Shown: in pieces, positions 1-64,000 of the stretch | Position numbering within the stretch: the first letter of the stretch is position 1 | Layout of the letters: each line of letters opens with the position of its first letter | Origin: Terriglobales bacterium | GTDB lineage: Bacteria > Acidobacteriota > Terriglobia > Terriglobales > Acidobacteriaceae | Assembly: GCA_025980765.1 (NCBI GenBank) | Contig: JAICXB010000003.1 | Span: 1-64,000, forward strand | DNA: 64,000 bases | Reading direction: 5' to 3' | Notes under the pieces: model-generated | Database searches by the model: none | What the model saw: the letters and a program-made list of their open reading frames with translations, nothing else | What the model was told of the DNA's origin: nothing | Made by a program: the position numbers and the translations under genes

Positions 1-97
1 CGAAAACTCGCGTCATGGGGTCACGAGCACAAATCCAGCCATACATCAGGGCTTCACGCTGTGTAACTCCACAACTGCATTAGGGATAGCGCGCGGC

Positions 98-880
98 TTG
101 CTGGGAAACTGTGTCAGGTCACGTTGTACCGGCAAAGAACGAGACGGCGAGTCCGGGTTGGATTACTTTGGGGCCCGCTTCTACAGCTCAAACCAGGGCC
201 GCTGGATCATTCCGGACTGGAGCGCTTCGCCGGAGCCAGTGCCCTATGCCGACCTCTCCGATCCGCAGTCGCTCAATCTATACGGATACGTTCATAACAA
301 TCCTCTGCACCGCACTGATGCGGACGGGCACTGTGATGTGGACGGAGAACACCACGGATCCATTTGGTGTGCAGCGCATTTTTTTGGGATTACGGAGACT
401 CAGAAGGAGCATAAGGCGGAGCAAGAAAAAGAGAAACAACTGCAAGAGCAGCAACAGCGGGCAAAGGCTGCATGGGAGAAGCAGCATCCTGGCCAATCGT
501 ATGCTTTACATCAGCTGAACCTTTCAATGCAGCTGACGCCTATGGCTGGATTTGGACTGATAGGTGAGGGTGCCGAAGCTGCGGAGGGCATTCAAGTCAC
601 AGAAAGCGGGCTGACTCATGTGCTAGCTCGCCACACTATTGGAGGGGCAACAACCGCAGGAAAGAGCATTTTTGCTCTCGGAGAGGATATTCCTGGGCTA
701 ATTAAGGCCGCAGAGTCTGTTGCGCCGGCGCAAGCGGAGAATGGCAATTTAGTGAGAGTTATTGATGCTGGGCGAGTAATCGGAACCGATGTCACGACGG
801 GACAGCCAACATCGATTTATACAGTCGTTACGAATTCGGCTAACGAGCTAGTGACTGCGCATCCCGGAGCGCCTAGATGA
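98..880 (+). CDS. Orphan Rhs tip with C-terminal RNase-like toxin domain
   Basis: The first recognisable part, from base 120 on, is the end of an Rhs core: TGKERDGESGLDYFGARFY, a GRW segment, then LNLYGYVHNNPL and DADG, the usual Rhs hinge. After a Gln/Glu-rich coiled linker (residues about 110-135) comes a variable C-terminus (about residue 155 to the end) with HVLARH, a SIF motif, TGQPTSIYTVV and VTAHPG near the end. This His/Thr/Tyr arrangement resembles BECR-fold RNase toxins of contact-dependent inhibition systems; that fold assignment is inference. The frame is open from base 2, so the TTG at 98 is only a nominal start and the window edge may cut the gene. The residues before TGKERD do not look like Rhs core, which suggests a displaced tip. 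The next gene, 12 bases on, is the likely immunity gene. Confidence 0.7.
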   Translation: MLGNCVRSRCTGKERDGESGLDYFGARFYSSNQGRWIIPDWSASPEPVPYADLSDPQSLNLYGYVHNNPLHRTDADGHCDVDGEHHGSIWCAAHFFGITETQKEHKAEQEKEKQLQEQQQRAKAAWEKQHPGQSYALHQLNLSMQLTPMAGFGLIGEGAEAAEGIQVTESGLTHVLARHTIGGATTAGKSIFALGEDIPGLIKAAESVAPAQAENGNLVRVIDAGRVIGTDVTTGQPTSIYTVVTNSANELVTAHPGAPR

Positions 881-892
881 AGGAGAGTTGAA

Positions 893-1189
893 ATGCCCTG
901 GAACGTTCGTCTTGAGGACGAGAATGGAGAAGTTCTTGAGGAGGTATTGACCATTTTCGGCTTCATTCCTAAATCCCAGCAAGGGGGTTTTGTCTTACTT
1001 AGTTCCGTCGATCCGTATGGAGATACCACATTCAACCGACCTCAGATGCAATTGTTTCTTGACGAATGGCAGAAACTGGAGAATGCAGCAAAGGAAAATT
1101 CGCAGCTAGAGAAATGGAACGCAGTGAAAGTCCTATCCCTGCGTTGTCAATCAGAACCCCACACCTATCTCAAGTTCGTGGGCGACTAG
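893..1189 (+). CDS. Probable immunity protein for the upstream Rhs toxin
   Basis: This gene encodes a small acidic protein of 98 residues (starts MPWNVRLEDENGE) with no signal peptide or membrane segment. It begins 12 bases after the Rhs-tip stop and has a clear ribosome-binding site (AAGGAGAG) just before the ATG, so it is translated in its own right. I do not recognise a named family. Position, size, acidity and cytosolic character fit an immunity protein that binds and neutralises the toxin domain encoded just upstream; this is inference from polymorphic-toxin gene order. The longer overlapping frame that begins at 1066 is not its competitor, because the Rhs-like residues of that frame start only after this gene ends. 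Confidence 0.7.
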   Translation: MPWNVRLEDENGEVLEEVLTIFGFIPKSQQGGFVLLSSVDPYGDTTFNRPQMQLFLDEWQKLENAAKENSQLEKWNAVKVLSLRCQSEPHTYLKFVGD

Positions 1190-1194
1190 TCAAC

Positions 1195-2718
1195 GTGAAC
1201 ACGCGGCGACCTGACCTGGGCCGTTCAAGCCGACATGTCGGCACCTACACCGTGGGGGAGCCCACTCGCAATCAGAGCTTCGGCTATGACGATCTCAACC
1301 GCCTCACCCTGGCCACGCAAGCCGACGGCGCCTTCAATCAGACCTTCACCATCGATCCATGGGGCAACACCCAGCAGTCGGGAACGTGGAACTTCCAGCA
1401 ATCGTTCACGGCCGCCAATCAGATTCAGGGCTATCCGTATGATGGCGCCGGCGACCTGCTTAGCGACGGCTTCAGTAACTACGGTTATGACGCCGAGCAC
1501 CGCCTCACGAGCGCGACCAGAATCTTGGATGGACTGCAATCAACCTACACCTACGGTCCCGATGGCGATCGCGTGAGAAAGGACACGGGCGGCAGCTTCA
1601 CCGAGTACATCTACTTCGCCGGTGAACCGATCGCGGAGAAGACCCCCAGCGGCTGGACCGACTACATCTTTGCGGGAGACCAGCGCATCGCCCTAGCCAC
1701 GGGAAGCACCAGCGCCGGCACGCAGTTCTATCACGCGGATCATCTTGGCAGCGAGCGCATGATGACCGACGCGGCAGGCAATGTGATCTCCAACTGCCTG
1801 TTCGCCCCATTTGGTCAACAGGTCTCGTGTTCGCCTGACAATCCCGCGAATCATTACAAGTTCACCGGCAAAGAGAGGGATGGCGAGAGCGGCCTGGATT
1901 TCATGGAAGCCCGCTACTACGGATCGAGCATGGGCAGGTTCATGAGTCCAGACCCCTTAGGTGGGCACTATGAAGACCCCCAGACGTTGAATCGGTATAG
2001 CTACGTTCGGAACAATCCTCTCAATCTGTCCGATCCTACTGGTCTGGACTTCAATCTCCAGTGCACGCAGACGAAGGACAACGCTTCAACCTGCCAGGGT
2101 GGAGTTGTGGGCACGACGACCACAACGACAGACGCGAACGGCAACACAACTTCTACCTTTACGCCAACCGTCGTGACGAGCGCTTCTTTGCAAGACCCGA
2201 ATAGCGGCAACACGGCGACCGTGAACCAGAATGGTGTGCAGATCACGACGGGTGGCCAGGCCTATCAAGGTCAATTCATCAGCAACACGCCCGCAGCGGA
2301 TATCCAGGGCAGCGGCGAGTTGAAAGATTTCAATTTCCACGTCGATGGCAACTGCGGTGGAACGTGCATGAGTTCCGGTGAATGGAGTTATCACGGTTCG
2401 CTGAATGACGCGCGTGCCCTGCTGTATCAGAGAGGTTCGTTCACAATTCCGTTCGAGGACATGCGTGCAGGCTTCGGCTTCGGTGCGCATCCCTTCTCAA
2501 CACAGCATCGTTTCGGAGGAGCTGACTGCTCGTTCTTCTCCTGCCCGAACTCCCCACATCTGTCGGTTGCGTACGATCCAGGAACCTCAAATTACCTAGC
2601 CGCAGTTAAGCAGGAGCCGAAGGCAAACGTACCGCAAACATCGAATGGAGGCTTCCACGTCGATTTCCATGCTGATTGGCTAGGCCACGCCAAAGACGTG
2701 AGCAACAATCCGCAATGA
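1195..2718 (+). CDS. Rhs core fragment with variable C-terminal tip, N-terminus missing
   Basis: YD-repeat and Rhs-core motifs run in order: FGYDDLNRLTLA, DPWGN, YGYDAEHRLTSA, YGPDGDRVRKD, YHADHLGSERMMTDAAGN, FAPFGQQ, the junction KFTGKERDGESGLDF, SPDPLGG, LNRYSYVRNNPLNLSDPTG. The hinge lies near base 2040. The remaining 225 or so residues form a private tip, first Thr-rich then with a GGFHVDFHADWLGHA end that I cannot assign. Complete Rhs proteins exceed 1000 residues and carry a secretion-related N-terminus; here the homology starts abruptly about 50 bases after the immunity gene. The GTG at 1195 has no good ribosome-binding site, so this may be an unexpressed reserve cassette that joins a full Rhs gene by recombination. 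Its stop overlaps the start region of the next small ORF. Confidence 0.7.
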   Translation: MNTRRPDLGRSSRHVGTYTVGEPTRNQSFGYDDLNRLTLATQADGAFNQTFTIDPWGNTQQSGTWNFQQSFTAANQIQGYPYDGAGDLLSDGFSNYGYDAEHRLTSATRILDGLQSTYTYGPDGDRVRKDTGGSFTEYIYFAGEPIAEKTPSGWTDYIFAGDQRIALATGSTSAGTQFYHADHLGSERMMTDAAGNVISNCLFAPFGQQVSCSPDNPANHYKFTGKERDGESGLDFMEARYYGSSMGRFMSPDPLGGHYEDPQTLNRYSYVRNNPLNLSDPTGLDFNLQCTQTKDNASTCQGGVVGTTTTTTDANGNTTSTFTPTVVTSASLQDPNSGNTATVNQNGVQITTGGQAYQGQFISNTPAADIQGSGELKDFNFHVDGNCGGTCMSSGEWSYHGSLNDARALLYQRGSFTIPFEDMRAGFGFGAHPFSTQHRFGGADCSFFSCPNSPHLSVAYDPGTSNYLAAVKQEPKANVPQTSNGGFHVDFHADWLGHAKDVSNNPQ

Positions 2719-2729
2719 GGGGAGGAGCG

Positions 2730-3080
2730 ATGGCAACCGCAGTACTTCTAGTGCTCCTAGTGGCGGCGTTCGTGGGTATCCTGTACGCATGGATAATGGG
2801 ACGCGGCCAGGTCCGGAGCGTGGAGCTACCAGCATGGCGGCGAAGAGTTGCGATGGTTGGTCTTATCGCCGTTACTTTAGCGGGGGCGCTCTTCATCTGT
2901 TTCTGGACGCCGCTGTTCCGAAATGACGCGCTGCTTGTGCGGTGGGTGCGAATCGAACTGCTTCTAACGCTTCTTGCGATTCCATGTGTACTCGCAGCAA
3001 AAGGGGCGTCGCGTTGGTGGTTGCTCCTGTCATCCGTTGTCCTGATGATCGGGAGTTTTTTTACTGCGCCGACTCCGTGA
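2730..3080 (+). CDS. Small four-helix membrane protein, possible Rhs-associated immunity protein
   Basis: The protein is about 116 residues (MATAVLLVLLVAAFVG...), with four hydrophobic stretches at roughly residues 3-22, 40-58, 70-88 and 92-108, separated by short basic or aromatic loops such as ELPAWRRR. The ATG at 2730 follows a strong GGGGAGGAG ribosome-binding site; an ATG at 2715 overlapping the Rhs stop (ATGA) is an alternative. I do not recognise the family. It follows an Rhs tip directly and sits where an immunity gene is expected, and several polymorphic toxins that attack membranes have multi-helix immunity proteins. That role is inference only. Confidence 0.55.
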   Translation: MATAVLLVLLVAAFVGILYAWIMGRGQVRSVELPAWRRRVAMVGLIAVTLAGALFICFWTPLFRNDALLVRWVRIELLLTLLAIPCVLAAKGASRWWLLLSSVVLMIGSFFTAPTP

Positions 3081-3109
3081 CAACGAACGCGAGTGTTTCA
3101 AGAGGAACC

Positions 3110-3613
3110 ATGTCGAATCTACGCCCAATTTGGAGTTGGCTAGTGATTGCCCTCTTAACTGCTGGTATCGCAGCACAGGCGTTCGCCCAAGCGACCTCGA
3201 CATCGGAGGAGCGGGCGCATTGGGCTGAAGTTACTCACAAGCTAGAGAGCAATCCGCTAGACGGGAATGTGAGCCAGGAAGGTGACAAGGTGCTCCAGCG
3301 GGTCATGGAGGTACATGACTTCCACGTACCGTCGTGCGTAGCGTTCTTCACCGAGTTCAACACGATGAAGTACACCTACGCGCACACGATCATGCGGCAG
3401 TTCATGCTCAGCAGTGCCGCTTACCTGATCGAGAATGCAGACAAAGCGAATGACCGCAATGCAATGAATCAGGCGGCAATCGAAAGCGTACTGAAGACCT
3501 ACGCCGCGATCCTCCAGCAGAAACCGGGCGCCAGAAGCAAAACCCTCGACGATCTACTCCAAAAACAGAAACAGAGCAAGCTGGCCGATTACGTCCAAAA
3601 GAAATGCCCATAG
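3110..3613 (+). CDS. Secreted protein of unknown function
   Basis: The product is 167 residues with a clean signal peptide: SNLRPIWSWLVIALL hydrophobic core and a cleavage-like AFAQA near residue 28. The mature part is mostly helical and polar, with two cysteines (VPSCVAFF and the terminal KKCP) and a Lys/Gln-rich end. The ATG at 3110 has AGAGGAA upstream and was preferred to the longer open frame, whose extra N-terminus looks non-coding. I do not recognise the family. Its 3' end overlaps the next ORF by 10 bases. Confidence 0.6.
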   Translation: MSNLRPIWSWLVIALLTAGIAAQAFAQATSTSEERAHWAEVTHKLESNPLDGNVSQEGDKVLQRVMEVHDFHVPSCVAFFTEFNTMKYTYAHTIMRQFMLSSAAYLIENADKANDRNAMNQAAIESVLKTYAAILQQKPGARSKTLDDLLQKQKQSKLADYVQKKCP

Positions 3614-3957
3614 GTGACGAGATATGGGTGGGCCTCTTTTACAAAGAAAGATCAGATCGATGCTCTAAAGGAGCGGCTTGCGCAGATCCATCGAAGGACA
3701 ACTGGGCCGGCCCCAATGGAATGGGGCCGCCGACAGGCACTGGTGACTGGAGGGCGGCTGTTCACGACTACAACTTCAGCACCAACGGCATCACAATCGG
3801 CAGTTATTTCAATCCACACTTGTCGCCTGCTACATCGAAGGCAATGATCCAAAGCAATATGCAATTGATGAAGACTGGAGGCTTCCAAGGTGCCAAGGAG
3901 AAGGGATTCTTCGGAGTCGTGAATGCGTTCCAATGGTACGCGAACAGTTGGAAGTAG
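3604..3957 (+). CDS. Small phospholipase A2-like or Rhs-tip-like protein
   Basis: This is a 117-residue protein with no signal peptide. Residues 36-60 read GPNGMGPPTGTGDWRAAVHDYNF. The glycine/proline run followed by a His-Asp pair resembles the loop and HD catalytic dyad of bacterial phospholipase A2-like domains found at the tips of Rhs and related toxins; the usual flanking cysteines are absent, so catalysis is doubtful. The end is a helix rich in Gln and Lys and then an aromatic tail (FQWYANSWK). The start at 3604 lies inside the preceding gene. It could be a detached toxin tip whose Rhs core has been lost, which suits a region containing three Rhs remnants. Function is not established. 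Confidence 0.5.
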   Translation: MPIGDEIWVGLFYKERSDRCSKGAACADPSKDNWAGPNGMGPPTGTGDWRAAVHDYNFSTNGITIGSYFNPHLSPATSKAMIQSNMQLMKTGGFQGAKEKGFFGVVNAFQWYANSWK

Positions 3958-3964
3958 GTGCATC

Positions 3965-4486
3965 GTGAAATGTTGGACTAAGGTCGCAGCGCTCCTGCTC
4001 TTTATCGCTTCCATCCAGGGGAGCGCTCAATCGGTACCTGAAGGCCATGGGGCAGCGCAGGAAACTCAGGCGCGCGGCTTCTGGACCGACCCATCCACGG
4101 GTCTGATGTGGGCTGCGAGGGACAACGGTAAAGACTTGAGTTGGAAAGGTGCGGTGAACTACTGCCGTGATCTCCGGTTGGCCGGGTACTCGGACTGGAG
4201 GCTAGCGACACGTGCTGAGTTGGGAGCGATCTACGACCGCAATGCCAATGCTCCCGGATTAGCTGGTTCGGGCAAAGACAATCTCTTTACTTATCATGTG
4301 AAGGGTAATCTGTTCCTTACCGGGGATGAGTGGAGCAGTGAGCGCAGATACGATGATCGCAAACATCCTGATGGCTACGGGTGGTATTTCGACTTCAACG
4401 AAGGAAGGTCAGACAACCAGCCAAGCGGGTTCCCTTACCCCCATTCCCTCATGCGTGCGTTATGTGTGCGCGGTTCCCAGAAATAG
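3965..4486 (+). CDS. Secreted DUF1566 (Lcl C-terminal-like) domain protein
   Basis: The product has about 173 residues. The GTG at 3965 gives a good signal peptide (MKCWTKVAALLLFIASIQG, SAQS cleavage region). The mature part has the DUF1566 pattern: FWTDPSTGLMWA, a W-x-A-x-x-YC segment (WKGAVNYCRDL), then the hallmark AGYSDWRLATRAELGAIYD, a SSE segment and a C-terminal LCVRG. The domain occurs in many secreted bacterial proteins and its biochemical role is unknown. A hairpin suited to termination follows the stop. An ATG at 3923 in the same frame is possible but would destroy the signal peptide. Confidence 0.75.
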   Translation: MKCWTKVAALLLFIASIQGSAQSVPEGHGAAQETQARGFWTDPSTGLMWAARDNGKDLSWKGAVNYCRDLRLAGYSDWRLATRAELGAIYDRNANAPGLAGSGKDNLFTYHVKGNLFLTGDEWSSERRYDDRKHPDGYGWYFDFNEGRSDNQPSGFPYPHSLMRALCVRGSQK

Positions 4487-4495
4487 AATTCCATG

Positions 4496-4517
4496 GAGGC
4501 CGCCGCAAGGCGGCCTC
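4496..4517 (+). terminator. Hairpin after the DUF1566 gene
   Basis: Nine perfect base pairs (GAGGCCGCC with GGCGGCCTC) close on a GCAA tetraloop ten bases after the stop codon. No long T run follows, so efficiency is uncertain. Confidence 0.55.
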
Positions 4518-4535
4518 TGCTGCGTCTTAGGGCGG

Positions 4536-4695
4536 GTTGATGCTGCGGGTCGAATGCGAGTGGCACGGTGACCTGCAATCGCTCGTCCGCGTCCTTCGGC
4601 CAGCAAGTTTCGTGCTCGCCGGACAACCCGGCGAACCACTACAAGTTCACCCACAAAGAACGGGATAGTGAAAGCGGGCTGGATAATTTCGGCGT
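4536..4695 (+). pseudogene. Decayed Rhs core-tip junction (third copy)
   Basis: One frame reads SFGQQVSCSPDNPANHYKF, then THKERDSESGLDNFG, nearly residue-for-residue the segment FGQQVSCSPDNPANHYKFTGKERDGESGLDF of the Rhs fragment at about 1810-1905. The DNA is also alike. Upstream similarity (a DAAG motif near 4537) is in a shifted frame, and downstream the frame ends after LSSLRA at 4732 without a hinge or tip. It has no start, no ribosome-binding site and no full domain, so it is a relic of an Rhs gene. Confidence 0.75.
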
Positions 4696-4768
4696 TTTCG
4701 AGTGGCCTCCTCTTTCTTCTCTTCGTGCGTGACGCACTCCTTCCGGTTTCGTCGCGTTCCGCCGACCA

Positions 4769-6232
4769 CTAGCTTTTTCTTCTCTGAATCGTGCTCGTAG
4801 CCGCATGTACCAATGCTGCGGCTCCCGCGCGCACCGTGGCTTCATCGAGCGCGCCAAATCGAAGCAGGAGGCCATCATCACTTCGGTGAGCTACGCGATA
4901 GGCGCTGAGCAACGCCAGCTCCAACCCGCTACTTGCCGCAACTGAACGCACGTAGTCGCCTCGCTCATGTCGCACCAGGAGATGCATGCCAGCGGGATTG
5001 CCTGCCCAGCTCCAGCCTAGACGCCGGAGTGGCGCCAGGCTTTCGATCAGAGCGGTGCGCTTGGTTCCATAGACGCTGCGCATGCGGCGCAGGTGCGACG
5101 AGAAGTGTCCCTCATCCATCAACAGGCTCATGGCCATTTGTTGCAGGGCCGGCGTAAAGCCGTCGAGCTGTGTACGAAGGTTGGCCAGCGGCTCGACAAG
5201 TCCTTCCGGCAACACCGCGTATGCCAGGCGCAGAGAGACAAACATGGACTTGTTCAGCGTGCCGACATACAGAACCCGCGCATGGGAATCGAGCGCATGC
5301 AGCGCTGTGAGCGGCTGTCCTTCGTAGCGGAACTCGCCATCGTAGTCGTCTTCCACAATCCACGATTTGTTCTGCGCTGCCCATTCAAGAAGCGAGATGC
5401 GGCGCTCCAGGCTCAGCGCCACGCCGCTGGGATACTGATGTGTGGGCGTGACGTAAGCGAGCCGCGCGCGCGGGGAGCGGCGAATACCAGCATCGACGCG
5501 AATGCCTTCATCGTCCACGGCAACCGGCGTGATTTTTGCGCCCGCGAGCGTGAATGCTGCGCGCGCGCCGAGGTAGCAGGGGTCCTCGATCCAGACCGGA
5601 TCGCCGCGATCGAGCAGCAGTACCGAAATGGCATTGAGCGCCTGCTGCGAGCTGTTGAAGACGATAACCTGGCCGGCGTGACAGCGTATCCCGCGAAACT
5701 GAGCCAAGTAACGCGCGATGGCCGCGCGCAGATTCGGCAAGCCGCGCGGATCGGCAAAGGTGAGCGCATTGCGCCCGAGCTCGCGCGCGGCCCGCGCCTG
5801 CATGCGCAGCCACGTCTTCCACGGAAACTCGCTGGTATCGGCCACTCCCGCATTGAACGCACGCAGCCGCTCCGGCTCGCGGCAGGCGGCATTGGCCGCA
5901 ATCCGAGCCCCTCGGCGCGAAGCTGTAACCGGAGCTCGCTGAGCGCGATTGCGCGATGCCGGCGCGCTCAAACGCGACATGGTGCTGGTCACAAACGTGC
6001 CACGTCCGACGGCACGATGGAGGAAGCCTTCGTCGGTCAACTGTGCGAAGACCTCTTCCAGCATTCCGCGGGAGACGCCGTAGTCCGCTGCAGCCTGCCG
6101 GGTGGAAGGAAGCCGTTCGCCGGGAGCGAGAACGCCATCCAGCACCGCAGATCGCAGAGTGCGATACAGGTCGCCGCGGCGCACGCGGACTGCGCGAATT
6201 GGTGGAAGCAGCGCTCCTCGCGATCTACGCAT
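4769..6232 (-). CDS. MocR/PdxR-type regulator (GntR HTH fused to aminotransferase-like domain)
   Basis: The product has 487 residues. Residues about 15-85 are a GntR winged helix (GERLPSTRQAAADYGVSRGML, then GRGTFV). Residues about 120-480 are a fold-type I aminotransferase-like domain with NSSQQALNAI, EDPCYLG, VEDDYDGEFRYEG and the PLP lysine K328 in VGTLNKSM. Such proteins are transcription factors that sense PLP or an amino compound; the best known activate pyridoxal phosphate synthesis, but no pdx genes are nearby, so the target is open. It is divergent from the thioredoxin-like gene, sharing a 97-base gap with a palindrome, and may regulate it. The start has GGAGAG upstream. Confidence 0.9.
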   Translation of the reverse strand: MRRSRGALLPPIRAVRVRRGDLYRTLRSAVLDGVLAPGERLPSTRQAAADYGVSRGMLEEVFAQLTDEGFLHRAVGRGTFVTSTMSRLSAPASRNRAQRAPVTASRRGARIAANAACREPERLRAFNAGVADTSEFPWKTWLRMQARAARELGRNALTFADPRGLPNLRAAIARYLAQFRGIRCHAGQVIVFNSSQQALNAISVLLLDRGDPVWIEDPCYLGARAAFTLAGAKITPVAVDDEGIRVDAGIRRSPRARLAYVTPTHQYPSGVALSLERRISLLEWAAQNKSWIVEDDYDGEFRYEGQPLTALHALDSHARVLYVGTLNKSMFVSLRLAYAVLPEGLVEPLANLRTQLDGFTPALQQMAMSLLMDEGHFSSHLRRMRSVYGTKRTALIESLAPLRRLGWSWAGNPAGMHLLVRHERGDYVRSVAASSGLELALLSAYRVAHRSDDGLLLRFGALDEATVRAGAAALVHAATSTIQRRKS

Positions 6233-6250
6233 GGTTAGCTCTCCAAATGG

Positions 6251-6274
6251 TCCGATTCCAATAGGGAAATCGGA
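6251..6274. promoter_or_regulatory. Palindrome in the MocR/thioredoxin divergent gap
   Basis: TCCGATT and AATCGGA form perfect 7-base arms around 10 bases, centred in the gap between the two divergent genes. The position suits an operator for the MocR-type regulator, which might control itself and the thioredoxin-like gene. Binding is inference. Confidence 0.4.
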
Positions 6275-6329
6275 TCTGGAACTCAGACCAATGTTAACTT
6301 ACGATGCTTTGGAGTGATGGAGCTAAAGA

Positions 6330-7640
6330 GTGAAAAAAGTCCTCATCTTGATCTTGCTGTGCGCTTCGCTGACGCCGGCGTTCGCAGCCGGCAAGGGCCT
6401 GCCATTCATTGCCGACGATTATGGCAAGGCCCTGGCGCAAGCGAAGCAGCAGAACCTGCCGATATTCGTCGAGTGCTGGGCGCCATGGTGATCCACCTGC
6501 CGCCTGATGCGAGCCGTGTTGGCGCAAGCCGACCTCGCCAGGTACGCCGGACAGTTTGTCTGGCTGGAGCTCAACTACGACAATCCGAACAATCGCGCGT
6601 TTCTGACGAAGTACGGGGCAAGCGCCACGCCTACATTCTTCGTGATCGATTCCCAAAAAGAATCTGTAGCGGCCACACAAACCGGCGCGATGTCGCTGCC
6701 CGAATTGAAGAACTTCCTCGATCGGGGCGCCAAGACCGTCCGGGCCGGCGGACAAGCTCCGGCGGATGCTGCGCTCGTCAGAGGTGATGCTCTCCTGGCT
6801 CAGCACCCAGCAGAGGCAGTGAAGGCATACCAGCAAGCCCTTGGGATGGCGGCGCCTACGTGGCCAAAGCGCGGGCTGGCCGCGGCCTCACTCGTCGCAG
6901 CGCTGCAGGCCTATCACCAGCGGCAGCAATGTTCGGAAACCGCCGCAGCCGAAGCCGCTCACATGGAACGCGATTCCGTCTTTGGACGAACCGTCATGAC
7001 GGGCATGTGGTGCCTCGTCTCTCCCGGTCCTGCTCCGTGGTCCAAGGCGGCAGCGGCAAAACTGGAACCCCTGGCGGACGAAGCACTGCAATTGCGCACC
7101 ACCGTCCGCGATCATCGCGACGAGCTCTATCGCACGCTCATGTATCTCGCATTGTCCCAAAATGACACGGCAACAGCAACCAAGTTGGGCGACCGCTGGC
7201 TGGACGAACTCGATGCCATTAAACCGGCCAACGATGAAGAGCGCTCGGCAGTGGACATCGCGCGCGTCGAAGAAATTCAAACCTACGGCGATCCGGCGCG
7301 AATCCTACCGGCGCTGATCGCGTCGGAGCGCGCCATGCCCGGCAACTACAACGCTTCACTCCGAGTCGCCCAAATGGAGAGTGCGGCGAAGCATTACGAC
7401 CAGGCAATCGACGCCTGCGATCGCGGCCTCAGTCGCTCTCCAGGCGCAGCCGGCCGCTCCTGGCTACTGCGCACGAAGGCCGATGCTCTGATGCAAAAGG
7501 GACGAACCGAAGAAGCTCATCAGGCCCTCGAGCAGGCGCTGGAGGCTGCACACGCGATTCCCAACCAGCACTCGCGCGAGACGAACAGCAGAATGATCCA
7601 TGCCCTGCTGGCGCAATCCTCCGGCAGCGCGCAAAAGTAG
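6330..7640 (+). CDS. Periplasmic thioredoxin-like protein with in-frame TGA at the CxxC site; candidate selenoprotein
   Basis: From the GTG at 6330 (GGAG 7 bases upstream) the frame gives a signal peptide (KKVLILILLCASLTPAFA), then PIFVECWAPW, a TGA at codon 54 (6489-6491), then STCRLMRAVL, the thioredoxin middle (QFVWLELNYDNPNNRAF, ASATPTFFVID) and a TPR-like helical C-terminus up to residue 436. In homologues as I know them the TGA position is the first cysteine of the redox motif CxxC after WAPW. Here it reads UxxC, the classic selenoprotein arrangement, and a long hairpin follows directly. Both sides of the TGA are intact and in one frame. The next ATG (6507) would give a protein lacking the active site. 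Alternatives are a nonsense mutation or a base error; reading as selenocysteine needs selA, selB and selC elsewhere in the genome. Confidence 0.75.
6503..6542 (+). promoter_or_regulatory. SECIS-like hairpin downstream of the in-frame TGA
   Basis: The 40 bases fold into one long interrupted stem: CCTG with CAGG, a 2-base bulge, GCGAG with CTCGC, a 4-base bulge, then GTTGGC with GCCGAC around a GCAA loop, 15 pairs in all including one G-U. The apical loop starts with G and lies 32 bases after the TGA, within the 16-37 base spacing I recall for bacterial SECIS models. It lies inside coding sequence, as bacterial SECIS elements do. Function would be SelB binding and selenocysteine insertion. Confidence 0.6.
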
Positions 7641-7671
7641 TTGCGAATGTGCGAATGTACTTGTAAGGCCG

Positions 7672-7692
7672 GGAGGCCCGGATCGGGCCTCC
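7672..7692. terminator. Hairpin between convergent genes
   Basis: GGAGGCCCG pairs perfectly with CGGGCCTCC over a GAT loop, placed between the 3' ends of two convergent genes at 7640 and 7715. The T-rich run (AGTTTTGC) starts 11 bases later, so it may work weakly in the plus direction or in both. Confidence 0.5.
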
Positions 7693-7714
7693 TCGGTCTC
7701 AGTTTTGCAGATTC

Positions 7715-8548
7715 CTAGTTTGTCGGCCCCTGAACCGTATCTTGTCGGTTCTCGAGCGTTCGGTTCTCCACCGTAAGCAAGTCGTAGTACGCTTTGCCAC
7801 AGGCGAGTGCATCAAAGCTGCAGGAGTCATCGTACACACCACCCGACAGCACGACATGGTTGGGAACCATGGTGTCAAAGAACGCTACTACTTCCGTCCA
7901 AGTGCAGGTCATGTCGCAGGCGGGGACGCCATGGGTGAACCATTGGCTAAGGTCCCAGCGGGGGACGTTGTCAGTCATATCTTGGAAGTGCCACATCGCG
8001 TCGGAAATACATACCGTGCCAAAGGGAGCATTTCCGATATAACCAAATGCATTATGGGGCGGTGTGCCGTCACCGGGATCGATAAAGAGCTGAATCCGCG
8101 GCGAGCCACCGCTGCACGTGCGTGGGGGTATAAATAAATACTTGATGCTGATCTGGTTCGTGAGCGTCTCAATCTTTACCTGAGGAAGCATGTCCCGCAC
8201 CGCCACGCCGATCGCTAGGTTGCCGGGCGGAACGGCGGAGAACGGGCCAGTGGTAAGCGAGATCACGTCGTTGTCGACATTCTGCGGATCCTGATCGTTC
8301 ATCATGGCGAACAAGAGCTCGAACTTATGTCCGAGTCCCTGCGCCTCTGGAGCTGTCAGAGTGGGATCGGCGGTGATTGTGGAGTTTTCGTTGAGCAGGT
8401 TCCCTACCCAGCTAGGAACGGTTTGAATTTGAGCATTCGCGGCTGTGCAAACAAGAACCGGCATTAGTAGTGCCAGCATGCTGAACAGGAGCATGCGATT
8501 CCCTGGCCTCGGATCGAACAGATGACGGAAGTGGCTTTCTGGCGACAT
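7715..8548 (-). CDS. Secreted protein of unknown function
   Basis: The product has 277 residues. The N-terminus MSPESHFRHLFDPRPGNRM precedes a strong hydrophobic segment (LLFSMLALLMPVLVCTAANA) that looks like a signal peptide ending in NAQ; an internal ATG at residue 19 would give a more usual signal length. The mature part is beta-rich with about eight cysteines, many in a C-terminal cluster (ACDMTCTW, SCSFDALACG), suggesting disulfides and an extracellular place. No named domain is recognised. It converges on the thioredoxin-like gene, which might assist disulfide chemistry, though nothing links them directly. Confidence 0.6.
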   Translation of the reverse strand: MSPESHFRHLFDPRPGNRMLLFSMLALLMPVLVCTAANAQIQTVPSWVGNLLNENSTITADPTLTAPEAQGLGHKFELLFAMMNDQDPQNVDNDVISLTTGPFSAVPPGNLAIGVAVRDMLPQVKIETLTNQISIKYLFIPPRTCSGGSPRIQLFIDPGDGTPPHNAFGYIGNAPFGTVCISDAMWHFQDMTDNVPRWDLSQWFTHGVPACDMTCTWTEVVAFFDTMVPNHVVLSGGVYDDSCSFDALACGKAYYDLLTVENRTLENRQDTVQGPTN

Positions 8549-9182
8549 CGGTGTTTCCTTTCTTTTGGTTTCTGTTAGAGCGATCCAGGGTAGCGCGTGA
8601 TTTCACTGCGCATCGCTCTCCGGCAACTATGATCCTGGGATGATACGAGCGAGATGCACGATCAATGACAGAATCGCGAGGTGCTGCTGCTTACAGTTCC
8701 AGGACGGGACTCGGAGTAACTCTTCCCCTTACTGTCTTGCGTATCTGCACTGAGTAACGGGAACACTGGCCTACTACTCTGAGTCACTCCTGCATTGCCT
8801 ACAGCGAGAGTCCCTTTGTCTAAAGAGCAAATATACTGTGGACATTTTGGGGTAGGCGCTCATTGCATGAGCGGAGTAAGTAACGAGAACGTCTCGAATC
8901 TAAGACTTTAAATTTCACGTGGCTTAGTATTCGGGTACTGCAGATCCATAGGGCAATCTTGCAGCGGGCCTTGGGCATGGCGAAGCATCATGGGTCAGTG
9001 CAGGCGGGTGCTCAGGCTCTTCGATTTGCTTCTGCAGAGGCTCCAAGTGTGAGTACCGCGTCATTCCTGGTTTCGGGAGGCAGGTCTTGCCGGGCGACAT
9101 TGGGAGTGCGAATCGTGCAGCCCCGGTGCGATGTCGCCCTCCGCTTTGTCCCGGCATTTCGCTACAGATTTCTGCCTTCAGG
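8549..9182. other. Intergenic stretch without a convincing gene
   Basis: About 630 bases separate the secreted-protein start from the padR promoter. Short frames on both strands lack ribosome-binding sites and recognisable residues. I see no repeat, RNA gene or phage remnant here. Confidence 0.5.
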
Positions 9183-9242
9183 TTGACATCTGACCCAAAC
9201 CGTCGTCTACTCGGGTGACATGTCTACCCGAGACGACGAAGA
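9183..9242 (+). promoter_or_regulatory. padR promoter and overlapping palindrome, probably leaderless
   Basis: TTGACA (9183-9188), 17 bases and TCTACT (9206-9211) form a sigma-70-like promoter whose start would fall at about 9218-9220, the ATG of padR, which has no ribosome-binding site; a leaderless mRNA fits. CTCGGGT and ACCCGAG flank GACATGTCT around the start codon as an imperfect palindrome, with an inner ACATGT core. PadR proteins usually bind such dyads and repress their own operon, so this is a likely autoregulatory operator. Confidence 0.5.
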
Positions 9243-9570
9243 GCGGCTGGAGCTGCTGCAGGGCACGCTGGACCTGCTGATCCTGCGCACGCTGATTTTC
9301 GGGGCCCAGCATGGCCAGGGGATTGCCCGCGCGATCCAGCAAACCTCCGATGAAGAGCTCCTGGTGGAGCACGGAGCGCTCTACCCTGCCCTCCAGCGGC
9401 TCGAAGAACGGGGCTGGGTATCGGCGAAGTGGGGAGTCTCGAGCAACAACCGCAAGGCGCGTTTCTATTCCCTCACATCTGCCGGCCGCAAGCAGCTTGG
9501 CAAAGAAACTACCAAGTGGAAGCGACTGGCGGCGGCCATCGGACGCGTCCTCGATCCCGAGGAGATATAG
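9220..9570 (+). CDS. PadR-family transcriptional regulator
   Basis: The product has 116 residues of the short PadR type. It has the family start LELLQGTLDLLILRTL, then GQGIARAIQQTSDEELLVEHGALYPALQRLEERGWV (recognition helix region about residues 35-60), a wing ending in ARFYSLTSAGRKQL and a basic C-terminal helix. PadR proteins are dimeric winged-helix repressors that release DNA on binding a small ligand. The gene is 3 bases from the ADOP permease, an arrangement typical of Acidobacteriota, so it probably controls that transporter in response to a toxic compound. Confidence 0.92.
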   Translation: MSTRDDEERLELLQGTLDLLILRTLIFGAQHGQGIARAIQQTSDEELLVEHGALYPALQRLEERGWVSAKWGVSSNNRKARFYSLTSAGRKQLGKETTKWKRLAAAIGRVLDPEEI

Positions 9571-9573
9571 CTT

Positions 9574-12252
9574 ATGTTTCGACGCAAGCGGACGAGCGGC
9601 GATTTCAGCGCAGAGATCCAGACTCATATCGAAATCGAGACAGAGCGCCTGCAGGAGCTGGGACTCAGCTTCGAAGAAGCCCGGACCAATGCCTTCCGCG
9701 CCTTCGGCAACGTCACAAGGGCGCAGGAGCGCTTCTATGAACGTAGTCGCTGGATGGCTTGGGAGAACCTCCAGCAGGACGTTCGCTATGCGCTGCGCAT
9801 GCTGCGCAAGTCTCCGGGATTCGCGCATATCGCGGTGCTGACGATTGCCCTGGGCATTGGTGCGACCACGGCAATTTTCAGCGTCGTCGATGCTACGCTC
9901 CTGCATCCGCTCCCCTATCCGCATCCGGAACGGCTCGTGAGCGTGGAAGATGATCTCGTCGGCCTTGGAGCAAAGGATGTCGGGATGTCGGAAGCGGAGT
10001 GGCAGGACCTGCAGCATTCCGGCATTTTCGATTACGTTTCCCCAACCTGGTATGACGAGAACAACCTCACGGGCTCGTCGCAGCCGACGCGCGTCAGCCT
10101 GCTGATCGTTGCGCCAAATTATTTTGCGCTGCTGGGAGTGAAGCCGCAGTTGGGCCGGGCCTTCAATCCGGAAGACCACTCTCCCGGACTTCTGCCGGAG
10201 GTCATCATCAGTGACGGGCTGTGGAAGCGCGGCTTCGGAAGCGATCCGCACATTCTCGACGAGAGCCTGCGATTGGACACCGACTTGTATCGCATCGTCG
10301 GCGTAATGCCTGCCGGCTTCCAAAACCCTGGACGGCTAATTTCGGAGAGGAATATTGAGGCATGGGTGCCAACCAGCTTCTACGGCACTCCGATGCCGGC
10401 GCACCCGCCGCGCAATCGGAGAAACCTCCCAACGGCAATCGCACGGCTCAAACCCGGACTCACGCTCGCAACGGCGCAGAGCCACATGGACGCGCTCGTC
10501 GCAAACTTACAGAAGCAGTATCCCAGTGACTATCCATTGCAAAACGCATGGACCGTGCGCTTGCTGCCGCTGAAACAGAGAGTGGTGGGAAATGTTCGTC
10601 AATCGTTGATTCTGTTGCTTGGCGCGGTCGGACTGGTGCTGCTCATCGGCTGCGTGAACGTGGCAAATCTTCTGCTGGCGCGCGCCAGCGCTCGTCATCG
10701 AGAAATGGCCGTCAGACAGGCGCTGGGCGCCTCGCGCAAGCGGCTGGTTGCGCAACTTCTCACCGAGAACCTGCTGCTGTCGTGCGGCGGCGGAATCGCG
10801 GGGTTGACGATTCTTGCCGGTACCAAACAGTTTCTCTTGCGACTTGTCCCGGAGAGCCTGCCGCGAACCAATGAAGTAGCGATCAATTGGGGCGTGCTGC
10901 TCTTCGCCATGCTGGTCACGCTGCTCGCCGGATTGGTTTTCGGTGTGGCTCCGGCGCTGCATGGAGGCCGGCCGGAATTGACCGATGCTCTGAAAGAAGC
11001 GGCGCGGGGCGCTACGGGTTCCGGAGCACAGGCACGCACCCGGCGCATGCTGGTGCGAAGCGAATTCGCACTCTCGCTGGTCCTCATGGTGGCAGCCGGC
11101 CTTCTGCTGCGCAGCTTCTGGGATTTGTTGCAGGTCCGGCCGGGATTCAATCCCGAGGACGTGACGCTCCTCCGCACCAGACTGCCGGACCCCAACAATC
11201 CCAAAACGGACCTCTACGGGACCACGGCACAGAAGGCTCCTTTCTTTCGCGAGGTACTTCGTCGTGTCGGCAAGTTGCCGGGAGTGGAAGAGGCAGCGCT
11301 CGGAGATACAGCCTCAATTCCGCTGGATCGCAGCCAACAAGATCTAAAGCTCATCTCCGAAGGCCGGTTCTTCGTGATGATCGAAGGACGCGAGGTGCAG
11401 AGCAATGAGCCGACGGTCGTCGAACGCTCGAGCGTCACGCCAAACTACTTCCATCTGCTGGGAATCCCACTGCTGCGCGGCCGCCCTTTTAATGAGTTCG
11501 ATAACGATACTGCCCCGCCGGTCGCCGTCGTTAATGAGGCGTTCGCGAGGACTTACTGGCCGAAGCAAAATCCGATAGGCAAGCGCTTTAAGCAGACTCG
11601 CGCGGACTCGAAGTGGATCAACATTGTCGGTGTAATCGCAGACGCAAGGACGGAATCGCTGGCCGAAGCGACTGTGCCGCAAATCTACCTGGATATATAT
11701 CAAACCGGGGCAAAGCGCCTGGCAATATTCCTGCGCGGACGTCTCGATGCGGCCGCGATCCCCGGCGAAGTAAGTGGGCAAGTGCATTCCGTCGATCCAA
11801 CACTGCCAGTCTTCGACGCGCAGCGGCTCAACGAAACCGTCTCTTCATCTCTGGCGGAGCGCCGATTCTCCATGGAGATGGTCGGCCTTTTTGCGCTGAC
11901 TGCATTGCTTCTGGCGGGACTGGGTATCTATGGAGTGATCTCGTACCTCGTGCTCGAACGCACGCACGAGATCGGGATTCGCCGCGCACTGGGCGCGCAG
12001 AGCCCGACTATCCTGCGCATGGTTTTGCGACAAGGATTAGGCCTCGCGCTTTCCGGCGCTGCCGTGGGACTCGTGGCTGCGCTGATCGTTTCGCGCCTCA
12101 TGGCAGGGCTGCTATACGGTGTGCGCCCCAGCGATCCGCTGACGTTTGCTGCCATCACGGTTCTCCTCTTGTTCGTTGCTTTACTCGCGTCGTGGATTCC
12201 GGCGCGGCGCGCAATCCGCGTAGATCCCATGGTGGCACTGAGGTATGAATAG
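9574..12252 (+). CDS. ADOP-type MacB/FtsX-like ABC transporter permease
   Basis: The product has 892 residues. An N-terminal extension (about residues 1-65; EIQTHIEIETERLQELG, AFRAFGN) marks the acidobacterial duplicated-permease family. Then come a membrane segment (AVLTIALGIGATTAIFSVVDA), a periplasmic MacB core (about 100-330), three helices (LLGAVGLVLLIGCVNVANLLLAR and following), a second helix and periplasmic core (about 490-740) and a C-terminal FtsX domain ending in PARRAIRVDPMVALRYE. It has no ATP-binding domain; a separate ATPase would be required and none is adjacent. Export of drugs, lipids or peptides is the family role, substrate unknown. It is co-transcribed with padR. Confidence 0.92.
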   Translation: MFRRKRTSGDFSAEIQTHIEIETERLQELGLSFEEARTNAFRAFGNVTRAQERFYERSRWMAWENLQQDVRYALRMLRKSPGFAHIAVLTIALGIGATTAIFSVVDATLLHPLPYPHPERLVSVEDDLVGLGAKDVGMSEAEWQDLQHSGIFDYVSPTWYDENNLTGSSQPTRVSLLIVAPNYFALLGVKPQLGRAFNPEDHSPGLLPEVIISDGLWKRGFGSDPHILDESLRLDTDLYRIVGVMPAGFQNPGRLISERNIEAWVPTSFYGTPMPAHPPRNRRNLPTAIARLKPGLTLATAQSHMDALVANLQKQYPSDYPLQNAWTVRLLPLKQRVVGNVRQSLILLLGAVGLVLLIGCVNVANLLLARASARHREMAVRQALGASRKRLVAQLLTENLLLSCGGGIAGLTILAGTKQFLLRLVPESLPRTNEVAINWGVLLFAMLVTLLAGLVFGVAPALHGGRPELTDALKEAARGATGSGAQARTRRMLVRSEFALSLVLMVAAGLLLRSFWDLLQVRPGFNPEDVTLLRTRLPDPNNPKTDLYGTTAQKAPFFREVLRRVGKLPGVEEAALGDTASIPLDRSQQDLKLISEGRFFVMIEGREVQSNEPTVVERSSVTPNYFHLLGIPLLRGRPFNEFDNDTAPPVAVVNEAFARTYWPKQNPIGKRFKQTRADSKWINIVGVIADARTESLAEATVPQIYLDIYQTGAKRLAIFLRGRLDAAAIPGEVSGQVHSVDPTLPVFDAQRLNETVSSSLAERRFSMEMVGLFALTALLLAGLGIYGVISYLVLERTHEIGIRRALGAQSPTILRMVLRQGLGLALSGAAVGLVAALIVSRLMAGLLYGVRPSDPLTFAAITVLLLFVALLASWIPARRAIRVDPMVALRYE

Positions 12253-12301
12253 TTAGCAGCAAACAGGCAACTCCCATCATGGGACAGAGGGCCAAGGAAG
12301 C

Positions 12302-13312
12302 ATGGACAAAATGTTCGCGCTATTAGCGGCACTTATCTTTGCTCTGTTTTCCATTGCGTCGCTCGCCGCTCAGGTTCCGGCACACACTTTGGTCAAAGCT
12401 GCCGGTCGCGCGGCTGGGACCATGTTCCGCGATTGCCGCACCTGCCCGGAGATGGTTGTTGTCCCTGCCGGCAGTTTCATCATGGGCTCCTCAGCGCAGG
12501 AGAAGTCCTGGGCGGCCGGCCATGGCGGAAGCGCGTACGCGGTGGCCGACGAAGCGCCGCAGCACAAGGTCACGCTGCAAAGTTTCGCATTGGGAAAGTA
12601 TGACGTGACTCGTGGTGAGTACGCGGTCTTTGCGCAGGAGATGGGATATCCGTCCGGCGACGGCTGCGGCCGCGGCCGCGCGATCTTCAAATATGAGAAG
12701 GATCCGAAGTTGAGTTGGGAAAATCCCGGCCAGGCGCAGACCGATCGCGACCCAGTTGTGTGCGTGAGCTGGCACGATGCGCGTGCCTATATCGCATGGT
12801 TGAACCGAAAGGCGCATGGAGGCGCGGCATCGTCAAACCGGCCTTATCGGCTGCCCAGCGAAGCGGAGTGGGAATACGCCGCACGCGCCGGAACCACAAC
12901 CAAGTTTTACTGGGGCGATGACGATGCTGCCGCTCCCGCCCACGCCTGGTTTAATGCCAACTCCGGTTGCAAAGCAGTGTCCGGACTTTTTTGCGACGGC
13001 GGCCAGACGCATCCCGTAGGCGCGAAGCCGCCGAACGCATTCGGCCTTTACGACATGGCAGGAAACGTTTGGCAGTGGACGGAGGACTGTTACGACAACA
13101 GCTATGCCGGCATTCCCGCCGACGGGCGTGCGAACGAGACTCCCTCGACCGACCCCAAGGCGAACGACAGCCAGGGCAAGTGCCTCCGCGTCGATCGCGG
13201 CGGCTCGTGGATGTTTCCGGCCTGGCTGCTGCGATCGGCCACTCGAGAACGCAATCCTGCCGACTTCCGCAATGACATCATGGGTTTCCGTGTCGCTCGG
13301 TCGCTCCCATGA
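12302..13312 (+). CDS. Secreted FGE/sulfatase-modifying-factor-like domain protein without catalytic cysteines
   Basis: The product has 336 residues with a signal peptide (LLAALIFALFSIASLAAQVPA). The FGE-sulfatase fold runs from about residue 45: MVVVPAGSFIMGS, DEAPQHKVTLQSFALGKYDVTRGEYAVF, PVVCVSWHDARAYIAWL, YRLPSEAEWEYAARAG, GLYDMAGNVWQWTEDCYD, DRGGSWMF, MGFRVARS. True formylglycine-generating enzymes have two cysteines soon after RGGS; here that stretch reads MFPAWLLRSATRER, with none. It is therefore probably a structural or carbohydrate-binding relative rather than an enzyme. It follows the permease by 49 bases and may be in the same transcript. Confidence 0.85.
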   Translation: MDKMFALLAALIFALFSIASLAAQVPAHTLVKAAGRAAGTMFRDCRTCPEMVVVPAGSFIMGSSAQEKSWAAGHGGSAYAVADEAPQHKVTLQSFALGKYDVTRGEYAVFAQEMGYPSGDGCGRGRAIFKYEKDPKLSWENPGQAQTDRDPVVCVSWHDARAYIAWLNRKAHGGAASSNRPYRLPSEAEWEYAARAGTTTKFYWGDDDAAAPAHAWFNANSGCKAVSGLFCDGGQTHPVGAKPPNAFGLYDMAGNVWQWTEDCYDNSYAGIPADGRANETPSTDPKANDSQGKCLRVDRGGSWMFPAWLLRSATRERNPADFRNDIMGFRVARSLP

Positions 13313-13330
13313 AAGTGAGGCGTCACACAC

Positions 13331-13592
13331 ATGAAAACAGTACTGATCATTGTCGCTCGCGATAAGCGCGAGCATCGCCGGCTTCGCTCAGCAATCATTG
13401 CCTGCGCCACGCACCATCGATCTGAAGGCTACCGACAATACTTTACTCGGGCGCCGTGGACCTGCACTCCAACAATGGCCTGAGCACTAAGATAGCAACG
13501 CGGCCCGTCACCACAGGCGGTTCTGTCACGTCTCGCGCCGCTTTGACGTTCAGAGTACGATATTCGTACTTCACCTGCCTGGATCAAAACTC
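13331..13592 (+). pseudogene. Frame-broken relic of a small secreted protein
   Basis: An ATG at 13331 starts MKTVLIIVA. After one frame change the text continues as a signal-peptide end and mature start (ASIAGFAQQSLPAPRTIDLKA). After a further change it reads YSGAVDLHSNNGLSTKIATR and ends in FRVRYSYFTCLDQNSC. No single frame spans it. The pieces are in order and look like real secreted-protein text, so this seems to be a gene broken by two indels. Family not recognised; the last piece resembles the beta-strand plus CxxxxxC end of small periplasmic domains. Confidence 0.4.
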
Positions 13593-16500
13593 ATGTCTCG
13601 AACTTTCTTGCGTTCTTTTTGCGTCTCTCTTTTCATTGCACTCAGTTCTGCCTTCTGTCTAGCGCAGACGCCGGCGTTGAGCGAGCCGGCGCTGTCTCCC
13701 GATGGGCGGGAGATCGCCTTCGTCAGCGGCGGCGATATCTGGACTGTGCCTGCAAGCGGCGGCGATGCTCACCTGCTGGTCTCGAATCCTGCGACCGAGT
13801 CGCGTCCCGTCTATTCGCCCGACGGGAAATATCTGGCGTTTGTCTCGACGCGCACTGGCAGCGGCGACATTTACGTTCTCAATCTGCAGTCCGACGAGCT
13901 GAAGCGCATTACCTATGACGACGCGCTCGATCAGCTTGATGGCTGGTCGCGCGACTCGCGCTGGCTCTACTTCTCTTCCAACAGTGGAGACATCTCCGGC
14001 ATGAACGATGTCTATCGCGTGAGCGCCGGGGGCGGCACTCCGATGCAGGTCTCAGGCGAGCGCTACGTCAATGAATTCTTTGCCGCTGCGGCGCCCAACA
14101 ATCGCTCCGTCGCTTTCTCCGCGCGTGGGCTCGCCAGCGCTCAATGGTGGCGCAAGGGACACGCGCACATCGATCAGAGCGAAATCTGGATGATCGACGA
14201 CATCGACGCTGCGCATCCGAAATACGAGGCTTTGGTGTCGGACAACGGCGGCAAGAACCTGTGGCCGATGTTTGCGCCCGACGGCACGCTCTACTTCATG
14301 TCTGACAAGAGCGGAGCGGAAAATCTGTACAAGAAAGCCGCCGGCCAGGAAGCAATCGAGTTGACTCACTTCACCGACGGCCGCCTCCTATGGCCGGCAA
14401 TCTCCGCCAACGGCGCTGCGATCGTCTTTGAGCGCGATATGTCGATCTGGAAGTATGACGTTGCCGCTGGAACTGCGGCGCAGGTGCCGATCACTCCGCG
14501 AGGTTCGCCGGCCGGCGCGGGCGTGGAGCACCGTACGCTTACTTCCGACTTCCGCGATCTGGCGCTCTCGCCCGATGGAAAGAAGATCGCATTCATCGCG
14601 CACGGCGAGATCTTTGCCGCGAGCGCCAAGGATGGCGGAGAGGCGATCCGCATCACCAATACCATTGCGCCGGAGTCGCAAGTGATCTGGGCGCCCGACA
14701 ACAAGCGCATTGCCTACGTCTCCAGCCGCGGCGGGCACGATCACATCTACCTGTACGACTTTCCATTGGAAAAAGAGACGCAACTCTCCAACGGAAATCA
14801 GCCGGAAGAGCATCCCTTGTTTTCCCCGGATGGGAAGAAGCTCGCCTTTCAGCGCGGACACGACGAGATCGTCGTTCTCGACCTGAGCAGCAAGAAAGAA
14901 ACCGTCGCCGGCAAGGGCATGATGGGACTGCCGCCATTCGACTCCGACCATGGCTTCGACTGGTCTCCGGACAGCAAGTGGATTAGCTTCATCAGCAGCG
15001 GCGATCGTTATTTCGAGACCGCGCAGGTGGTGAAGGCAGACGACGGCCCAACCTCGGCGCGTCCGGTCAGCTTTGTGGCGAATACGAATGCCGACGAAAT
15101 TCGCTGGAGTCCCGACGGCAAGTACCTGCTGATGAGCACGGCCCAGCGCACTGAAGATGGACAAATCGCGCGCATCGATCTGGTGCCGCACACTCCCCGT
15201 CTGCACGAAGATCAGTTCCGCGATCTCTTTAAAGAAGAGAAGCCCACGACCAGTCCCAACTCTCCACCGGATGAAACCGACACTGACAAGGACAAAGACC
15301 ACAAAGACACGGCTTCGGCCGGCGCTTCTGCCGAGAAGCAGACCTCTACGCCCAAGAGTCCGTCCGATCTAGTCAAGGAAGATACAAAAGGGGAAAAAGC
15401 CAAAGAAAAGAAGCCGATCGAGCCAGTGAACGTTGCTTTCAGCGGCATTCGCGAACGGCTGAACCTGCTGCCGATCGGACTCGACGTCCGCTCCCACAGC
15501 ATCTCGCCCGACGGCAAGTGGCTGGCATTGATCGCCAGCGCCGCCGGACAGCAGAACGTCTACGCCTATTCGCTGGATGAACTGGCCAAAGATCCGCCGG
15601 TCGCGAAGCAGATTACGGCCACTGCCGGTCGCAAGTCGTCGGTGCAGTGGTCGCCCGACAGCAAGAGCGTCTTCTATCTCGACCAGGGAAAAATCTATTC
15701 ATCGCCCATCGAAGCCGCGAAGCCCAAGCAGCTCCAGGTTTCCGCCGATCTCGAAATCGATTTCAATCGCGAGAAGACCATCGCCTTCGAGGAAGGCTGG
15801 CGCATGCTGCGCGACAACTTCTTCGATCCCGAGATGCACGGGGCCAATTGGGACGCGCTGCACGATGTGTATCTGGCCAAAGCACGCGAAGCGCAGAACG
15901 GCGACGATCTACGCCGCACCATGTCATTGATGATCGGCCAGCTGAATTCGTCCCATTCTGGCATTCGTAACAGCGAGCAGACCAAGCCCGTCACCGGCCG
16001 TATCGGCTTGCGCTTTGACCGGCACGAATACGAGTCCGGCGGGCGGTTCAAGATTGCGGAAGTAGTAAAGCTCAGCCCCGCGGACGTCGCCGGTATCAAA
16101 ACGGGAGAGACGCTGACGGCAATCGACGGAGCCAGACTTGATGCCTCCAGCAATATCGATCAGTTGCTCGACTACAAGATCGATCGCCGCGTCGTGCTTA
16201 GCGTCACAGACGGCAGCGGGAAGTCGCGGCAGGTCGCGCTCAAACCCATTCGCGGCCGCGAAGAAAAAGATCTGCTCTACCGCCAATGGGTGGAGCGCAA
16301 TCGCGAGTACGTGGCCAAAATCAGCGACGGCAAGCTCGGCTACGTGCACATGGCGGACATGTCGATGGATTCGTTGAAGCGTCTGTATCTCGATCTCGAT
16401 ACCGAGAACCAGTCACGCAAGGGAGTGGTAATCGACGTCCGCAACAACAACGGCGGATTCGTGAACGCGTACGCCATCGACGTGCTGGCGCGCAAAGGCT

Positions 16501-16928
16501 ACATGTCGATGACGCGTCGCGGCTTTCCCACGGCCCCGGCTCGGGTAGTGCTCGGTCAGCGCGCGTTGGAGCTGCCAACCGTGCTGGTCACCAACCGGCA
16601 TTCGCTTTCTGACGCCGAGGACTTCACCGAAGGCTATCGCGCGCTGCATCTGGGCAGCGTCGTGGGAGAGCCCACGGCGGGATGGATCATCTACACCAGC
16701 AACGAGCCTCTGCTCGACGGCTCCTCCATCCGCGTCCCTTTCATCCGCATTCGCGATCATGAAGGTAAAGACATGGAAATGCACCCGCGTCCGGTCGATA
16801 TCGAGGTGAAGGACCCCATCGGCGAGACGCTCGCCGGCAATGACTCACAACTGGAAGCCGCCGTGAAGACCCTGCTGCAGCAGATCAACGGCGGGAGCAC
16901 CCCGTCGATGGTGACGGCGGGAAGATGA
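13593..16928 (+). CDS. Tricorn protease homologue (beta-propellers, PDZ, S41 peptidase), secreted
   Basis: The product has 1111 residues with a signal peptide (FCVSLFIALSSAFCLAQ). Two WD40-like PD40 propellers occupy about 25-700 with repeated SPDG or SPDSK-W motifs. A charged Asp/Lys/Thr-rich insertion lies near 555-615. The C-terminal half has the tricorn core, including the catalytic His in LNSSHSG (about H788), a PDZ domain (about 800-880) and a peptidase S41-like domain with VIDVRNNNGG and the nucleophile in HSLSDAEDF (about S1006), then VGEPTAGW. Archaeal tricorn trims proteasome peptides in the cytosol; bacterial secreted versions probably degrade peptides in the periplasm. A lone gene. 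Confidence 0.93.
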   Translation: MSRTFLRSFCVSLFIALSSAFCLAQTPALSEPALSPDGREIAFVSGGDIWTVPASGGDAHLLVSNPATESRPVYSPDGKYLAFVSTRTGSGDIYVLNLQSDELKRITYDDALDQLDGWSRDSRWLYFSSNSGDISGMNDVYRVSAGGGTPMQVSGERYVNEFFAAAAPNNRSVAFSARGLASAQWWRKGHAHIDQSEIWMIDDIDAAHPKYEALVSDNGGKNLWPMFAPDGTLYFMSDKSGAENLYKKAAGQEAIELTHFTDGRLLWPAISANGAAIVFERDMSIWKYDVAAGTAAQVPITPRGSPAGAGVEHRTLTSDFRDLALSPDGKKIAFIAHGEIFAASAKDGGEAIRITNTIAPESQVIWAPDNKRIAYVSSRGGHDHIYLYDFPLEKETQLSNGNQPEEHPLFSPDGKKLAFQRGHDEIVVLDLSSKKETVAGKGMMGLPPFDSDHGFDWSPDSKWISFISSGDRYFETAQVVKADDGPTSARPVSFVANTNADEIRWSPDGKYLLMSTAQRTEDGQIARIDLVPHTPRLHEDQFRDLFKEEKPTTSPNSPPDETDTDKDKDHKDTASAGASAEKQTSTPKSPSDLVKEDTKGEKAKEKKPIEPVNVAFSGIRERLNLLPIGLDVRSHSISPDGKWLALIASAAGQQNVYAYSLDELAKDPPVAKQITATAGRKSSVQWSPDSKSVFYLDQGKIYSSPIEAAKPKQLQVSADLEIDFNREKTIAFEEGWRMLRDNFFDPEMHGANWDALHDVYLAKAREAQNGDDLRRTMSLMIGQLNSSHSGIRNSEQTKPVTGRIGLRFDRHEYESGGRFKIAEVVKLSPADVAGIKTGETLTAIDGARLDASSNIDQLLDYKIDRRVVLSVTDGSGKSRQVALKPIRGREEKDLLYRQWVERNREYVAKISDGKLGYVHMADMSMDSLKRLYLDLDTENQSRKGVVIDVRNNNGGFVNAYAIDVLARKGYMSMTRRGFPTAPARVVLGQRALELPTVLVTNRHSLSDAEDFTEGYRALHLGSVVGEPTAGWIIYTSNEPLLDGSSIRVPFIRIRDHEGKDMEMHPRPVDIEVKDPIGETLAGNDSQLEAAVKTLLQQINGGSTPSMVTAGR

Positions 16929-17090
16929 CTAGGACCAACACTGTTCAGTATCGAACGTCTAAATTTCGGCGCTGAACGCGAATCCCGCCGCTGATCTCGC
17001 TACGGGGATTGCTGGGCTTGTGGAATCAGCAGGTTGCATGATTCACGTAGCGGAATACAAACTGCAACCGCTTTAGCGTCGGAGGGGACG

Positions 17091-19544
17091 GTGCATACCT
17101 TTCTGCAAGACCTTCGCTATGGCATTCGCATTCTGAGCAAGACTCCCGGAAGCACTCTGGCCGTGCTGTTGCTTCTGGCGGTTGGCATTGGGGCGAATAC
17201 GGCGGTCTTCAGCTTTGTGAATGCTTTGTTCTTCAAGCCGCTTCGCGTTGCGAATGCTGGTCAACTGGTCGGAATCTATGCCAAGGGACACGTAGCTTAC
17301 CGCGCCGGCTTCTCTTATCCCGAATACATTTCGCTTCGCGATCACAATCATTCCTTTTCCTCGCTCGCGGCCGATTCTGTCATCGCGCAGCTTCACTTGC
17401 TTATCGACGGCGACGCAAACGAAGCGCGCGGCGCGTTCGTCACCGCAAACTACTTTTCCGTTTTGGGAGTGCATCCATCATTAGGACGGTTCTTCCTTCC
17501 TGAGGAAGATCAGGCACCCGACCGCAATCCCGTGGTGGTGCTCAGCGATGAACTGTGGAGATCGCGCTTTGGTGGAAGTCCGGATGCCCTTGGGCGCGAA
17601 TTCACAGTCAACGGCATTGCGTTCAAAATCATTGGAGTCGCGCCGCCAGAGTTTCACGGGTTCCATCCTGGGAATCCCGAGCAGCTTTGGATGCCCACCA
17701 TGATGCTGCGCGCTGCCGGATATCTGTTTTCCCCGAGCACATTCAATGGCACAATTCTCGACGAGCTGATTGGCAGGCTCGCGCCCGGAGTCTCCCGGGA
17801 GGCCGCGCAAGACGAATTCCGGCGCATTGTGGTCTGGTCGGCTACGGACTGGCCGCCGAACGAGGGCACGCGACAAATCTTCGCGTTTCCGGCCACCGGC
17901 GTGAATCCCGACGAAAAAGCGCAGCTCAGCGCGCAGATGCGCCTGATCATGGCTTCGGCGGCGGCATTGCTGCTGATTGCCTGCGCCAATCTCGCCGGTC
18001 TCTTCCTCGCTCGCAACGCCGCTCGCAGGCAGGAGATCGGCATTCGCCTTTCCATCGGAGCGGGCAAGCAGCGCATCGTGCGCCAGCTCATGACGGAGAG
18101 CCTGCTGCTGTCATTGACCGGCTGCCTGATGGCATTGCCGGTTTCTCTGCTCGCGAAGAATTTCCTGGCCGGCTACTACAGCATGGACAGCGAGGGCTTC
18201 GTCCACATCTATGATCTCGCGCTCGACTGGCGCGTGCTGCTCTTCTGCGTTGGCCTGGGAACAGCAACCGGCTTGCTGTTCGGACTGGGACCGGCGCTCC
18301 GTGCAACGCGCGAGGACCTCATCACGCAGATCAAAGGCTCAAGTTCCAGCCTGGCGATGAAAGGCCGCTGGCGGCAGATTCTGGTCGCGGCGCAGGTGGC
18401 GCTGTCGCTGGTGCTGCTGGTTTCGGCCGCGCTGCTGGCGCGCAGCAGCCTGGCCCTGCGACACGGAACCAACCTTGATCCCGAGCACGTAAGCCTGATC
18501 CGCATCCGTCCGGAGATGCTGCATTACACGCCAGCGCAAAATGAAGCCCTGTTCCGTCGCGTGGTCGAGAGGCTGCAGAGTTTGCCCGAGGCTGAGTCGG
18601 TCACAGTGATTCGCGGCGGAGAGGGCCTGGTCTGGAATTGGCAGAACGGGCGGGAGGCCGAGATACGACTTCCCAATTCGGGAGTGTCCTCTCCAGAAGC
18701 CGCTCTGAAGGTCCTATATCACGACATTGGCCTCCATTTCTTCCGCACGCTGAGAATTCCCCTGCTTCAAGGACGAGACTTCAACGCGCAGGACCGCCCC
18801 GGTTCTCCGGCCGTAGCCATCGTCAATGACACGCTCGCTCGCCGGCTTTGGCCCGGCGGTCGCGCCGTAGGCCAGATCGTCATGGTCAACAGGCAGCCGG
18901 TCGAGGTCGTAGGAGTGAGCGCCAGCATCCAGCCACCAAATGCGACGCAGCCGCCTGCGCCGTATTTGTATCTTCCCTTCTGGCAGTTGAGTCCTGGCCG
19001 GGAGGGCGACCTACGCTTGGCGATTCGCGTACATGGCGATCCGGTTGCGCAGCTTCCAGTGATACGCAAGGCGATTCAATCGGTGGATCCCGCCATCCCC
19101 ATGGGCGAGGACATGTCCATGCAGCAGCAGATGGAAATGGAGTACATGCCGGTGATGCTTTCCCGCACGATCGTCACCTGTTGCGGCGTGCTGGCTCTGT
19201 GCTTGAGCGCGCTGGGTCTCTACAGCGTGCTCGCGCTGGCGGTGCGCTCGCGCGTTCGCGATATCGGCGTGCGCATGGCGCTCGGCGCGCAAACCGGCGA
19301 CATTCTCAAATTGGTACTGAGCGAAGGAGTGAGCATCGGCCTGGCGGGTGCTGCCATCGGACTGCTGTCGGCTCTGGCCGCGACTCGTCTGCTGTCAAGT
19401 TGGATCTATGGCGTGCGCACGATCGATCTTCTCTCTTTCGCCGGAGGAGCAGCGCTGCTGCTTGCGACATCGATCCTCGCCAGCTATCTGCCGGCGCGGC
19501 GCGCAGCGCAGGTTGATCCGCTGATCGCGCTGCGACAGGAATAG
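17091..19544 (+). CDS. MacB/FtsX-like ABC transporter permease (second ADOP-type protein)
   Basis: From the GTG at 17091, which follows a strong GGAGGGG, the protein has 817 residues. It starts VHTFLQDLRYGIRILSKTPG, enters a first helix (LAVLLLLAVGIGANTAVFSFVNAL), a MacB periplasmic core (residues about 45-265), helices with IMASAAALLLIACANLAGLFLARNAARRQEIGIR, a second half and a C-terminal FtsX domain ending in PARRAAQVDPLIALRQE. It lacks the long N-terminal extension and the adjacent padR of its neighbour at 9.6 kb. No ATPase gene is near. An upstream TTG at 17034 is open but unlikely. Probable export function, substrate unknown. Confidence 0.9.
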   Translation: MHTFLQDLRYGIRILSKTPGSTLAVLLLLAVGIGANTAVFSFVNALFFKPLRVANAGQLVGIYAKGHVAYRAGFSYPEYISLRDHNHSFSSLAADSVIAQLHLLIDGDANEARGAFVTANYFSVLGVHPSLGRFFLPEEDQAPDRNPVVVLSDELWRSRFGGSPDALGREFTVNGIAFKIIGVAPPEFHGFHPGNPEQLWMPTMMLRAAGYLFSPSTFNGTILDELIGRLAPGVSREAAQDEFRRIVVWSATDWPPNEGTRQIFAFPATGVNPDEKAQLSAQMRLIMASAAALLLIACANLAGLFLARNAARRQEIGIRLSIGAGKQRIVRQLMTESLLLSLTGCLMALPVSLLAKNFLAGYYSMDSEGFVHIYDLALDWRVLLFCVGLGTATGLLFGLGPALRATREDLITQIKGSSSSLAMKGRWRQILVAAQVALSLVLLVSAALLARSSLALRHGTNLDPEHVSLIRIRPEMLHYTPAQNEALFRRVVERLQSLPEAESVTVIRGGEGLVWNWQNGREAEIRLPNSGVSSPEAALKVLYHDIGLHFFRTLRIPLLQGRDFNAQDRPGSPAVAIVNDTLARRLWPGGRAVGQIVMVNRQPVEVVGVSASIQPPNATQPPAPYLYLPFWQLSPGREGDLRLAIRVHGDPVAQLPVIRKAIQSVDPAIPMGEDMSMQQQMEMEYMPVMLSRTIVTCCGVLALCLSALGLYSVLALAVRSRVRDIGVRMALGAQTGDILKLVLSEGVSIGLAGAAIGLLSALAATRLLSSWIYGVRTIDLLSFAGGAALLLATSILASYLPARRAAQVDPLIALRQE

Positions 19545-19718
19545 CGGAGCAAATTCAAGTTCTTCGCGCCCCCTTCACAGTCCTTAGCTGCGCGATTCGT
19601 TGCTCCTGCAACTTTTCTGGATGTCATCACGACAGCTACTCGCACCCATGTTGAGGCTGCACGGGAACATCACTCCGCATCCCATTCAGCAACTTATCTT
19701 GCTCCACCGGGGTGGGTT

Positions 19719-21368
19719 GTGTTGAGGGCTCGGCCAATTCTCTTCCTGTTGCTGGTTTTCTTCAGCGCCAGCGCATTGCGCGCGCAATCTGTACCATCAC
19801 TGAGCCACGTAGTCGTTGTCGCCATGGAGAATCAGAGCTACGGCGACGTCGTGGGCAGCTCCTCGATGCCTTACCTCAATAGCTTGATCAGCCGTTACGC
19901 TGTCGCGGGAAAATATTACGGCAACATTCACGGCTCCTTTCCCAACTATGCCATGCTGGTCAGCGGAGAATTGATTACGCAGGCCGGATTTGGTCTGCCG
20001 AACGATTTTCCCATCAGCATCGACAATATCGAGCGCGAGTTGATTCAGGCCGGCAAGAGCTGGCGAGTCTACGCCGAGAGTCTGCCCTCAAGCGGCTATA
20101 CCGGCGGAGATTCTTATCCTTATGTGAAGCGTCACAACCCATTCGCCTACATGAGCGACAACCTGAACGGCTCATCGCAGGCCAATAACATTGTGCCGCT
20201 TACGCAGTTCGCGCACGATCTTGCCGCAGACACGCTGCCCAGCTTTTCTTTCGTCGTTCCCAATCTGGAACATGATGCCGAGGATTGTCCCAGCGGCGGC
20301 ACAAACTGCGTGAATTCCGACAAACTCGCCGCCGCGGACCATTGGCTGCAGACGAACATCGATCCACTGCTGTCCAGCCCTTCGTTCCAGAGCAATGGGC
20401 TGCTGGTGATCTGGTGGGATGAAGGTAAAGCCAGCGACACCAGCTTTGGCGGCGGGCAACTCGCGGTAGTGCTTGCGGGGCCAAACATAAAATCCGGCTA
20501 TAAATCCACCACGTTTTACCGGCACGAGAACCTGCTGCGTACCATTGCCGAGGGATTGGGCATCGGGTTTCCCGGCGCTTCGATTTATGTCCAGAGCATG
20601 TCGGACTTCTTCGGAGCCGGAGCGACTCCTGGCAGCATCAGCGGCCATGTTTCCGACAGTTCGTCTGGCGCTGCTCTAGCGGGAGCGACCGTCAGCTACA
20701 ACGGAGGCTCGACTACAACGGACAACAACGGAGCTTACAGCTTCTCCAATGTTCCCGCAGGCAGCTACACGTTGACGGCATCGGCCAGCGGCTACTCCAG
20801 CCAGAGCAGCTCGACGACGGTGAATTCCGGGGCAGCATCAACCCTCGACTTCCAATTAACTGCATCGGCGCCCGGCGGCAATGGCGCGATCACCGGCCGC
20901 GTAACCAATGTTTCCACTGGAGCAAGCATCAGCGCCGCAACCGTAGGCTTTAGTGGACACTCAACTACTACCAGCAGCACGGGGACATACTCATTCAGCA
21001 GTGTTGCCGCCGGCACATACACCGTCAGCGTTACTCATTCGGGATACATCAGCGAGAGCGCGACTGTGACCGTGAATTCTGGGGCAACCTCTACATTGAA
21101 TGTGCAGTTATCGACTGCCGGCAAAATCGCAGGAAAAGTAACCACATCCACCGGAGCCGCAGTCTCGGGAGCCAGTATTCACTTCGCAGGCGGAGCCATC
21201 AGCACCACAGCGGATACGAAATCGAGTTCCACTGGGACCTACAGCTCGAGCTGGATTCCCATCGGTTCCTACAGCGTTACGGTTTCCGCTTCCGGCCATG
21301 CCAGCCAGACTAAAAGCGTGACCGTCTCCACCGGCAACACAACGACTCTGAATTTCACGTTGCAATAG
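19719..21368 (+). CDS. Secreted phosphoesterase (alkaline-phosphatase superfamily) with carboxypeptidase-regulatory repeats
   Basis: The product has 549 residues with a GTG start after GGGGTGGG. The signal peptide ends at ALRAQ. Residues about 25-300 are a phosphoesterase domain of the phospholipase C/acid phosphatase type: HVVVVAMENQSYGDVVG, YGNIHGSFPNYAMLVSG, FVVPNLEHDAEDC, and VIWWDEGKASD with a metal-binding Asp/Glu. The rest is three carboxypeptidase-regulatory-like beta repeats of about 80 residues (GSISGHVSD, GAITGRVTN, GKIAGKVTT), each ending in TLDFQL-like strands, which probably hold the enzyme at the cell surface or on a polymer. Likely substrates are phosphate monoesters or phospholipids. 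Confidence 0.85.
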   Translation: MLRARPILFLLLVFFSASALRAQSVPSLSHVVVVAMENQSYGDVVGSSSMPYLNSLISRYAVAGKYYGNIHGSFPNYAMLVSGELITQAGFGLPNDFPISIDNIERELIQAGKSWRVYAESLPSSGYTGGDSYPYVKRHNPFAYMSDNLNGSSQANNIVPLTQFAHDLAADTLPSFSFVVPNLEHDAEDCPSGGTNCVNSDKLAAADHWLQTNIDPLLSSPSFQSNGLLVIWWDEGKASDTSFGGGQLAVVLAGPNIKSGYKSTTFYRHENLLRTIAEGLGIGFPGASIYVQSMSDFFGAGATPGSISGHVSDSSSGAALAGATVSYNGGSTTTDNNGAYSFSNVPAGSYTLTASASGYSSQSSSTTVNSGAASTLDFQLTASAPGGNGAITGRVTNVSTGASISAATVGFSGHSTTTSSTGTYSFSSVAAGTYTVSVTHSGYISESATVTVNSGATSTLNVQLSTAGKIAGKVTTSTGAAVSGASIHFAGGAISTTADTKSSSTGTYSSSWIPIGSYSVTVSASGHASQTKSVTVSTGNTTTLNFTLQ

Positions 21369-21404
21369 CTGCCGGCAGAGTCCCATGAATGCTCGCCTGT
21401 AGAA

Positions 21405-22526
21405 TTGAACGCAGTGAAGCAAGGCGAAGCGGCAAACAGATTCAGGCGTTTTGAGCACGAGCTCGAAGACCAGGGCATGGACTGTTTTCTGGTTACTCAC
21501 CTTCCGAATATCCGTTATCTCTGTGGATTTACCGGCAGCGCGGGGGTTTTGACGTTCGCCAATGGGAGCTGGTCGTTCTTCACCGACGGACGTTACACGG
21601 AGCAGGCAAAGAACGAGATCAGCGGGGCGACAGTCCGGGTTAATTCCCTTCCCGCTTTGGCACATGCGGCGCAGTGGCTCGCAGCCCGCATGCGAGGCCA
21701 TCGCGGACGAATTCGCATTGGCATCGAGGCCGATCATCTAACGCTCGCGATGGAATCGGCCGTAAGCGAGCAGCTCTCGCGCGCGCTGCCCAAATCGAAA
21801 TTCCACTTAGCGGAAACCAGCATGACAGTCGAGCGGCTGCGCATGCGCAAGGGCGCCGAGGAGATTCGGCGCATTCGCGACGCCGTGAATCTGGCCTCAA
21901 GCATCTTTCCCCAGGTCATTGAGAGCCTGCGTGCTGGCGCTACGGAGAACGAAGTTGCCGGCGGCCTCGACCACCTGGCACGCGTAGCCGGAGCGGAGAA
22001 AATGGCGTTCGAATCGATTGTTGCGTCAGCTCCGCGCTCGGCGTTGCCGCATGCGCGACCTACGCGCGAGCGCATTGGGCGCGGGTTCGTCATCCTCGAC
22101 TATGGTGTTATACTTCGCGGTTATTGTTCAGACATGACCCGCACCGTACACGTTGGCGATGCGACTAAGGCGTCGCGCGATCTGTACGCGGCAGTATTGG
22201 AAGCGCAGTTGGCGGGTATTGCAGCCGTCCGGCCGGGGGCAGCAGCGGGCGAAGTGGACGAAGCTGCCCGTAAAATCTTGCGCAAGCGCAAGCTGGATCG
22301 CTACTTCACGCATTCGCTGGGACACGGCCTGGGGCTGGAGATTCATGAAGCTCCGCGACTCGCGCGAGGCCAAAAACAGATCCTGGAGCCGGGGATGGTG
22401 ATCACCATCGAGCCCGGTGTGTACATACCGGGCAAGGGCGGCGTAAGGATTGAAGACACGGTGCTGGTCACTGAAACAGGACATGAAGTTCTCACTCCCA
22501 CTTCCAAGGAACTCATAATTCGCTAG
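21405..22526 (+). CDS. M24 family Xaa-Pro peptidase
   Basis: The product has 373 residues with a creatinase-like N-terminal domain (MDCFLVTHLPNIRYLCGFTGSAG) and a pita-bread M24 catalytic domain. Its metal ligands are recognisable in LDYGVILRGYCSDMTRTVHVG (two Asp), THSLGHGLGLEIHE (His), MVITIEPGVYIPGKGGVRIEDTVLVT (two Glu). It removes N-terminal residues before proline or splits X-Pro dipeptides in the cytosol. The TTG at 21405 was kept because the family needs the helix RFRRFEHELEDQ; a GTG at 21414 is equally possible. It precedes accB by 18 bases and shares its direction, a gene order often seen beside accBC. Confidence 0.9.
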   Translation: MNAVKQGEAANRFRRFEHELEDQGMDCFLVTHLPNIRYLCGFTGSAGVLTFANGSWSFFTDGRYTEQAKNEISGATVRVNSLPALAHAAQWLAARMRGHRGRIRIGIEADHLTLAMESAVSEQLSRALPKSKFHLAETSMTVERLRMRKGAEEIRRIRDAVNLASSIFPQVIESLRAGATENEVAGGLDHLARVAGAEKMAFESIVASAPRSALPHARPTRERIGRGFVILDYGVILRGYCSDMTRTVHVGDATKASRDLYAAVLEAQLAGIAAVRPGAAAGEVDEAARKILRKRKLDRYFTHSLGHGLGLEIHEAPRLARGQKQILEPGMVITIEPGVYIPGKGGVRIEDTVLVTETGHEVLTPTSKELIIR

Positions 22527-22544
22527 AAACCAAAACGGGACCGC

Positions 22545-23006
22545 ATGAACCAAAAAGAGCTCAAAGAGCTGATCGAGTTCCTCATTGAAAAGGACATTGC
22601 CGAGTTCGAGCTGGAACGCGGCGATGTCAAAGTACGCATCAAACGCGGAGCTCTGGTCGCAGTGGCTCCGCCGGCGCACACCGTCCCGATCGCGGCTCCG
22701 GCCACTCATGCGGTCGCGCCGGCTGCTGCGGCGCCGGCTGCTGCCGCCGCTTCCGCAGAGGACGGACTGCACATTGTGAAATCCCCAATCGTCGGGACCT
22801 TTTATGAATCGCCATCGCCGGGATCGCCGGCCTTCGTGAAGCCTGGCGACAACATCGAGAACGGACAGGTGCTCTGCATCATCGAAGCCATGAAGCTGAT
22901 GAACGAAATTGAGGCGGACGTCGCTGGGGAGCTGGTAAAACAGCTTGTGACGAATGGTCAGCCGGTCGAGTACGGGCAGGCGCTGTTCACGATCCGTCCG
23001 CGTTGA
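22545..23006 (+). CDS. accB: Biotin carboxyl carrier protein of acetyl-CoA carboxylase
   Basis: The product has 153 residues. A helical N-terminus ([29 protein letters not shown]), an Ala/Pro-rich hinge (about 40-72) and a biotinyl domain (about 75-153) with [17 protein letters not shown] and the biotinylated lysine K117 in [11 protein letters not shown]. It carries carboxybiotin between the carboxylase AccC and the transferase, the first step of fatty-acid synthesis. accC follows after 181 bases that hold a repeat element. Confidence 0.95.
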
Positions 23007-23053
23007 GGGCTTGTGAAACCAGGAGCAAAAGTTCTGATCCAAGGGTGCTTACG

Positions 23054-23149
23054 AATTGTCATTCCGAAGCGCCGGCTTTTGGCGCGAGGAATCTGCTGTT
23101 CGGCGGCACTCGCAACAGCAGATCCCTCGCTTCGCTCGGGGTGACAATT
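23054..23149. repeat. MITE-like element, copy 1, between accB and accC
   Basis: This 96-base element has ends AATTGTCA and TGACAATT and internal palindromes (GCCGGCTTTTGGC; CTGCTGTT with AACAGCAG; GAAGCG with CGCTTC). It matches the element at 32493-32591 along nearly its whole length. No coding capacity. It could fold as one long hairpin and affect the accB-accC transcript. Confidence 0.8.
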
Positions 23150-23187
23150 TCCTTGACGATGTCGCCCATACACGTGTCACCTTCATA

Positions 23188-24540
23188 ATGTTCAAGAAGA
23201 TCCTAATAGCCAATCGCGGCGAAATTGCTCTTCGCGTCCTCTGCGCCTGCAAAGAGCTGGGAATACGCTGCGTTGCCATCTACAGCGAAGCCGACCGCAA
23301 CGCCCTGCATGTGCGCTTTGCTGACGAAGCCATCTGCATCGGACCCCCGCGCTCTGCTGAGAGTTATCTGAATATCCCCGCCGTAATCAGCGCCGCCGAG
23401 ATCGCTAACGTGGATGCTATCCATCCCGGATACGGCCTGCTCAGCGAGAACGCAAATTTTGCTGAAGTCTGCGATGCATCGCACGTGAAATTCATTGGCC
23501 CGTCCCCAGATGTAATGCGCCTGATGGGGGAAAAAGAAAAAGCCCGCGTCGCCATGAAGAAAGCCGGAGTGCCGATCCTGCCCGGCTCCGAAGGCGTCAT
23601 CCAAAATGAGGACGAAGCGCTGGAGTGGGCGAAGGAGGTCGGGTATCCGGTGATCCTGAAGGCCTCAGCCGGAGGCGGCGGACGCGGTATGCGCGTGATT
23701 CGCTCCGCCGACGAGTTGCCGCGATTGTTTCAAGCAGCACAGTCTGAGGCAGCGGCGGCATTCGGCAATGGCGACCTTTACATGGAGAAGTTCATCGAGC
23801 GTCCGCGCCACATCGAGTTTCAGGTGCTTGCCGATCAGCACGGGCACGTGACCACGTTGGGCGAACGCGAGTGTTCCATTCAGCGTCGCCATCAAAAACT
23901 GCTGGAAGAATCGCCATCGGTTCGCATGACTCCGGAATTGCGCAAGCAAATCGGCGACAAGCTGCAAAGCTGCCTGACGGAAATTGGATACGTCAATGCC
24001 GGCACCGTCGAATTTCTGATGGACGAAGATGGCAGCCTGCACTTCATCGAGATGAACACGCGTATTCAAGTGGAGCATCCGGTGACCGAAATGGTGACGG
24101 GCATCGATCTGGTGAAGAGCCAGATTCGCATTGCCGCTGGTGAGAAGCTCAGCGGCATTCTTCCTGAAAAGATCGAGATGCGCGGACACTCCATCGAATG
24201 CCGCATCAACGCCGAACATCCAGAGAAGTTCACGCCTTCGGCGGGCAAGATCACAGCCTTCAACATGCCGGGTGGAACCGGAGTGCGCGTCGACACTGCA
24301 GCATATACGGAAGGCGTGATTCCTCCCTACTACGACTCGCTGATCGCGAAACTAATCACCCATGGTCGCGACCGCGACGAAGCCATTGCGCGCATGTCGC
24401 GCGCCCTGGAGATGTTCATCGTGGAGGGGATCCACACGACCATCCCGTTGCATCGTCGCATCATGACCAATCCCGACTTCCGCGCGGGCGAGTTCGATAC
24501 CAAGTTCATGGAGAGGTTCTTGGCAGCACCTCCGATGTAG
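23188..24540 (+). CDS. accC: Biotin carboxylase subunit of acetyl-CoA carboxylase
   Basis: The product has 450 residues from the ATG at 23188, chosen because the family starts [17 protein letters not shown] and the longer open frame runs through a repeat. Domains are a biotin-carboxylase N-terminal domain (1-110), an ATP-grasp with the glycine loop [13 protein letters not shown] and metal ligands in [27 protein letters not shown], and a C-terminal domain with [15 protein letters not shown]. It carboxylates biotin on AccB using ATP and bicarbonate. No accA or accD is in the window. Confidence 0.96.
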
Positions 24541-24552
24541 CGGGCCTAGTGC

Positions 24553-24613
24553 CATCCGCGGTAGCGGATGATGGATCAGATATCTATCCAGAACCCATCC
24601 GCTACCGCGGATG
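24553..24613. repeat. Inverted repeat with perfect 18-base arms
   Basis: CATCCGCGGTAGCGGATG and its exact reverse complement flank 25 bases just before thiE. The arms are themselves near-palindromic. A related element lies at 47571-47640. It may terminate accC transcription or mask an upstream thiE start. Confidence 0.75.
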
Positions 24614-24636
24614 ATACCGACGATTCTCTCGCTTTT

Positions 24637-25251
24637 ATGGTTCCCCGTCTCTACCCCATCCTCGTTCCCTCTCGCATCGGCGGGGGCAGCGTTGAGGAAG
24701 TTTGCGCCTTCGCGCGGGAGCTTGTGGCCGGTGGCGCCACCCTTCTGCAGTTACGTGACAAGAGTTCCGCTTCGGCAGAGGTTCTCAGAATCGCGCGCGA
24801 GCTGCGGCGACTCTTGCCGGACCAAGTCAAGCTCATCATGAACGATCGCTGCGACCTTGCATTGGCGGCGCAATTCCAGGGAGTCCATTTGGGACAAGAC
24901 GATCTGCCGGTCGAAGCGGCCCGTCGAATTGTTGGCCGAGAACGCTGGATTGGCATCTCGACCCATAATCCGGCCCAAGTTGAAGCGGCTGAGCAAACCT
25001 CAGCTGATTACATCGCCATTGGTCCGGTGTTTGCGACTATCTCGAAAGACAATCCCGATCCCGTGATTGGCCTCGAAGGGGTGCGTCAGGCGCGGGCACG
25101 GACCCGCAAGCCGCTGGTCGCAATTGGCGGCATCACCGTCAAAAACTGCCGGTCGGTAATGGAGGCCGGGGCTGATTCCGTCGCTGTGATCGGGGAACTT
25201 CTTCGCGACCCTCGCAATATAACTGCACAGTTCATGCCGGAATTGAGGTAA
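24637..25251 (+). CDS. thiE: Thiamine phosphate synthase
   Basis: The product has 204 residues from the ATG at 24637. Motifs of the TIM-barrel family: RLYPIL start, GGATLLQLRDK, LIMNDRCDLALA, GVHLGQDDLP, IGISTHN, YIAIGPVFATISKD, PLVAIGGITVKN and GADSVAVI. It joins the thiazole and pyrimidine (HMP-PP) moieties to give thiamine phosphate. An ATG at 24568 would add 23 residues encoded by the inverted repeat and is less likely. No thiamine riboswitch sequence is seen and no other thi gene is adjacent. Confidence 0.92.
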   Translation: MVPRLYPILVPSRIGGGSVEEVCAFARELVAGGATLLQLRDKSSASAEVLRIARELRRLLPDQVKLIMNDRCDLALAAQFQGVHLGQDDLPVEAARRIVGRERWIGISTHNPAQVEAAEQTSADYIAIGPVFATISKDNPDPVIGLEGVRQARARTRKPLVAIGGITVKNCRSVMEAGADSVAVIGELLRDPRNITAQFMPELR

Positions 25252-25264
25252 AACTATCAATCAC

Positions 25265-26824
25265 GTGACAACCGAGACCCAGGTCCGCGTTCCCGCCGCT
25301 GAAGAGGCCCAGTTCGTCAAGGGAATCAACCTGACCAGCGCGACCGCCCTCGTGATCGGCTCGATGATCGGTTCGGGAATTTTCATTGTCTCTGCCGACA
25401 TTTCGCGGCAGGTGGACTCGCCGGCGCTGCTGATCCTGGCTTGGGTGGTCACCGGATTCCTGACAGTCGTTGGAGCCCTGAGCTATGGCGAACTTGCCAC
25501 CATGATGCCCAAGGCCGGCGGCCAATATGTATTCCTACGAGAGTCGCTCGGGCCGCTGTGGGGCTTCCTATATGGGTGGACGCTCTTCCTAGTTATCCAG
25601 ACCGGAACCATCGCGGCAGTCGGCGTGGCTTTCGGCAAGTTTCTGGGCGTGCTCTTCCCTGCCATCTCCGCCGACAAATGGCTTTGGCATATCGGACATG
25701 TCCCAAAATGGGCCGTAGGCCCGCTGGTGCTGGGCAACATGGATGTCGGGCTGAACTGGCAAAACCTGGTGGCGATTGGGACCGTGATCCTGCTCACCGG
25801 AATCAACGTGTTGGGAATCCGCACCGGCGCTATCGTCCAGAACGTGTTCACGTTTTGCAAGACCGCTGCGCTTCTGGGACTGGTATTGATTGGGGCCGCA
25901 TTGGGCCGCAATGCCCACGCGATCGCTGAGAACTTTGGCCACTTCTGGCGAAACGCTTCGTTTCACAACCTGCATCCGGTGCAGGTTGGAATTGGGGGGC
26001 CGATTGCTTTCGTCGGCCTGCTCACGGTTGTCGCCGTGGTGCAGACGGGTTCGCTGTTTTCTTCCGATGCCTGGAACAACGTCACATTCACGGCCGCGGA
26101 GGTAGAGAATCCACGTCGCAACCTGCCGCTATCGTTGGCCCTCGGCACCAGCATCGTGGTCCTGCTCTACATTGCCGCAAACTTCGTCTACCTCATGGTG
26201 CTGCCGCTGCAGGGCGATCCTCATGGAGCCACTCTGCTTTCGCGCGGCATTCAGTATGCGACTGACGATCGCGTTGCTACGGCGGTAATGCAGCAGATCT
26301 TTGGCGCATCCGGGGCGGCGCTGATGGCCATTGCCATCCTGGTCTCAACCTTCGGATGCAACAACGGGCTGATTCTGGCGGGAGCTCGCGTGTACTACGC
26401 TATGGCCCGCGATGGCCTGTTCTTCCGCTCGGTTGCCAAACTGCATCCCAAATACAAGACTCCCAGCGTTTCCCTGCTCGCGCAAGCGGGATGGACGTGT
26501 CTGCTGTGCCTCTCCGGAACCTACAGTCAGTTGCTGGACCTGACCATGTTCGCGGTCATCATCTTCTATATACTGACCATCGGAGGGCTCTTCGTCCTCA
26601 GGCGCACTCGTCCCGACGCGCCGCGCCCCTACCGCGCATTGGGGTATCCTGTCTTACCGGCAATGTACATTGTGATCGCGCTGTTTATCGATGTCGTATT
26701 ATTGCGCTACAAGCCGCAGTACACCTGGCCGGGATTGATTATCGTGCTGCTGGGAATTCCGGTTTATCTTTTCTGGTCGCGCAGCGCACATGTGTCGAGG
26801 GAAACTCGGAGCGAAGCAAGCTAA
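25265..26824 (+). CDS. APC-family amino-acid permease
   Basis: The product has 519 residues with about twelve to fourteen hydrophobic helices. The first carries the APC glycine motif MIGSGIFIVSADISR; then GALSYGELATMMPKAGGQYVFLRE, typical of the amino acid/polyamine/organocation superfamily, and FSSDAWNNVTFTAAEVENPRRNLP. It moves amino acids or related compounds across the inner membrane, probably with protons or by exchange. The GTG start follows thiE by 14 bases, and a similar permease follows at 28 bases, so the two are probably co-transcribed. Substrate not predictable. Confidence 0.9.
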   Translation: MTTETQVRVPAAEEAQFVKGINLTSATALVIGSMIGSGIFIVSADISRQVDSPALLILAWVVTGFLTVVGALSYGELATMMPKAGGQYVFLRESLGPLWGFLYGWTLFLVIQTGTIAAVGVAFGKFLGVLFPAISADKWLWHIGHVPKWAVGPLVLGNMDVGLNWQNLVAIGTVILLTGINVLGIRTGAIVQNVFTFCKTAALLGLVLIGAALGRNAHAIAENFGHFWRNASFHNLHPVQVGIGGPIAFVGLLTVVAVVQTGSLFSSDAWNNVTFTAAEVENPRRNLPLSLALGTSIVVLLYIAANFVYLMVLPLQGDPHGATLLSRGIQYATDDRVATAVMQQIFGASGAALMAIAILVSTFGCNNGLILAGARVYYAMARDGLFFRSVAKLHPKYKTPSVSLLAQAGWTCLLCLSGTYSQLLDLTMFAVIIFYILTIGGLFVLRRTRPDAPRPYRALGYPVLPAMYIVIALFIDVVLLRYKPQYTWPGLIIVLLGIPVYLFWSRSAHVSRETRSEAS

Positions 26825-26851
26825 GTCTCTCAGTTTAGGAGAAACAGACAA

Positions 26852-28411
26852 ATGCCCGGCTTAATGGCAAAAAAACCCTTGTCCGTCATGATGGCGGAGG
26901 CGGAAAGCACCGGCGAGCACAGCCTGAAACGAACGCTGGGTCCGACGAACCTGGTGGCGCTCGGCATCGGCGCGATTATCGGCACTGGTATCTTCGTGCT
27001 CACCGGCCCGGTTGCCGCCACTACGGCTGGGCCCGCAATTGTTCTCTCCTTCATTATCGCCGGCATCGGCTGCGCCTTCGCCGGTCTGTGCTATGCCGAG
27101 TTCGCATCGCTGATCCCGATCGCCGGCAGCTCTTACAGCTACGCGTACACAACGCTGGGCGAGATCGTCGCCTGGGTGATTGGCTGGGCTTTGGTGCTCG
27201 AATACGGCTTCGGCGCCGCTACCGTCGCCGTGGGCTGGAGCGGCTACGTGCGCAGCTTGCTGGGAGACTTCGGACTGACGTTGCCGGCTTCCCTCTCGCA
27301 CGCCCCCGGCACGCAGATGGTCCTCTCCCAAGGGCATTGGGTGCCGCTGAGCACTGTCACCGGAATGTCTGGCCTGGCGGGTCTGCCACACGCGATGTCC
27401 GGCTTCGACCTGCTGGCGCTCCTCGGGATCATGGTGGTGACAGCAGTGCTGGTGAAAGGCATTAAGGAATCCGCCAACGTCAATACCGTTATTGTCATCA
27501 TCAAGGTTTCGGTGCTGCTTGTGTTTCTGGGCCTGGGCATCATGTTTCTTACCAGCCACGCGGGCTTCGCAGGAAAAAACTGGAATCCATTCATCCCGCC
27601 AAATCAGGGAGCCTTTGGTGAATTTGGTTGGAGCGGCATTCTGCGCGGCGCCGGCATTATCTTCTTTGCCTATATCGGCTTCGACGCCGTCTCCACTGCG
27701 GCGCAGGAGGCGGGCAATCCGCAACGCGACATGCCCATCGGCATTCTTGGTTCACTGGTGATCTGCACCATCCTCTACATCGCCGTCGCGATCGTTCTGA
27801 CTGGCCTGGTGCCGTACGCGCGGCTGAACGTTGCCGAGCCGATCGCGCTGGGCGTTGACGTTACCGGCGTCAGGTGGGGCAGCCTGCTGGTAAAGATCGG
27901 CGCCATCGGTGGACTCACTTCCACCATGCTAGTTATGCTTCTCGGGCAAACGCGCATCTTCTTCACCATGGCGCATGACGGGCTGCTGTGGAGCTGGGCG
28001 GGCAAAGTCCACCCCAAGCTGCGCACGCCCTGGATCGGCACGATCGTAATTGGCATTTGCGTCATGTGCCTTGCGGCATTCCTGCCGATTACGACATTGG
28101 ACGAACTCACCAGCATTGGGACCCTCTTTGCCTTCACCGTGGTCTGCGCCGGCGTCTGGATTCTGCGCCGCCGCCAGCCGGAGCTGCACCGGCCCTTCCG
28201 CACCCCGTGGGTGCCGTTTGTGCCCATTATGGGAATGGCCGTCTCGCTGCTGATGATGGTTTCGCTGCACGGCCTCACTTGGATAGTTTTCCTCATCTGG
28301 CTGGCCCTTGGACTTTGCATCTATTTCCTCTATAGCCGCCGTCACAGCAAAGTGCAGCAGGGCCATCCCGAGGCGGTCCTGCAGCCGGCGGGGGACACGT
28401 ACTCGAGCTGA
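26852..28411 (+). CDS. Cationic amino-acid transporter-type APC permease
   Basis: The product has 519 residues with about twelve to fourteen helices. It opens with the CAT-subfamily signature LKRTLGPTNLVALGIGAIIGTGIFVLTG; then GLCYAEFASLIPIAGSSYSYAY, FFAYIGFDAVSTAAQEAGNPQRDMPIGI and MAHDGLLWSWAGKVHPKLRTP. This branch typically imports basic or broad amino acids. AGGAGA precedes the ATG. It shares direction and spacing with the permease before it but belongs to a different branch, so they are not a recent duplication. Confidence 0.92.
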   Translation: MPGLMAKKPLSVMMAEAESTGEHSLKRTLGPTNLVALGIGAIIGTGIFVLTGPVAATTAGPAIVLSFIIAGIGCAFAGLCYAEFASLIPIAGSSYSYAYTTLGEIVAWVIGWALVLEYGFGAATVAVGWSGYVRSLLGDFGLTLPASLSHAPGTQMVLSQGHWVPLSTVTGMSGLAGLPHAMSGFDLLALLGIMVVTAVLVKGIKESANVNTVIVIIKVSVLLVFLGLGIMFLTSHAGFAGKNWNPFIPPNQGAFGEFGWSGILRGAGIIFFAYIGFDAVSTAAQEAGNPQRDMPIGILGSLVICTILYIAVAIVLTGLVPYARLNVAEPIALGVDVTGVRWGSLLVKIGAIGGLTSTMLVMLLGQTRIFFTMAHDGLLWSWAGKVHPKLRTPWIGTIVIGICVMCLAAFLPITTLDELTSIGTLFAFTVVCAGVWILRRRQPELHRPFRTPWVPFVPIMGMAVSLLMMVSLHGLTWIVFLIWLALGLCIYFLYSRRHSKVQQGHPEAVLQPAGDTYSS

Positions 28412-28422
28412 GAATATGGACC

Positions 28423-28463
28423 CCGGGCGCTCCTGGTCAGACCGGAGCGCCGGGCGGCCTCGT
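28423..28463 (+). terminator. Rho-independent terminator after the permease pair
   Basis: CGCTCC with GGAGCG, extended by GG with CC and, past a bulged base, by three more pairs, forms the stem; GTTTTTCA follows nearby at about 28467. It closes the transcript that includes the two permeases. Confidence 0.6.
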
Positions 28464-28539
28464 CCGTTTTTCATCGTTCTGCGACAAGCCGCGCCCGAAA
28501 AAGAGTACTTTGCTAGAATCGACCCGCTGGGCTGAAATT

Positions 28540-28833
28540 ATGTCAGAAAAAAAATCCAGTTCCGCTGGCGAAGAACGCCTTGCTGAAGTCGATGAGGTCG
28601 CGATCAGGCTCCGTGTCGAAGCCTTGGAAGAGGGCGGGTTTCTTGCCACAAGCCCTGATGTTCCCGGGCTAGTCGCCGAAGGACGCAGCGTCACTGAAGC
28701 CGTTGAGATCGCACAAGCCTTGGGCCGAAAAATTGTAGAGTCTTGCCTTGACCACGGCGATCCCTTACCGCCTGTCTTCGTGAAAGCAGAACGCGAGCCG
28801 CAAGATTTCGTAGTGCCGGTCAGCATTCGTTAA
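28540..28833 (+). CDS. hicB: HicB-type antitoxin
   Basis: The product has 97 residues from the ATG at 28540. The degraded RNase-H-like HicB fold is evident: VAIRLRVEALEEGGFLATSPDVPGLVAEGRSVTEAVEIAQALGRKIVE. It has no added DNA-binding domain. It binds and blocks HicA. The stop and the hicA start overlap (TAATG), so the two are translationally coupled, with antitoxin first. Confidence 0.88.
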   Translation: MSEKKSSSAGEERLAEVDEVAIRLRVEALEEGGFLATSPDVPGLVAEGRSVTEAVEIAQALGRKIVESCLDHGDPLPPVFVKAEREPQDFVVPVSIR

Positions 28834-29057
28834 TGGGCCGTCTTGCCGGATTCAAATACCGCGAGGTCGTAAGGCGGCTGCGCGCTTTTGGCTTTGTCTT
28901 TGATCGTTCGGGCGCCGGTAGCCACGAAGTCTGGCGTAATACAAGCGATGGCCGTAAGATTACGCTTCCGCATCACTCTCGCGATATGGCAGAGGGTACG
29001 CTACGAGCAATCCTGCGCGAAGCACAAATCAACATTGAAGATTTCCTTAATGCATAG
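28833..29057 (+). CDS. hicA: HicA-type mRNA interferase toxin
   Basis: The product has 74 residues with the double-stranded-RNA-binding-like HicA fold: KYREVVRRLRAFGFVFDRSGAGSHEVWRN with the catalytic His of GSH (H31), then ITLPHHSRDMAEGTLRAILREAQINIEDFL. HicA toxins cleave mRNA and tmRNA independently of ribosomes. The system is complete and appears intact. Confidence 0.9.
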   Translation: MGRLAGFKYREVVRRLRAFGFVFDRSGAGSHEVWRNTSDGRKITLPHHSRDMAEGTLRAILREAQINIEDFLNA

Positions 29058-29106
29058 ATAGCGGAGCGGCGACCTCGCCCGGCATCCTTGTTAGAATCTC
29101 GCCTCA

Positions 29107-30144
29107 GTGGCGAACTCCATCCAGTCTGGCCGCAATCCGCTGCGCACCTTTCGAAGAGTCCTATGGATTGGTTTGGCTCTGCTGGTGCTCTCTGCCATTG
29201 GAGCTATTGGATTTCACCAGATCGAAGGCTGGTCGTGGCTCGACAGCATCTTCATGGTGGTGATCACGTTCAGCTCCATCGGCTATGAAGAAGTGCATCC
29301 CCTGAGCCCTCATGGCCGAGAGTTTACGATTGTTCTCATCGTCGCTGGCGCAGTCGTGGTCGCACTGGGCATCGGGACGCTCACGCAGGCTCTGCTAGAA
29401 TTCGAGCTTCTTCGCTTCTTTGGCAGGCGCAGAATGGAACGGCAAATCTCTCGGCTGACCGGTCATTACATCATCTGCGGTGCCGGACGCGTGGGGCGCA
29501 ATGCTGCCCGCGAGCTGGCTCACCGGCCCGTGCCGTTCGTCATTATTGAGACCGAGCAGACCCAGGCCGATACGCTGCCGCCAGAGTGGCTGGTCATCAT
29601 CGGCGACGCTACTCAGGAACAGATCCTGCAATCTGCTCGCATCGAACACGCTGCCGGACTGGTGGCCGCGACCACAACCGATGCCGGAAACATCTTCATC
29701 GTCCTGAACGCGCGAAGTCTGAATCCCACTTTGAAGATCATCGCCCGCGCCAGCGAAGAGGAATCGGCCAAGCACCTCAAAAAGGCGGGGGCCAACACCG
29801 TGGTCTCGCCTTACAAATTCGCTGGCCACCTGATTGCGCAAGGGTTGTTGCGGCCCAATGTCGTCGATTTCCTGAGCCTTACCACGGGCCGCGATGGCCG
29901 TTACGACATGATCATCGAGGAGATCGCTGTGCCTGCGACTTCGCCGTTCGCGGGAATGACGATTGGCAGCTCCGGAATCCATCGCAACTACGGTGTCATC
30001 GTGCTTGCGATCAAGCATCTTGACGGCAACACTCGTTTCAATCCCGCAGCTGGCGATGACATCCGCGCCGGCGACTTCCTCATTGCCATGGGTGAACCCG
30101 CCAGCATGTCAAACCTTGAACTCGCGGCAGCCGGCGAACGATGA
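29107..30144 (+). CDS. Two-helix potassium channel with RCK (TrkA-N and TrkA-C) domains
   Basis: The product has 345 residues with a GTG start. A first helix (about 18-38), a pore helix with a filter at 56-61 reading SSIGYE instead of the usual T-V-G-Y-G, a second helix (about 75-95), then an RCK domain with the nucleotide-binding glycine loop HYIICGAGRVGRNAAREL and an acidic strand end (IIETEQTQ), and a TrkA-C domain (about 265-340). It resembles MthK-like gated channels. The filter change makes K+ selectivity uncertain. The end overlaps the nnr gene (ATGA). Confidence 0.88.
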   Translation: MANSIQSGRNPLRTFRRVLWIGLALLVLSAIGAIGFHQIEGWSWLDSIFMVVITFSSIGYEEVHPLSPHGREFTIVLIVAGAVVVALGIGTLTQALLEFELLRFFGRRRMERQISRLTGHYIICGAGRVGRNAARELAHRPVPFVIIETEQTQADTLPPEWLVIIGDATQEQILQSARIEHAAGLVAATTTDAGNIFIVLNARSLNPTLKIIARASEEESAKHLKKAGANTVVSPYKFAGHLIAQGLLRPNVVDFLSLTTGRDGRYDMIIEEIAVPATSPFAGMTIGSSGIHRNYGVIVLAIKHLDGNTRFNPAAGDDIRAGDFLIAMGEPASMSNLELAAAGER

Positions 30145-31721
30145 AGATCGTTAGCTCCGCCGAGATGCTCGAGATCGATCGCATCACCACCGAACGATTC
30201 GGGGTTCCGTCGCTCACCTTGATGGAGAACGCCGGCAGCGCCGTCGCCCGCTTCGTCCTGCAACAGTATCCCGAGAAACAGCGGGTACTTGTCGTTTGCG
30301 GCAAGGGCAACAACGGCGGAGATGGATTCGTTGCCACGCGCAAACTGCATGAGGCCGGTAAAGAAGTCGGAGTTCTCTTGCTGGCTCACCCAGACGAGGT
30401 GAAAGGTGACGCGAAGAAGATGCTGGAGAGGCTGCCTTCTCCGCCAAACAGCGTGACCACACCGCAGGCACTGGAAAAACGCCGCGAACTCTTCAACAAT
30501 TGCGATCTTCTCCTCGACGCGATCTTCGGGACCGGTTTTCGCCCACCCTTGCCCGATTTAGCTGCTTCTGCGCTCGAGCTAATTTTGCAATCGACAGCCA
30601 CCGTTGTTTCTGTCGACCTGCCCTCTGGCGTTGATGCTGACTCCACCACTTATCGACAGGGGCAAGTGTGCCGAAGCGATGCAATCGTCACCTTTACTGC
30701 GCCCAAGTCGGCGGTGATCTTTGGCTGGTTCACCAATGGCCCCATTGTTACTGCACAAATCGGCTCCCTGCCAGAGGCGGTTAATTCCTCACTCGCTCTC
30801 AACTGGAACCGTCGGCCCTACTTCACGATTCCGAAACGGGAACCTAACTCCAACAAAGGAATGTATGGTCATGCGCTGATCATTGGCGGATCGCTGGGGA
30901 AATCGGGCGCTCCCACCATGAGCGCAATGGCGGCGTTGCGATCCGGCGCAGGACTTGTGACCGCTGCCGTCCCCCGAAGCGTTCTGCCCATCGTCGCGGG
31001 CGCCATTCCGGAACTCATGACGGAACCTCTCGACGAAAACGCCTCCGGCTCGCTTTCCCGAGAAGCTTTGGATACGGCACAATCCGATCGGCTCCTGGCC
31101 CGGAAAAACGTTGTCGCCCTTGGGCCAGGACTCGGCAGCGATGCTGACACGGCGAAAGCAGTCCGCGAATTTGTCGCCCGTTGTTCTCTTCCTCTGGTCA
31201 TTGATGCCGACGGGCTCAACGCTTTCGCGGGCAATGCCAAGCTGCTCGACGGCAGCGATCGTCCGCTGGTGCTCACGCCTCACCCCGGCGAAATGGCGCG
31301 ATTGATTGCAAAGCCAATCTCGGAGATTGAATCCAATCGCATCGAAGTCGCGCGGAACTTCGCGCGCGAGCACCATCTCATCCTGGTGCTCAAAGGGTGG
31401 CGCACCCTCATTGCAGATGCGCAAGGAGAGATCTGGGTCAATACCACCGGCAATCCCGGGCTCGCCAAAGGCGGCAGCGGCGACGTGCTTACCGGAATCA
31501 TCGTGGGGCTGATCGCCCAATTCCCGCGACCGCTCGTCGAAGCAGTTCGGCTAGCAGTCTACCTGCACGGACTGGCTGCCGACCTGGCTCTGGAGAAACA
31601 AACCGAACGGACTATGCTGGCAACCGATGTAATCGCCGCGCTAGTTCCGGCATTCCGCCACTTGGAGAAACCGAGCGATGACTTCGCATGGATTCAGGGC
31701 GAGGCACAGCATCGCGCATGA
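30141..31721 (+). CDS. nnrDE: Bifunctional NAD(P)H-hydrate epimerase/ADP-dependent dehydratase
   Basis: The product has 526 residues. An N-terminal YjeF epimerase domain (about 1-215; VPSLTLMENAGSAVARFVL, VVCGKGNNGGDGFVATRKL, SVDLPSGVDADS) and a C-terminal ribokinase-like dehydratase (about 235-510; KGMYGHALIIGGSLGKSGAPTMSAMAALRSGAGLVT, VIDADGLNAF, LTPHPGEMARL, GNPGLAKGGSGDVLTGII). It repairs damaged NAD(P)H hydrates. It overlaps the channel gene by 4 bases and tsaE by 4 bases, a common nnr-tsaE coupling. Confidence 0.95.
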   Translation: MKIVSSAEMLEIDRITTERFGVPSLTLMENAGSAVARFVLQQYPEKQRVLVVCGKGNNGGDGFVATRKLHEAGKEVGVLLLAHPDEVKGDAKKMLERLPSPPNSVTTPQALEKRRELFNNCDLLLDAIFGTGFRPPLPDLAASALELILQSTATVVSVDLPSGVDADSTTYRQGQVCRSDAIVTFTAPKSAVIFGWFTNGPIVTAQIGSLPEAVNSSLALNWNRRPYFTIPKREPNSNKGMYGHALIIGGSLGKSGAPTMSAMAALRSGAGLVTAAVPRSVLPIVAGAIPELMTEPLDENASGSLSREALDTAQSDRLLARKNVVALGPGLGSDADTAKAVREFVARCSLPLVIDADGLNAFAGNAKLLDGSDRPLVLTPHPGEMARLIAKPISEIESNRIEVARNFAREHHLILVLKGWRTLIADAQGEIWVNTTGNPGLAKGGSGDVLTGIIVGLIAQFPRPLVEAVRLAVYLHGLAADLALEKQTERTMLATDVIAALVPAFRHLEKPSDDFAWIQGEAQHRA

Positions 31722-32155
31722 GCAAACGCCAGTTCTGCACCCACTCCGCAGATGAGACCGTGGCTCTGGGGCGCCTTATAAGCAACTTTCTCGAAGCTGG
31801 GCAGATGGTGATCTTGCGCGGCGATCTCGGAGCGGGCAAAACCACCTTAGTCAAAGGCATCGCCGAGGGCTTCCACGCCGCCCTGCAGGAAGACGTTACC
31901 AGCCCCACGTTCACGCTCGTGCACGAATATCGCGGACCGGAAGTCACGCTCTTCCACATCGATCTGTACCGAATCGACACGGAACGCGAGCTCGCGACCC
32001 TGGGCATCGACGATCTGCGCTCGGAGCCCGATAGCATCTTGCTGGTGGAATGGGGTGAGAAATTCGAAAGTATTGTGGAAGAAAGCGGTACCGAAATCGC
32101 GCTTGAAAGGACTGGCGAGACGGAGCGTGTCATCATCCTGCGCGACAACCAATGA
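31718..32155 (+). CDS. tsaE: tRNA threonylcarbamoyladenosine biosynthesis ATPase TsaE
   Basis: The product has 145 residues. The start at 31718 (ATGA overlap with nnr) gives the usual N-terminus with HSADETVALGRLI. Walker A is LRGDLGAGKTTLVKGI, followed by VTSPTFTLVHEY and HIDLYRIDT and LLVEWGEKF. TsaE is the ATPase that drives the TsaB-TsaD complex in making t6A37 in tRNA. A start at 31688 would need an overlap of 34 bases and is less likely. Confidence 0.95.
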   Translation: MSKRQFCTHSADETVALGRLISNFLEAGQMVILRGDLGAGKTTLVKGIAEGFHAALQEDVTSPTFTLVHEYRGPEVTLFHIDLYRIDTERELATLGIDDLRSEPDSILLVEWGEKFESIVEESGTEIALERTGETERVIILRDNQ

Positions 32156-32190
32156 CAATACCGGTACCCATATGCGCCCCGGCCGACAAC

Positions 32191-32373
32191 TCAACTCTTG
32201 ATGTTCTGCTTGCGAACGAGCGCCAGAATGATGAACACACCATTGATGACTGAAAGCACCGCGAACGCGACCAGAACCGCGAGAATCGGAAGGTGGTGAA
32301 AAGCGGCAACGATGACTGCTATCGCCAGCAAGACATCAATGAGAATGAAAATTGCGAGTTCTCTTTTGGGCAT
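32191..32373 (-). CDS. Small two-helix membrane protein
   Basis: The product has 60 residues: a short basic start (MPKREL), two hydrophobic helices (AIFILIDVLLAIAVIVAAF and ILAVLVAFAVLSVINGVFIILAL) and a basic tail (VRKQNIKS). It converges with tsaE. Family not recognised. Sequence looks like a real inner-membrane peptide rather than a shadow frame. Confidence 0.5.
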   Translation of the reverse strand: MPKRELAIFILIDVLLAIAVIVAAFHHLPILAVLVAFAVLSVINGVFIILALVRKQNIKS

Positions 32374-32377
32374 GACT

Positions 32378-32660
32378 GAAGCTTCTAAGGTGCTAAGCTC
32401 CTAAGCGGCTGAGCCGGCAAATGAGAAATCAGTCAATCTTAGACCGGCAGAACATTGCGACACTGTTACGGAACAGCGCAAACATTTCTATGAATTGTCA
32501 TTCCGAAGCGCCGATTTTTGGCGCGAGGAATCTGCTGTGTCGATGTGACCTGCGAAAAGCAGATCCCTCGCTTCGCTTCGGGATGACAATTCAGAGATCC
32601 CTTTACGCTGACGGCGGTCGTTCGCTCAGAACCTTAGCCGCTTAGAAGCTCAGAAGCTGC
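32378..32660. repeat. AGCTTCTAAG-type fold-back array around a MITE-like element
   Basis: The left arm (32378-32412) and the right arm (32630-32660) are runs of AAGCTTCTAAG and GCTCCTAAGCGG-like words in opposite orientation, so the gap can fold back. The MITE-like element lies inside. The right arm reaches the fabI stop. Confidence 0.65.
32493..32591. repeat. MITE-like element, copy 2
   Basis: This 99-base element has AATTGTCA and TGACAATT ends and matches the element between accB and accC (23054-23149), differing mainly at a few internal bases and the hairpin tip. Two copies with conserved ends point to a family that has moved, probably by a transposase elsewhere. Confidence 0.8.
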
Positions 32661-32664
32661 TTCT

Positions 32665-33432
32665 TCAAAACCCCATGATGTTGTACCCGCAGTCCACGTA
32701 AATGGTTTCGCCGGTAATGCCTGTGCTCAGGTCGGAAGCCAGATAGAGGGCCGCGTCTCCCACTTCGCTGATTTCGATGTTGCGTTTTAGCGGCGCACGT
32801 TCCGCATGGGCCTTCAGCATCTCTGACAGCCCAGAAATGCCGCGTGCGGCCAGCGTCTGAATTGGACCGGCGGAGATCGCGTTTACCCGAATCTTTTGTG
32901 GTCCCAGATCGGCAGCAAGGTAGCGTACCGAAGCCTCCAGCGCCGCCTTCGCGACGCCCATCACGTTGTAGCGCGGCACTACCTTCTCCGCGCCGTAGTA
33001 GCTGAGCGTAATGACGCTTCCACCTTCTGTCATCAGGGGAGCAGCCGCACGCGACAGCGCGATCAGCGAGTACACGCTTACGTCGTGTGCCATGCGAAAC
33101 CCCTCGCGCGTGGTGAAGATGAAGTCATTCTTCAGCTCATCGGCTGGAGCGAAGGCGACGCTGTGCACCAATGCGTTGATCTTCCCATATTGGGACTTGA
33201 ACCTCTCAAAGAGCTGCGTGATCTCGGCATCGTTGGAGACATCGCATTGAAATGCCTGCGCGTCGGGAAGGCCTTCGATCAGGCTCTTGGCATTTTCCGC
33301 CAGGCGCTCGTTCTGATAGGTGACAGCAAGCGTAGCGCCGGCAGCTTGCAACCGCTGGGCGATGGCCCAGGCGATGCTGCGCTTGTTGGCAATGCCGAAG
33401 ACAACCGCGACGCGGCCTTTCATGTCGATCAT
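32665..33432 (-). CDS. fabI: Enoyl-[acyl-carrier-protein] reductase (NADH)
   Basis: The product has 255 residues, a short-chain dehydrogenase of the FabI branch: GRVAVVFGIANKRSIAWAIA nucleotide motif, VHSVAFAP, then the Tyr-x6-Lys pair (Y155 and K162 in RYNVMGVAK), GPQKIRVNAISAGPIQTLAA and a terminal YVDCGYNIMGF. It does the last reduction in each fatty-acid elongation round, and is a triclosan target in many bacteria. It follows hspR on the minus strand, 216 bases away. Confidence 0.95.
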   Translation of the reverse strand: MIDMKGRVAVVFGIANKRSIAWAIAQRLQAAGATLAVTYQNERLAENAKSLIEGLPDAQAFQCDVSNDAEITQLFERFKSQYGKINALVHSVAFAPADELKNDFIFTTREGFRMAHDVSVYSLIALSRAAAPLMTEGGSVITLSYYGAEKVVPRYNVMGVAKAALEASVRYLAADLGPQKIRVNAISAGPIQTLAARGISGLSEMLKAHAERAPLKRNIEISEVGDAALYLASDLSTGITGETIYVDCGYNIMGF

Positions 33433-33478
33433 TCGCTGCTCCCAGGAGACTTAGCAGGATAGCAGGAGACAAAGATCG

Positions 33479-33649
33479 ATTTCACCACGGAGCCACGGAG
33501 GACACGGAGGATGTTTGCATTGTTCCTTTGTCGCAGAATGCCTGTAGCTGGAGTGGAGTCTTAGCAATAGGCAAAACGTGGTTAAGAACCCAAAACCGAC
33601 TCTAAAGCTTTAAGATTTCTCCATGTTCTCCGTGTCTCTGTGGTGAAAT
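33479..33649. repeat. CACGGAG-type inverted repeat, copy 1
   Basis: Left words CACCACGGAG, CCACGGAGGACACGGAGG and right words TCTCCGTGTCTCTGTGGTG form 30-base imperfect arms between hspR and fabI. Related pairs lie at 35794-35900, 43957-44065 and 50974-51130. Confidence 0.7.
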
Positions 33650-34038
33650 CAGCGCTTTCGGTCGTCGTTGGGAATGGAACGCCGCAGCGGCACGATTGCT
33701 CCTTTGCTTGCGTCGGAGTGGGTGGCAGCGGCACGGGTGAACACCTCGTTCTGGACGAACTTTACGAACTCCTGCATTTGCGCCTGCATTTGCTCCATGC
33801 GCTCACGCATGTTAAGGATAATGGCGATGCCGGAGATGTTGACGCCCAGGTCGCGCGCCAGGCTCAGGATGAACTCCAGCCGCTGCAAATCTTCATCGGT
33901 GTACATGCGCGTGTTGCCTTCAGTACGCGACGGCTTCAGCAGTCCTTCGCGTTCGTAGAGACGCAAAGTCTGAGGATGGATCTCGTACATCTCCGCTACT
34001 GCAGAGATCATGTACGCGCCTTGTTTCTTGCGTTTCAT
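33649..34038 (-). CDS. hspR: MerR-family heat-shock repressor HspR
   Basis: The product has 129 residues. The MerR helix-turn-helix is clear: AYMISAVAEMYEIHPQTLRLYEREGLLKPSRTEGNTRMYTDEDLQRLEFI, followed by a coiled region with Met/Gln repeats (MRERMEQMQAQMQEF). HspR represses the dnaK operon by binding HAIR sites and needs DnaK as co-repressor. Location downstream of dnaJ and a HAIR-like site in the dnaK promoter support the name. Confidence 0.9.
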   Translation of the reverse strand: MKRKKQGAYMISAVAEMYEIHPQTLRLYEREGLLKPSRTEGNTRMYTDEDLQRLEFILSLARDLGVNISGIAIILNMRERMEQMQAQMQEFVKFVQNEVFTRAAATHSDASKGAIVPLRRSIPNDDRKR

Positions 34039-34140
34039 AAGAAGCTGCTGAGCTGCTAAGCTCCTGAGCTGCTAAGCAAAAGCGAGGCCAGTTCAGCGGC
34101 TAAGAAGCTCAGCAGCTTAGAAGCTCAGAAGCTTGTTTTC
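34039..34140. repeat. AGCTGCTAAG fold-back array between hspR and dnaJ
   Basis: Words such as AAGCTGCTGAG, GCTGCTAAGC and GCTCCTGAG run on the left and GCGGCTAAGAAGCTCAGC, AGCTTAGAAGCTC on the right in inverted orientation. The right end supplies the stop codon and last codons of dnaJ. Confidence 0.7.
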
Positions 34141-35348
34141 CACAACTCCGCCCGAGGATCTTCCGGATTCAGCTTTGCCAATTCTCGCATGAGCTCCTTC
34201 GAGCGCTCGTCGCGCAGCGGCGGCACTGCGATCTTCACTTCGACAATTTCGTCGCCGCGCGCACCGTCCCTGGTCGCGGAAGGTACGCCCTTCTCCCGCA
34301 TGCGCAGCTTTTGTCCACTCTGCGTGCCCGGTGGCACCTTGAGTTGCGCGCGGCCATCGATGGTCGGCACCTCGATCTTGGCGCCGAGAGCGGCCTCCGC
34401 GATCGAGATCGGCACCGTCACGTGAATGTCATCGCCTTCGCGATGGAACACCGGATGCGGATCGATGCGAATAATGATGTAGAGATCGCCCGCCTGGCCG
34501 CCGCGAATTCCCGCATTGCCTTTGCCCGCGAGGCGGATGCGCTGTCCATCGCGCGTGCCCGCCTTGATGCGCACTTCGAGCGGCTCGGTGGCGCTGACCA
34601 CGCCTTCGCCGCGGCAATTCGGGCAGGCGTTCGTCAACTCGCCGGTGCCGTGACAGCGCGGGCATTGCATGTTGAACTTCATGCCATTGGCCGAGCGCGT
34701 GACCTGACCTGAGCCTTTGCAATCCGGACACTGCCCCCCCGCCCCTACAGTCGCCGTGCCCTTGCACATCGGACATACTTCCTGCCGGGTGATATTCAGC
34801 CGCAGTACCGATCCGCGGATTGCCTGCCAGAAACCGACGCTGACCTGATACTCGAGATCAGTTCCCGATTCGGGACCTTGCGATTCCGGTCTGCCTCCGG
34901 AAAAGATGCTGGAGAAAATGTCGCGAAATCCGCCACCGCCGGAGCGCTTGCCTGCTCCAGTTCCGGTGTTAAGGTCGGAGAAATCGAATCCGCCGAAATC
35001 AAATGGAACGCCCTGAGCTCCGCCGCGACTGCTGTACGAACCACCGGGAAATCCGCCAGGAAATCCTTGTGAGCCGCCGCCCGCGCGAGCATAGGCCTCG
35101 GCGGTTGCAGGATCAATGTTGTCAGAGTAAAAACCAACCTGGTCGTAGATCTTGCGCTTCTTGGGGTCGCTGAGAACGTCGTTGGCTTCGGAAATCTCCT
35201 TGAACCGCTCTTCCGCCTTCTTATCGCCGGGATTGACGTCAGGATGATATTTGCGCGCGAGTTTGCGGAAGGCTTTGCGAATGTCTTCCGCCGAGGCGCT
35301 CTTTTTTACGCCGAGCGCGGCGTAATAGTCTTTGGTTTGCGTTGCCAT
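34125..35348 (-). CDS. dnaJ: Chaperone protein DnaJ
   Basis: The product has 407 residues. The J domain ([39 protein letters not shown] present), a Gly/Ser/Phe-rich linker (about 85-150), a zinc-finger domain with four CxxCxGxG-type repeats ([32 protein letters not shown]) and a beta-sandwich C-terminal domain. It stimulates DnaK ATPase and delivers clients. The last three codons and stop lie in the neighbouring repeat array, so the C-terminus has been trimmed or rewritten by it. Confidence 0.95.
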
Positions 35349-35541
35349 TATTAGCTGCTAAGCTCCTAAGCTACTAAGCTCAAGAAATTTCATCTTCGAA
35401 AATTGCACTTCAATCTCGCGCAACCACCCCTGCTCAGAAGCTTAGCAGCTCAGAAGCTCAGAGCTAAAACTGAAAAGCCGCCAAGCTTCTCGAAGCACGG
35501 TGGCTTAGAAGCTTAGCGGCTTAGAGCTAATAAGCTTGTTT
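35349..35541. repeat. AGCTTAG fold-back arrays between dnaJ and the 55-residue ORF
   Basis: Left: TTAGCTGCTAAGCTCCTAAG; middle: CAGAAGCTTAGCAGCTCAGAAG; right: GGCTTAGAAGCTTAGCGGC. They can pair as two nested fold-backs and extend from the dnaJ start to the next stop codon. Confidence 0.65.
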
Positions 35542-35709
35542 TTATGCCGTACCCACCTGCTGAATGAGGAACAATGATTCCGGATCGTGCGCGACGGAGT
35601 CCTTCACGAATCGTTCCGCCGCCTCCAGAGGAAACAGTCCAGCAACCGGGATCAGTTCCATCATCGCGCCCAGTTTGTTTGCGACTTTTACTACCAGATA
35701 CTGTTTCAT
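35542..35709 (-). CDS. Small conserved-looking protein in the dnaK-dnaJ gap
   Basis: The product has 55 residues from the ATG at 35707-35709 (MKQYLVVKVANKLGAMMELIPVAGLFPLEAAERFVKDSVAHDP...). The longer frame to 35808 would start in the neighbouring repeat. No family recognised; no grpE is found in this position. The sequence reads like a small soluble domain rather than a shadow, but expression is uncertain. Confidence 0.5.
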   Translation of the reverse strand: MKQYLVVKVANKLGAMMELIPVAGLFPLEAAERFVKDSVAHDPESLFLIQQVGTA

Positions 35710-35793
35710 AAGTTGCTTACCGGATATTCGCGCTCCCGTTTCCCTTCTAGTCTTATCAACCCGAAAATAAATGTTTCGTTGCGCCGGATCGAT

Positions 35794-35900
35794 TCTCACA
35801 GAGGACACAGAGACGCACAGAGGAAAAACAAAGTCAGAAATCTTGAATCAAAACTGAACAATATTCCGGTTTTCCTCTGTGTCCTCCGTGGTTATTGTGT
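35794..35900. repeat. CACAGAGG-type inverted repeat, copy 2
   Basis: Left TCTCACAGAGGACACAGAG and right TTTTCCTCTGTGTCCTCCG are inverted copies of the CACGGAG family, next to the dnaK stop. Confidence 0.65.
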
Positions 35901-35905
35901 CTGCC

Positions 35906-37855
<1,950 letters not shown>

Positions 37856-37929
37856 TGGAGTTTCTCCTGCTCTATAGCTCTCTCGTAAGTTGTTGATAAA
37901 TCTGAAAACCTGAATTTTATGACGACGCT

Positions 37930-37958
37930 ATTATCAGAGTTGAGTGACTTATTGTCAA
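37930..37958 (-). promoter_or_regulatory. dnaK promoter with embedded HAIR-like HspR operator
   Basis: On the minus strand, TTGACA (37958-37953), 17 bases and GATAAT (37935-37930) form a near-consensus sigma-70 promoter. The HspR operator consensus I know is CTTGAGT-N7-ACTCAAG; here TTGACA-N7-ACTCAA overlaps the -35 box and spacer, matching one half site fully and 4 of 6 in the other. Repressor binding would block RNA polymerase. Confidence 0.65.
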
Positions 37959-38030
37959 CTACGGTATAGATGCACGAAAAAGGAAATGGGATTCCGGTTT
38001 GTCGCTTTTATTTTCAATTACATAGTAGGA

Positions 38031-38181
38031 GCTGCCGGCTTTAGCCATCAGCTTCCGGCTATCGGCTTCTGGCTCAGCCCTTCAGGCCTCCAGCTTCTTT
38101 CAGCAGGCTGGAAATTGCCAGCTTCATCTGGAGGCTGGAAGCTGGTAGCTTCTTACTGCCGGTAGCCGGTGGCCGGAAGCC
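38031..38181. repeat. AGCTTCCGGC/AGGCTGGAAGCTGG fold-back array
   Basis: Words CAGCTTCCGGCT, GGCTTCTGGCT, CCTCCAGCTTC on the left meet AGGCTGGAAATTGCC, GGAGGCTGGAAGCTGG and TAGCCGGTGGCCGG on the right. It fills the gap upstream of the permease and ends next to its start. Confidence 0.65.
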
Positions 38182-38189
38182 CCTTCGAC

Positions 38190-39539
38190 ATGGCAATCTC
38201 GGCAAAATCCGGCTCCCGCCAGCAGATCGGGCTGTGGTCCCTGGTGGCGGCGACCTATTTCATGGTTTCCGGCGGTCCTTATGGCCTGGAAGACATTGTC
38301 AAGGGTGCCGGCTATTGGGGCGCAATTCTCCTGCTGCTAATCACGCCAATGATCTGGGCGATGCCTACCGCTTCGATGGTGGCAGAGCTCTCGAGCGCAA
38401 TCCCTGAAGATGGGGGCTACTACGTCTGGGTTCGGCGGGCTGCGGGGCGCTTTTGGGGATTCCAGGAAGCGTGGCTCTCGCTGGCGGCCAGCATCTTCGA
38501 CATGGCCATCTACCCGACTTTGTTCGTCGCATATCTTTCCCGATTGCTGCCCGGAGCCGATGCCGGATGGCACGGCATTGTTATCGGGGCAGTGGTCATT
38601 GCGGTTTGCGTCGTGTGGAACCTTGGCGGTGGTAAGGCCGTGGGCGACAGCTCGCTGGCTATGCTGTTCGTCATGTTTGGGCCGTTCATCGCGCTCACGA
38701 CGGTAGCTTTATTGCATTGGCAGCACGCAGTTGTTCCACCCCCGGTTGCGCAACATTCCGGATTCGTAACTGGTCTACTCGTCTGCATGTGGAACTATAT
38801 GGGATTCGACAACGCGTCGAACGTGGGCGGCGAAGTCGGGGACCCGCAGCGCACGTATCCGCGAGCCATGATCGTGAGCGTCGCCCTTATCACATTGGGC
38901 TACGTGATTCCTATTGCAGCGATGTCGCACACCGGCATTTCTGCCTCGGCATGGACGACCGGAGCCTGGGCAACGCTGGGCGGCCAAATCGCCGGACGCT
39001 GGATTGAGATCGCGATCGTCATCGGTGGAATGATCGCCGCGGTGGCAACCTTCAACTCATTGACGATGAGTTACTCGCGCCTGCCCATGGTGATGGCCCA
39101 GGATGGGCTTCTGCCCCGAGTTCTCTCGCGTGTAACTCGGAAAACCGGAGCGCCGTGGGTTTCGATTTTCGCCTGCGCAATATTGTGGGGGGCCTGCCTC
39201 GGGCTCGGCTTCGAACGCCTGGTCACGCTCGACGTGATCCTATGGGGCGCGAGCATGGTGCTGGAGTTTTTTGCCTTGGTCTTGCTCCGCATGCGCGAAC
39301 CCGATCTGCACCGGCCGTTCCGCGTTCCCGGAGGAATCGTTGCCTGCGCCTTGCTGGGAGTGCCGCCGACCGCACTCGTGATTTTGGCGGCTCTCCACGG
39401 CGGCCATGAAACTGTAGCGGGAATGAATGCGATGCTCTTCGGCGCGCTGATCGTTCTGGCCGGAGTTGTGGCGTATGCGGCTTTAAGGCGAGGTCCAAGA
39501 CCACAATCCGTTGCGGAGCCGGCGCGGCGACTTCCGTGA
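38190..39539 (+). CDS. APC-family amino-acid permease
   Basis: The product has 449 residues from the ATG at 38190; a GTG at 38169 lies in the repeat array and is less likely. It has about twelve helices. It starts with an unusual first motif (LVAATYFMVSGGPYGLEDIVKGAGYWGAI) and AELSSAIPEDGGYYVWVRRAAG, a pattern of a separate APC branch that includes polyamine or amino-acid transporters, with FDNASNVGGEVGDPQRTYPRAM. It lacks the GSGIF glycine motif of the two permeases at 25-28 kb and is not a close copy. Confidence 0.88.
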   Translation: MAISAKSGSRQQIGLWSLVAATYFMVSGGPYGLEDIVKGAGYWGAILLLLITPMIWAMPTASMVAELSSAIPEDGGYYVWVRRAAGRFWGFQEAWLSLAASIFDMAIYPTLFVAYLSRLLPGADAGWHGIVIGAVVIAVCVVWNLGGGKAVGDSSLAMLFVMFGPFIALTTVALLHWQHAVVPPPVAQHSGFVTGLLVCMWNYMGFDNASNVGGEVGDPQRTYPRAMIVSVALITLGYVIPIAAMSHTGISASAWTTGAWATLGGQIAGRWIEIAIVIGGMIAAVATFNSLTMSYSRLPMVMAQDGLLPRVLSRVTRKTGAPWVSIFACAILWGACLGLGFERLVTLDVILWGASMVLEFFALVLLRMREPDLHRPFRVPGGIVACALLGVPPTALVILAALHGGHETVAGMNAMLFGALIVLAGVVAYAALRRGPRPQSVAEPARRLP

Positions 39540-39566
39540 TCAATCCTGGTCAGCGCAAATTCGGGA

Positions 39567-39664
39567 TTTCGTGCCGCGTCTCGCGGCACGGTGGGATGTG
39601 AGCCCGGCAGACACTGCCGGGTACACAAGGAATCATTCGCGAGAGCCCCGTCAGGGGCGGCACC
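39567..39664. repeat. Left 98-base flank of the RAYT unit
   Basis: It contains three hairpins in order: GTGCCGCG-TCT-CGCGGCAC; CCCGGCAG-ACA-CTGCCGGG; AGCCCC-GTC-AGGGGC. The right flank (40134-40231) is the same series inverted. These are REP-like structures and the likely targets of the transposase between them. Confidence 0.8.
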
Positions 39665-39667
39665 CGA

Positions 39668-40106
39668 TCAGTCGGATCCGGAAAGAAATATTCCATGCTT
39701 CTTCAGCAAAGCATTCCATTCTTCTGCAAAAGTCATCTTGCGATGATGCTTCTCCTGATTACGAATGTATTCCTTCACGCTTTCCACGTTCGAAAGGCTC
39801 ACGCTAAAAGCGGCATACCCCTCTTGCCATTCAAATAGCCTGTACTCATTTTCGTGCACCCAGCTACACGATCCCTTTTTGATCATCTGAACCGCGCGCG
39901 CGATCGTGATGGTGGATGGAATCGCCAGCAGGAGATGGACATGGTCGCCCATGCCACCGATCATGACGGCATGGATCTTGTTGTCCCTCGCGATGCCGGC
40001 CCATGTAGCTCCAGAGCCTTTCGCGGAAATCTTCGTGAATTGTGTTGCGGCGGTTCTTGGTGGAGAAAACAACATGAATGAAAACGCGGATTAACGTGTG
40101 GCGCAC
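39668..40106 (-). pseudogene. REP-associated tyrosine transposase (RAYT, Y1_Tnp family), one-base frameshift
   Basis: The N-terminal part (MRHTLIRVFIHVVFSTKNRR..., 40106 to about 40000) is in one frame and the rest (GIARDNKIHAVMIGGMGDHVHLLLAIP... to 39668) in another. The HUH motif DHVHLL and the catalytic tyrosine in VKEYIRNQEKHH are present. The shift coincides with a G run (CCC at 40000-40002 on plus); removing one base restores one frame. It would be a complete protein of about 145 residues apart from this change. RAYTs bind and nick REP hairpins such as those in the two flanks. It may be a recent inactivation or a base-calling error in a homopolymer. Confidence 0.85.
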
Positions 40107-40133
40107 GGGAGAGGGATTCTACCTCACGGCACA

Positions 40134-40231
40134 GGTGCCGCCCCTAAAGGGGCTCGGTTGGTAAATGGTTCCTTTACCCGGCACACTGTGCCGGGCTCAA
40201 ATCCCGTCGTGCCGCGAGACGCGGCACGAAA
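40134..40231. repeat. Right 98-base flank of the RAYT unit (inverted)
   Basis: Read on the minus strand it matches the left flank (39567-39664) hairpin by hairpin, with a few changes in loops. Together they make a symmetrical unit of 665 bases. Confidence 0.8.
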
Positions 40232-40267
40232 ATTGCGAGTACTCTGGCTGGTTCCAAAAGCGCGGCG

Positions 40268-41932
40268 CTAGTTGTTTGCTTTGGCAGCTAACGAGAGTTG
40301 CACGGTCTGGTGCGAGCCTTTTTCCAAGTTCACGGTTGCGGTGGGTGATGGATTCGAATTGTCTTCATCGCTGTCGTCATCGGACGAGGAGACAAAGAGT
40401 TCGTATTTTCCCGGAGGGACATTCTTGAATTGGAAATGCCCATTCTGGTCCGTCGTCGTTCTCTGATTCAAATCGCTACGAAAAGGATTATCTTTCGCGG
40501 GCTGTAGTCGCACTTCGGCGCCCTCGGCGGCATTGCTGCCGTCGAGGACGGAGCCCTCCACCTCTGCCGTCGCTGAACTGAAAGACAGTTGCAAGGCGGC
40601 ATCCATGGGGCGGCTGACGGTCAGGCCGTCATCGAGAGCGTTGCTGGAGCCGAGTCTCGCCGCTGCCAGGTACCAGCCATCGGGAAGGCCGTTGGTTCGG
40701 ATGCTGTAGTTCCCTTCCTGCAGCCCATCGATCTCGAAGGTCCCATCGCTCTTTAGCTGCCCTCCGCCAAATCCAAATGGGTTATCGGCGGATTGAAGGA
40801 AGATTGAGATGTTTTCTGCCTTGAACGGCAGCGGGATCGGTGCGACTACTTTCCCTTTTAGGGAAAGAGGCTTCTTCAATGCGAGTTCCAGGCCCTGCAC
40901 ATCCGCGGCGGCGACATCGAGCGGCTGCTGAGCCGAGCCGAGCTCCTGCTGCGGGCCGCTCGCCAGGATCAAATAATCTCCCGCAGGCACATTCTTGATT
41001 TCGAAGCGTCCATCCGGACCGCTGCTGGAGGCCAGAGGCGCCGACGCGAACAATGCCGACAACTCGCGCGGCCGCAGCGAGACCATCACTCCTGCGGCCG
41101 GCTGCGAATCAGTTCCCAGAACGCGTCCGGAGATGCGCGCCAGCCGCTGCGCCTGCAACTTGAAATCTACGCGCGCCTCTTCGCCGGGATGCAGCACCAA
41201 CGGTGTCGCCTGGTCTATTTGCGACACTCCGGGGTAATACAGCGGCGGATACTTGCTGGCCATTTCATTCGATGTCCCGGAGAACGCAATCCCGCCACCC
41301 TGCACCACTGCGTCGGTGAGCTCAGGCATACCGGAATCAGTGGCGCTCAAGTAATAGGTGTGTGGAGGCAGGCCATAAAGCCTGTACTCCCCAAGATCGT
41401 TCGTAACCGCCATCTTCACCGGGACGAGAGCAGACTTGGCGTGCGCAAGGATTCCCTGCGGATCTTCTACATTGCCCTTCAGCAACGCTTGCACCTCAAC
41501 TCCCTGAACGGGCTCGTCATCTTCATTCACAACCCGGCCGACGACTACGCTCGCGGATACTAAACGAAAGATCGCGTCTGTGATCTCTTGCCCCGGGGCA
41601 AGAGTCAGAATCGCGCCTTCCTGATAAGCGCTCTTTGCCTTGAAGGATTGCGAAACATAGCCGTTCTTCATCGCCGACAGATGGTATTGGCCGGGCGGAA
41701 TTGCGGTTAGCGCGAATTTCCCCTCGGCATCGCTGAGTGCGCTGCTGCCGTGCAGGCTCTGAGCGGAGGCCGGCATCAACCTGATCTGCGCGCCTTTAAG
41801 GGGCTGGCCGTCAGAGGCTCGCACGATGCGCCCGGTGATGGTGCAGGTTTTCGTAGCGGCGTCGGTGGTTTGCGAGGACGCGAAAATCGATGAGAACACA
41901 ATCGCCAGAACAACAAGCCGAGCGACGATCAT
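40268..41932 (-). CDS. Secreted protein with tandem carboxypeptidase-regulatory-like domains
   Basis: The product has 554 residues from the ATG at 41932, which has CCGGAGTG before it and gives a signal peptide (IVARLVVLAIVFSSIFASSQT). The first domain starts CTITGRIVRASDGQPLKGAQIRLMP, and further beta-sandwich domains follow with FALTAIPPGQYHLSA, VVVGRVVNEDDEPVQGVEV, LARISGRVLGTDSQPAAGVMV, FEIKNVPAGDYLILA, ENISIFL and FKNVPPGKYELFVSS. Such domains bind proteins or sugars outside the cell and have no catalytic residues here. A start at 41998 is open but less likely. Function unknown. Confidence 0.8.
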   Translation of the reverse strand: MIVARLVVLAIVFSSIFASSQTTDAATKTCTITGRIVRASDGQPLKGAQIRLMPASAQSLHGSSALSDAEGKFALTAIPPGQYHLSAMKNGYVSQSFKAKSAYQEGAILTLAPGQEITDAIFRLVSASVVVGRVVNEDDEPVQGVEVQALLKGNVEDPQGILAHAKSALVPVKMAVTNDLGEYRLYGLPPHTYYLSATDSGMPELTDAVVQGGGIAFSGTSNEMASKYPPLYYPGVSQIDQATPLVLHPGEEARVDFKLQAQRLARISGRVLGTDSQPAAGVMVSLRPRELSALFASAPLASSSGPDGRFEIKNVPAGDYLILASGPQQELGSAQQPLDVAAADVQGLELALKKPLSLKGKVVAPIPLPFKAENISIFLQSADNPFGFGGGQLKSDGTFEIDGLQEGNYSIRTNGLPDGWYLAAARLGSSNALDDGLTVSRPMDAALQLSFSSATAEVEGSVLDGSNAAEGAEVRLQPAKDNPFRSDLNQRTTTDQNGHFQFKNVPPGKYELFVSSSDDDSDEDNSNPSPTATVNLEKGSHQTVQLSLAAKANN

Positions 41933-42045
41933 GAGCACTCCGGAGATGAGAAATATGCGCACAAAGTGTACAACGAGCCGGAGTTCGATGACTCCCATAA
42001 ATCACGCCCTTGTGGCTGCGCATTAAGGCATGATAGCATGTTGGC

Positions 42046-42354
42046 ATGAAATCCGATTCACACGTCTCCAGCGAGCTCAAGACCGTCGGCAGCAGCGGTC
42101 AGATCTCTTTGGGAAAGAGATATGCTGGTAAGACCTTGCGGCTGGATCGTTTTGGCGACGGACGCATCGTCCTCACCGCGGTTGCCATGGTGCCGGAGAG
42201 CCAACTCTGGACGCTGAACGAGCCCGACCGGTCTCGTATCGAACGTGGACTAACGTGGGCGGCAAAGAACCCGCCAGTGGAAACCGATCTCGACCGACTC
42301 ATGGAGCGAACGCCCAAGACGCGAGCGCAACGAAAACGTGCCCGCCGCCCGTAG
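42046..42354 (+). CDS. Putative antitoxin with AbrB-like N-terminus
   Basis: The product has 102 residues. The N-terminal half (ELKTVGSSGQISLGKRYAGKTLRLDRFGDGRIVLTAVAMVP) looks like a short beta-swapped DNA-binding fold of the AbrB/SpoVT type; the rest is a helix, then a Lys/Arg-rich tail (TPKTRAQRKRARRP). It overlaps the next gene by 17 bases. Small size, predicted DNA binding and coupling to a toxin-like neighbour suggest an antitoxin. I do not recognise a named family. Confidence 0.55.
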   Translation: MKSDSHVSSELKTVGSSGQISLGKRYAGKTLRLDRFGDGRIVLTAVAMVPESQLWTLNEPDRSRIERGLTWAAKNPPVETDLDRLMERTPKTRAQRKRARRP

Positions 42355-42652
42355 CCGAGTCCTTCTCGACCTGAACAACCCTGAATTTCAGGACACGTTG
42401 TTTCACCTGGAAGCCGCCGAACTGAAACAGGTGATCGCATCGCTGGGCCGGTTGCGCGAACTCGATTGGAGCACCTTGTATCGACACAGCGGCTTCCATT
42501 GGGAAGCGATCGAGCATCTCAGGGCGCCAAACGGCTCCAAGGTGTATTCCCTTCAATTGAGTCAGCGCATCCGTGCTCTTGCATTTCGGGAGGGAGATTT
42601 CCTGCGATTCGTATCTCTACACCCCTACCACGACTCCGCTTACCAGCGCTGA
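42338..42652 (+). CDS. Putative RelE/ParE-like toxin
   Basis: The product has 104 residues with a GTG start inside the antitoxin gene. After a helical first part (FHLEAAELKQVIASLGRLRELD) it has KVYSLQLSQRIRALAFREGDFLRFVSLHPYHDSAYQR: strands ending in a His/Tyr/Arg cluster, as in RelE-type RNases and ParE-like toxins (SxRxRAL... FVSLHPxHD). Catalytic details cannot be read. Together with the gene upstream it makes a likely type II toxin-antitoxin pair. Confidence 0.55.
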   Translation: MPAARSRVLLDLNNPEFQDTLFHLEAAELKQVIASLGRLRELDWSTLYRHSGFHWEAIEHLRAPNGSKVYSLQLSQRIRALAFREGDFLRFVSLHPYHDSAYQR

Positions 42653-42732
42653 GGGCCCGGTAGCGCCCCTAACCTGTCTCATGCAAAAAAGTTTTCCACA
42701 GCACATTTGCCATTGCAGCCGCGGGAAAAACC

Positions 42733-43800
42733 GTGGTAGCACGGAAATTGGGGTGTCAGAAGATGCAGGATGCCGATCTCACCTGGAAAACATTTTGCTA
42801 CCAGGTTCGCGACCGCAACGGCAAATTGGCCGATATCTGGCTTTCAGAGGGGTACGAGGACATATCCAACATGGGCGGCGGGGTGTTCAGGACCCGTTGC
42901 ACCGGTCCGAATGGGCTCAAAACCGAAACGTTTCAGCAGATGCTGCAATTGCTTGGCGCCGATCCGCCGGCTGGAATGCCTTGGCTGAAACCGTCCGAAC
43001 AGACCCTTCCGGCTCCGCCCGAAAGCGAGCCGCAACCGCAAGTTTCGCCAGACGTGCAGACCGAGGCAATGCTCGCCCAGCTTGCGCCGGCATCGGATCA
43101 GATCAGGGCCGACTACGAGTCCAATCATCTAGCCGCTGCTGGTTTGGCACAGGGGCTGGCTGAATCTCTTGAAGCACCGTGCCCGGAGGCTGCGGAGAGA
43201 GCGGAATCGGCAAAGCAGGAACGGAAAGGCGAGGTGAACGTGGCCAAGAGCGCCGAATGCGAATATTACGAAGCGAAAGGACCAGATTACGAGGATGAAG
43301 GAGAAGAGGACGGTAGCCGTCCTGATCCGATCAGGGCTGAGGACATCGCCCGCATCGACGACATGTCGCCCAATGAACTCAATACCCTGATCGACGATGT
43401 CGATGCCCATGAACAATGGGAGGAGCTGCGGCGCGAAGCGAAGCAGCGAATCGAGTCGTGGAAAGGTGGGCTCAAAGTAGCTCATCAGTCGCCGCGCTGC
43501 GGGTACCTCAAGAATAATGGCAAGCCCTGCGGCTCTCCGGCGATGAAGGACGATTCCTTCTGCTACTTCCATTCGCAGGCCCGGATCCAGCGCGACTCTG
43601 TAGCCGTAGCCGGCAATCTGGAGCTGCCTTCTCTCGAAGACCATCTGGGAGTACAACTCGCGATCATGCGAGTTTGCGGAATGCTGGTGGACAAGCGCCT
43701 CGATGAGAAGACGGGACGCGCCGTGCTCGCCGGCTTGCGTCTGGCGCAAAAGAACCTTGGACACGCCAACGCTCTCTTCGGCCCAAACGATCTCGACTAA
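42733..43800 (+). CDS. Protein with C-terminal Cys/His (zinc-like) motif, unknown function
   Basis: The product has 355 residues (GTG at 42733; an ATG at 42763 would give 345). The N-terminus (LTWKTFCYQVRDRNGKLADIWLSEGYEDISNMGGG) is a compact beta part; the middle is acidic and low-complexity (residues about 95-215). Near 255 is the pattern RCGYLKNNGKPCGSPAMKDDSFCYFHSQAR, a Cys-x8-Cys-x10-Cys-x2-His set that could bind zinc, then a helical end (LGVQLAIMRVCGMLVDKRLDEKTGRAVLAGLRLAQKN). The same C-terminus occurs, as I recall, in acidobacterial proteins. The role is unknown. Confidence 0.6.
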   Translation: MVARKLGCQKMQDADLTWKTFCYQVRDRNGKLADIWLSEGYEDISNMGGGVFRTRCTGPNGLKTETFQQMLQLLGADPPAGMPWLKPSEQTLPAPPESEPQPQVSPDVQTEAMLAQLAPASDQIRADYESNHLAAAGLAQGLAESLEAPCPEAAERAESAKQERKGEVNVAKSAECEYYEAKGPDYEDEGEEDGSRPDPIRAEDIARIDDMSPNELNTLIDDVDAHEQWEELRREAKQRIESWKGGLKVAHQSPRCGYLKNNGKPCGSPAMKDDSFCYFHSQARIQRDSVAVAGNLELPSLEDHLGVQLAIMRVCGMLVDKRLDEKTGRAVLAGLRLAQKNLGHANALFGPNDLD

Positions 43801-43932
43801 GTCTCATCTGCGAGATGAGATCGGTCTCAGGCGATCTCATCGGGATGATGAGATGGTCTCATTTCGATCTCATGGAAAAGATGAGATCAGATGAGACCTT
43901 GGCGCGTAAGTCCTTTGGATCATGAGATCGAG
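43801..43932. repeat. TCTCATC/GATGAGA fold-back array
   Basis: About ten words of GTCTCATC, GATCTCATC and GATGAGATC alternate in both orientations directly after the stop of the preceding gene. Long imperfect hairpins are possible, and termination is a plausible effect. Confidence 0.7.
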
Positions 43933-43956
43933 TGAAAAAGATTGTTTTTCCCGGAG

Positions 43957-44065
43957 GTTAACACGAAGCTCAAGAAGTTGAAGGAAGATGGCACGGAGAG
44001 CCAGATAATGTCTTTCTTGATCGCTCTCCGTGTCCTTCAGAGTCCTTTGTGCCCTTCGTGTTAAC
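43957..44065. repeat. CACGGAG-type inverted repeat, copy 3
   Basis: GTTAACACGAAG and CACGGAGAGCC on the left mirror GCTCTCCGTG and TTCGTGTTAAC on the right. The right end contains the stop codon of the small membrane-protein gene. Confidence 0.7.
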
Positions 44066-44456
44066 CCCGGGCTTTCGGGTGTTTGGTCAGCGACGGGCCA
44101 TTGGCGACAAATCCCACTCCGGCGCTGATGAGGATAATCCCCAGCCAGCGGCTGGTGGTTACGTTCTCGTGCAGCCAAAACTTCGAGAGCAGGGCAACAA
44201 CTATGTAGCCAACCGAAGTGGCGGGAAGCACGTAGGTGAGGTCGGCCCAGGAGAGCGCCGTGAGATACGACGCGAAGAAGACCAGCAGGCAAACGATTCC
44301 GAGCGCGACGAAAGGATTGCTTAAGGCGACGAACAGGTCGAACCATCGGCTGGCGTGGATAGCCCCGATCTGCTTCATTCCCACGGACAAAAGTACGTCG
44401 CCGACTGAGGCGGAGAAGACGATCGCCAGCAGTATGAGGTAGCGCCGCGGGTTCAT
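44061..44456 (-). CDS. Small DMT-superfamily (EamA/SMR-like) membrane protein
   Basis: The product has 131 residues with four helices: LILLAIVFSASVGDVLLSVGM, PFVALGIVCLLVFFASYLTAL, YVLPATSVGYIVVALLSKFW, RWLGIILISAGVGFVANG. The A-x-x-Y-V-L-P-A motif is typical of half-size drug/metabolite transporters. Its start overlaps the hpnJ stop by 4 bases (ATGA), so it is translationally coupled to hpnJ and may flip or export a hopanoid-related precursor. That role is inference. Confidence 0.75.
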   Translation of the reverse strand: MNPRRYLILLAIVFSASVGDVLLSVGMKQIGAIHASRWFDLFVALSNPFVALGIVCLLVFFASYLTALSWADLTYVLPATSVGYIVVALLSKFWLHENVTTSRWLGIILISAGVGFVANGPSLTKHPKARG

Positions 44457-45961
44457 TCCGACCCGACTTCGACAACCTCTTCCTGCATTGTGGGCTCGAT
44501 GGTGCGAGGCGCTGAGACCGGAATCTTGCGCGCATCCTGCACGTAGCGATTGCGCGCGGCGCGCAGCTTCATGAACGACTTCGCCTCTTTGTACAGACGC
44601 TTGCGCTCCGAGCTGTTGAAGAACGCGCGCTTCACGATGCGGTAAATCGCCTTGGGACGGAAGTAGTACTCGTCGTAGAAGCGGTGCACCATCTCCATCA
44701 CGTAATCGCGCGGCAGGCCGGGATACTCGATGTGCGCCATTTGATGTCCGCCGGCATCGACCATCGACTGGTTGTTGATGATGAAGCCGTTCTTCTCGGC
44801 GAAATCGTGGAACTCGGTGCCGGGATAGGCGTGCGCGAGCGAGACTTGGATCGTCTCGACATCGAGCGCCTTGGCGAAATTGATCGTATTGCGAATTGTC
44901 TCTTGCGTTTCGCCAGGAAGACCGAGGATGAAGTCTCCGTGGATGACGAGGCCGAGCTTGTGGCAGTCGCGAGTAAAGTCGCGAGCGCGCTCGACCGTCG
45001 CGCCTTTTTTGATGTTCTTGAGGATCTGCTGGTCGCCAGACTCGTATCCGACGATAAGCAGACGGCATCCCGCTTCACGCATGGCCTTCAGCGTGTCGTA
45101 GTCGGTGGTCACGCGCGAGGTGCAGGACCAGGTCAGCTTTAGCGGTTTCAGCTTCTCGCAGAGTTCTATCGTGCGCGCCTTCTGGATGTTGAACGTGTCG
45201 TCGTCGAAGAAGAACTCTCTTACGTTCGGCCAGTATTCCCTGGCTTTCGCCATCTCGCGGGCGACAGCATCGGTGGAGCGCTTGCGCCAGGCGTGCCCGC
45301 TGAGTGTTTGCGGCCACAAGCAGAAGGTGCATTGCGCCGGGCATCCGCGCGTCGTGTAAAGCGAGACGAACGGGTTGAGCAGAAACGGAACGTTGTAGCG
45401 GGTGACGTCGAGGTCGCGCTTGTACACGTCGGTGACATCGGGAAGAGCGTCGAGGTCCTGAATCTGCGGGCGATCGGGATTGTGGACGATGCGTCCGTGC
45501 TTGCGATACGAGATTCCCAGAATGTCATCGAGCGGCTTGCCCTGTGCGAACTCGACCACCGAGTAATCGAATTCCTTACGGCAGACGAAGTCTATGGCGT
45601 CGCACTCGTTGAGGGCTTTGTCGGGCGAGGTGGTCACCGGCGGTCCCACGAAGGCGATCTTCAGGTTGGGATTCGCCGTCTTCATGGCAAAGGCGAGCTT
45701 CTGGTCGCCTTGCCATCCTGGAGTGCTGGTGAAGAGCACCAGGAAGTCGTACTGCTTGCCAATCTCGATGGTCTCGGTTGCGGAAATGTGGTGCGGGGGC
45801 GCGTCCAGAAGACGAGAGCCCTCCAGCATGCCGGCCGGATAAGCCAGCCACACCGGGTACCAATAAGATTCGATCTCGCGCGTCGCGGGCCAGCGCGAAC
45901 TAGCGCCACCGTCAAAATTCTCGAACGAGGGAGGATTTAGAAACAGCGTTCTGAGTGCCAT
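44453..45961 (-). CDS. hpnJ: Hopanoid radical SAM protein HpnJ
   Basis: The product has 502 residues from the internal ATG (MALRTLFLNPPSFENFDGGASSRWPATREIESYW), the usual HpnJ start. A cobalamin-binding-like N-terminal domain (about 1-180) precedes the radical SAM core with the cluster motif CPAQCTFC (C-x3-C-x2-C). The rest includes FFFDDDTFN, GYESGDQQILKNIKKG, GDFILGLPGET and VSLAHAYPGTEF. HpnJ forms the cyclitol ether of bacteriohopanetetrol from the glucosaminyl form, the step after HpnK; both are in this window, 14 kb apart. It heads the small transporter gene. Confidence 0.92.
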   Translation of the reverse strand: MALRTLFLNPPSFENFDGGASSRWPATREIESYWYPVWLAYPAGMLEGSRLLDAPPHHISATETIEIGKQYDFLVLFTSTPGWQGDQKLAFAMKTANPNLKIAFVGPPVTTSPDKALNECDAIDFVCRKEFDYSVVEFAQGKPLDDILGISYRKHGRIVHNPDRPQIQDLDALPDVTDVYKRDLDVTRYNVPFLLNPFVSLYTTRGCPAQCTFCLWPQTLSGHAWRKRSTDAVAREMAKAREYWPNVREFFFDDDTFNIQKARTIELCEKLKPLKLTWSCTSRVTTDYDTLKAMREAGCRLLIVGYESGDQQILKNIKKGATVERARDFTRDCHKLGLVIHGDFILGLPGETQETIRNTINFAKALDVETIQVSLAHAYPGTEFHDFAEKNGFIINNQSMVDAGGHQMAHIEYPGLPRDYVMEMVHRFYDEYYFRPKAIYRIVKRAFFNSSERKRLYKEAKSFMKLRAARNRYVQDARKIPVSAPRTIEPTMQEEVVEVGSE

Positions 45962-46124
45962 GCGGTAATCCGTCAAATATAACATCCGAAGCAGCTACTC
46001 CGAGATTGACGTACAGAAAAATGTAACAGCGGCAACGGCTTGTGATGCAAGGGCTTACATTGCGAGCATCGAAAAACCCGCAGCGAAGCGCGATTGCCAG
46101 CGGTGAATTGCGCAACTCTGGATG

Positions 46125-46255
46125 AAAGCTTCGAAGCTACGAAGCCTCGAAGCTGCGAAGCTAAAATCTCATCGACTCCTGCTGATGGACCGCCTACGAC
46201 AGAAGCCTGGCGAATCTCAGCTTCGTGGCCTCGAAGCTTCGTGGCTTCGCGGCTC
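46125..46255. repeat. GCTTCGAAGC/AGCTTCGTGGC fold-back array
   Basis: GAAAGCTTCGAAGCTACGAAG and AGCCTCGAAGCTGCGAAGC on the left, CAGCTTCGTGGCCTCGAAGC and TTCGTGGCTTCGCGGC on the right. It lies between hpnJ upstream region and the TolC-like stop. Confidence 0.7.
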
Positions 46256-47537
46256 ATTGCGACAATGCCCATTGCTCCAGTTCTCCAGTCTGCTTCAGCA
46301 ACTGCATCTGCGCTTTTTCAAGTTCGTACGTCGTATCGAGCAGGGCAGAGTATTTGTCGTTCGCGTCAAGCTGTGCCTGTTCCTGATCGCGCAGCGTGGC
46401 CTGGCCGGCATCGAGCTTTGCCTGGACCGCCTCCATGTTGTTCTGCGAGAGTTGGTACTCAAGCCGGGCCACATCGCGCGCGGCGCTGAGCTGAGCGACT
46501 GAGCGCTGCAGCTTGATGGTCTCAGTCGACACTTGCTCTTTTGCCGCATCCACGTCCTTGTGTGCGCGCAGGGCATCGGCGTACGCGGCTTCACTGTGGT
46601 CCTTCTGTCCCTTGTTGAGAAAAGGAACACGGATTTCAACACCGATGGCGCCATTGTTGCGGCGGAAGGTTTTGTAATAGAGATCGTAATTGTTGTATTT
46701 GGTAAAACGCGCGTACTGTCCGACCAGATCGACCGCCGGATAAAGCTGCTTGTGCTCGCCGCGGGCCTGGAACAGCTTGGCATCGGCAATACTCTGCGCG
46801 CTCTTCACTGCCGGGCTGAAATTCAGGGCGCGCGTGGTCAGGTCGGCGTCTTGCGAGATCTCGGGCAGACGGGGAATGGACTCTGTGACCGTATCGAATT
46901 CTTTGGCCGGAATGCCGGTGAGCTGCGAGAGTCGCGTTCGCAAAGTATCGACAGTGGCGTTGAGTTCGGCGATTTTGAGGCGCACGCGCGCCGTGCTCAA
47001 TTTGGCGCGGGTGGCTTCAATGGCGGAATCCACTCCGGCCTGAATCCTTTGGGCGGTGATCTGCTCGAACTTCAGCGACGCCTGCTCCTGCTGCTTCAAA
47101 ATGGACAGCGAGGACTGAGTCTCGTCGAGCTGGGAATAATCCAAAGCAGTCTCCAGAATCACCTGATCTTTCTTGTCTTCTTTGTTCAACCCGGCTGCCT
47201 TCCAGTCACTGCGCGCGGCTTTAACAAACTCGCGCTGGGCGAAGTTGAGCAGCAGGCTGGTTGAGCTGACTTTGAAGATCGACGGCTCACCCAGCGGGAA
47301 TCCGAAGGAGTAGGCCAGTCCCGAGCCGAAATACACTTGCGGAATGTACTGGTCTTTTGCCTCGAGAAGGCTGGCATAGACGCGTTGCTCGTCGGCCTTA
47401 GCGGCCATGATTGCCGTGCTGTTGCGGATCGCCATCTCGATGGCGCGCCTGAAGGGCACGGGCTCTGCAAAAGCAAGTGAGTTGATGAGGATCAGCGACA
47501 GAAAAATGGAGAGGGCACGAACTGATTTCTCAAACAT
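46254..47537 (-). CDS. TolC-family outer-membrane efflux protein
   Basis: The product has 427 residues with a signal peptide (ALSIFLSLILINSLAFAE). It has two long helical repeats typical of TolC-like proteins, with coiled segments such as QVSTETIKLQRSVAQLSAARDVARLEYQLSQNNMEAVQAKLDAGQATLRDQEQAQLDANDKYSALLDTTYEL. It should form a trimeric outer-membrane channel for an inner-membrane pump. No pump is adjacent; the MacB-like permeases at 9.6 and 17 kb are possible partners, though distant. Confidence 0.88.
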   Translation of the reverse strand: MFEKSVRALSIFLSLILINSLAFAEPVPFRRAIEMAIRNSTAIMAAKADEQRVYASLLEAKDQYIPQVYFGSGLAYSFGFPLGEPSIFKVSSTSLLLNFAQREFVKAARSDWKAAGLNKEDKKDQVILETALDYSQLDETQSSLSILKQQEQASLKFEQITAQRIQAGVDSAIEATRAKLSTARVRLKIAELNATVDTLRTRLSQLTGIPAKEFDTVTESIPRLPEISQDADLTTRALNFSPAVKSAQSIADAKLFQARGEHKQLYPAVDLVGQYARFTKYNNYDLYYKTFRRNNGAIGVEIRVPFLNKGQKDHSEAAYADALRAHKDVDAAKEQVSTETIKLQRSVAQLSAARDVARLEYQLSQNNMEAVQAKLDAGQATLRDQEQAQLDANDKYSALLDTTYELEKAQMQLLKQTGELEQWALSQ

Positions 47538-47570
47538 GGGCCGAAATTCTAAATGGATTTCGGCACGAAC

Positions 47571-47640
47571 AGTACCATCTGCGGTAGTGGATGGGCCTGC
47601 GACTTGTGCGCACGCCCCATCTGCTCACGCAGATGGTACT
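47571..47640. repeat. ACCATCTGCGGTAG-type inverted repeat
   Basis: AGTACCATCTGCG on the left and CGCAGATGGTACT on the right are perfect 13-base outer arms; inner bases pair imperfectly (GGATGGGC with GCCCCATC). The core resembles the repeat at 24553-24613. Confidence 0.7.
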
Positions 47641-47649
47641 GACTCGCAG

Positions 47650-48234
47650 TTACCGTCTGCCGTTGTATCCCTGCTGATAGCCCTGTTCGTAGGCTTGGCG
47701 GTAAGCGGCCTTGTATTGGTTCCGGTCGCCGCCGCTGTAACCGTTGCTGGCATTTTTGTAATTGTCGTCGTGAGTTGGACGGAAGCTGTGACCGGACTGG
47801 CGATCGCTGCGTCCATCATTCAATCCGTCGCGATAACCGAATTGCTGGGCAGCTCGCGATCCGTTGGCGTATCCGCCATTCCGGCCAGGATTGCCGTATG
47901 CTCCGGGGCCGCGGTCGTCGCGATCATAATCGCGATCCCTGTCCCGGTCTCTGTCACGGTCGCCGCGGACGCTATCGTAACCGCGGTTATAGCCATCGTT
48001 GAATGCTTGGCGGTCGTCGCGCTCGCGGTAGTGTTCAGCGCCGTGAGGGTGCCGAGCGCGCCTGCTGGCGGCATCATTGCGGCCCTGCTGAAAGCCGGCG
48101 TTATATGCGGCACGGTCGTCGCGGTCATGCTGATAATCGAAACGTCCGTTCGGGTTGGGCCAGGTTTGTGCCGCCAACCATCCCGAGCTAAGCAGCAACG
48201 TGGTACCAAGCGTGAACGTCTTGAGAAATTTCAC
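47650..48234 (-). CDS. Secreted Asp/Arg-rich tandem paralogue, copy 1
   Basis: The product has 194 residues from a GTG (GGAGG upstream). Signal peptide KFLKTFTLGTTLLLSSGWLAAQ. The mature part has YNAGFQQGRNDA, AFNDGYNRGYDS, an RD repeat (RDRDRDRDRDYDRDD) and FGYRDGLNDGRSD, YRQAYEQGYQQGYNGRR: several A/GY-x-x-G units. It is about 60% like the next gene. I recognise no family; an extracellular, perhaps metal- or polyanion-binding role is possible. Confidence 0.7.
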   Translation of the reverse strand: MKFLKTFTLGTTLLLSSGWLAAQTWPNPNGRFDYQHDRDDRAAYNAGFQQGRNDAASRRARHPHGAEHYRERDDRQAFNDGYNRGYDSVRGDRDRDRDRDRDYDRDDRGPGAYGNPGRNGGYANGSRAAQQFGYRDGLNDGRSDRQSGHSFRPTHDDNYKNASNGYSGGDRNQYKAAYRQAYEQGYQQGYNGRR

Positions 48235-48423
48235 AGTTCTGTCCTCCAGCGAAGTGGCACGGCAATTTGGTGATCTTACCCGAATCAAACACGTCTTTTG
48301 ATTGGGAGTTGCCTCGGGTAAGCAAGCAGTTACCATCAATTTTGTTGGTGGAGTTGTGTGATGCAAGGTGGGAAGCAGGGGTGACATTGGCTGAGGCGGC
48401 ACAGCGACAAAGCATCGTTAAAA

Positions 48424-48446
48424 GAGACGGGGCATTGCCCCGTCTC
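48424..48446 (-). terminator. Rho-independent terminator after the second paralogue
   Basis: GAGACGGGGC and GCCCCGTCTC pair perfectly over ATT. On the minus strand, TTTTAA follows. It ends the gene at 48471 and separates the two paralogues. Confidence 0.75.
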
Positions 48447-48470
48447 TATGAAAACTAAACAGGATCGTGG

Positions 48471-49133
48471 TTACCGTCGGCCGTAATACCCCTGCTGATA
48501 TCCCTGTTCGTATGCCTGGCGGTATTGGGCTTTGTACTGATCCCGATCCCCGGAGCTCCAGCCGTTGGCCGCAGCCTTGTAGTTGGGATCATGAGTTGGA
48601 CGAAAGCTGTGGCCAGTCTGATGGTCGCTGCGTCCGTCGTTCATGCCATCGCGATAGCCGAACTGCTGGGCCGCTCGCGATTGATTCTGGTAACCGCCCT
48701 GACGAGGATCGTTGTCGCGATCATGGTCTCTGTCTCGATTGCGGTCCCAATTATGGTCACGGTCATGGTCCCGGTCTCGATCGTGATCTCGATCCCAGTC
48801 ATGATCGTGGTCTCGGTCCTGATATTGAGCGCGGTCATCGCGGCCATCATCGCCACTGCGGGGGTGAGCGCTGTCATAGCCGCGATTGTAGCCGTCATTG
48901 AAAGCTTGCCGGTCATCGTTCTCGCGATACAGATATCCGACTTGCGCGTGACGGGCATGGCCATCCTGGGCATCGTCCTGCCCATGCTGGAAGCCGGTGC
49001 GAAACGCGGCGCGGTCGTCCCGATTTCCCTGTGCGTTGAAGTTCCCGTTCTGGGCTGACCAACTCTGTGCGGCGAGCCATCCCGAGCTCAGCAGCAACGT
49101 GGTACCAAGCGCGAACGTCTTTAGAAATTTCAC
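48471..49133 (-). CDS. Secreted His/Asp/Arg-rich tandem paralogue, copy 2
   Basis: The product has 220 residues from a GTG with GGAGG upstream. Signal peptide KFLKTFALGTTLLLSSGWLAAQ is nearly identical to copy 1. The centre is a 40-residue stretch of HD, RD and ND pairs (for example DRDHDWDRDHDRDRDHD), which could bind metals. The ends (FGYRDGMNDGRSD, YRQAYEQGYQQGYYGRR) match copy 1. A recent tandem duplication with a changed repeat in the centre. Function unknown. Confidence 0.7.
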   Translation of the reverse strand: MKFLKTFALGTTLLLSSGWLAAQSWSAQNGNFNAQGNRDDRAAFRTGFQHGQDDAQDGHARHAQVGYLYRENDDRQAFNDGYNRGYDSAHPRSGDDGRDDRAQYQDRDHDHDWDRDHDRDRDHDRDHNWDRNRDRDHDRDNDPRQGGYQNQSRAAQQFGYRDGMNDGRSDHQTGHSFRPTHDPNYKAAANGWSSGDRDQYKAQYRQAYEQGYQQGYYGRR

Positions 49134-49321
49134 GGTGGTGTCCTCCATGGCAAAAGGCCACAGTTGTTGCGTGAATCTTAACCTCACTCGGCAGTTGCTT
49201 CAGATGGGAATTCGCCCGCATCACTACACCAATGGTCACGGCCCAAAGTGCGGCTGCGCAGCATTTCTTGAAGATAGCTGCGCGATGCTTAGAGGCCGAT
49301 CACAAAATCCAGCATTGTGCT

Positions 49322-49345
49322 GGCGGGCATGAAAGCCCGCCTTTT
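49322..49345 (+). terminator. Hairpin with T run in the paralogue upstream gap
   Basis: GGCGGGC pairs with GCCCGCC over ATGAAA and TTTT follows on the plus strand. No plus-strand gene ends here, so the sense is unclear; it may also be a dispersed intergenic palindrome. The rest of the 234-base gap 49134-49367 shows nothing else. Confidence 0.45.
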
Positions 49346-49367
49346 ATGGAGTGGCGGTGGAACGCAG

Positions 49368-49772
49368 CTATTGCTGTACGCGCGTCTTCAGCAGTTGCGT
49401 GCCGCTGGGAGCGGCGGCTGTCGCGTTGTCTTCCGCTGTGATGAAGAGATCGAAGCTCTTGGCCGGGGTTACACCCTCGAATTCACCTTTGAGTTGGTCT
49501 CCAAGCTTTAGCTCGCCGAGGTTCTGCGCCGGCTGTCCATTCGGCTGCACCCACACCACGTAGGTGTTTTTTGCTGGACTTAAGTTCGCGGGCTTGGCGA
49601 GGTTGTACACCTTGAGCGAGAGCTTCGTATTCCCATTATGGTCATGATCGGTTTCCAGCTTCCCGCTCGCTGCGGGTACCGATGGATCATTGGTGAGGTG
49701 GTAAGTCTTGGCCGAGCAAACCAGGGCGAACAGGAAAATTGGCAACAGGGTAACGACAATGCGGCGCTTCAT
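49368..49772 (-). CDS. Small secreted beta-sandwich protein
   Basis: The product has 134 residues with a signal peptide (RRIVVTLLPIFLFALVCSAK). The mature part (YNLAKPANLSPAKNTYVVWVQPNGQPAQNLGELKLGDQLKGEFEGVTPAKSFDLFITAEDN) resembles the C-terminal domain of anti-sigma K factors, which has the pattern Y-x-V-W-V-x-x-x-G, but the membrane helix and N-terminal anti-sigma domain are missing. A role in the periplasm is likely; details unknown. Confidence 0.6.
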   Translation of the reverse strand: MKRRIVVTLLPIFLFALVCSAKTYHLTNDPSVPAASGKLETDHDHNGNTKLSLKVYNLAKPANLSPAKNTYVVWVQPNGQPAQNLGELKLGDQLKGEFEGVTPAKSFDLFITAEDNATAAAPSGTQLLKTRVQQ

Positions 49773-49836
49773 AGCCCTAAGAAGATGCGGGTAGAAGGGG
49801 CGGGGTGGCCTGCTGCTTCATTCCGAGCGCAGTCCA

Positions 49837-49902
49837 TTACGTCCACTTCCTCCATAACGTCCATTCGTGTGGACGTGATGGACGTAGTGGACGTGATGGA
49901 CC
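49837..49902. repeat. ACGTCCA/TGGACGT array
   Basis: Two ACGTCCA words are followed by four TGGACGT-type words (GTGGACGTGATGGACGTAG, then again), in inverted orientation. It lies just beyond the UDP-glucuronate decarboxylase stop. Confidence 0.65.
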
Positions 49903-49908
49903 GATTGA

Positions 49909-50868
49909 TCACACCGCTGCGGTTTCCGCTTTGCGCTCCAGCTCAATCGCCCTTTCGAAGTACTCCATTGAGAGCCGCAGGCCGGCGGCGAGATCGATTT
50001 TCGGTTCCCAATTCAGCAGGCGCTTGGCCTTGCCGATGTCGGGGCGGCGCTGCTTGGGATCGTCTACCGGCAGTGGTTCGAAGGTGATTCGGCTTTTCGA
50101 GCCAGTTACTTCCAGCACCTTGTGGGCGCAGTCGAGAATTGTGAACTCCACCGGATTGCCAATGTTCGTCGGCAGATGCTCGTCGGTACGCGACAGCCGC
50201 AGGATGCCTTCGATTTCGTCACTCACGTAGCAGAAGCTGCGGGTCTGAGAGCCATCTCCGTAAACCGTGAGATCGTCGCCGCGCAAGGCCTGCTTCATGA
50301 AATTCGAGATCACGCGGCCGTCGTTCAATTGGAGTCGCGGGCCGTAGGTATTGAAGATGCGCACAATGTGCGTGTCCACCTTGTGATATCGCAGATACGC
50401 CATAGTCATCGCCTCGGCAAAGCGTTTGGATTCGTCATATACCGAGCGTGGACCGATTGGGTTCACGTTGCCCCAATAGCTCTCCGGCTGAGGATGCACA
50501 GTGGGATCGCCGTAGCATTCGGAGGTCGAAGCCAGCAGGTACTTCGCCCCGGACTTCTTCGCAATTTCGAGACAGTTGACGCTGCCGTAAGAACCGACTT
50601 TCAACGTTTCGATTCCATGATTCGAGTAATCCACCGGGCTGGCCGGCGAGGCGAAGTGAAACACGTAATCGACTCGCCCAATGTCGAACGGTTCGCTGAC
50701 GTCGAGCTGCTGGAATTCGAACTTCGCGTTGTTTTGCAGTTGTTCCAGGTTCTCTAAACGACCGGTGAGCAGGTTATCGACGCCGATGACGGAGTCGCCT
50801 TCGGCGACCAGCCGGTCACACAAATGCGAACCTACGAAACCTGCTGCTCCCGTTACTAACACTCTCAT
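49909..50868 (-). CDS. UDP-glucuronate decarboxylase-type NAD-dependent sugar epimerase
   Basis: The product has 319 residues with the extended short-chain dehydrogenase fold: [20 protein letters not shown] (GxxGxxG), [70 protein letters not shown] (Tyr-x3-Lys), RIFNTYGPR and [16 protein letters not shown]. The ASPASP motif and SECYGDP are typical of UDP-xylose synthase, which converts UDP-glucuronate into UDP-xylose. It supplies activated sugar for glycans, and a glycosyltransferase is 2.6 kb away. Confidence 0.9.
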
Positions 50869-50973
50869 CAGTCAACTCCTTTTGATTCCAAAAAAGGAAC
50901 TCTGCCCTGCTGCAGCTTTGGATGGTCTGCCACAGCGATTCGTTGGCCTTTCCCCAAGCGCAGCGACAAAACC

Positions 50974-51130
50974 TTTTCAACACGGAGGACACGGAGTACA
51001 CAGAGGACGATCATTATCGCCTGCGATATATCGGAGGGGTGGGTACTTCTGAACCCTCTTCACTCATCGGCTCACCCGGCTGGATTGGCTGATCCCCCTC
51101 TGTGACCTCCGTGCCCTCCGTGTTCAACGC
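50974..51130. repeat. CACGGAG-type inverted repeat, copy 4
   Basis: TTTTCAACACGGAGGACACGG on the left and CCTCCGTGCCCTCCGTGTTCAA on the right mirror each other in the 440-base gap between the decarboxylase and the next gene; the remaining bases hold no gene I can support. Confidence 0.7.
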
Positions 51131-51308
51131 TTTCCGACTCTGCCGGCAGAATGTCTCGTAAATCGCTGAAAACAGAAGGCCTCCAGAAGAACAGAGTCCC
51201 CCGTAATCTTTTGGGACTAAGTAATTCCTGATTAACTCACCCGCAAGACAAGCCAGCACCAAGCAAGACCCGGCGCGACCCCCAGCGCTGCCCCACGGAG
51301 AAAAACCA

Positions 51309-53405
51309 ATGCGTTCTATCCCCCTGGTCTTCTGCCTTTTGGCCGGCAATTACTTGACAGCATTCACTGCACCTCTCACTGTCACCCCAACTACGACGCT
51401 CACCGCGGAACGGAGCAATAATACCAGCGCCGCAGACCTCTTCACGGGCACTACAAACGGCGACATTGCGGCCGGGAACGTCAGCAAGCTTTCGATCCGT
51501 TCCATGCTCTACTCGGGCTCAACCACCAAGGTATATGCCAACTGGGTGCCGTGGTGGGGCGGAAGTAACCATATCAACATCGGCTACTCATCGAGTGATC
51601 CGACCGAAGTGCATCGCCAGGTCACCGACATGATCAGCCGCGGGATTGACGGCATCGTTGTCGATTGGTATTCCACCGGATCTCTGGACCGCGCGACTGT
51701 CGTGATGCGTCAGGAGATTGAGAAGCATCCCGGATTCGTGTTCGCGCTGATGCCGGATTCCGGCGCCTATGGAGGCTTAGCGGATCCCACGCAAAAGCTC
51801 ATCAACGACGTGAATTATGCCGCCGGATCTTACTTCTTGTCTCCCAATTACATGAAGGTGAATGGCCGGCCGGTGCTGTTTCCATTTGGACTCGAACAGT
51901 ATCCGATCGATTGGACGCGAGTGGTGGCCAACATTCAGGGAAACCCCATTTTCATTGATCGCAACGTTTCCGGCTTCAGCTATGCCGACTCGAGCGGCGG
52001 CTACGCCTGGGGACCATCTTCCACCGGCACCGGCTACTGGGACTTTTTCTATCCCAGCGCGATCAAGACGAAGATGCCGACCTACGGTTCAGTCTCGAAA
52101 GGTTTCAACGATTCTCTGGCATCCTGGGGCCAGAACCGCTTCGTCGATCAACAATGCGGACAGCGTTGGCTTACCACCTTCGCTGAGGCTAACAAGTATT
52201 ACTCCACTTCGTTGCCGCTGCCTTATATGCAGCTAGTCACCTGGAACGACTATGAAGAAGGCACGGAAATTGAGTCTGGAATCGACAATTGCGTGTCCCT
52301 CAACTCCCAAGTGGTGGGTAACGAATTGAGCTGGACCGTGACTGGCCAGGAAAACACCATTGATCACTACACGGTATTCATCTCCCTCGATGGAGAGAAC
52401 CTGATGGACCTGGTCGACGTGCCGGTAAGCACTCACTCCATCGACCTGACGAAATATGCACTCGCTCCAGCCAATTACACCCTGTACGTGAAGGCAATGG
52501 GGAAGGCATCGATTCGCAACCAGATCTCTGGCGCTACTTCCTACGATGTGCAGTCTAGCGATGGAAGCACCATCACAGCGACGCCGCAATCGCTCAACGT
52601 GCAAGGTGCGTTCCAAACGACAGTTCAAGTCGGCGTGAGCTCTGCGAATGCGTCCAACTCTGTCGCGCTGAGCGTTTCCGGGCTGCCTTCCGGAGTCACC
52701 GCCAGCTTCGCGCCGGCAACGGTGACGGGTTCGGCATCTTCGGTCCTGACCCTGGCATCGAGCGCATCCATTCCCGCGGGCAGTTACCCGCTTTCCATTA
52801 CGGGAATCAGCGGGAGCGGGGGCATGACTCAAGGCGCAACGGTGACCTTGAACGTGGCGCTGGCCCCGCCGGCAAACCCGGACTTTTCTCTCTCTGTTGC
52901 CGACCCGGGCGCTCCGATTCATGCCGGCCAGTCCGCGTCTTACACCCTGGCCATGAATGCCCAAAACGGGTTTACCGGAAACGTTTCCTTCGCCTGCACG
53001 GGACTGCCGGCGGGAGCAACTTGCAACTTTAGCGCAAATCCGATGATGTTGAATGGCAGCAATTCGTCCACGACTTTGCAGATTGTCACAACGGGACTGA
53101 CTGCCCGCCTGATGAGCGGCCCTTTGGGCAGGAGCACCTTGACTTGCCTGCTCTTCGGCGGCGTTTCGATATTCGGGATGTTTTTGGGTGGAGGAAGCAC
53201 TGCGCCCCGTAAGCATCCTCTACTGATGGTCCTGCTCTCTGCCGTACTGCTGATGGGAATTGGTTGTGGAGGAAACGCGGCTAGCCCATCCAATCCACCG
53301 CCGCCCGCCGCTACTGCTACCCCGTCCGGCACCTACAACGTGACCGTCACTGCAAAGTCGGGATCGGTCCAGCACTCCGCGGTTGCGCAGATAGTGGTGC
53401 AGTAA
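51309..53405 (+). CDS. Secreted GH99/GH71-like glycosidase with an interrupted Ig-like C-terminus
   Basis: The product has 698 residues with a signal peptide (IPLVFCLLAGNYLTAFTA). Residues about 60-330 are a TIM-barrel of the GH99/GH71 type: KVYANWVPWWGG, HRQVTDMISRGIDGIVVDWYS, HPGFVFALMPDSG, GRPVLFPFG and MQLVTWNDYEEGTEIESG, the last holding acidic residues. A fibronectin-like part (340-420) and Ig-like domains follow. Near residue 600 the last domain is interrupted by two hydrophobic helices with KHP between and a lipobox-like MGIGCGG before its end (GTYNVTVTAKSGSVQHSAVAQIVVQ). GH99 enzymes act on mannans. It may be cell-surface anchored. Confidence 0.75.
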   Translation: MRSIPLVFCLLAGNYLTAFTAPLTVTPTTTLTAERSNNTSAADLFTGTTNGDIAAGNVSKLSIRSMLYSGSTTKVYANWVPWWGGSNHINIGYSSSDPTEVHRQVTDMISRGIDGIVVDWYSTGSLDRATVVMRQEIEKHPGFVFALMPDSGAYGGLADPTQKLINDVNYAAGSYFLSPNYMKVNGRPVLFPFGLEQYPIDWTRVVANIQGNPIFIDRNVSGFSYADSSGGYAWGPSSTGTGYWDFFYPSAIKTKMPTYGSVSKGFNDSLASWGQNRFVDQQCGQRWLTTFAEANKYYSTSLPLPYMQLVTWNDYEEGTEIESGIDNCVSLNSQVVGNELSWTVTGQENTIDHYTVFISLDGENLMDLVDVPVSTHSIDLTKYALAPANYTLYVKAMGKASIRNQISGATSYDVQSSDGSTITATPQSLNVQGAFQTTVQVGVSSANASNSVALSVSGLPSGVTASFAPATVTGSASSVLTLASSASIPAGSYPLSITGISGSGGMTQGATVTLNVALAPPANPDFSLSVADPGAPIHAGQSASYTLAMNAQNGFTGNVSFACTGLPAGATCNFSANPMMLNGSNSSTTLQIVTTGLTARLMSGPLGRSTLTCLLFGGVSIFGMFLGGGSTAPRKHPLLMVLLSAVLLMGIGCGGNAASPSNPPPPAATATPSGTYNVTVTAKSGSVQHSAVAQIVVQ

Positions 53406-53414
53406 GCGAAACAT

Positions 53415-53439
53415 GGATGCGGGCGCCTCGCCCGCATCC
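53415..53439. terminator. Bidirectional terminator between convergent genes
   Basis: GGATGCGGGCG pairs with CGCCCGCATCC over CCT, 10 bases after the plus-strand stop and 24 before the minus-strand stop. ACGTTTG follows on plus. The 11-pair stem is strong. Confidence 0.7.
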
Positions 53440-53462
53440 ACGTTTGAATATGGAATTGCAGC

Positions 53463-54701
53463 TCAGGATCTGATCTTTTTCACCATGGATACGGCTTGCT
53501 CCGGGAAATAGTCGACTAACTCCCGTGGCTTTGCCCGAGCGGTCCTCTTCTTCGCGAGTTCCTCTTCGAACATTCGCAGATAGTTCCGGACAACGTTGGG
53601 CATGGTCATGTTCAGCGCGGCCTGATAGTTGCGTTGTGACATCTCGGCCAGGCGCGCGGGAGAAGCGAGAAGACTTGCGACGCGATCGGCAAACTCAGAG
53701 GCGCTGTTGACCGGGTAGAAGTCAACTGCGAGGTCTTCATCTTCCGCCATTTCGCGAAAATCCGGAATATCGGCGCAAACAATCGGCAGGCCGTATTCGG
53801 CGGCCTGATGCGCGACGCCGCTGGATCCAGTGGAGGACGAATAGGGCATCAACAGCAGCGACATCCGGCCAAAGAACTGCGGCAGATCCGCCTCTGCCAC
53901 ATACCCTGCAAATTCGATCTGCGGATTGTCACCATACTTCTCGGCGACAGACTGCATATAACCGGGAGTGATGGGATGATCGCATCCGGCAATCACTAGT
54001 TTCGCGTTTGGCACGCGGGCCGAAATTGCGGGAAACGCTTCCATCAACAGCTCCAGCCGTTTGTATGTGCCCCAATGTCCGATGGCGAGGATGCGGTGCT
54101 CCGGATTGCCCCGCAGTTTCATATTGGGAGGAGCGGGCAGCGCTGAAAAAATTCCATGCGCGCTGAAACGCGCATTTTTGGCTTTGTATTTCTCCACTAG
54201 CGTGCGGTGATACGCAGGCAGCAGCACCGTGACGGAGTTTGACATCAGCAACGCTTTCGTCGCGGTCCAGCCCGCCATCTTGTACAGACGCGGATTGCGG
54301 ACGCCGGCGTCGTCGAGACTGACGTGGTCCATTAGGTGATGAACCACGACATGGGATTGAAAGCCGGCGGCGCGCACCAGCGCAGGCGTCAGCAGCCCAG
54401 TAAAAGCTGCAGCGGGATTCTCCTGGTTGCCGAAAGTTGCAAACAGCAAGTTGAACCAGACAACATCCGGTTTCAACTCGCGGACAACTTTGAGGATGCG
54501 CCAGGGATTTGTGTAGTCGTTAAAGCGCCACGCCCGGATTACGTTGAAGCCGGGAAGCTCCTGGACTGGCCCAGGCTGTTCGTCGGCAATGACCGTCACG
54601 GTATGTGCCGGATCATCCTGCAAAGTCCGCACTACGTGATAGCCGTACTCGTTGAGCATTCGCTCGCTGGGAGGGAATGCGCTTACAAAGCAAATCTTCA
54701 T
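53463..54701 (-). CDS. GT4-type glycosyltransferase
   Basis: The product has 412 residues. GT-B fold: first domain with MKICFVSAFPPSERMLNEYG and AHTVTVIADEQPG, second with RILAIGHWGTYKRLELLMEAFPAI, AKLVIAGCDHP, QIEFAGYVAEADLPQFFGRMSLLLMPYSSSTGSSGVAHQAAEYGLPIVCADIPDF, the usual donor-site loop with the acidic end. It transfers a sugar from a nucleotide donor, retaining stereochemistry, at the inner face of the membrane. With the decarboxylase and the BcsC-like gene it may belong to exopolysaccharide synthesis. Confidence 0.88.
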   Translation of the reverse strand: MKICFVSAFPPSERMLNEYGYHVVRTLQDDPAHTVTVIADEQPGPVQELPGFNVIRAWRFNDYTNPWRILKVVRELKPDVVWFNLLFATFGNQENPAAAFTGLLTPALVRAAGFQSHVVVHHLMDHVSLDDAGVRNPRLYKMAGWTATKALLMSNSVTVLLPAYHRTLVEKYKAKNARFSAHGIFSALPAPPNMKLRGNPEHRILAIGHWGTYKRLELLMEAFPAISARVPNAKLVIAGCDHPITPGYMQSVAEKYGDNPQIEFAGYVAEADLPQFFGRMSLLLMPYSSSTGSSGVAHQAAEYGLPIVCADIPDFREMAEDEDLAVDFYPVNSASEFADRVASLLASPARLAEMSQRNYQAALNMTMPNVVRNYLRMFEEELAKKRTARAKPRELVDYFPEQAVSMVKKIRS

Positions 54702-54748
54702 GGGCCCTGGGTCCGAAGCAAAAAATTATGTTTCGTATTCAGCACTGC

Positions 54749-57700
54749 TTAGAACAACGAAATTTGAAACACAGGAACAATGGTGTTGGTCGATCCGAAT
54801 CCGAAATCGTAGAAGCTCTGCGTGCGAAAGCCGGCCGAGAAGCGCAGAGGATAACTGACGGTTTGATCCGGTAACGCCGCCTGGCGTCCCTTCCAACCTC
54901 TGGTGTATGAGACGAGAAATCCGGTCTCGAAGTTGTCATAGTTATGCATTCCGAAGCCGCGGCTGGTGGCAAAGGATCCATCGAAACTCCAGCGGGCGTT
55001 GGGACGATATTCCACCTGGCCGGATGGACGCACGGCTTGACCAAGGCCGAAATTCAAATTTTGCACGCGCCATGAGCGAATCAGTTCCGCCAGTCCGGTC
55101 ACTTTCCATTTCAATCCAAACTTGTGTTCGATTCCTCCATAGGCATTGGTGCTGAAATACTCGCGAATCTGCGGATGGATCTGCAGATCGCGAATGCCGT
55201 ATCCGGTAATCAGCGCGGTATTGCCCCACGGGCGCCCCACGCGGAACTGCAGGTGCGCCGCCTGATCTTTGGAGCTCAAGTTCTGCAGCGTGAACGGACC
55301 GGCCTCGTGAATGGCGTCGCCGCTGATCTGCAGCCAGTTGAACAAAGAATTCGTAGTCAGATATGCGAATTGCCGAAACAGGTTTTGATTCAAATCCAGC
55401 GGTGATTCCTTGTCGCGCCGCAGAGTGAATTGCAGCCCAGTGCTGAACTGCAGCTTTGCCGAGCCAATTTGAATTCTGGGATTAATCGCGGATTCGAAGT
55501 TCGTGTCATACGTATCGCGGTCGATGATCCGGTTAACGCTGGGGTAGGAAATCTGTCCGCGGGCATTGCGCTCTTCCACATAGCCGGTGATCAGAGGCCA
55601 GCCGGTAAAGCGCGCGCTGTAATAGGCGGTGCTGCGGCTCTCGTAGGAGTAACGCGGCGTGGGCAGCGATTGAGGATTATTGGCCCCGATCAGCTTGGCG
55701 TCCAGATCATAGATGGTTTCATCTTCAAAGATCGGGGCAAAGGACGTGTTGGAGACAATGCTGACCTTATCGCTCACCGGCAGACCTGCCTGTGCAGCGA
55801 CATCGAATACATCCCGTTGCAGAGTTTCGTCGCCTTCCGGAGTCACCGCGGAAGCGCGGCCCAAGGCGGAAAGGGCCATGGTCGTGTTGCCCTGTTGGCG
55901 AAAGACATTTGCCATCGCCAACTGATAGTCATAGTTCTCTTCGAGGTCTCCGGGATTGCCAAGACTCTTCAGCTCGGCCTCGGCGTTGCGTGTCTGTCCT
56001 TCCGCGAGGAAGGTGTTGGCCATGCCCACGGCGACGACGCGTTCATCGGCTCCGGAATCCTGCGCGGCCTTGTAGAGCCGGCGTGACGTATCGAAATCGT
56101 GCATCGCCAGCAACAAGCTCGCAGCCTGGGTCAGTTGATCGGTGCTCACCGGCGCAGCCTCGCCCACCCGCGCCTCCGCAAACCCGACGCTGATCTGCTG
56201 GCGCGCATCTTCATCATGCCCTTCCTTCACGAAGAGCTCTGCCAGGCTCAGGCGCACCGATACCCGGTTGGCGTCAGGAGCATCGAGCGCGCGCTGGAAG
56301 CGCTGCATGGCCGCGTCGCGGTCGCCCAGGGAGAGCAGCGCATTGCCGGTTTCAAGCAATACCGCGGAATTATCGCCCTGCTGCTCGGCGGCGCGAATAT
56401 ACGCGTAAGTGTTCTGGCGATCGCGCAGGTGCGCGTAAGCATCGGCGAGTTGGGCCTCGATCTGAGGATCGTCGGGCGTCATCGCCAGTGCTTCCTTATA
56501 CTCACCGACCGACTCGTTATAGCGGTGTTGATGGAAAAGCACATCCGCCAATGCCAGATGCAGAGTGGGATCGTCAGGCGAGTCCTTGAGCGCGGCACGA
56601 TATTCGTCCACCGCTTTGCCGTACAGCTGCTGCTCACGATAGGCTCCGGCGGCGGCCAGGTGCGTGGCCCCGGACTCGCCCAGGATCTTCTCCGCTTTCT
56701 CGGCTTCTTCTAACGCGACCCTGCCATGGTGAAGTTCCAAATTGGAAAACGCCAGCCCCAGGTGCGCGGCGCCATTATTGGGCGAGAGCTTAATGGCCTG
56801 ATTGAAATCTCTGGCGGCCTGCTGAGCGTCGTTGAGATCGTTCAGCACGTATCCGCGATTTACATAGGCCTCCACCATTTTCGGGTCTCTCTTCATGGCC
56901 CGGGTGAAGTCGTCGGCGGCCTGCTGCAACAGCCCGTGCTGCTTGTCCACATAGCCATTCAGCAGCGGAATGTTTGCTTCCCGCGGCAAGACCGTTTCAT
57001 ATTGGGAGGTGAGGCGCAGCAGTTCGTCATAACGGCCGAGGTTGTACAGGTCATAGCCGAGATAGACGGCCGCATCGCGGTCTTTGGGAAGCAATTGAAT
57101 CACCTTGCGTCCGATTGCAGCCGACTCCTTGTATTTGCCGGTGAAGGTGAGATAGCGTTCGCGTTCGCGCATCACCCGGGGCTCGTCATTCATGGAGCCG
57201 GTTGCACGCGCCAGCCATTTGCCCGCAAGGTCCAGCTTATGCCACTCGATTCCGTTGTTTGCGCCCCCAGCGACGGTGAGGGCCATTTTGGGCGCCAACT
57301 GGTAAGCGCGCTCGTAACTGACTTCGGCCGGCTCATGCTTGCGCTCAGATACGTACATGTCTCCCAGCGCGAGGTACGGCTCGTATTCGTTGGGATAAAG
57401 TTTGGCCACCTGTTCAAAGTATTGCTGGGCCTTTGCATTGTTCTTATCGTCGCGTGCGAGATAGCCAAGCGACATCAATGCAAACTTGTTGTTGGGCTGA
57501 AGCGTGAGCACCTTTTCGAAAGCTTGCTCGGCTTCCTTGTTCTTGTCTGCGCGCCAGAGAACGGCCGCATAACCGAGCAGAATGTCGGCATTGTCCGGCG
57601 CGAGCGCGATCGCTTCCTTATAGTCGGCTTCCGAGCCGGCCATATCGCCTTCCCCGGACTTGATAGCGGCGCGCAAGCGCAGAAACTCCGATCGCGCTGG

Positions 57701-58984
57701 TCCTTGAATATCGATCTTGCTGATGGCAGCCGCAGCGATGTCCATCTGCTGCTTTTCGCCATTGCGGTCGCCGGAGGTTTGGTACAGGTTGGCCAGGCTG
57801 AGGCGCAGTTCCAGAGGATACAGTGGGCCCTCAGGCGCCGCTTCGGGCAGATTAGCCAGCGCCGCGGTGTACTCGCGGATCGCGTCCTGAGTGCGTCCTT
57901 CAGTCTTGGCAATGTCAGCACGAATGGCATGCAGCCGATAGTGATTGGCATCAAGCTTGGCGGCGCGATCGAGGAAGATGTTGGCCTTGCGGATGTTTGC
58001 CGCGCGCACCAGGGTGGATGCCGCATCTAGCTGATATTGAATGCTCTTCGGCGCAGAATTGGCCGCTTGCACGTAGGTATCGGCCGCGTCTTTGATGTCG
58101 CCAGAGAGTTCGTAGGTCCACGCCAGTTCCGCCAGCAGGTCAGGCGATTTGTGCGACACGGCCTTTAGCGATTGAATGGCGGAGCGATAGTCCTTCGAGT
58201 CGCGATAGTAGGAAGCGAAAGCACGCGCCACTTCCGGCGAGTTGCCGCCGTGGGCCTTGGCGCGGTCCAGCATCTGCTTGGCCTGTTGCGGCTGCTTCAT
58301 GCGCATCAGGGCCGTAGCCATCAGTACTTCATTGCGCATTCCCGGACGCATGCTATCGGCGCGCTGCAGTAGCGAGAGTGCGCGCTGGTTGTCTCCAGAT
58401 TGCAGGAATAACTCGCCCGCCATAGCCACTTCATTTTCCCGCTTTGGATTTGCGGCGACGATCTGCAACAGCAGACGCTTGGCTTCATCGGTGTTGCCGG
58501 CGCGAACATAAGTCTGCGCCAGGCCGGACAAGCCATCGACAGAACTTGGATCGAGTTTTAGGCCGTGGTTGTACGCGTCCAGCGACTCCTGGGTCTTTCC
58601 CGATAAACGCGCTGCATAACCCAGCAGAAACCATTGGTTGGGGTCGGTTGGCGCGGAGCGGGTGGCCTGCTCGGCGTACGCGGTGGCTTGCGCGTACTTG
58701 CCGGTTTTCAGCGCGGTCTGCGCCGCGCGACTCAAGCGGGCCACGCCGATGTTCGATCCCCATCCGAACCCGCTGCTGGATTTTGCCGGCGCCTTCGCTT
58801 TCGGGCCCTGCGTCTGGCGCTTCGGGCTCTTGGGAGTGACCTCCATCTTCTGGCCGTTGATCTCGATATTCTGCGCAGCTAGGCTCTGCACAGCCAAACA
58901 CATGCCCAGCAGCGCGACGGCAGCGGGCGCAATCAGATGGCGATAAGACTTGGGGATCATGAGCCTTGAAGTGGGTGTCGTCAT
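54749..58984 (-). CDS. Giant TPR protein with BcsC-like outer-membrane C-terminus
   Basis: The product has 1411 residues with a signal peptide; the ATG at 58960 (MIPKSYRHLIAPAAVALLGMCLAVQSLAAQ) gives the shorter N-terminus. Residues about 75-1100 hold more than twenty TPR motifs (for example YAQATAYAEQATRSAPTDPNQWFLLGYAARLSGKTQESLDAYNHGL). The last 300 residues are a beta-barrel (YSYESRSTAYYSARFTGWPLITGYVEERNARG, ending FQISLF with a terminal aromatic), as in BcsC and related exopolysaccharide exporters. Typical BcsC has about 1150 residues, so this is large. No bcsA or bcsB is in view. Outer-membrane polysaccharide export is inferred. Confidence 0.8.
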   Translation of the reverse strand: MTTPTSRLMIPKSYRHLIAPAAVALLGMCLAVQSLAAQNIEINGQKMEVTPKSPKRQTQGPKAKAPAKSSSGFGWGSNIGVARLSRAAQTALKTGKYAQATAYAEQATRSAPTDPNQWFLLGYAARLSGKTQESLDAYNHGLKLDPSSVDGLSGLAQTYVRAGNTDEAKRLLLQIVAANPKRENEVAMAGELFLQSGDNQRALSLLQRADSMRPGMRNEVLMATALMRMKQPQQAKQMLDRAKAHGGNSPEVARAFASYYRDSKDYRSAIQSLKAVSHKSPDLLAELAWTYELSGDIKDAADTYVQAANSAPKSIQYQLDAASTLVRAANIRKANIFLDRAAKLDANHYRLHAIRADIAKTEGRTQDAIREYTAALANLPEAAPEGPLYPLELRLSLANLYQTSGDRNGEKQQMDIAAAAISKIDIQGPARSEFLRLRAAIKSGEGDMAGSEADYKEAIALAPDNADILLGYAAVLWRADKNKEAEQAFEKVLTLQPNNKFALMSLGYLARDDKNNAKAQQYFEQVAKLYPNEYEPYLALGDMYVSERKHEPAEVSYERAYQLAPKMALTVAGGANNGIEWHKLDLAGKWLARATGSMNDEPRVMRERERYLTFTGKYKESAAIGRKVIQLLPKDRDAAVYLGYDLYNLGRYDELLRLTSQYETVLPREANIPLLNGYVDKQHGLLQQAADDFTRAMKRDPKMVEAYVNRGYVLNDLNDAQQAARDFNQAIKLSPNNGAAHLGLAFSNLELHHGRVALEEAEKAEKILGESGATHLAAAGAYREQQLYGKAVDEYRAALKDSPDDPTLHLALADVLFHQHRYNESVGEYKEALAMTPDDPQIEAQLADAYAHLRDRQNTYAYIRAAEQQGDNSAVLLETGNALLSLGDRDAAMQRFQRALDAPDANRVSVRLSLAELFVKEGHDEDARQQISVGFAEARVGEAAPVSTDQLTQAASLLLAMHDFDTSRRLYKAAQDSGADERVVAVGMANTFLAEGQTRNAEAELKSLGNPGDLEENYDYQLAMANVFRQQGNTTMALSALGRASAVTPEGDETLQRDVFDVAAQAGLPVSDKVSIVSNTSFAPIFEDETIYDLDAKLIGANNPQSLPTPRYSYESRSTAYYSARFTGWPLITGYVEERNARGQISYPSVNRIIDRDTYDTNFESAINPRIQIGSAKLQFSTGLQFTLRRDKESPLDLNQNLFRQFAYLTTNSLFNWLQISGDAIHEAGPFTLQNLSSKDQAAHLQFRVGRPWGNTALITGYGIRDLQIHPQIREYFSTNAYGGIEHKFGLKWKVTGLAELIRSWRVQNLNFGLGQAVRPSGQVEYRPNARWSFDGSFATSRGFGMHNYDNFETGFLVSYTRGWKGRQAALPDQTVSYPLRFSAGFRTQSFYDFGFGSTNTIVPVFQISLF

Positions 58985-59073
58985 TCAGCCAGCAGGTGAA
59001 CACCTGCTCGTAGCAATAAGAGATGCGGATTCCGGCAGATTTGCCGCCTAAGCTGCAGGTCAGAGTTGCTGAC

Positions 59074-59153
59074 AATCGGGTGATCGGGCCATCGGGTGAT
59101 CGGGTGATCTTTAACTTCGCCCGATGACCCGATGGCCCCGATCACCCGATCTT
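59074..59153. repeat. ATCGGGTG/CACCCGAT fold-back array
   Basis: Four ATCGGGTGATCGGG-type words on the left and three CCCGAT-type words on the right form a fold-back that almost fills the gap between hpnK and the TPR gene. Confidence 0.75.
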
Positions 59154-59158
59154 CAAAG

Positions 59159-60028
59159 CTACAGTTCGCGGTAGCTGATCAAAGCAATGCCGTGTTTCTC
59201 GATCATTCTGCGGGTTTCCGGAGAAGAGAGGAGCTGGAACTCGACGGCGCGCGATTCTTTGAGTCGAGTCGTGGCGGCGGCGAGGTCGCGATCGTGGTAT
59301 CCAGGATGGGTTATGAGCTCCCAAGTCCCGTCCGGCATCGCATGAAGCAGGCGGGCGAACAGTTTGCGATCGAGAAAGCCGGTGGCCGCGATGCCAATTG
59401 AGCCATCCGGTGTGCTAAGTCCGTAACGACTCACGATCCCAGCAAGTCGCCCTTTCCAGGTACGCAAGAGCGTGACCTGAAATGAGCGGCTGGCGGACCT
59501 GAGGCTCCAACTGCTGCGCGACGCCGCCACTGCCCAAGCCGGCTCAAAAGGATTGCGAAAGGCGCGAATACCGTGTTCGCTTGCGGCTTTCAGAACTGCT
59601 CGCGCAACCACCGGGAGGATGTGCGAGTGCTGGTGAGAGTCAACATGCGACAAGGAGATCCCCTGCGAGATCAACCTTTCAAGCTGGGCAGACACTTCCT
59701 GATAGATCTCTTTTTCTGAAAGCTTGCCCCGAATGGCTGCGAGCGCTAGCCGGGGAACTCTCGAACGGAATCTGTCTGTGGCTCGCGGATCGACGAGGGA
59801 CGGTACAGCCGCTGGATCCGAAACAGGACGGCCGTCCACCAGCACGACGTGGCAACCGGTGGCGAGAGTCGGCGTGGCGCGAGCAATTGCGACCGCATCG
59901 CTCAATGCCGCTCCAGTAGCCATCAGCGTGGTGGAGCTCACGCAGCCGTCGCGGTGCGCTTCCGCAATCGCCCGATTTACACCCGAGGTCATGCCGAAGT
60001 CGTCTGCATTAATGATCAGGCGGCGCAC
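59159..60028 (-). CDS. hpnK: Hopanoid-associated deacetylase HpnK (ChbG/YdjC family)
   Basis: The product has 289 residues with a GTG start. Family motifs: LIINADDFGMTSGVNRAIAEAHRDGCVSSTTLMATGAAL (two Asp), TGCHVVLVDGRPV (His), ISLSHVDSHQHSHILPVVARAVL (metal and catalytic His) and WELITHPGYHD. HpnK removes the acetyl group from N-acetylglucosaminyl bacteriohopanetetrol before HpnJ acts. General YdjC deacetylases share these motifs; hpnJ in the window supports the hopanoid role. It is followed by era 85 bases downstream in genome order. Confidence 0.88.
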   Translation of the reverse strand: MRRLIINADDFGMTSGVNRAIAEAHRDGCVSSTTLMATGAALSDAVAIARATPTLATGCHVVLVDGRPVSDPAAVPSLVDPRATDRFRSRVPRLALAAIRGKLSEKEIYQEVSAQLERLISQGISLSHVDSHQHSHILPVVARAVLKAASEHGIRAFRNPFEPAWAVAASRSSWSLRSASRSFQVTLLRTWKGRLAGIVSRYGLSTPDGSIGIAATGFLDRKLFARLLHAMPDGTWELITHPGYHDRDLAAATTRLKESRAVEFQLLSSPETRRMIEKHGIALISYREL

Positions 60029-60113
60029 GCATTTCAGTGTAGATGAGAGCGGAAGGATCGGAGTTCCGGGTGTAGTGGCACAATCGGCCGAGATTGTCGT
60101 TGGTGTCCTCTTC

Positions 60114-61031
60114 TCAACGACCGCTCGGTTCCTGGCGCCAATCGAGATCGTCGAGCGCGGCCTCTGAGTTTCGCCAGTTTTCGCGTACTTTCACGAATAG
60201 CTCCAGAAAAACTTTGGTGCCGAGGAATCGTTCGATCTGCGATCGCGCAGAGGTTCCAATCTTCTTCAGCATGGAACCGCCTTTGCCGATGAGAATGGCT
60301 TTTTGACCTTGACGTTCGCAGTAGATTGCGGCCGCAATGCGGGTGAGCTTCTCGCCTGCTTCAAAGCGTTCGATCTTTACCGCGGCGGCATAGGGAACTT
60401 CTTGTCCGGTCTCAATCAACACCCGCTCGCGGACGATCTCCGCGACCATCACGCGCTCGGGCTGATCGGTGATCTGGTCCTGGGGAAAATAGCGCGGACC
60501 TTCGGGCAATATTTTGATCACCAGATCGATCAAATCTTTTAAGCCTTGTTTTTTGATTGCTGAAATGGGAATGATCTCGCGGAATTCGCGGAGCTGGCGA
60601 TAGCGGTCGATGATCTCCAGCAGCTTCGGTTTTTCAACGGCGTCGATCTTGTTGAGGAGAAGGAAAACGGGTGAAGTGACGCGTTTCAGCAGGTCGAGCA
60701 CAAACTCGTCGCCGGCGCCAAACTTCTGCGTAGCATCGACGATCAGCATCACCAGATCGCGCTCTTCGAGGGCGTCGTGCACCTCTCTCATCATGCGGCG
60801 GCCAAGTGGGGAATCCGGCTTGTGCACACCGGGAGTGTCGATGAACACGATCTGTCCGGGCGGCCTGCCTCCTCCGCCTTTCACGTTCACAAAACCCTGG
60901 ATGCGATTCCGCGTGGTCTGTGGCTTGTGCGTGACAATCGCCACCTTCTCGCCCACTAAAGCGTTCAGCAGCGTGGATTTGCCGGCGTTGGGACGACCGA
61001 TGATGGAGACGAAACCGGAATGGAAAGACAT
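60114..61031 (-). CDS. era: GTPase Era
   Basis: The product has 305 residues. G1 is GRPNAGKSTLLNALVGEK; then the switch region KPQTTRNRIQGF, G3 DTPG, G4 NKID and SAIKKQGL; the C-terminal KH domain follows (AAIYCERQGQKAILIGKGGSMLKKIGTSARSQIERFLGTKVFLELFVKVRENWR). It helps mature and assemble the 30S ribosomal subunit by binding 16S rRNA 3' end. It belongs to the conserved phoH-ybeY-corC-era order. Confidence 0.97.
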   Translation of the reverse strand: MSFHSGFVSIIGRPNAGKSTLLNALVGEKVAIVTHKPQTTRNRIQGFVNVKGGGGRPPGQIVFIDTPGVHKPDSPLGRRMMREVHDALEERDLVMLIVDATQKFGAGDEFVLDLLKRVTSPVFLLLNKIDAVEKPKLLEIIDRYRQLREFREIIPISAIKKQGLKDLIDLVIKILPEGPRYFPQDQITDQPERVMVAEIVRERVLIETGQEVPYAAAVKIERFEAGEKLTRIAAAIYCERQGQKAILIGKGGSMLKKIGTSARSQIERFLGTKVFLELFVKVRENWRNSEAALDDLDWRQEPSGR

Positions 61032-61040
61032 GGGAAAGAT

Positions 61041-61131
61041 TTCGTAATTGTGTAATTTCGAAATTGAGTAATTGAAAGCAAAACGAGCCGTTCAATTACC
61101 AAATTACCCGATTACACAATTACCAAATTGG
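61041..61131. repeat. AATTACC/GTAATTG fold-back array
   Basis: GTAATTGTGTAATTTCG, AATTGAGTAATTG on the left and TTCAATTACCAAATTACCCG, ATTACACAATTACC on the right are inverted words. It fills the whole 106-base gap between corC and era and has base composition far from its neighbours. Confidence 0.75.
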
Positions 61132-61137
61132 TCTCAA

Positions 61138-62412
61138 TCAAGAAATCACAATTTTCTTTAGCGGCTCCTGGACCAGGCGGCTGATTCGCACCCGCTCAAT
61201 GCGCCGATCGGTGGATTCGAGCACCTCGAATCGCAATCCGCCATATTCAACCGCTTCTCCGGCCTGCGGAATGCGGCCTGCGATCTCGCTCACCAGCCCA
61301 GCAACGGTAGTGGCTTCGACATCCTGGGGGTGAAAATCGAACAGTTCGTCAAGCATATCGAGGTCGGTAGCGCCCGGTACCACGTAAGAGTTCTCGCTCT
61401 CGCGCACGAGGTCGAAACGGTTTTCGTGTTCGTCGCTGATTTCGCCGACGATTTCTTCCAGCATGTCCTCCAGCGTGACCAGTCCGGCGACGCCGCCGTA
61501 TTCATCGATGGCAATCGCCATCTGAGTTTTTTCGCGCTGCATTTCCCGCAACAGCTCGCTGACTTTCTTAATCTCAGGAACGAAGTTCACCGGGCGCAGC
61601 AGCTTTGTCACTGTCTGCGTGCGTGCGTCCTCGTCGCGCACCTGGAGAACGTCGTGAGAAAAGACGATTCCCTGGATGTGATCGATATCGGGATCGTACA
61701 CCGGAATGCGCGAATGGGGCTTTTCCTGGAGCAACTCCGTGAGTTGCTCGATGGTCGTGGTGGCGGGAACAGCGATAATGTCGGGCCGCGCCGTCATCAC
61801 TTCACGCACGATCTTGTCGCCGAATTCGACGACGGAGTGGATCAGCTCTCGATCGCTTTCCTCGAGGATGCCCTCCTCGGTTCCAGCCTCAAGCAAAGCT
61901 TCCACCGCTTCCGACGGGTGCTCCGGCTGCTTCAGTTCCTGCGACTCGCTTAATGCCGCGACCGAAATACCGAAGCCAAGCAGGATCGTGATCGGAAGCG
62001 CAAGCCAGATCAGGATCTTCAAAATGGGAAGCAGCCGGACCAGCCAGTTACCCTGGGTCCGGATAAAACAGACGTATGGCAAAAGGCGATTGAAAACCAC
62101 AACGATCAGAATGATGGCGACGGCCGCCTGAATGATCTCACCCGCGCTCCAGCGGCCGTCATAAAAGACCGCATAGCCGATCAGCAGGGACACCGCCGCG
62201 GTGATCAACTGTGCGAGCGCTTGCATCGAAAGCGCCGCGCGCGCCGGGCTTACGCCCAGTCTTGGTTCCACTCGCGTTTCGTAGCTCTGGATATTGTCTT
62301 CAAACTCCCGCGAGAGGATCTTTCCCTTTTCGGAATAGATTCGCTCGACATACGAAACCAACGTGAGCAGCAGCGCGAGCACGATGAGTGCAGTCAGGAG
62401 CACCAGGATCAT
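61138..62412 (-). CDS. corC: CorC/HlyC-type CNNM and CBS domain membrane protein
   Basis: The product has 424 residues. Three to four hydrophobic helices in the N-terminal DUF21/CNNM part (residues about 1-180), a CBS pair (about 210-330; VMTARPDIIAVPATTTIEQLTELLQEKPHSRIPVY, MAIAIDEYGGVAGLVTLEDMLEEIVGEI) and a CorC/HlyC C-terminal domain (about 340-420). The family is linked to magnesium or cobalt handling. It overlaps ybeY by 4 bases and its neighbours fit the standard cluster. Confidence 0.93.
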   Translation of the reverse strand: MILVLLTALIVLALLLTLVSYVERIYSEKGKILSREFEDNIQSYETRVEPRLGVSPARAALSMQALAQLITAAVSLLIGYAVFYDGRWSAGEIIQAAVAIILIVVVFNRLLPYVCFIRTQGNWLVRLLPILKILIWLALPITILLGFGISVAALSESQELKQPEHPSEAVEALLEAGTEEGILEESDRELIHSVVEFGDKIVREVMTARPDIIAVPATTTIEQLTELLQEKPHSRIPVYDPDIDHIQGIVFSHDVLQVRDEDARTQTVTKLLRPVNFVPEIKKVSELLREMQREKTQMAIAIDEYGGVAGLVTLEDMLEEIVGEISDEHENRFDLVRESENSYVVPGATDLDMLDELFDFHPQDVEATTVAGLVSEIAGRIPQAGEAVEYGGLRFEVLESTDRRIERVRISRLVQEPLKKIVIS

Positions 62413-63026
62413 GAACGGCCTCTGCGGCGAGCATTGCTGTTCTGCGTCGTGCGACGTCGCCCGTTATATGGCCGAGGCGTGGATCGAGTCCGACCGGCGC
62501 TGCGTTCGTTGGTGGGCAGATTGCGCTCGATCAAGCCAAGCGGCAGCTTCAGCTTGGCCCGCAACTGGTTCTCCAGTATGGCCATTTCGCCGTCGTCCCG
62601 CTCGTGATCGTAGCCGGCGAGATGCAGCACGCCGTGCAAGATCAGAATCTTCAGTTCCGATTCAACCGAATGTCCAAGCCTGGCGGCATTGTCGCGCGCG
62701 ATATCGATGGAAATGGCAATATCACCGGCGATTTTCGGCCCAGCAGTTTGTATGGCTGAGGGAAACGACAGCACATCCGTGGGATGATTTTTGTGGCGGA
62801 ATTGTCGATTGAGTCTTCGCATCTCATCATTACCGGCAAAGAAGACAGTGATTTTCTCCTTCAGTCCGACTTCTCGTCGAGCTCGAAGTAAGAAACGAGC
62901 GAATCGCGCGCGGTCCGCTGGCCGCATCCGCAAATTGACTCCAACAATCATGTCCTGTTTAGAGAGTAAACGGCGGCAGGCTACCCTGGGCCGGGCCGCG
63001 AGCGATAAATCCGGTTCGTCGTTCAT
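62409..63026 (-). CDS. ybeY: Endoribonuclease YbeY
   Basis: The product has 205 residues. The metal motif HGVLHLAGYDHERDDGEM (three His), NRQFRHKNHPTDVLSFP and GDIAISIDIA are clear. It acts in 16S rRNA maturation and ribosome quality control. A start at 62951 (MIVGVNLRMRPADRA) would give 180 residues and fits the usual family length of about 155-180; the longer form is kept because no clear ribosome-binding site decides. It has a basic C-terminal tail of about 35 residues. Confidence 0.93.
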   Translation of the reverse strand: MNDEPDLSLAARPRVACRRLLSKQDMIVGVNLRMRPADRARFARFLLRARREVGLKEKITVFFAGNDEMRRLNRQFRHKNHPTDVLSFPSAIQTAGPKIAGDIAISIDIARDNAARLGHSVESELKILILHGVLHLAGYDHERDDGEMAILENQLRAKLKLPLGLIERNLPTNERSAGRTRSTPRPYNGRRRTTQNSNARRRGRS

Positions 63027-63044
63027 GATGCGACCACAGGCGCG

Positions 63045-64000
63045 CTATTGCTCCAGCAGCGGAGGTTGCGCCACATCGGGTTCGATTGATTCCACCGGTG
63101 CAGCCACAGGCAGCAAAGAGAGCTGCTGCTCCATTCGCTGTTTGTGATCGTCATAGGCATGGATGATGCGTTGCACGAGCACGTGGCGTACAACATCGCT
63201 TTCATCGAAGAAGTTGAACGAGATGCCGTTCACGCCTTTGAGCACGTCGATGGCCTCGATCAGCCCGCTGCGACGTGCATTGGGCAGGTCGATTTGCGTG
63301 ATGTCACCAGTGATTACCGCTTTGGCGTTGAAGCCCATGCGGGTAAGAAACATTTTCATCTGTTCGGAGGTGGTGTTCTGCGCTTCGTCAAGAATGATAA
63401 AGCTGTCATTCAACGTTCGCCCGCGCATGAACGCAATCGGCGCAATTTCGATGATGTTGCGCTCCAGATAGCGGTCCACTTTCTCCTGATCGAGCAAATC
63501 ATACAGGGCATCATAGAGAGGCCGCAGATAAGGATCGACCTTTTCCTGCAACGTTCCCGGCAAGAATCCAAGCCTCTCGCCGGCTTCGACCGCCGGACGC
63601 GCCAATACGATGCGGTTCACTTGCTTATTGACCAGGGCGGCAACCGCCATTGCTACTGCAAGATAGGTTTTTCCCGTGCCCGCCGGGCCAACGCCGAAGA
63701 CCATGTCATTTTTCTCGATGGCCTCGATGTAGCGCCGCTGGTTCAAGCTCTTGGGCTGCACTGGACGTTTTCCGAACGAGCGTTGCCGTCCGGCCTCGGC
63801 GAGACTGCGCAAAGAGGCAGTGGGATCGGTGGTCACGACCCGCAAAATCGATCCGAGATCTCCGTTGTGGAAGGTGTATCCCGACTTGCGCAGATACTCG
63901 TAATCGTTGAATACCTGCTCCGCTCGCGCTACATCGCGCGCTGCGCCCTCAATTGCGACGTGATTGGCTCGCAAATCGATCGATACGTTGAGTCCGGCCT
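63045..64000 (-). CDS. phoH: PhoH-like ATPase (5' end beyond the window)
   Basis: The visible part has at least 318 residues and the frame is still open at the window edge with [18 protein letters not shown], so the true start lies outside. Walker A is [17 protein letters not shown], Walker B region [16 protein letters not shown], then [22 protein letters not shown]. PhoH is an NTPase of the phosphate or RNA-processing type. It is followed by ybeY (18 bases), corC and era in the standard order. Confidence 0.92.

Follow-up and report, generated by a model that had tools for sequence, protein, structure and literature searches.

The locus examined here raises the question of whether an in-frame TGA at the active site of a thioredoxin-like gene is decoded as selenocysteine (Sec) and, if it is, what in the messenger RNA directs the decoding. 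The window, that is the whole stretch of 64,000 nucleotides that was analysed, corresponds to C56:1-64000 of a 3.5-Mb MAG that is 84% complete. The features of immediate concern are the following.

6330-7640, plus strand: coding sequence of the putative thioredoxin-TPR (Trx-TPR) selenoprotein; GTG start, 436 codons, codon 54 = TGA (Sec), TAG stop
6489-6491, plus strand: TGA codon very probably read as selenocysteine; 37 TGA against 5 TGC at this codon of the family
6489-6491 plus 6492-6500, plus strand: predicted U-S-T-C redox motif, made up of the TGA codon and the next three codons

Evidence bearing on the in-frame TGA

Codon 54 is the sole interruption of the frame before its TAG stop, and both the 436-codon frame with its single TGA and the residues around it (ECWAPW-U-STC) are as the earlier note had described them. 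An ordinary gene caller would return only a truncated ORF at this position, which for the window means 377 aa beginning at 6507. By searching for homologues with stop codons read through, and then searching more widely, we obtained 42 genes in which the codon-54 site can be read. The codon is TGA in 37 of these (the window included), TGC in five and TAA or TAG in none; L110 and L203 are identical, which leaves 36 distinct TGA forms. Each of the four closest orthologues (61-64% identity) has one TGA, at the same codon, and TGA forms span many Acidobacteriota families, with one further form (L119) coming from an Eisenbacteria MAG. A loose DNA pattern scan returned mostly chance matches, yet it picked up L110, L119 and L125. 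Weak thioredoxin matches that had been flagged as carrying a TGA (L021, L022 and others) were rejected, as the stop there ends an ordinary thioredoxin or lies off frame and does not belong to a redox motif.

The earlier note had considered a chance nonsense change at exactly this codon improbable, and the recurrence of TGA at the same codon in 37 family members bears this out. It had also suggested looking for Cys codons in homologues, which the alignment supplied (TGC in five), and would have counted as refuting any relatives in which the TGA is accompanied by further disabling changes, of which there were none. The five Cys forms (L181, L191, L192, L211 and L213) are nested among the TGA forms, and at least three changes are needed even on the starred branches of the IQ-TREE phylogeny. 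Downstream of the TGA, dN/dS is 0.11-0.2 in pairs of TGA forms, a range that also holds the values past codon 54 in a pair of Cys forms (0.16-0.18). Such values speak against gene decay as well as against a UGA at which translation normally ends.

With regard to the Sec machinery that the earlier note asked for, most but not all of it was found. The genome from which the window comes encodes a full-length selB (376.8 bits) with both mRNA-side winged-helix domains, a regular tRNA-Sec with a UCA anticodon, and selD; selA did not turn up in the MAG, which is 84% complete. All four of the closest carriers (three other searched genomes of the genus and G195) have selA above cut-off, as do 35 of 37 further carrier genomes, including the Eisenbacteria one; it was not found in carrier G374. 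The selD gene is present in 40 of 41 carriers. We infer that the absence of selA from the window's MAG reflects a gap in the assembly. The selD gene of the window's own genome (L045, G000:C90:13166-14089) itself contains a TGA in frame (QVKAAG-U-ASK) with a hairpin beyond it at the distance usual for a SECIS, and the relative G195 has TGC at that selD codon.

We consider it very probable that the UGA of this Trx-TPR oxidoreductase is decoded as Sec; the selenoprotein reading of the earlier note is supported, in that the checks that can be computed came out in its favour. Decoding as some other amino acid (Cys via a variant tRNA, or Trp by suppression) would be in keeping with the Cys found at codon 54 in five homologues and with the failure to find selA in the window's MAG. 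However, that genome has a regular tRNA-Sec (UCA), selB and selD, nearly all carriers have selA, and with a Cys-charged tRNA both selD and selA would be needless and there would be no reason for TGA over TGC; we hold this possibility to be very unlikely. A little less likely still is a scheme of two products, in which the UGA terminates translation and a restart occurs at a Met six codons on (ORF 6507-7640). It is true that a 377-aa ORF begins at 6507 and that the Met at residue 60 is nearly invariant. Yet a restart there would split the thioredoxin fold right where the active site lies, while the active-site strand, Cys57 and everything upstream are conserved; moreover, Cys forms read through codon 54 and the RNA structure described below accompanies the TGA state. 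Finally, the window gene comes from a single MAG, and one could imagine a nonsense change in a pseudogene or an assembly or sequencing mistake. The same TGA in 37 assemblies from many families, in genes that are otherwise intact and constrained past the TGA (dN/dS 0.11-0.2), makes this hardly credible, and at the level of the family it is already refuted.

RNA structure past the UGA and its bearing on SelB

6502-6543, plus strand: hairpin 1, 42 nt, variable, proposed spacer helix; folding and covariation
6546-6564, plus strand: hairpin 2, GCCGGAC-AGTTT-GTCTGGC, proposed SelB-binding SECIS module; present in 37 of 37 TGA forms, with codon-level constraint
6553-6557, plus strand: apical loop of hairpin 2, 61 nt past the UGA

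The 78 nt past the codon were folded and compared with 300 versions encoding the same protein, their codons drawn from the gene's own usage. The mean folding z was -3.19 in the 37 TGA forms against -0.79 in the five Cys forms, and the control value (110 windows elsewhere in TGA genes) was -0.21. Two hairpins account for the excess folding in the TGA forms. These computations demonstrate that in TGA forms the RNA structure is preserved over and above what the protein sequence demands, and that it is mostly lost in Cys forms.

Hairpin 2 is the only hairpin common to all 37 TGA forms, in which it is nearly invariant at the nucleotide level (consensus GCCGGRC-RGUUY-GYCUGGC). The constraint is apparent at the level of single codons: (i) the Ala codon is GCC in 37 of 37 compared with 35% elsewhere; (ii) the Gly codon is GGA or GGG in 37 of 37 and never GGC, though GGC makes up 50% of Gly codons elsewhere; and (iii) the Val codon is GTC in all TGA forms but one. 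That the protein does not require these codons follows from the Cys form L211, where the same AGRFVW is written GCG GGC CGT TTC GTG TGG. The first and last bases of the loop are G-C in 20 forms, A-U in 10, A.C in 7 and G.U in none (Fisher p 5.6e-5, a value that, like the pair counts, ignores kinship). Hairpin 2 has been lost in the Cys forms L211, L191, L192 and L213 and is kept in L181 (G250:C288). Since the nearest relatives of L181 are TGA forms and its hairpin 2 is intact, it looks like a recent Sec-to-Cys change, and the hairpin is probably a relic SECIS. One base pair of hairpin 2 that is A-U or G-U in the others is preserved as G-C in L195 (G256:C217), through a Val-to-Ala change that turns FVW into FAW; here the RNA may constrain the protein.

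Hairpin 1 is less uniform. In the 31 distant TGA forms it occupies columns 12-57 and shows compensatory changes (at 24/48, GC in 13 and CG in 8), and the joint covariation score of hairpins 1 and 2 in these forms exceeds all 500 shuffles. Between 77 and 81% of cells are paired in its lower and middle helices, and it is partly paired also in four of the five Cys forms. Its register differs between the distant forms and a near group (the window, L016-L019 and L215), which has one codon fewer between the UGA and hairpin 2 and a hairpin 1 of 42 rather than 46 nt. RNAalifold run on all 37 sequences recovers just the apical part of hairpin 1 together with hairpin 2, a consequence of the codon that the near group lacks, and the two groups were hence treated apart.

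In the bacterial SECIS model most loops lie 16-37 nt from the UGA (PMC13188914). Hairpin 2 of the window, which alone folds with -11.0 kcal/mol, fits that model in loop, stem and energy; the distance from the UGA to its loop, 64 nt in distant forms and 61 nt in the near group, is outside the range. When hairpin 1 (46 or 42 nt) is subtracted, the spacing becomes 18 or 19 nt, which is within it. The near group has one codon fewer and also a hairpin 1 that is 4 nt shorter, so that the effective spacing is still 18-19 nt. We infer that the UGA would be decoded by SelB with Sec-tRNA-Sec and that the most likely SelB target would be hairpin 2; its apical loop, R-G-U-U-Y, conforms to the loop pattern of bacterial SECIS elements. 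Hairpin 1, when folded, would then serve as a spacer and reduce the distance to hairpin 2 from 61-64 nt to 18-19 nt in effect. The simplest reading, which has comparative support and which we favor with moderate confidence, is that of a normal SelB module moved outwards by a spacer that folds.

The principal alternative is that the protein is a selenoprotein but that SelB recognises either an ordinary hairpin 16-37 nt past the UGA or the apical part of hairpin 1, with hairpin 2 employed otherwise, for example in slowing the ribosome. The model cited above places most SECIS loops in just this interval, and a canonical-range stem with a loop G can be drawn in 23 of the 37 sequences. On the other hand, 14 of the 37 have no such candidate, and the candidates in the others vary in loop and location. 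Of these, the best shared candidate (columns 18-33) has no covariation above shuffles and is incompatible with hairpin 1. As for hairpin 1 itself, its loop (UUCACS) lacks a G at the first and second positions in the 31 distant forms. Hairpin 2 alone occurs in all TGA forms. A proximal target is an unlikely explanation, though one of appreciable probability.

An Rfam search of the window gave no match. When an RNA model of the element (R1) was run against 396 genomes of the phylum, all 18 matches lay in the Trx-TPR gene, with Cys forms (G250 and G484) accounting for two. These genomes yielded no second gene that has the element, under strict filters that may lose weak ones, and the element is therefore known from one gene family only. 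In the selD genes of the same genus, a comparison confined to clear own-genus sites, the SECIS candidate is at the ordinary position and has a stem similar to that of hairpin 2 (UCCGGC-GGU-GCUGGA in the window's genome).

There is precedent for atypical SECIS elements in bacteria (PMC13188914; deep-Sep paper, PMC12013277), and the Trx-TPR family would provide a concrete case with comparative support. Returning to the reading of a SelB module displaced by hairpin 1, we lean towards placing the element in a bacterial SECIS class of its own, one where RNA architecture rather than the number of nucleotides would set the distance, and which would belong to a new Acidobacteriota Trx-TPR family with a member in one Eisenbacteria genome. 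A search program that applies the 16-37 nt rule would miss hairpin 2. As the element is portable (~90 nt), it could make the distance tolerance of SelB directly testable in E. coli reporters.

Protein architecture and genomic setting

6330-6389, plus strand: probable N-terminal signal peptide (VKKVLILILLCASLTPAFA-A), read by eye; similar N-termini across the family
6408-6725, plus strand: thioredoxin domain, residues ~27-132, with invariant Pro101; PF00085, PF13899, fold model, structural matches and invariant columns
6759-7625, plus strand: C-terminal TPR superhelix, residues ~144-432; Pfam TPR_2 and TPR_19 above cut-off, model and structural matches

In the read-through protein PF00085 covers residues 39-131 (38.5 bits against a cut-off of 23.5), and PF13899 is also above its cut-off in the thioredoxin domain. 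An AlphaFold2 model built from 37 family members has a mean pLDDT of 92.9, with values above 90 over most of the length of the TPR part. The thioredoxin part of the model superposes on solved thioredoxins (Z ~15-16) and the remainder on TPR proteins; residue 54 is predicted to lie immediately before the first active-site helix. Residues 54, 57 (Cys57) and Pro101 are invariant in the family, which gives the U-x-x-C spacing with a Pro opposite. The UxxC motif, together with a second Cys and a Pro101 that never vary, makes it most likely that the protein is a thiol-disulfide oxidoreductase, in which Sec would be the attacking residue of the motif. Across the family the N-termini are signal-peptide-like by eye, two with lipobox-like ends, which points to the periplasm or the membrane as the site of work; the protein would thus be exported, being periplasmic or, in some relatives, a lipoprotein. 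The TPR superhelix probably docks partner or client proteins, a role that we propose on the model of CnoX, a Trx-TPR chaperedoxin.

The genomic setting was examined in 12 other genomes, in which no adjoining gene is conserved across families; within a single family (f27), some genomes have neighbours in common. The divergent neighbour in the window (4769-6232, minus strand) encodes a MocR-type regulator with GntR and aminotransferase class I/II domains, and it was not found beside the Trx-TPR gene in the other genomes examined. At the left end of the window (98-2718, plus strand) are frames with RHS-repeat-like motifs (KERDGESGLDYFGARFYSS).

The pattern scan also brought up WAPW-TGA-x-x-C in thioredoxin- or TlpA-like frames from Actinomycetota (L064, L105, L107, L137 and L165), Geobacteraceae (L156), Desulfobacterales (L082) and Verrucomicrobiales (L161), which are candidates for further UxxC selenoproteins. 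In a Dehalococcoidia MAG (L159) one locus has two TlpA-like frames, each with FWAPW-TGA-x-x-C, which would appear to be a pair of similar candidate genes for selenoproteins, both encoded on one strand.

Comparison with known systems

The TPR domain, the breadth of the family and the SECIS-like RNA element are the more novel parts of the present analysis and go beyond the earlier note. The Trx-TPR protein stays below the cut-off of every NCBIfam model (June 2026), and Trx-TPR proteins are missing from a 2026 catalogue that lists 119 families of prokaryotic selenoproteins; the same review leaves Acidobacteria unmentioned (PMC13188914). Our literature search, which covered openly accessible published papers, found nothing on a Trx-TPR or Acidobacteria-specific selenoprotein. 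The family would add an uncatalogued selenoprotein, predicted to be exported, across many Acidobacteriota families.

Among catalogued selenoproteins the nearest in kind are a Sec-containing thioredoxin (PF00085, UxxC) and a thiol:disulfide interchange selenoprotein (PF13098, UxxC) (PMC13188914). They share with the window protein the thioredoxin fold, Sec where the first redox Cys would stand and the same disulfide oxidoreductase chemistry. However, they are listed without TPR, whereas the window protein is predicted to be exported and has a TPR superhelix of ~300 residues, and the likely SECIS of the Trx-TPR gene is at a non-standard distance. Two other selenoproteins with a thioredoxin_7 or DsbD-like domain, Trx7/PDZ (NF041199) and the TsoB rhodanese/DsbD-like protein (NF045694), give weak partial matches to that domain (scores of 14-16 and 24-33 bits, where the cut-offs are 300 and 805) and differ in partner domains and Sec motifs.

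The order of domains has a precedent in the chaperedoxin CnoX/YbbN of E. coli (PDB 3qou), where an N-terminal thioredoxin domain is likewise followed by a TPR domain (PMC6282202). Foldseek matched the window protein to 3qou with E 5.7e-5 and 12-13% identity in the structural alignment, although the TM-score is only 0.2-0.3. CnoX/YbbN has an SxxC or CxxC motif and is not known to contain Sec, in contrast to the UxxC of the window protein. CnoX/YbbN is a holdase and a cytoplasmic partner of GroEL and DnaK, and to our knowledge it has no signal peptide; the apparent signal peptide of the window protein argues against a cytoplasmic site.

With respect to the recoding signal, the canonical SECIS of bSECISearch has an apical loop N1-G-[G/U]-N-N2 with N1-N2 pairing and a stem of 7-10 bp, and hairpin 2 fits this description. 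It differs in lying 61-64 nt from the UGA as opposed to 16-37 nt, with another hairpin between. In biochemical terms the Trx-TPR protein extends the UxxC thioredoxin group by a new member, and the signal for its recoding counts as a new variant.
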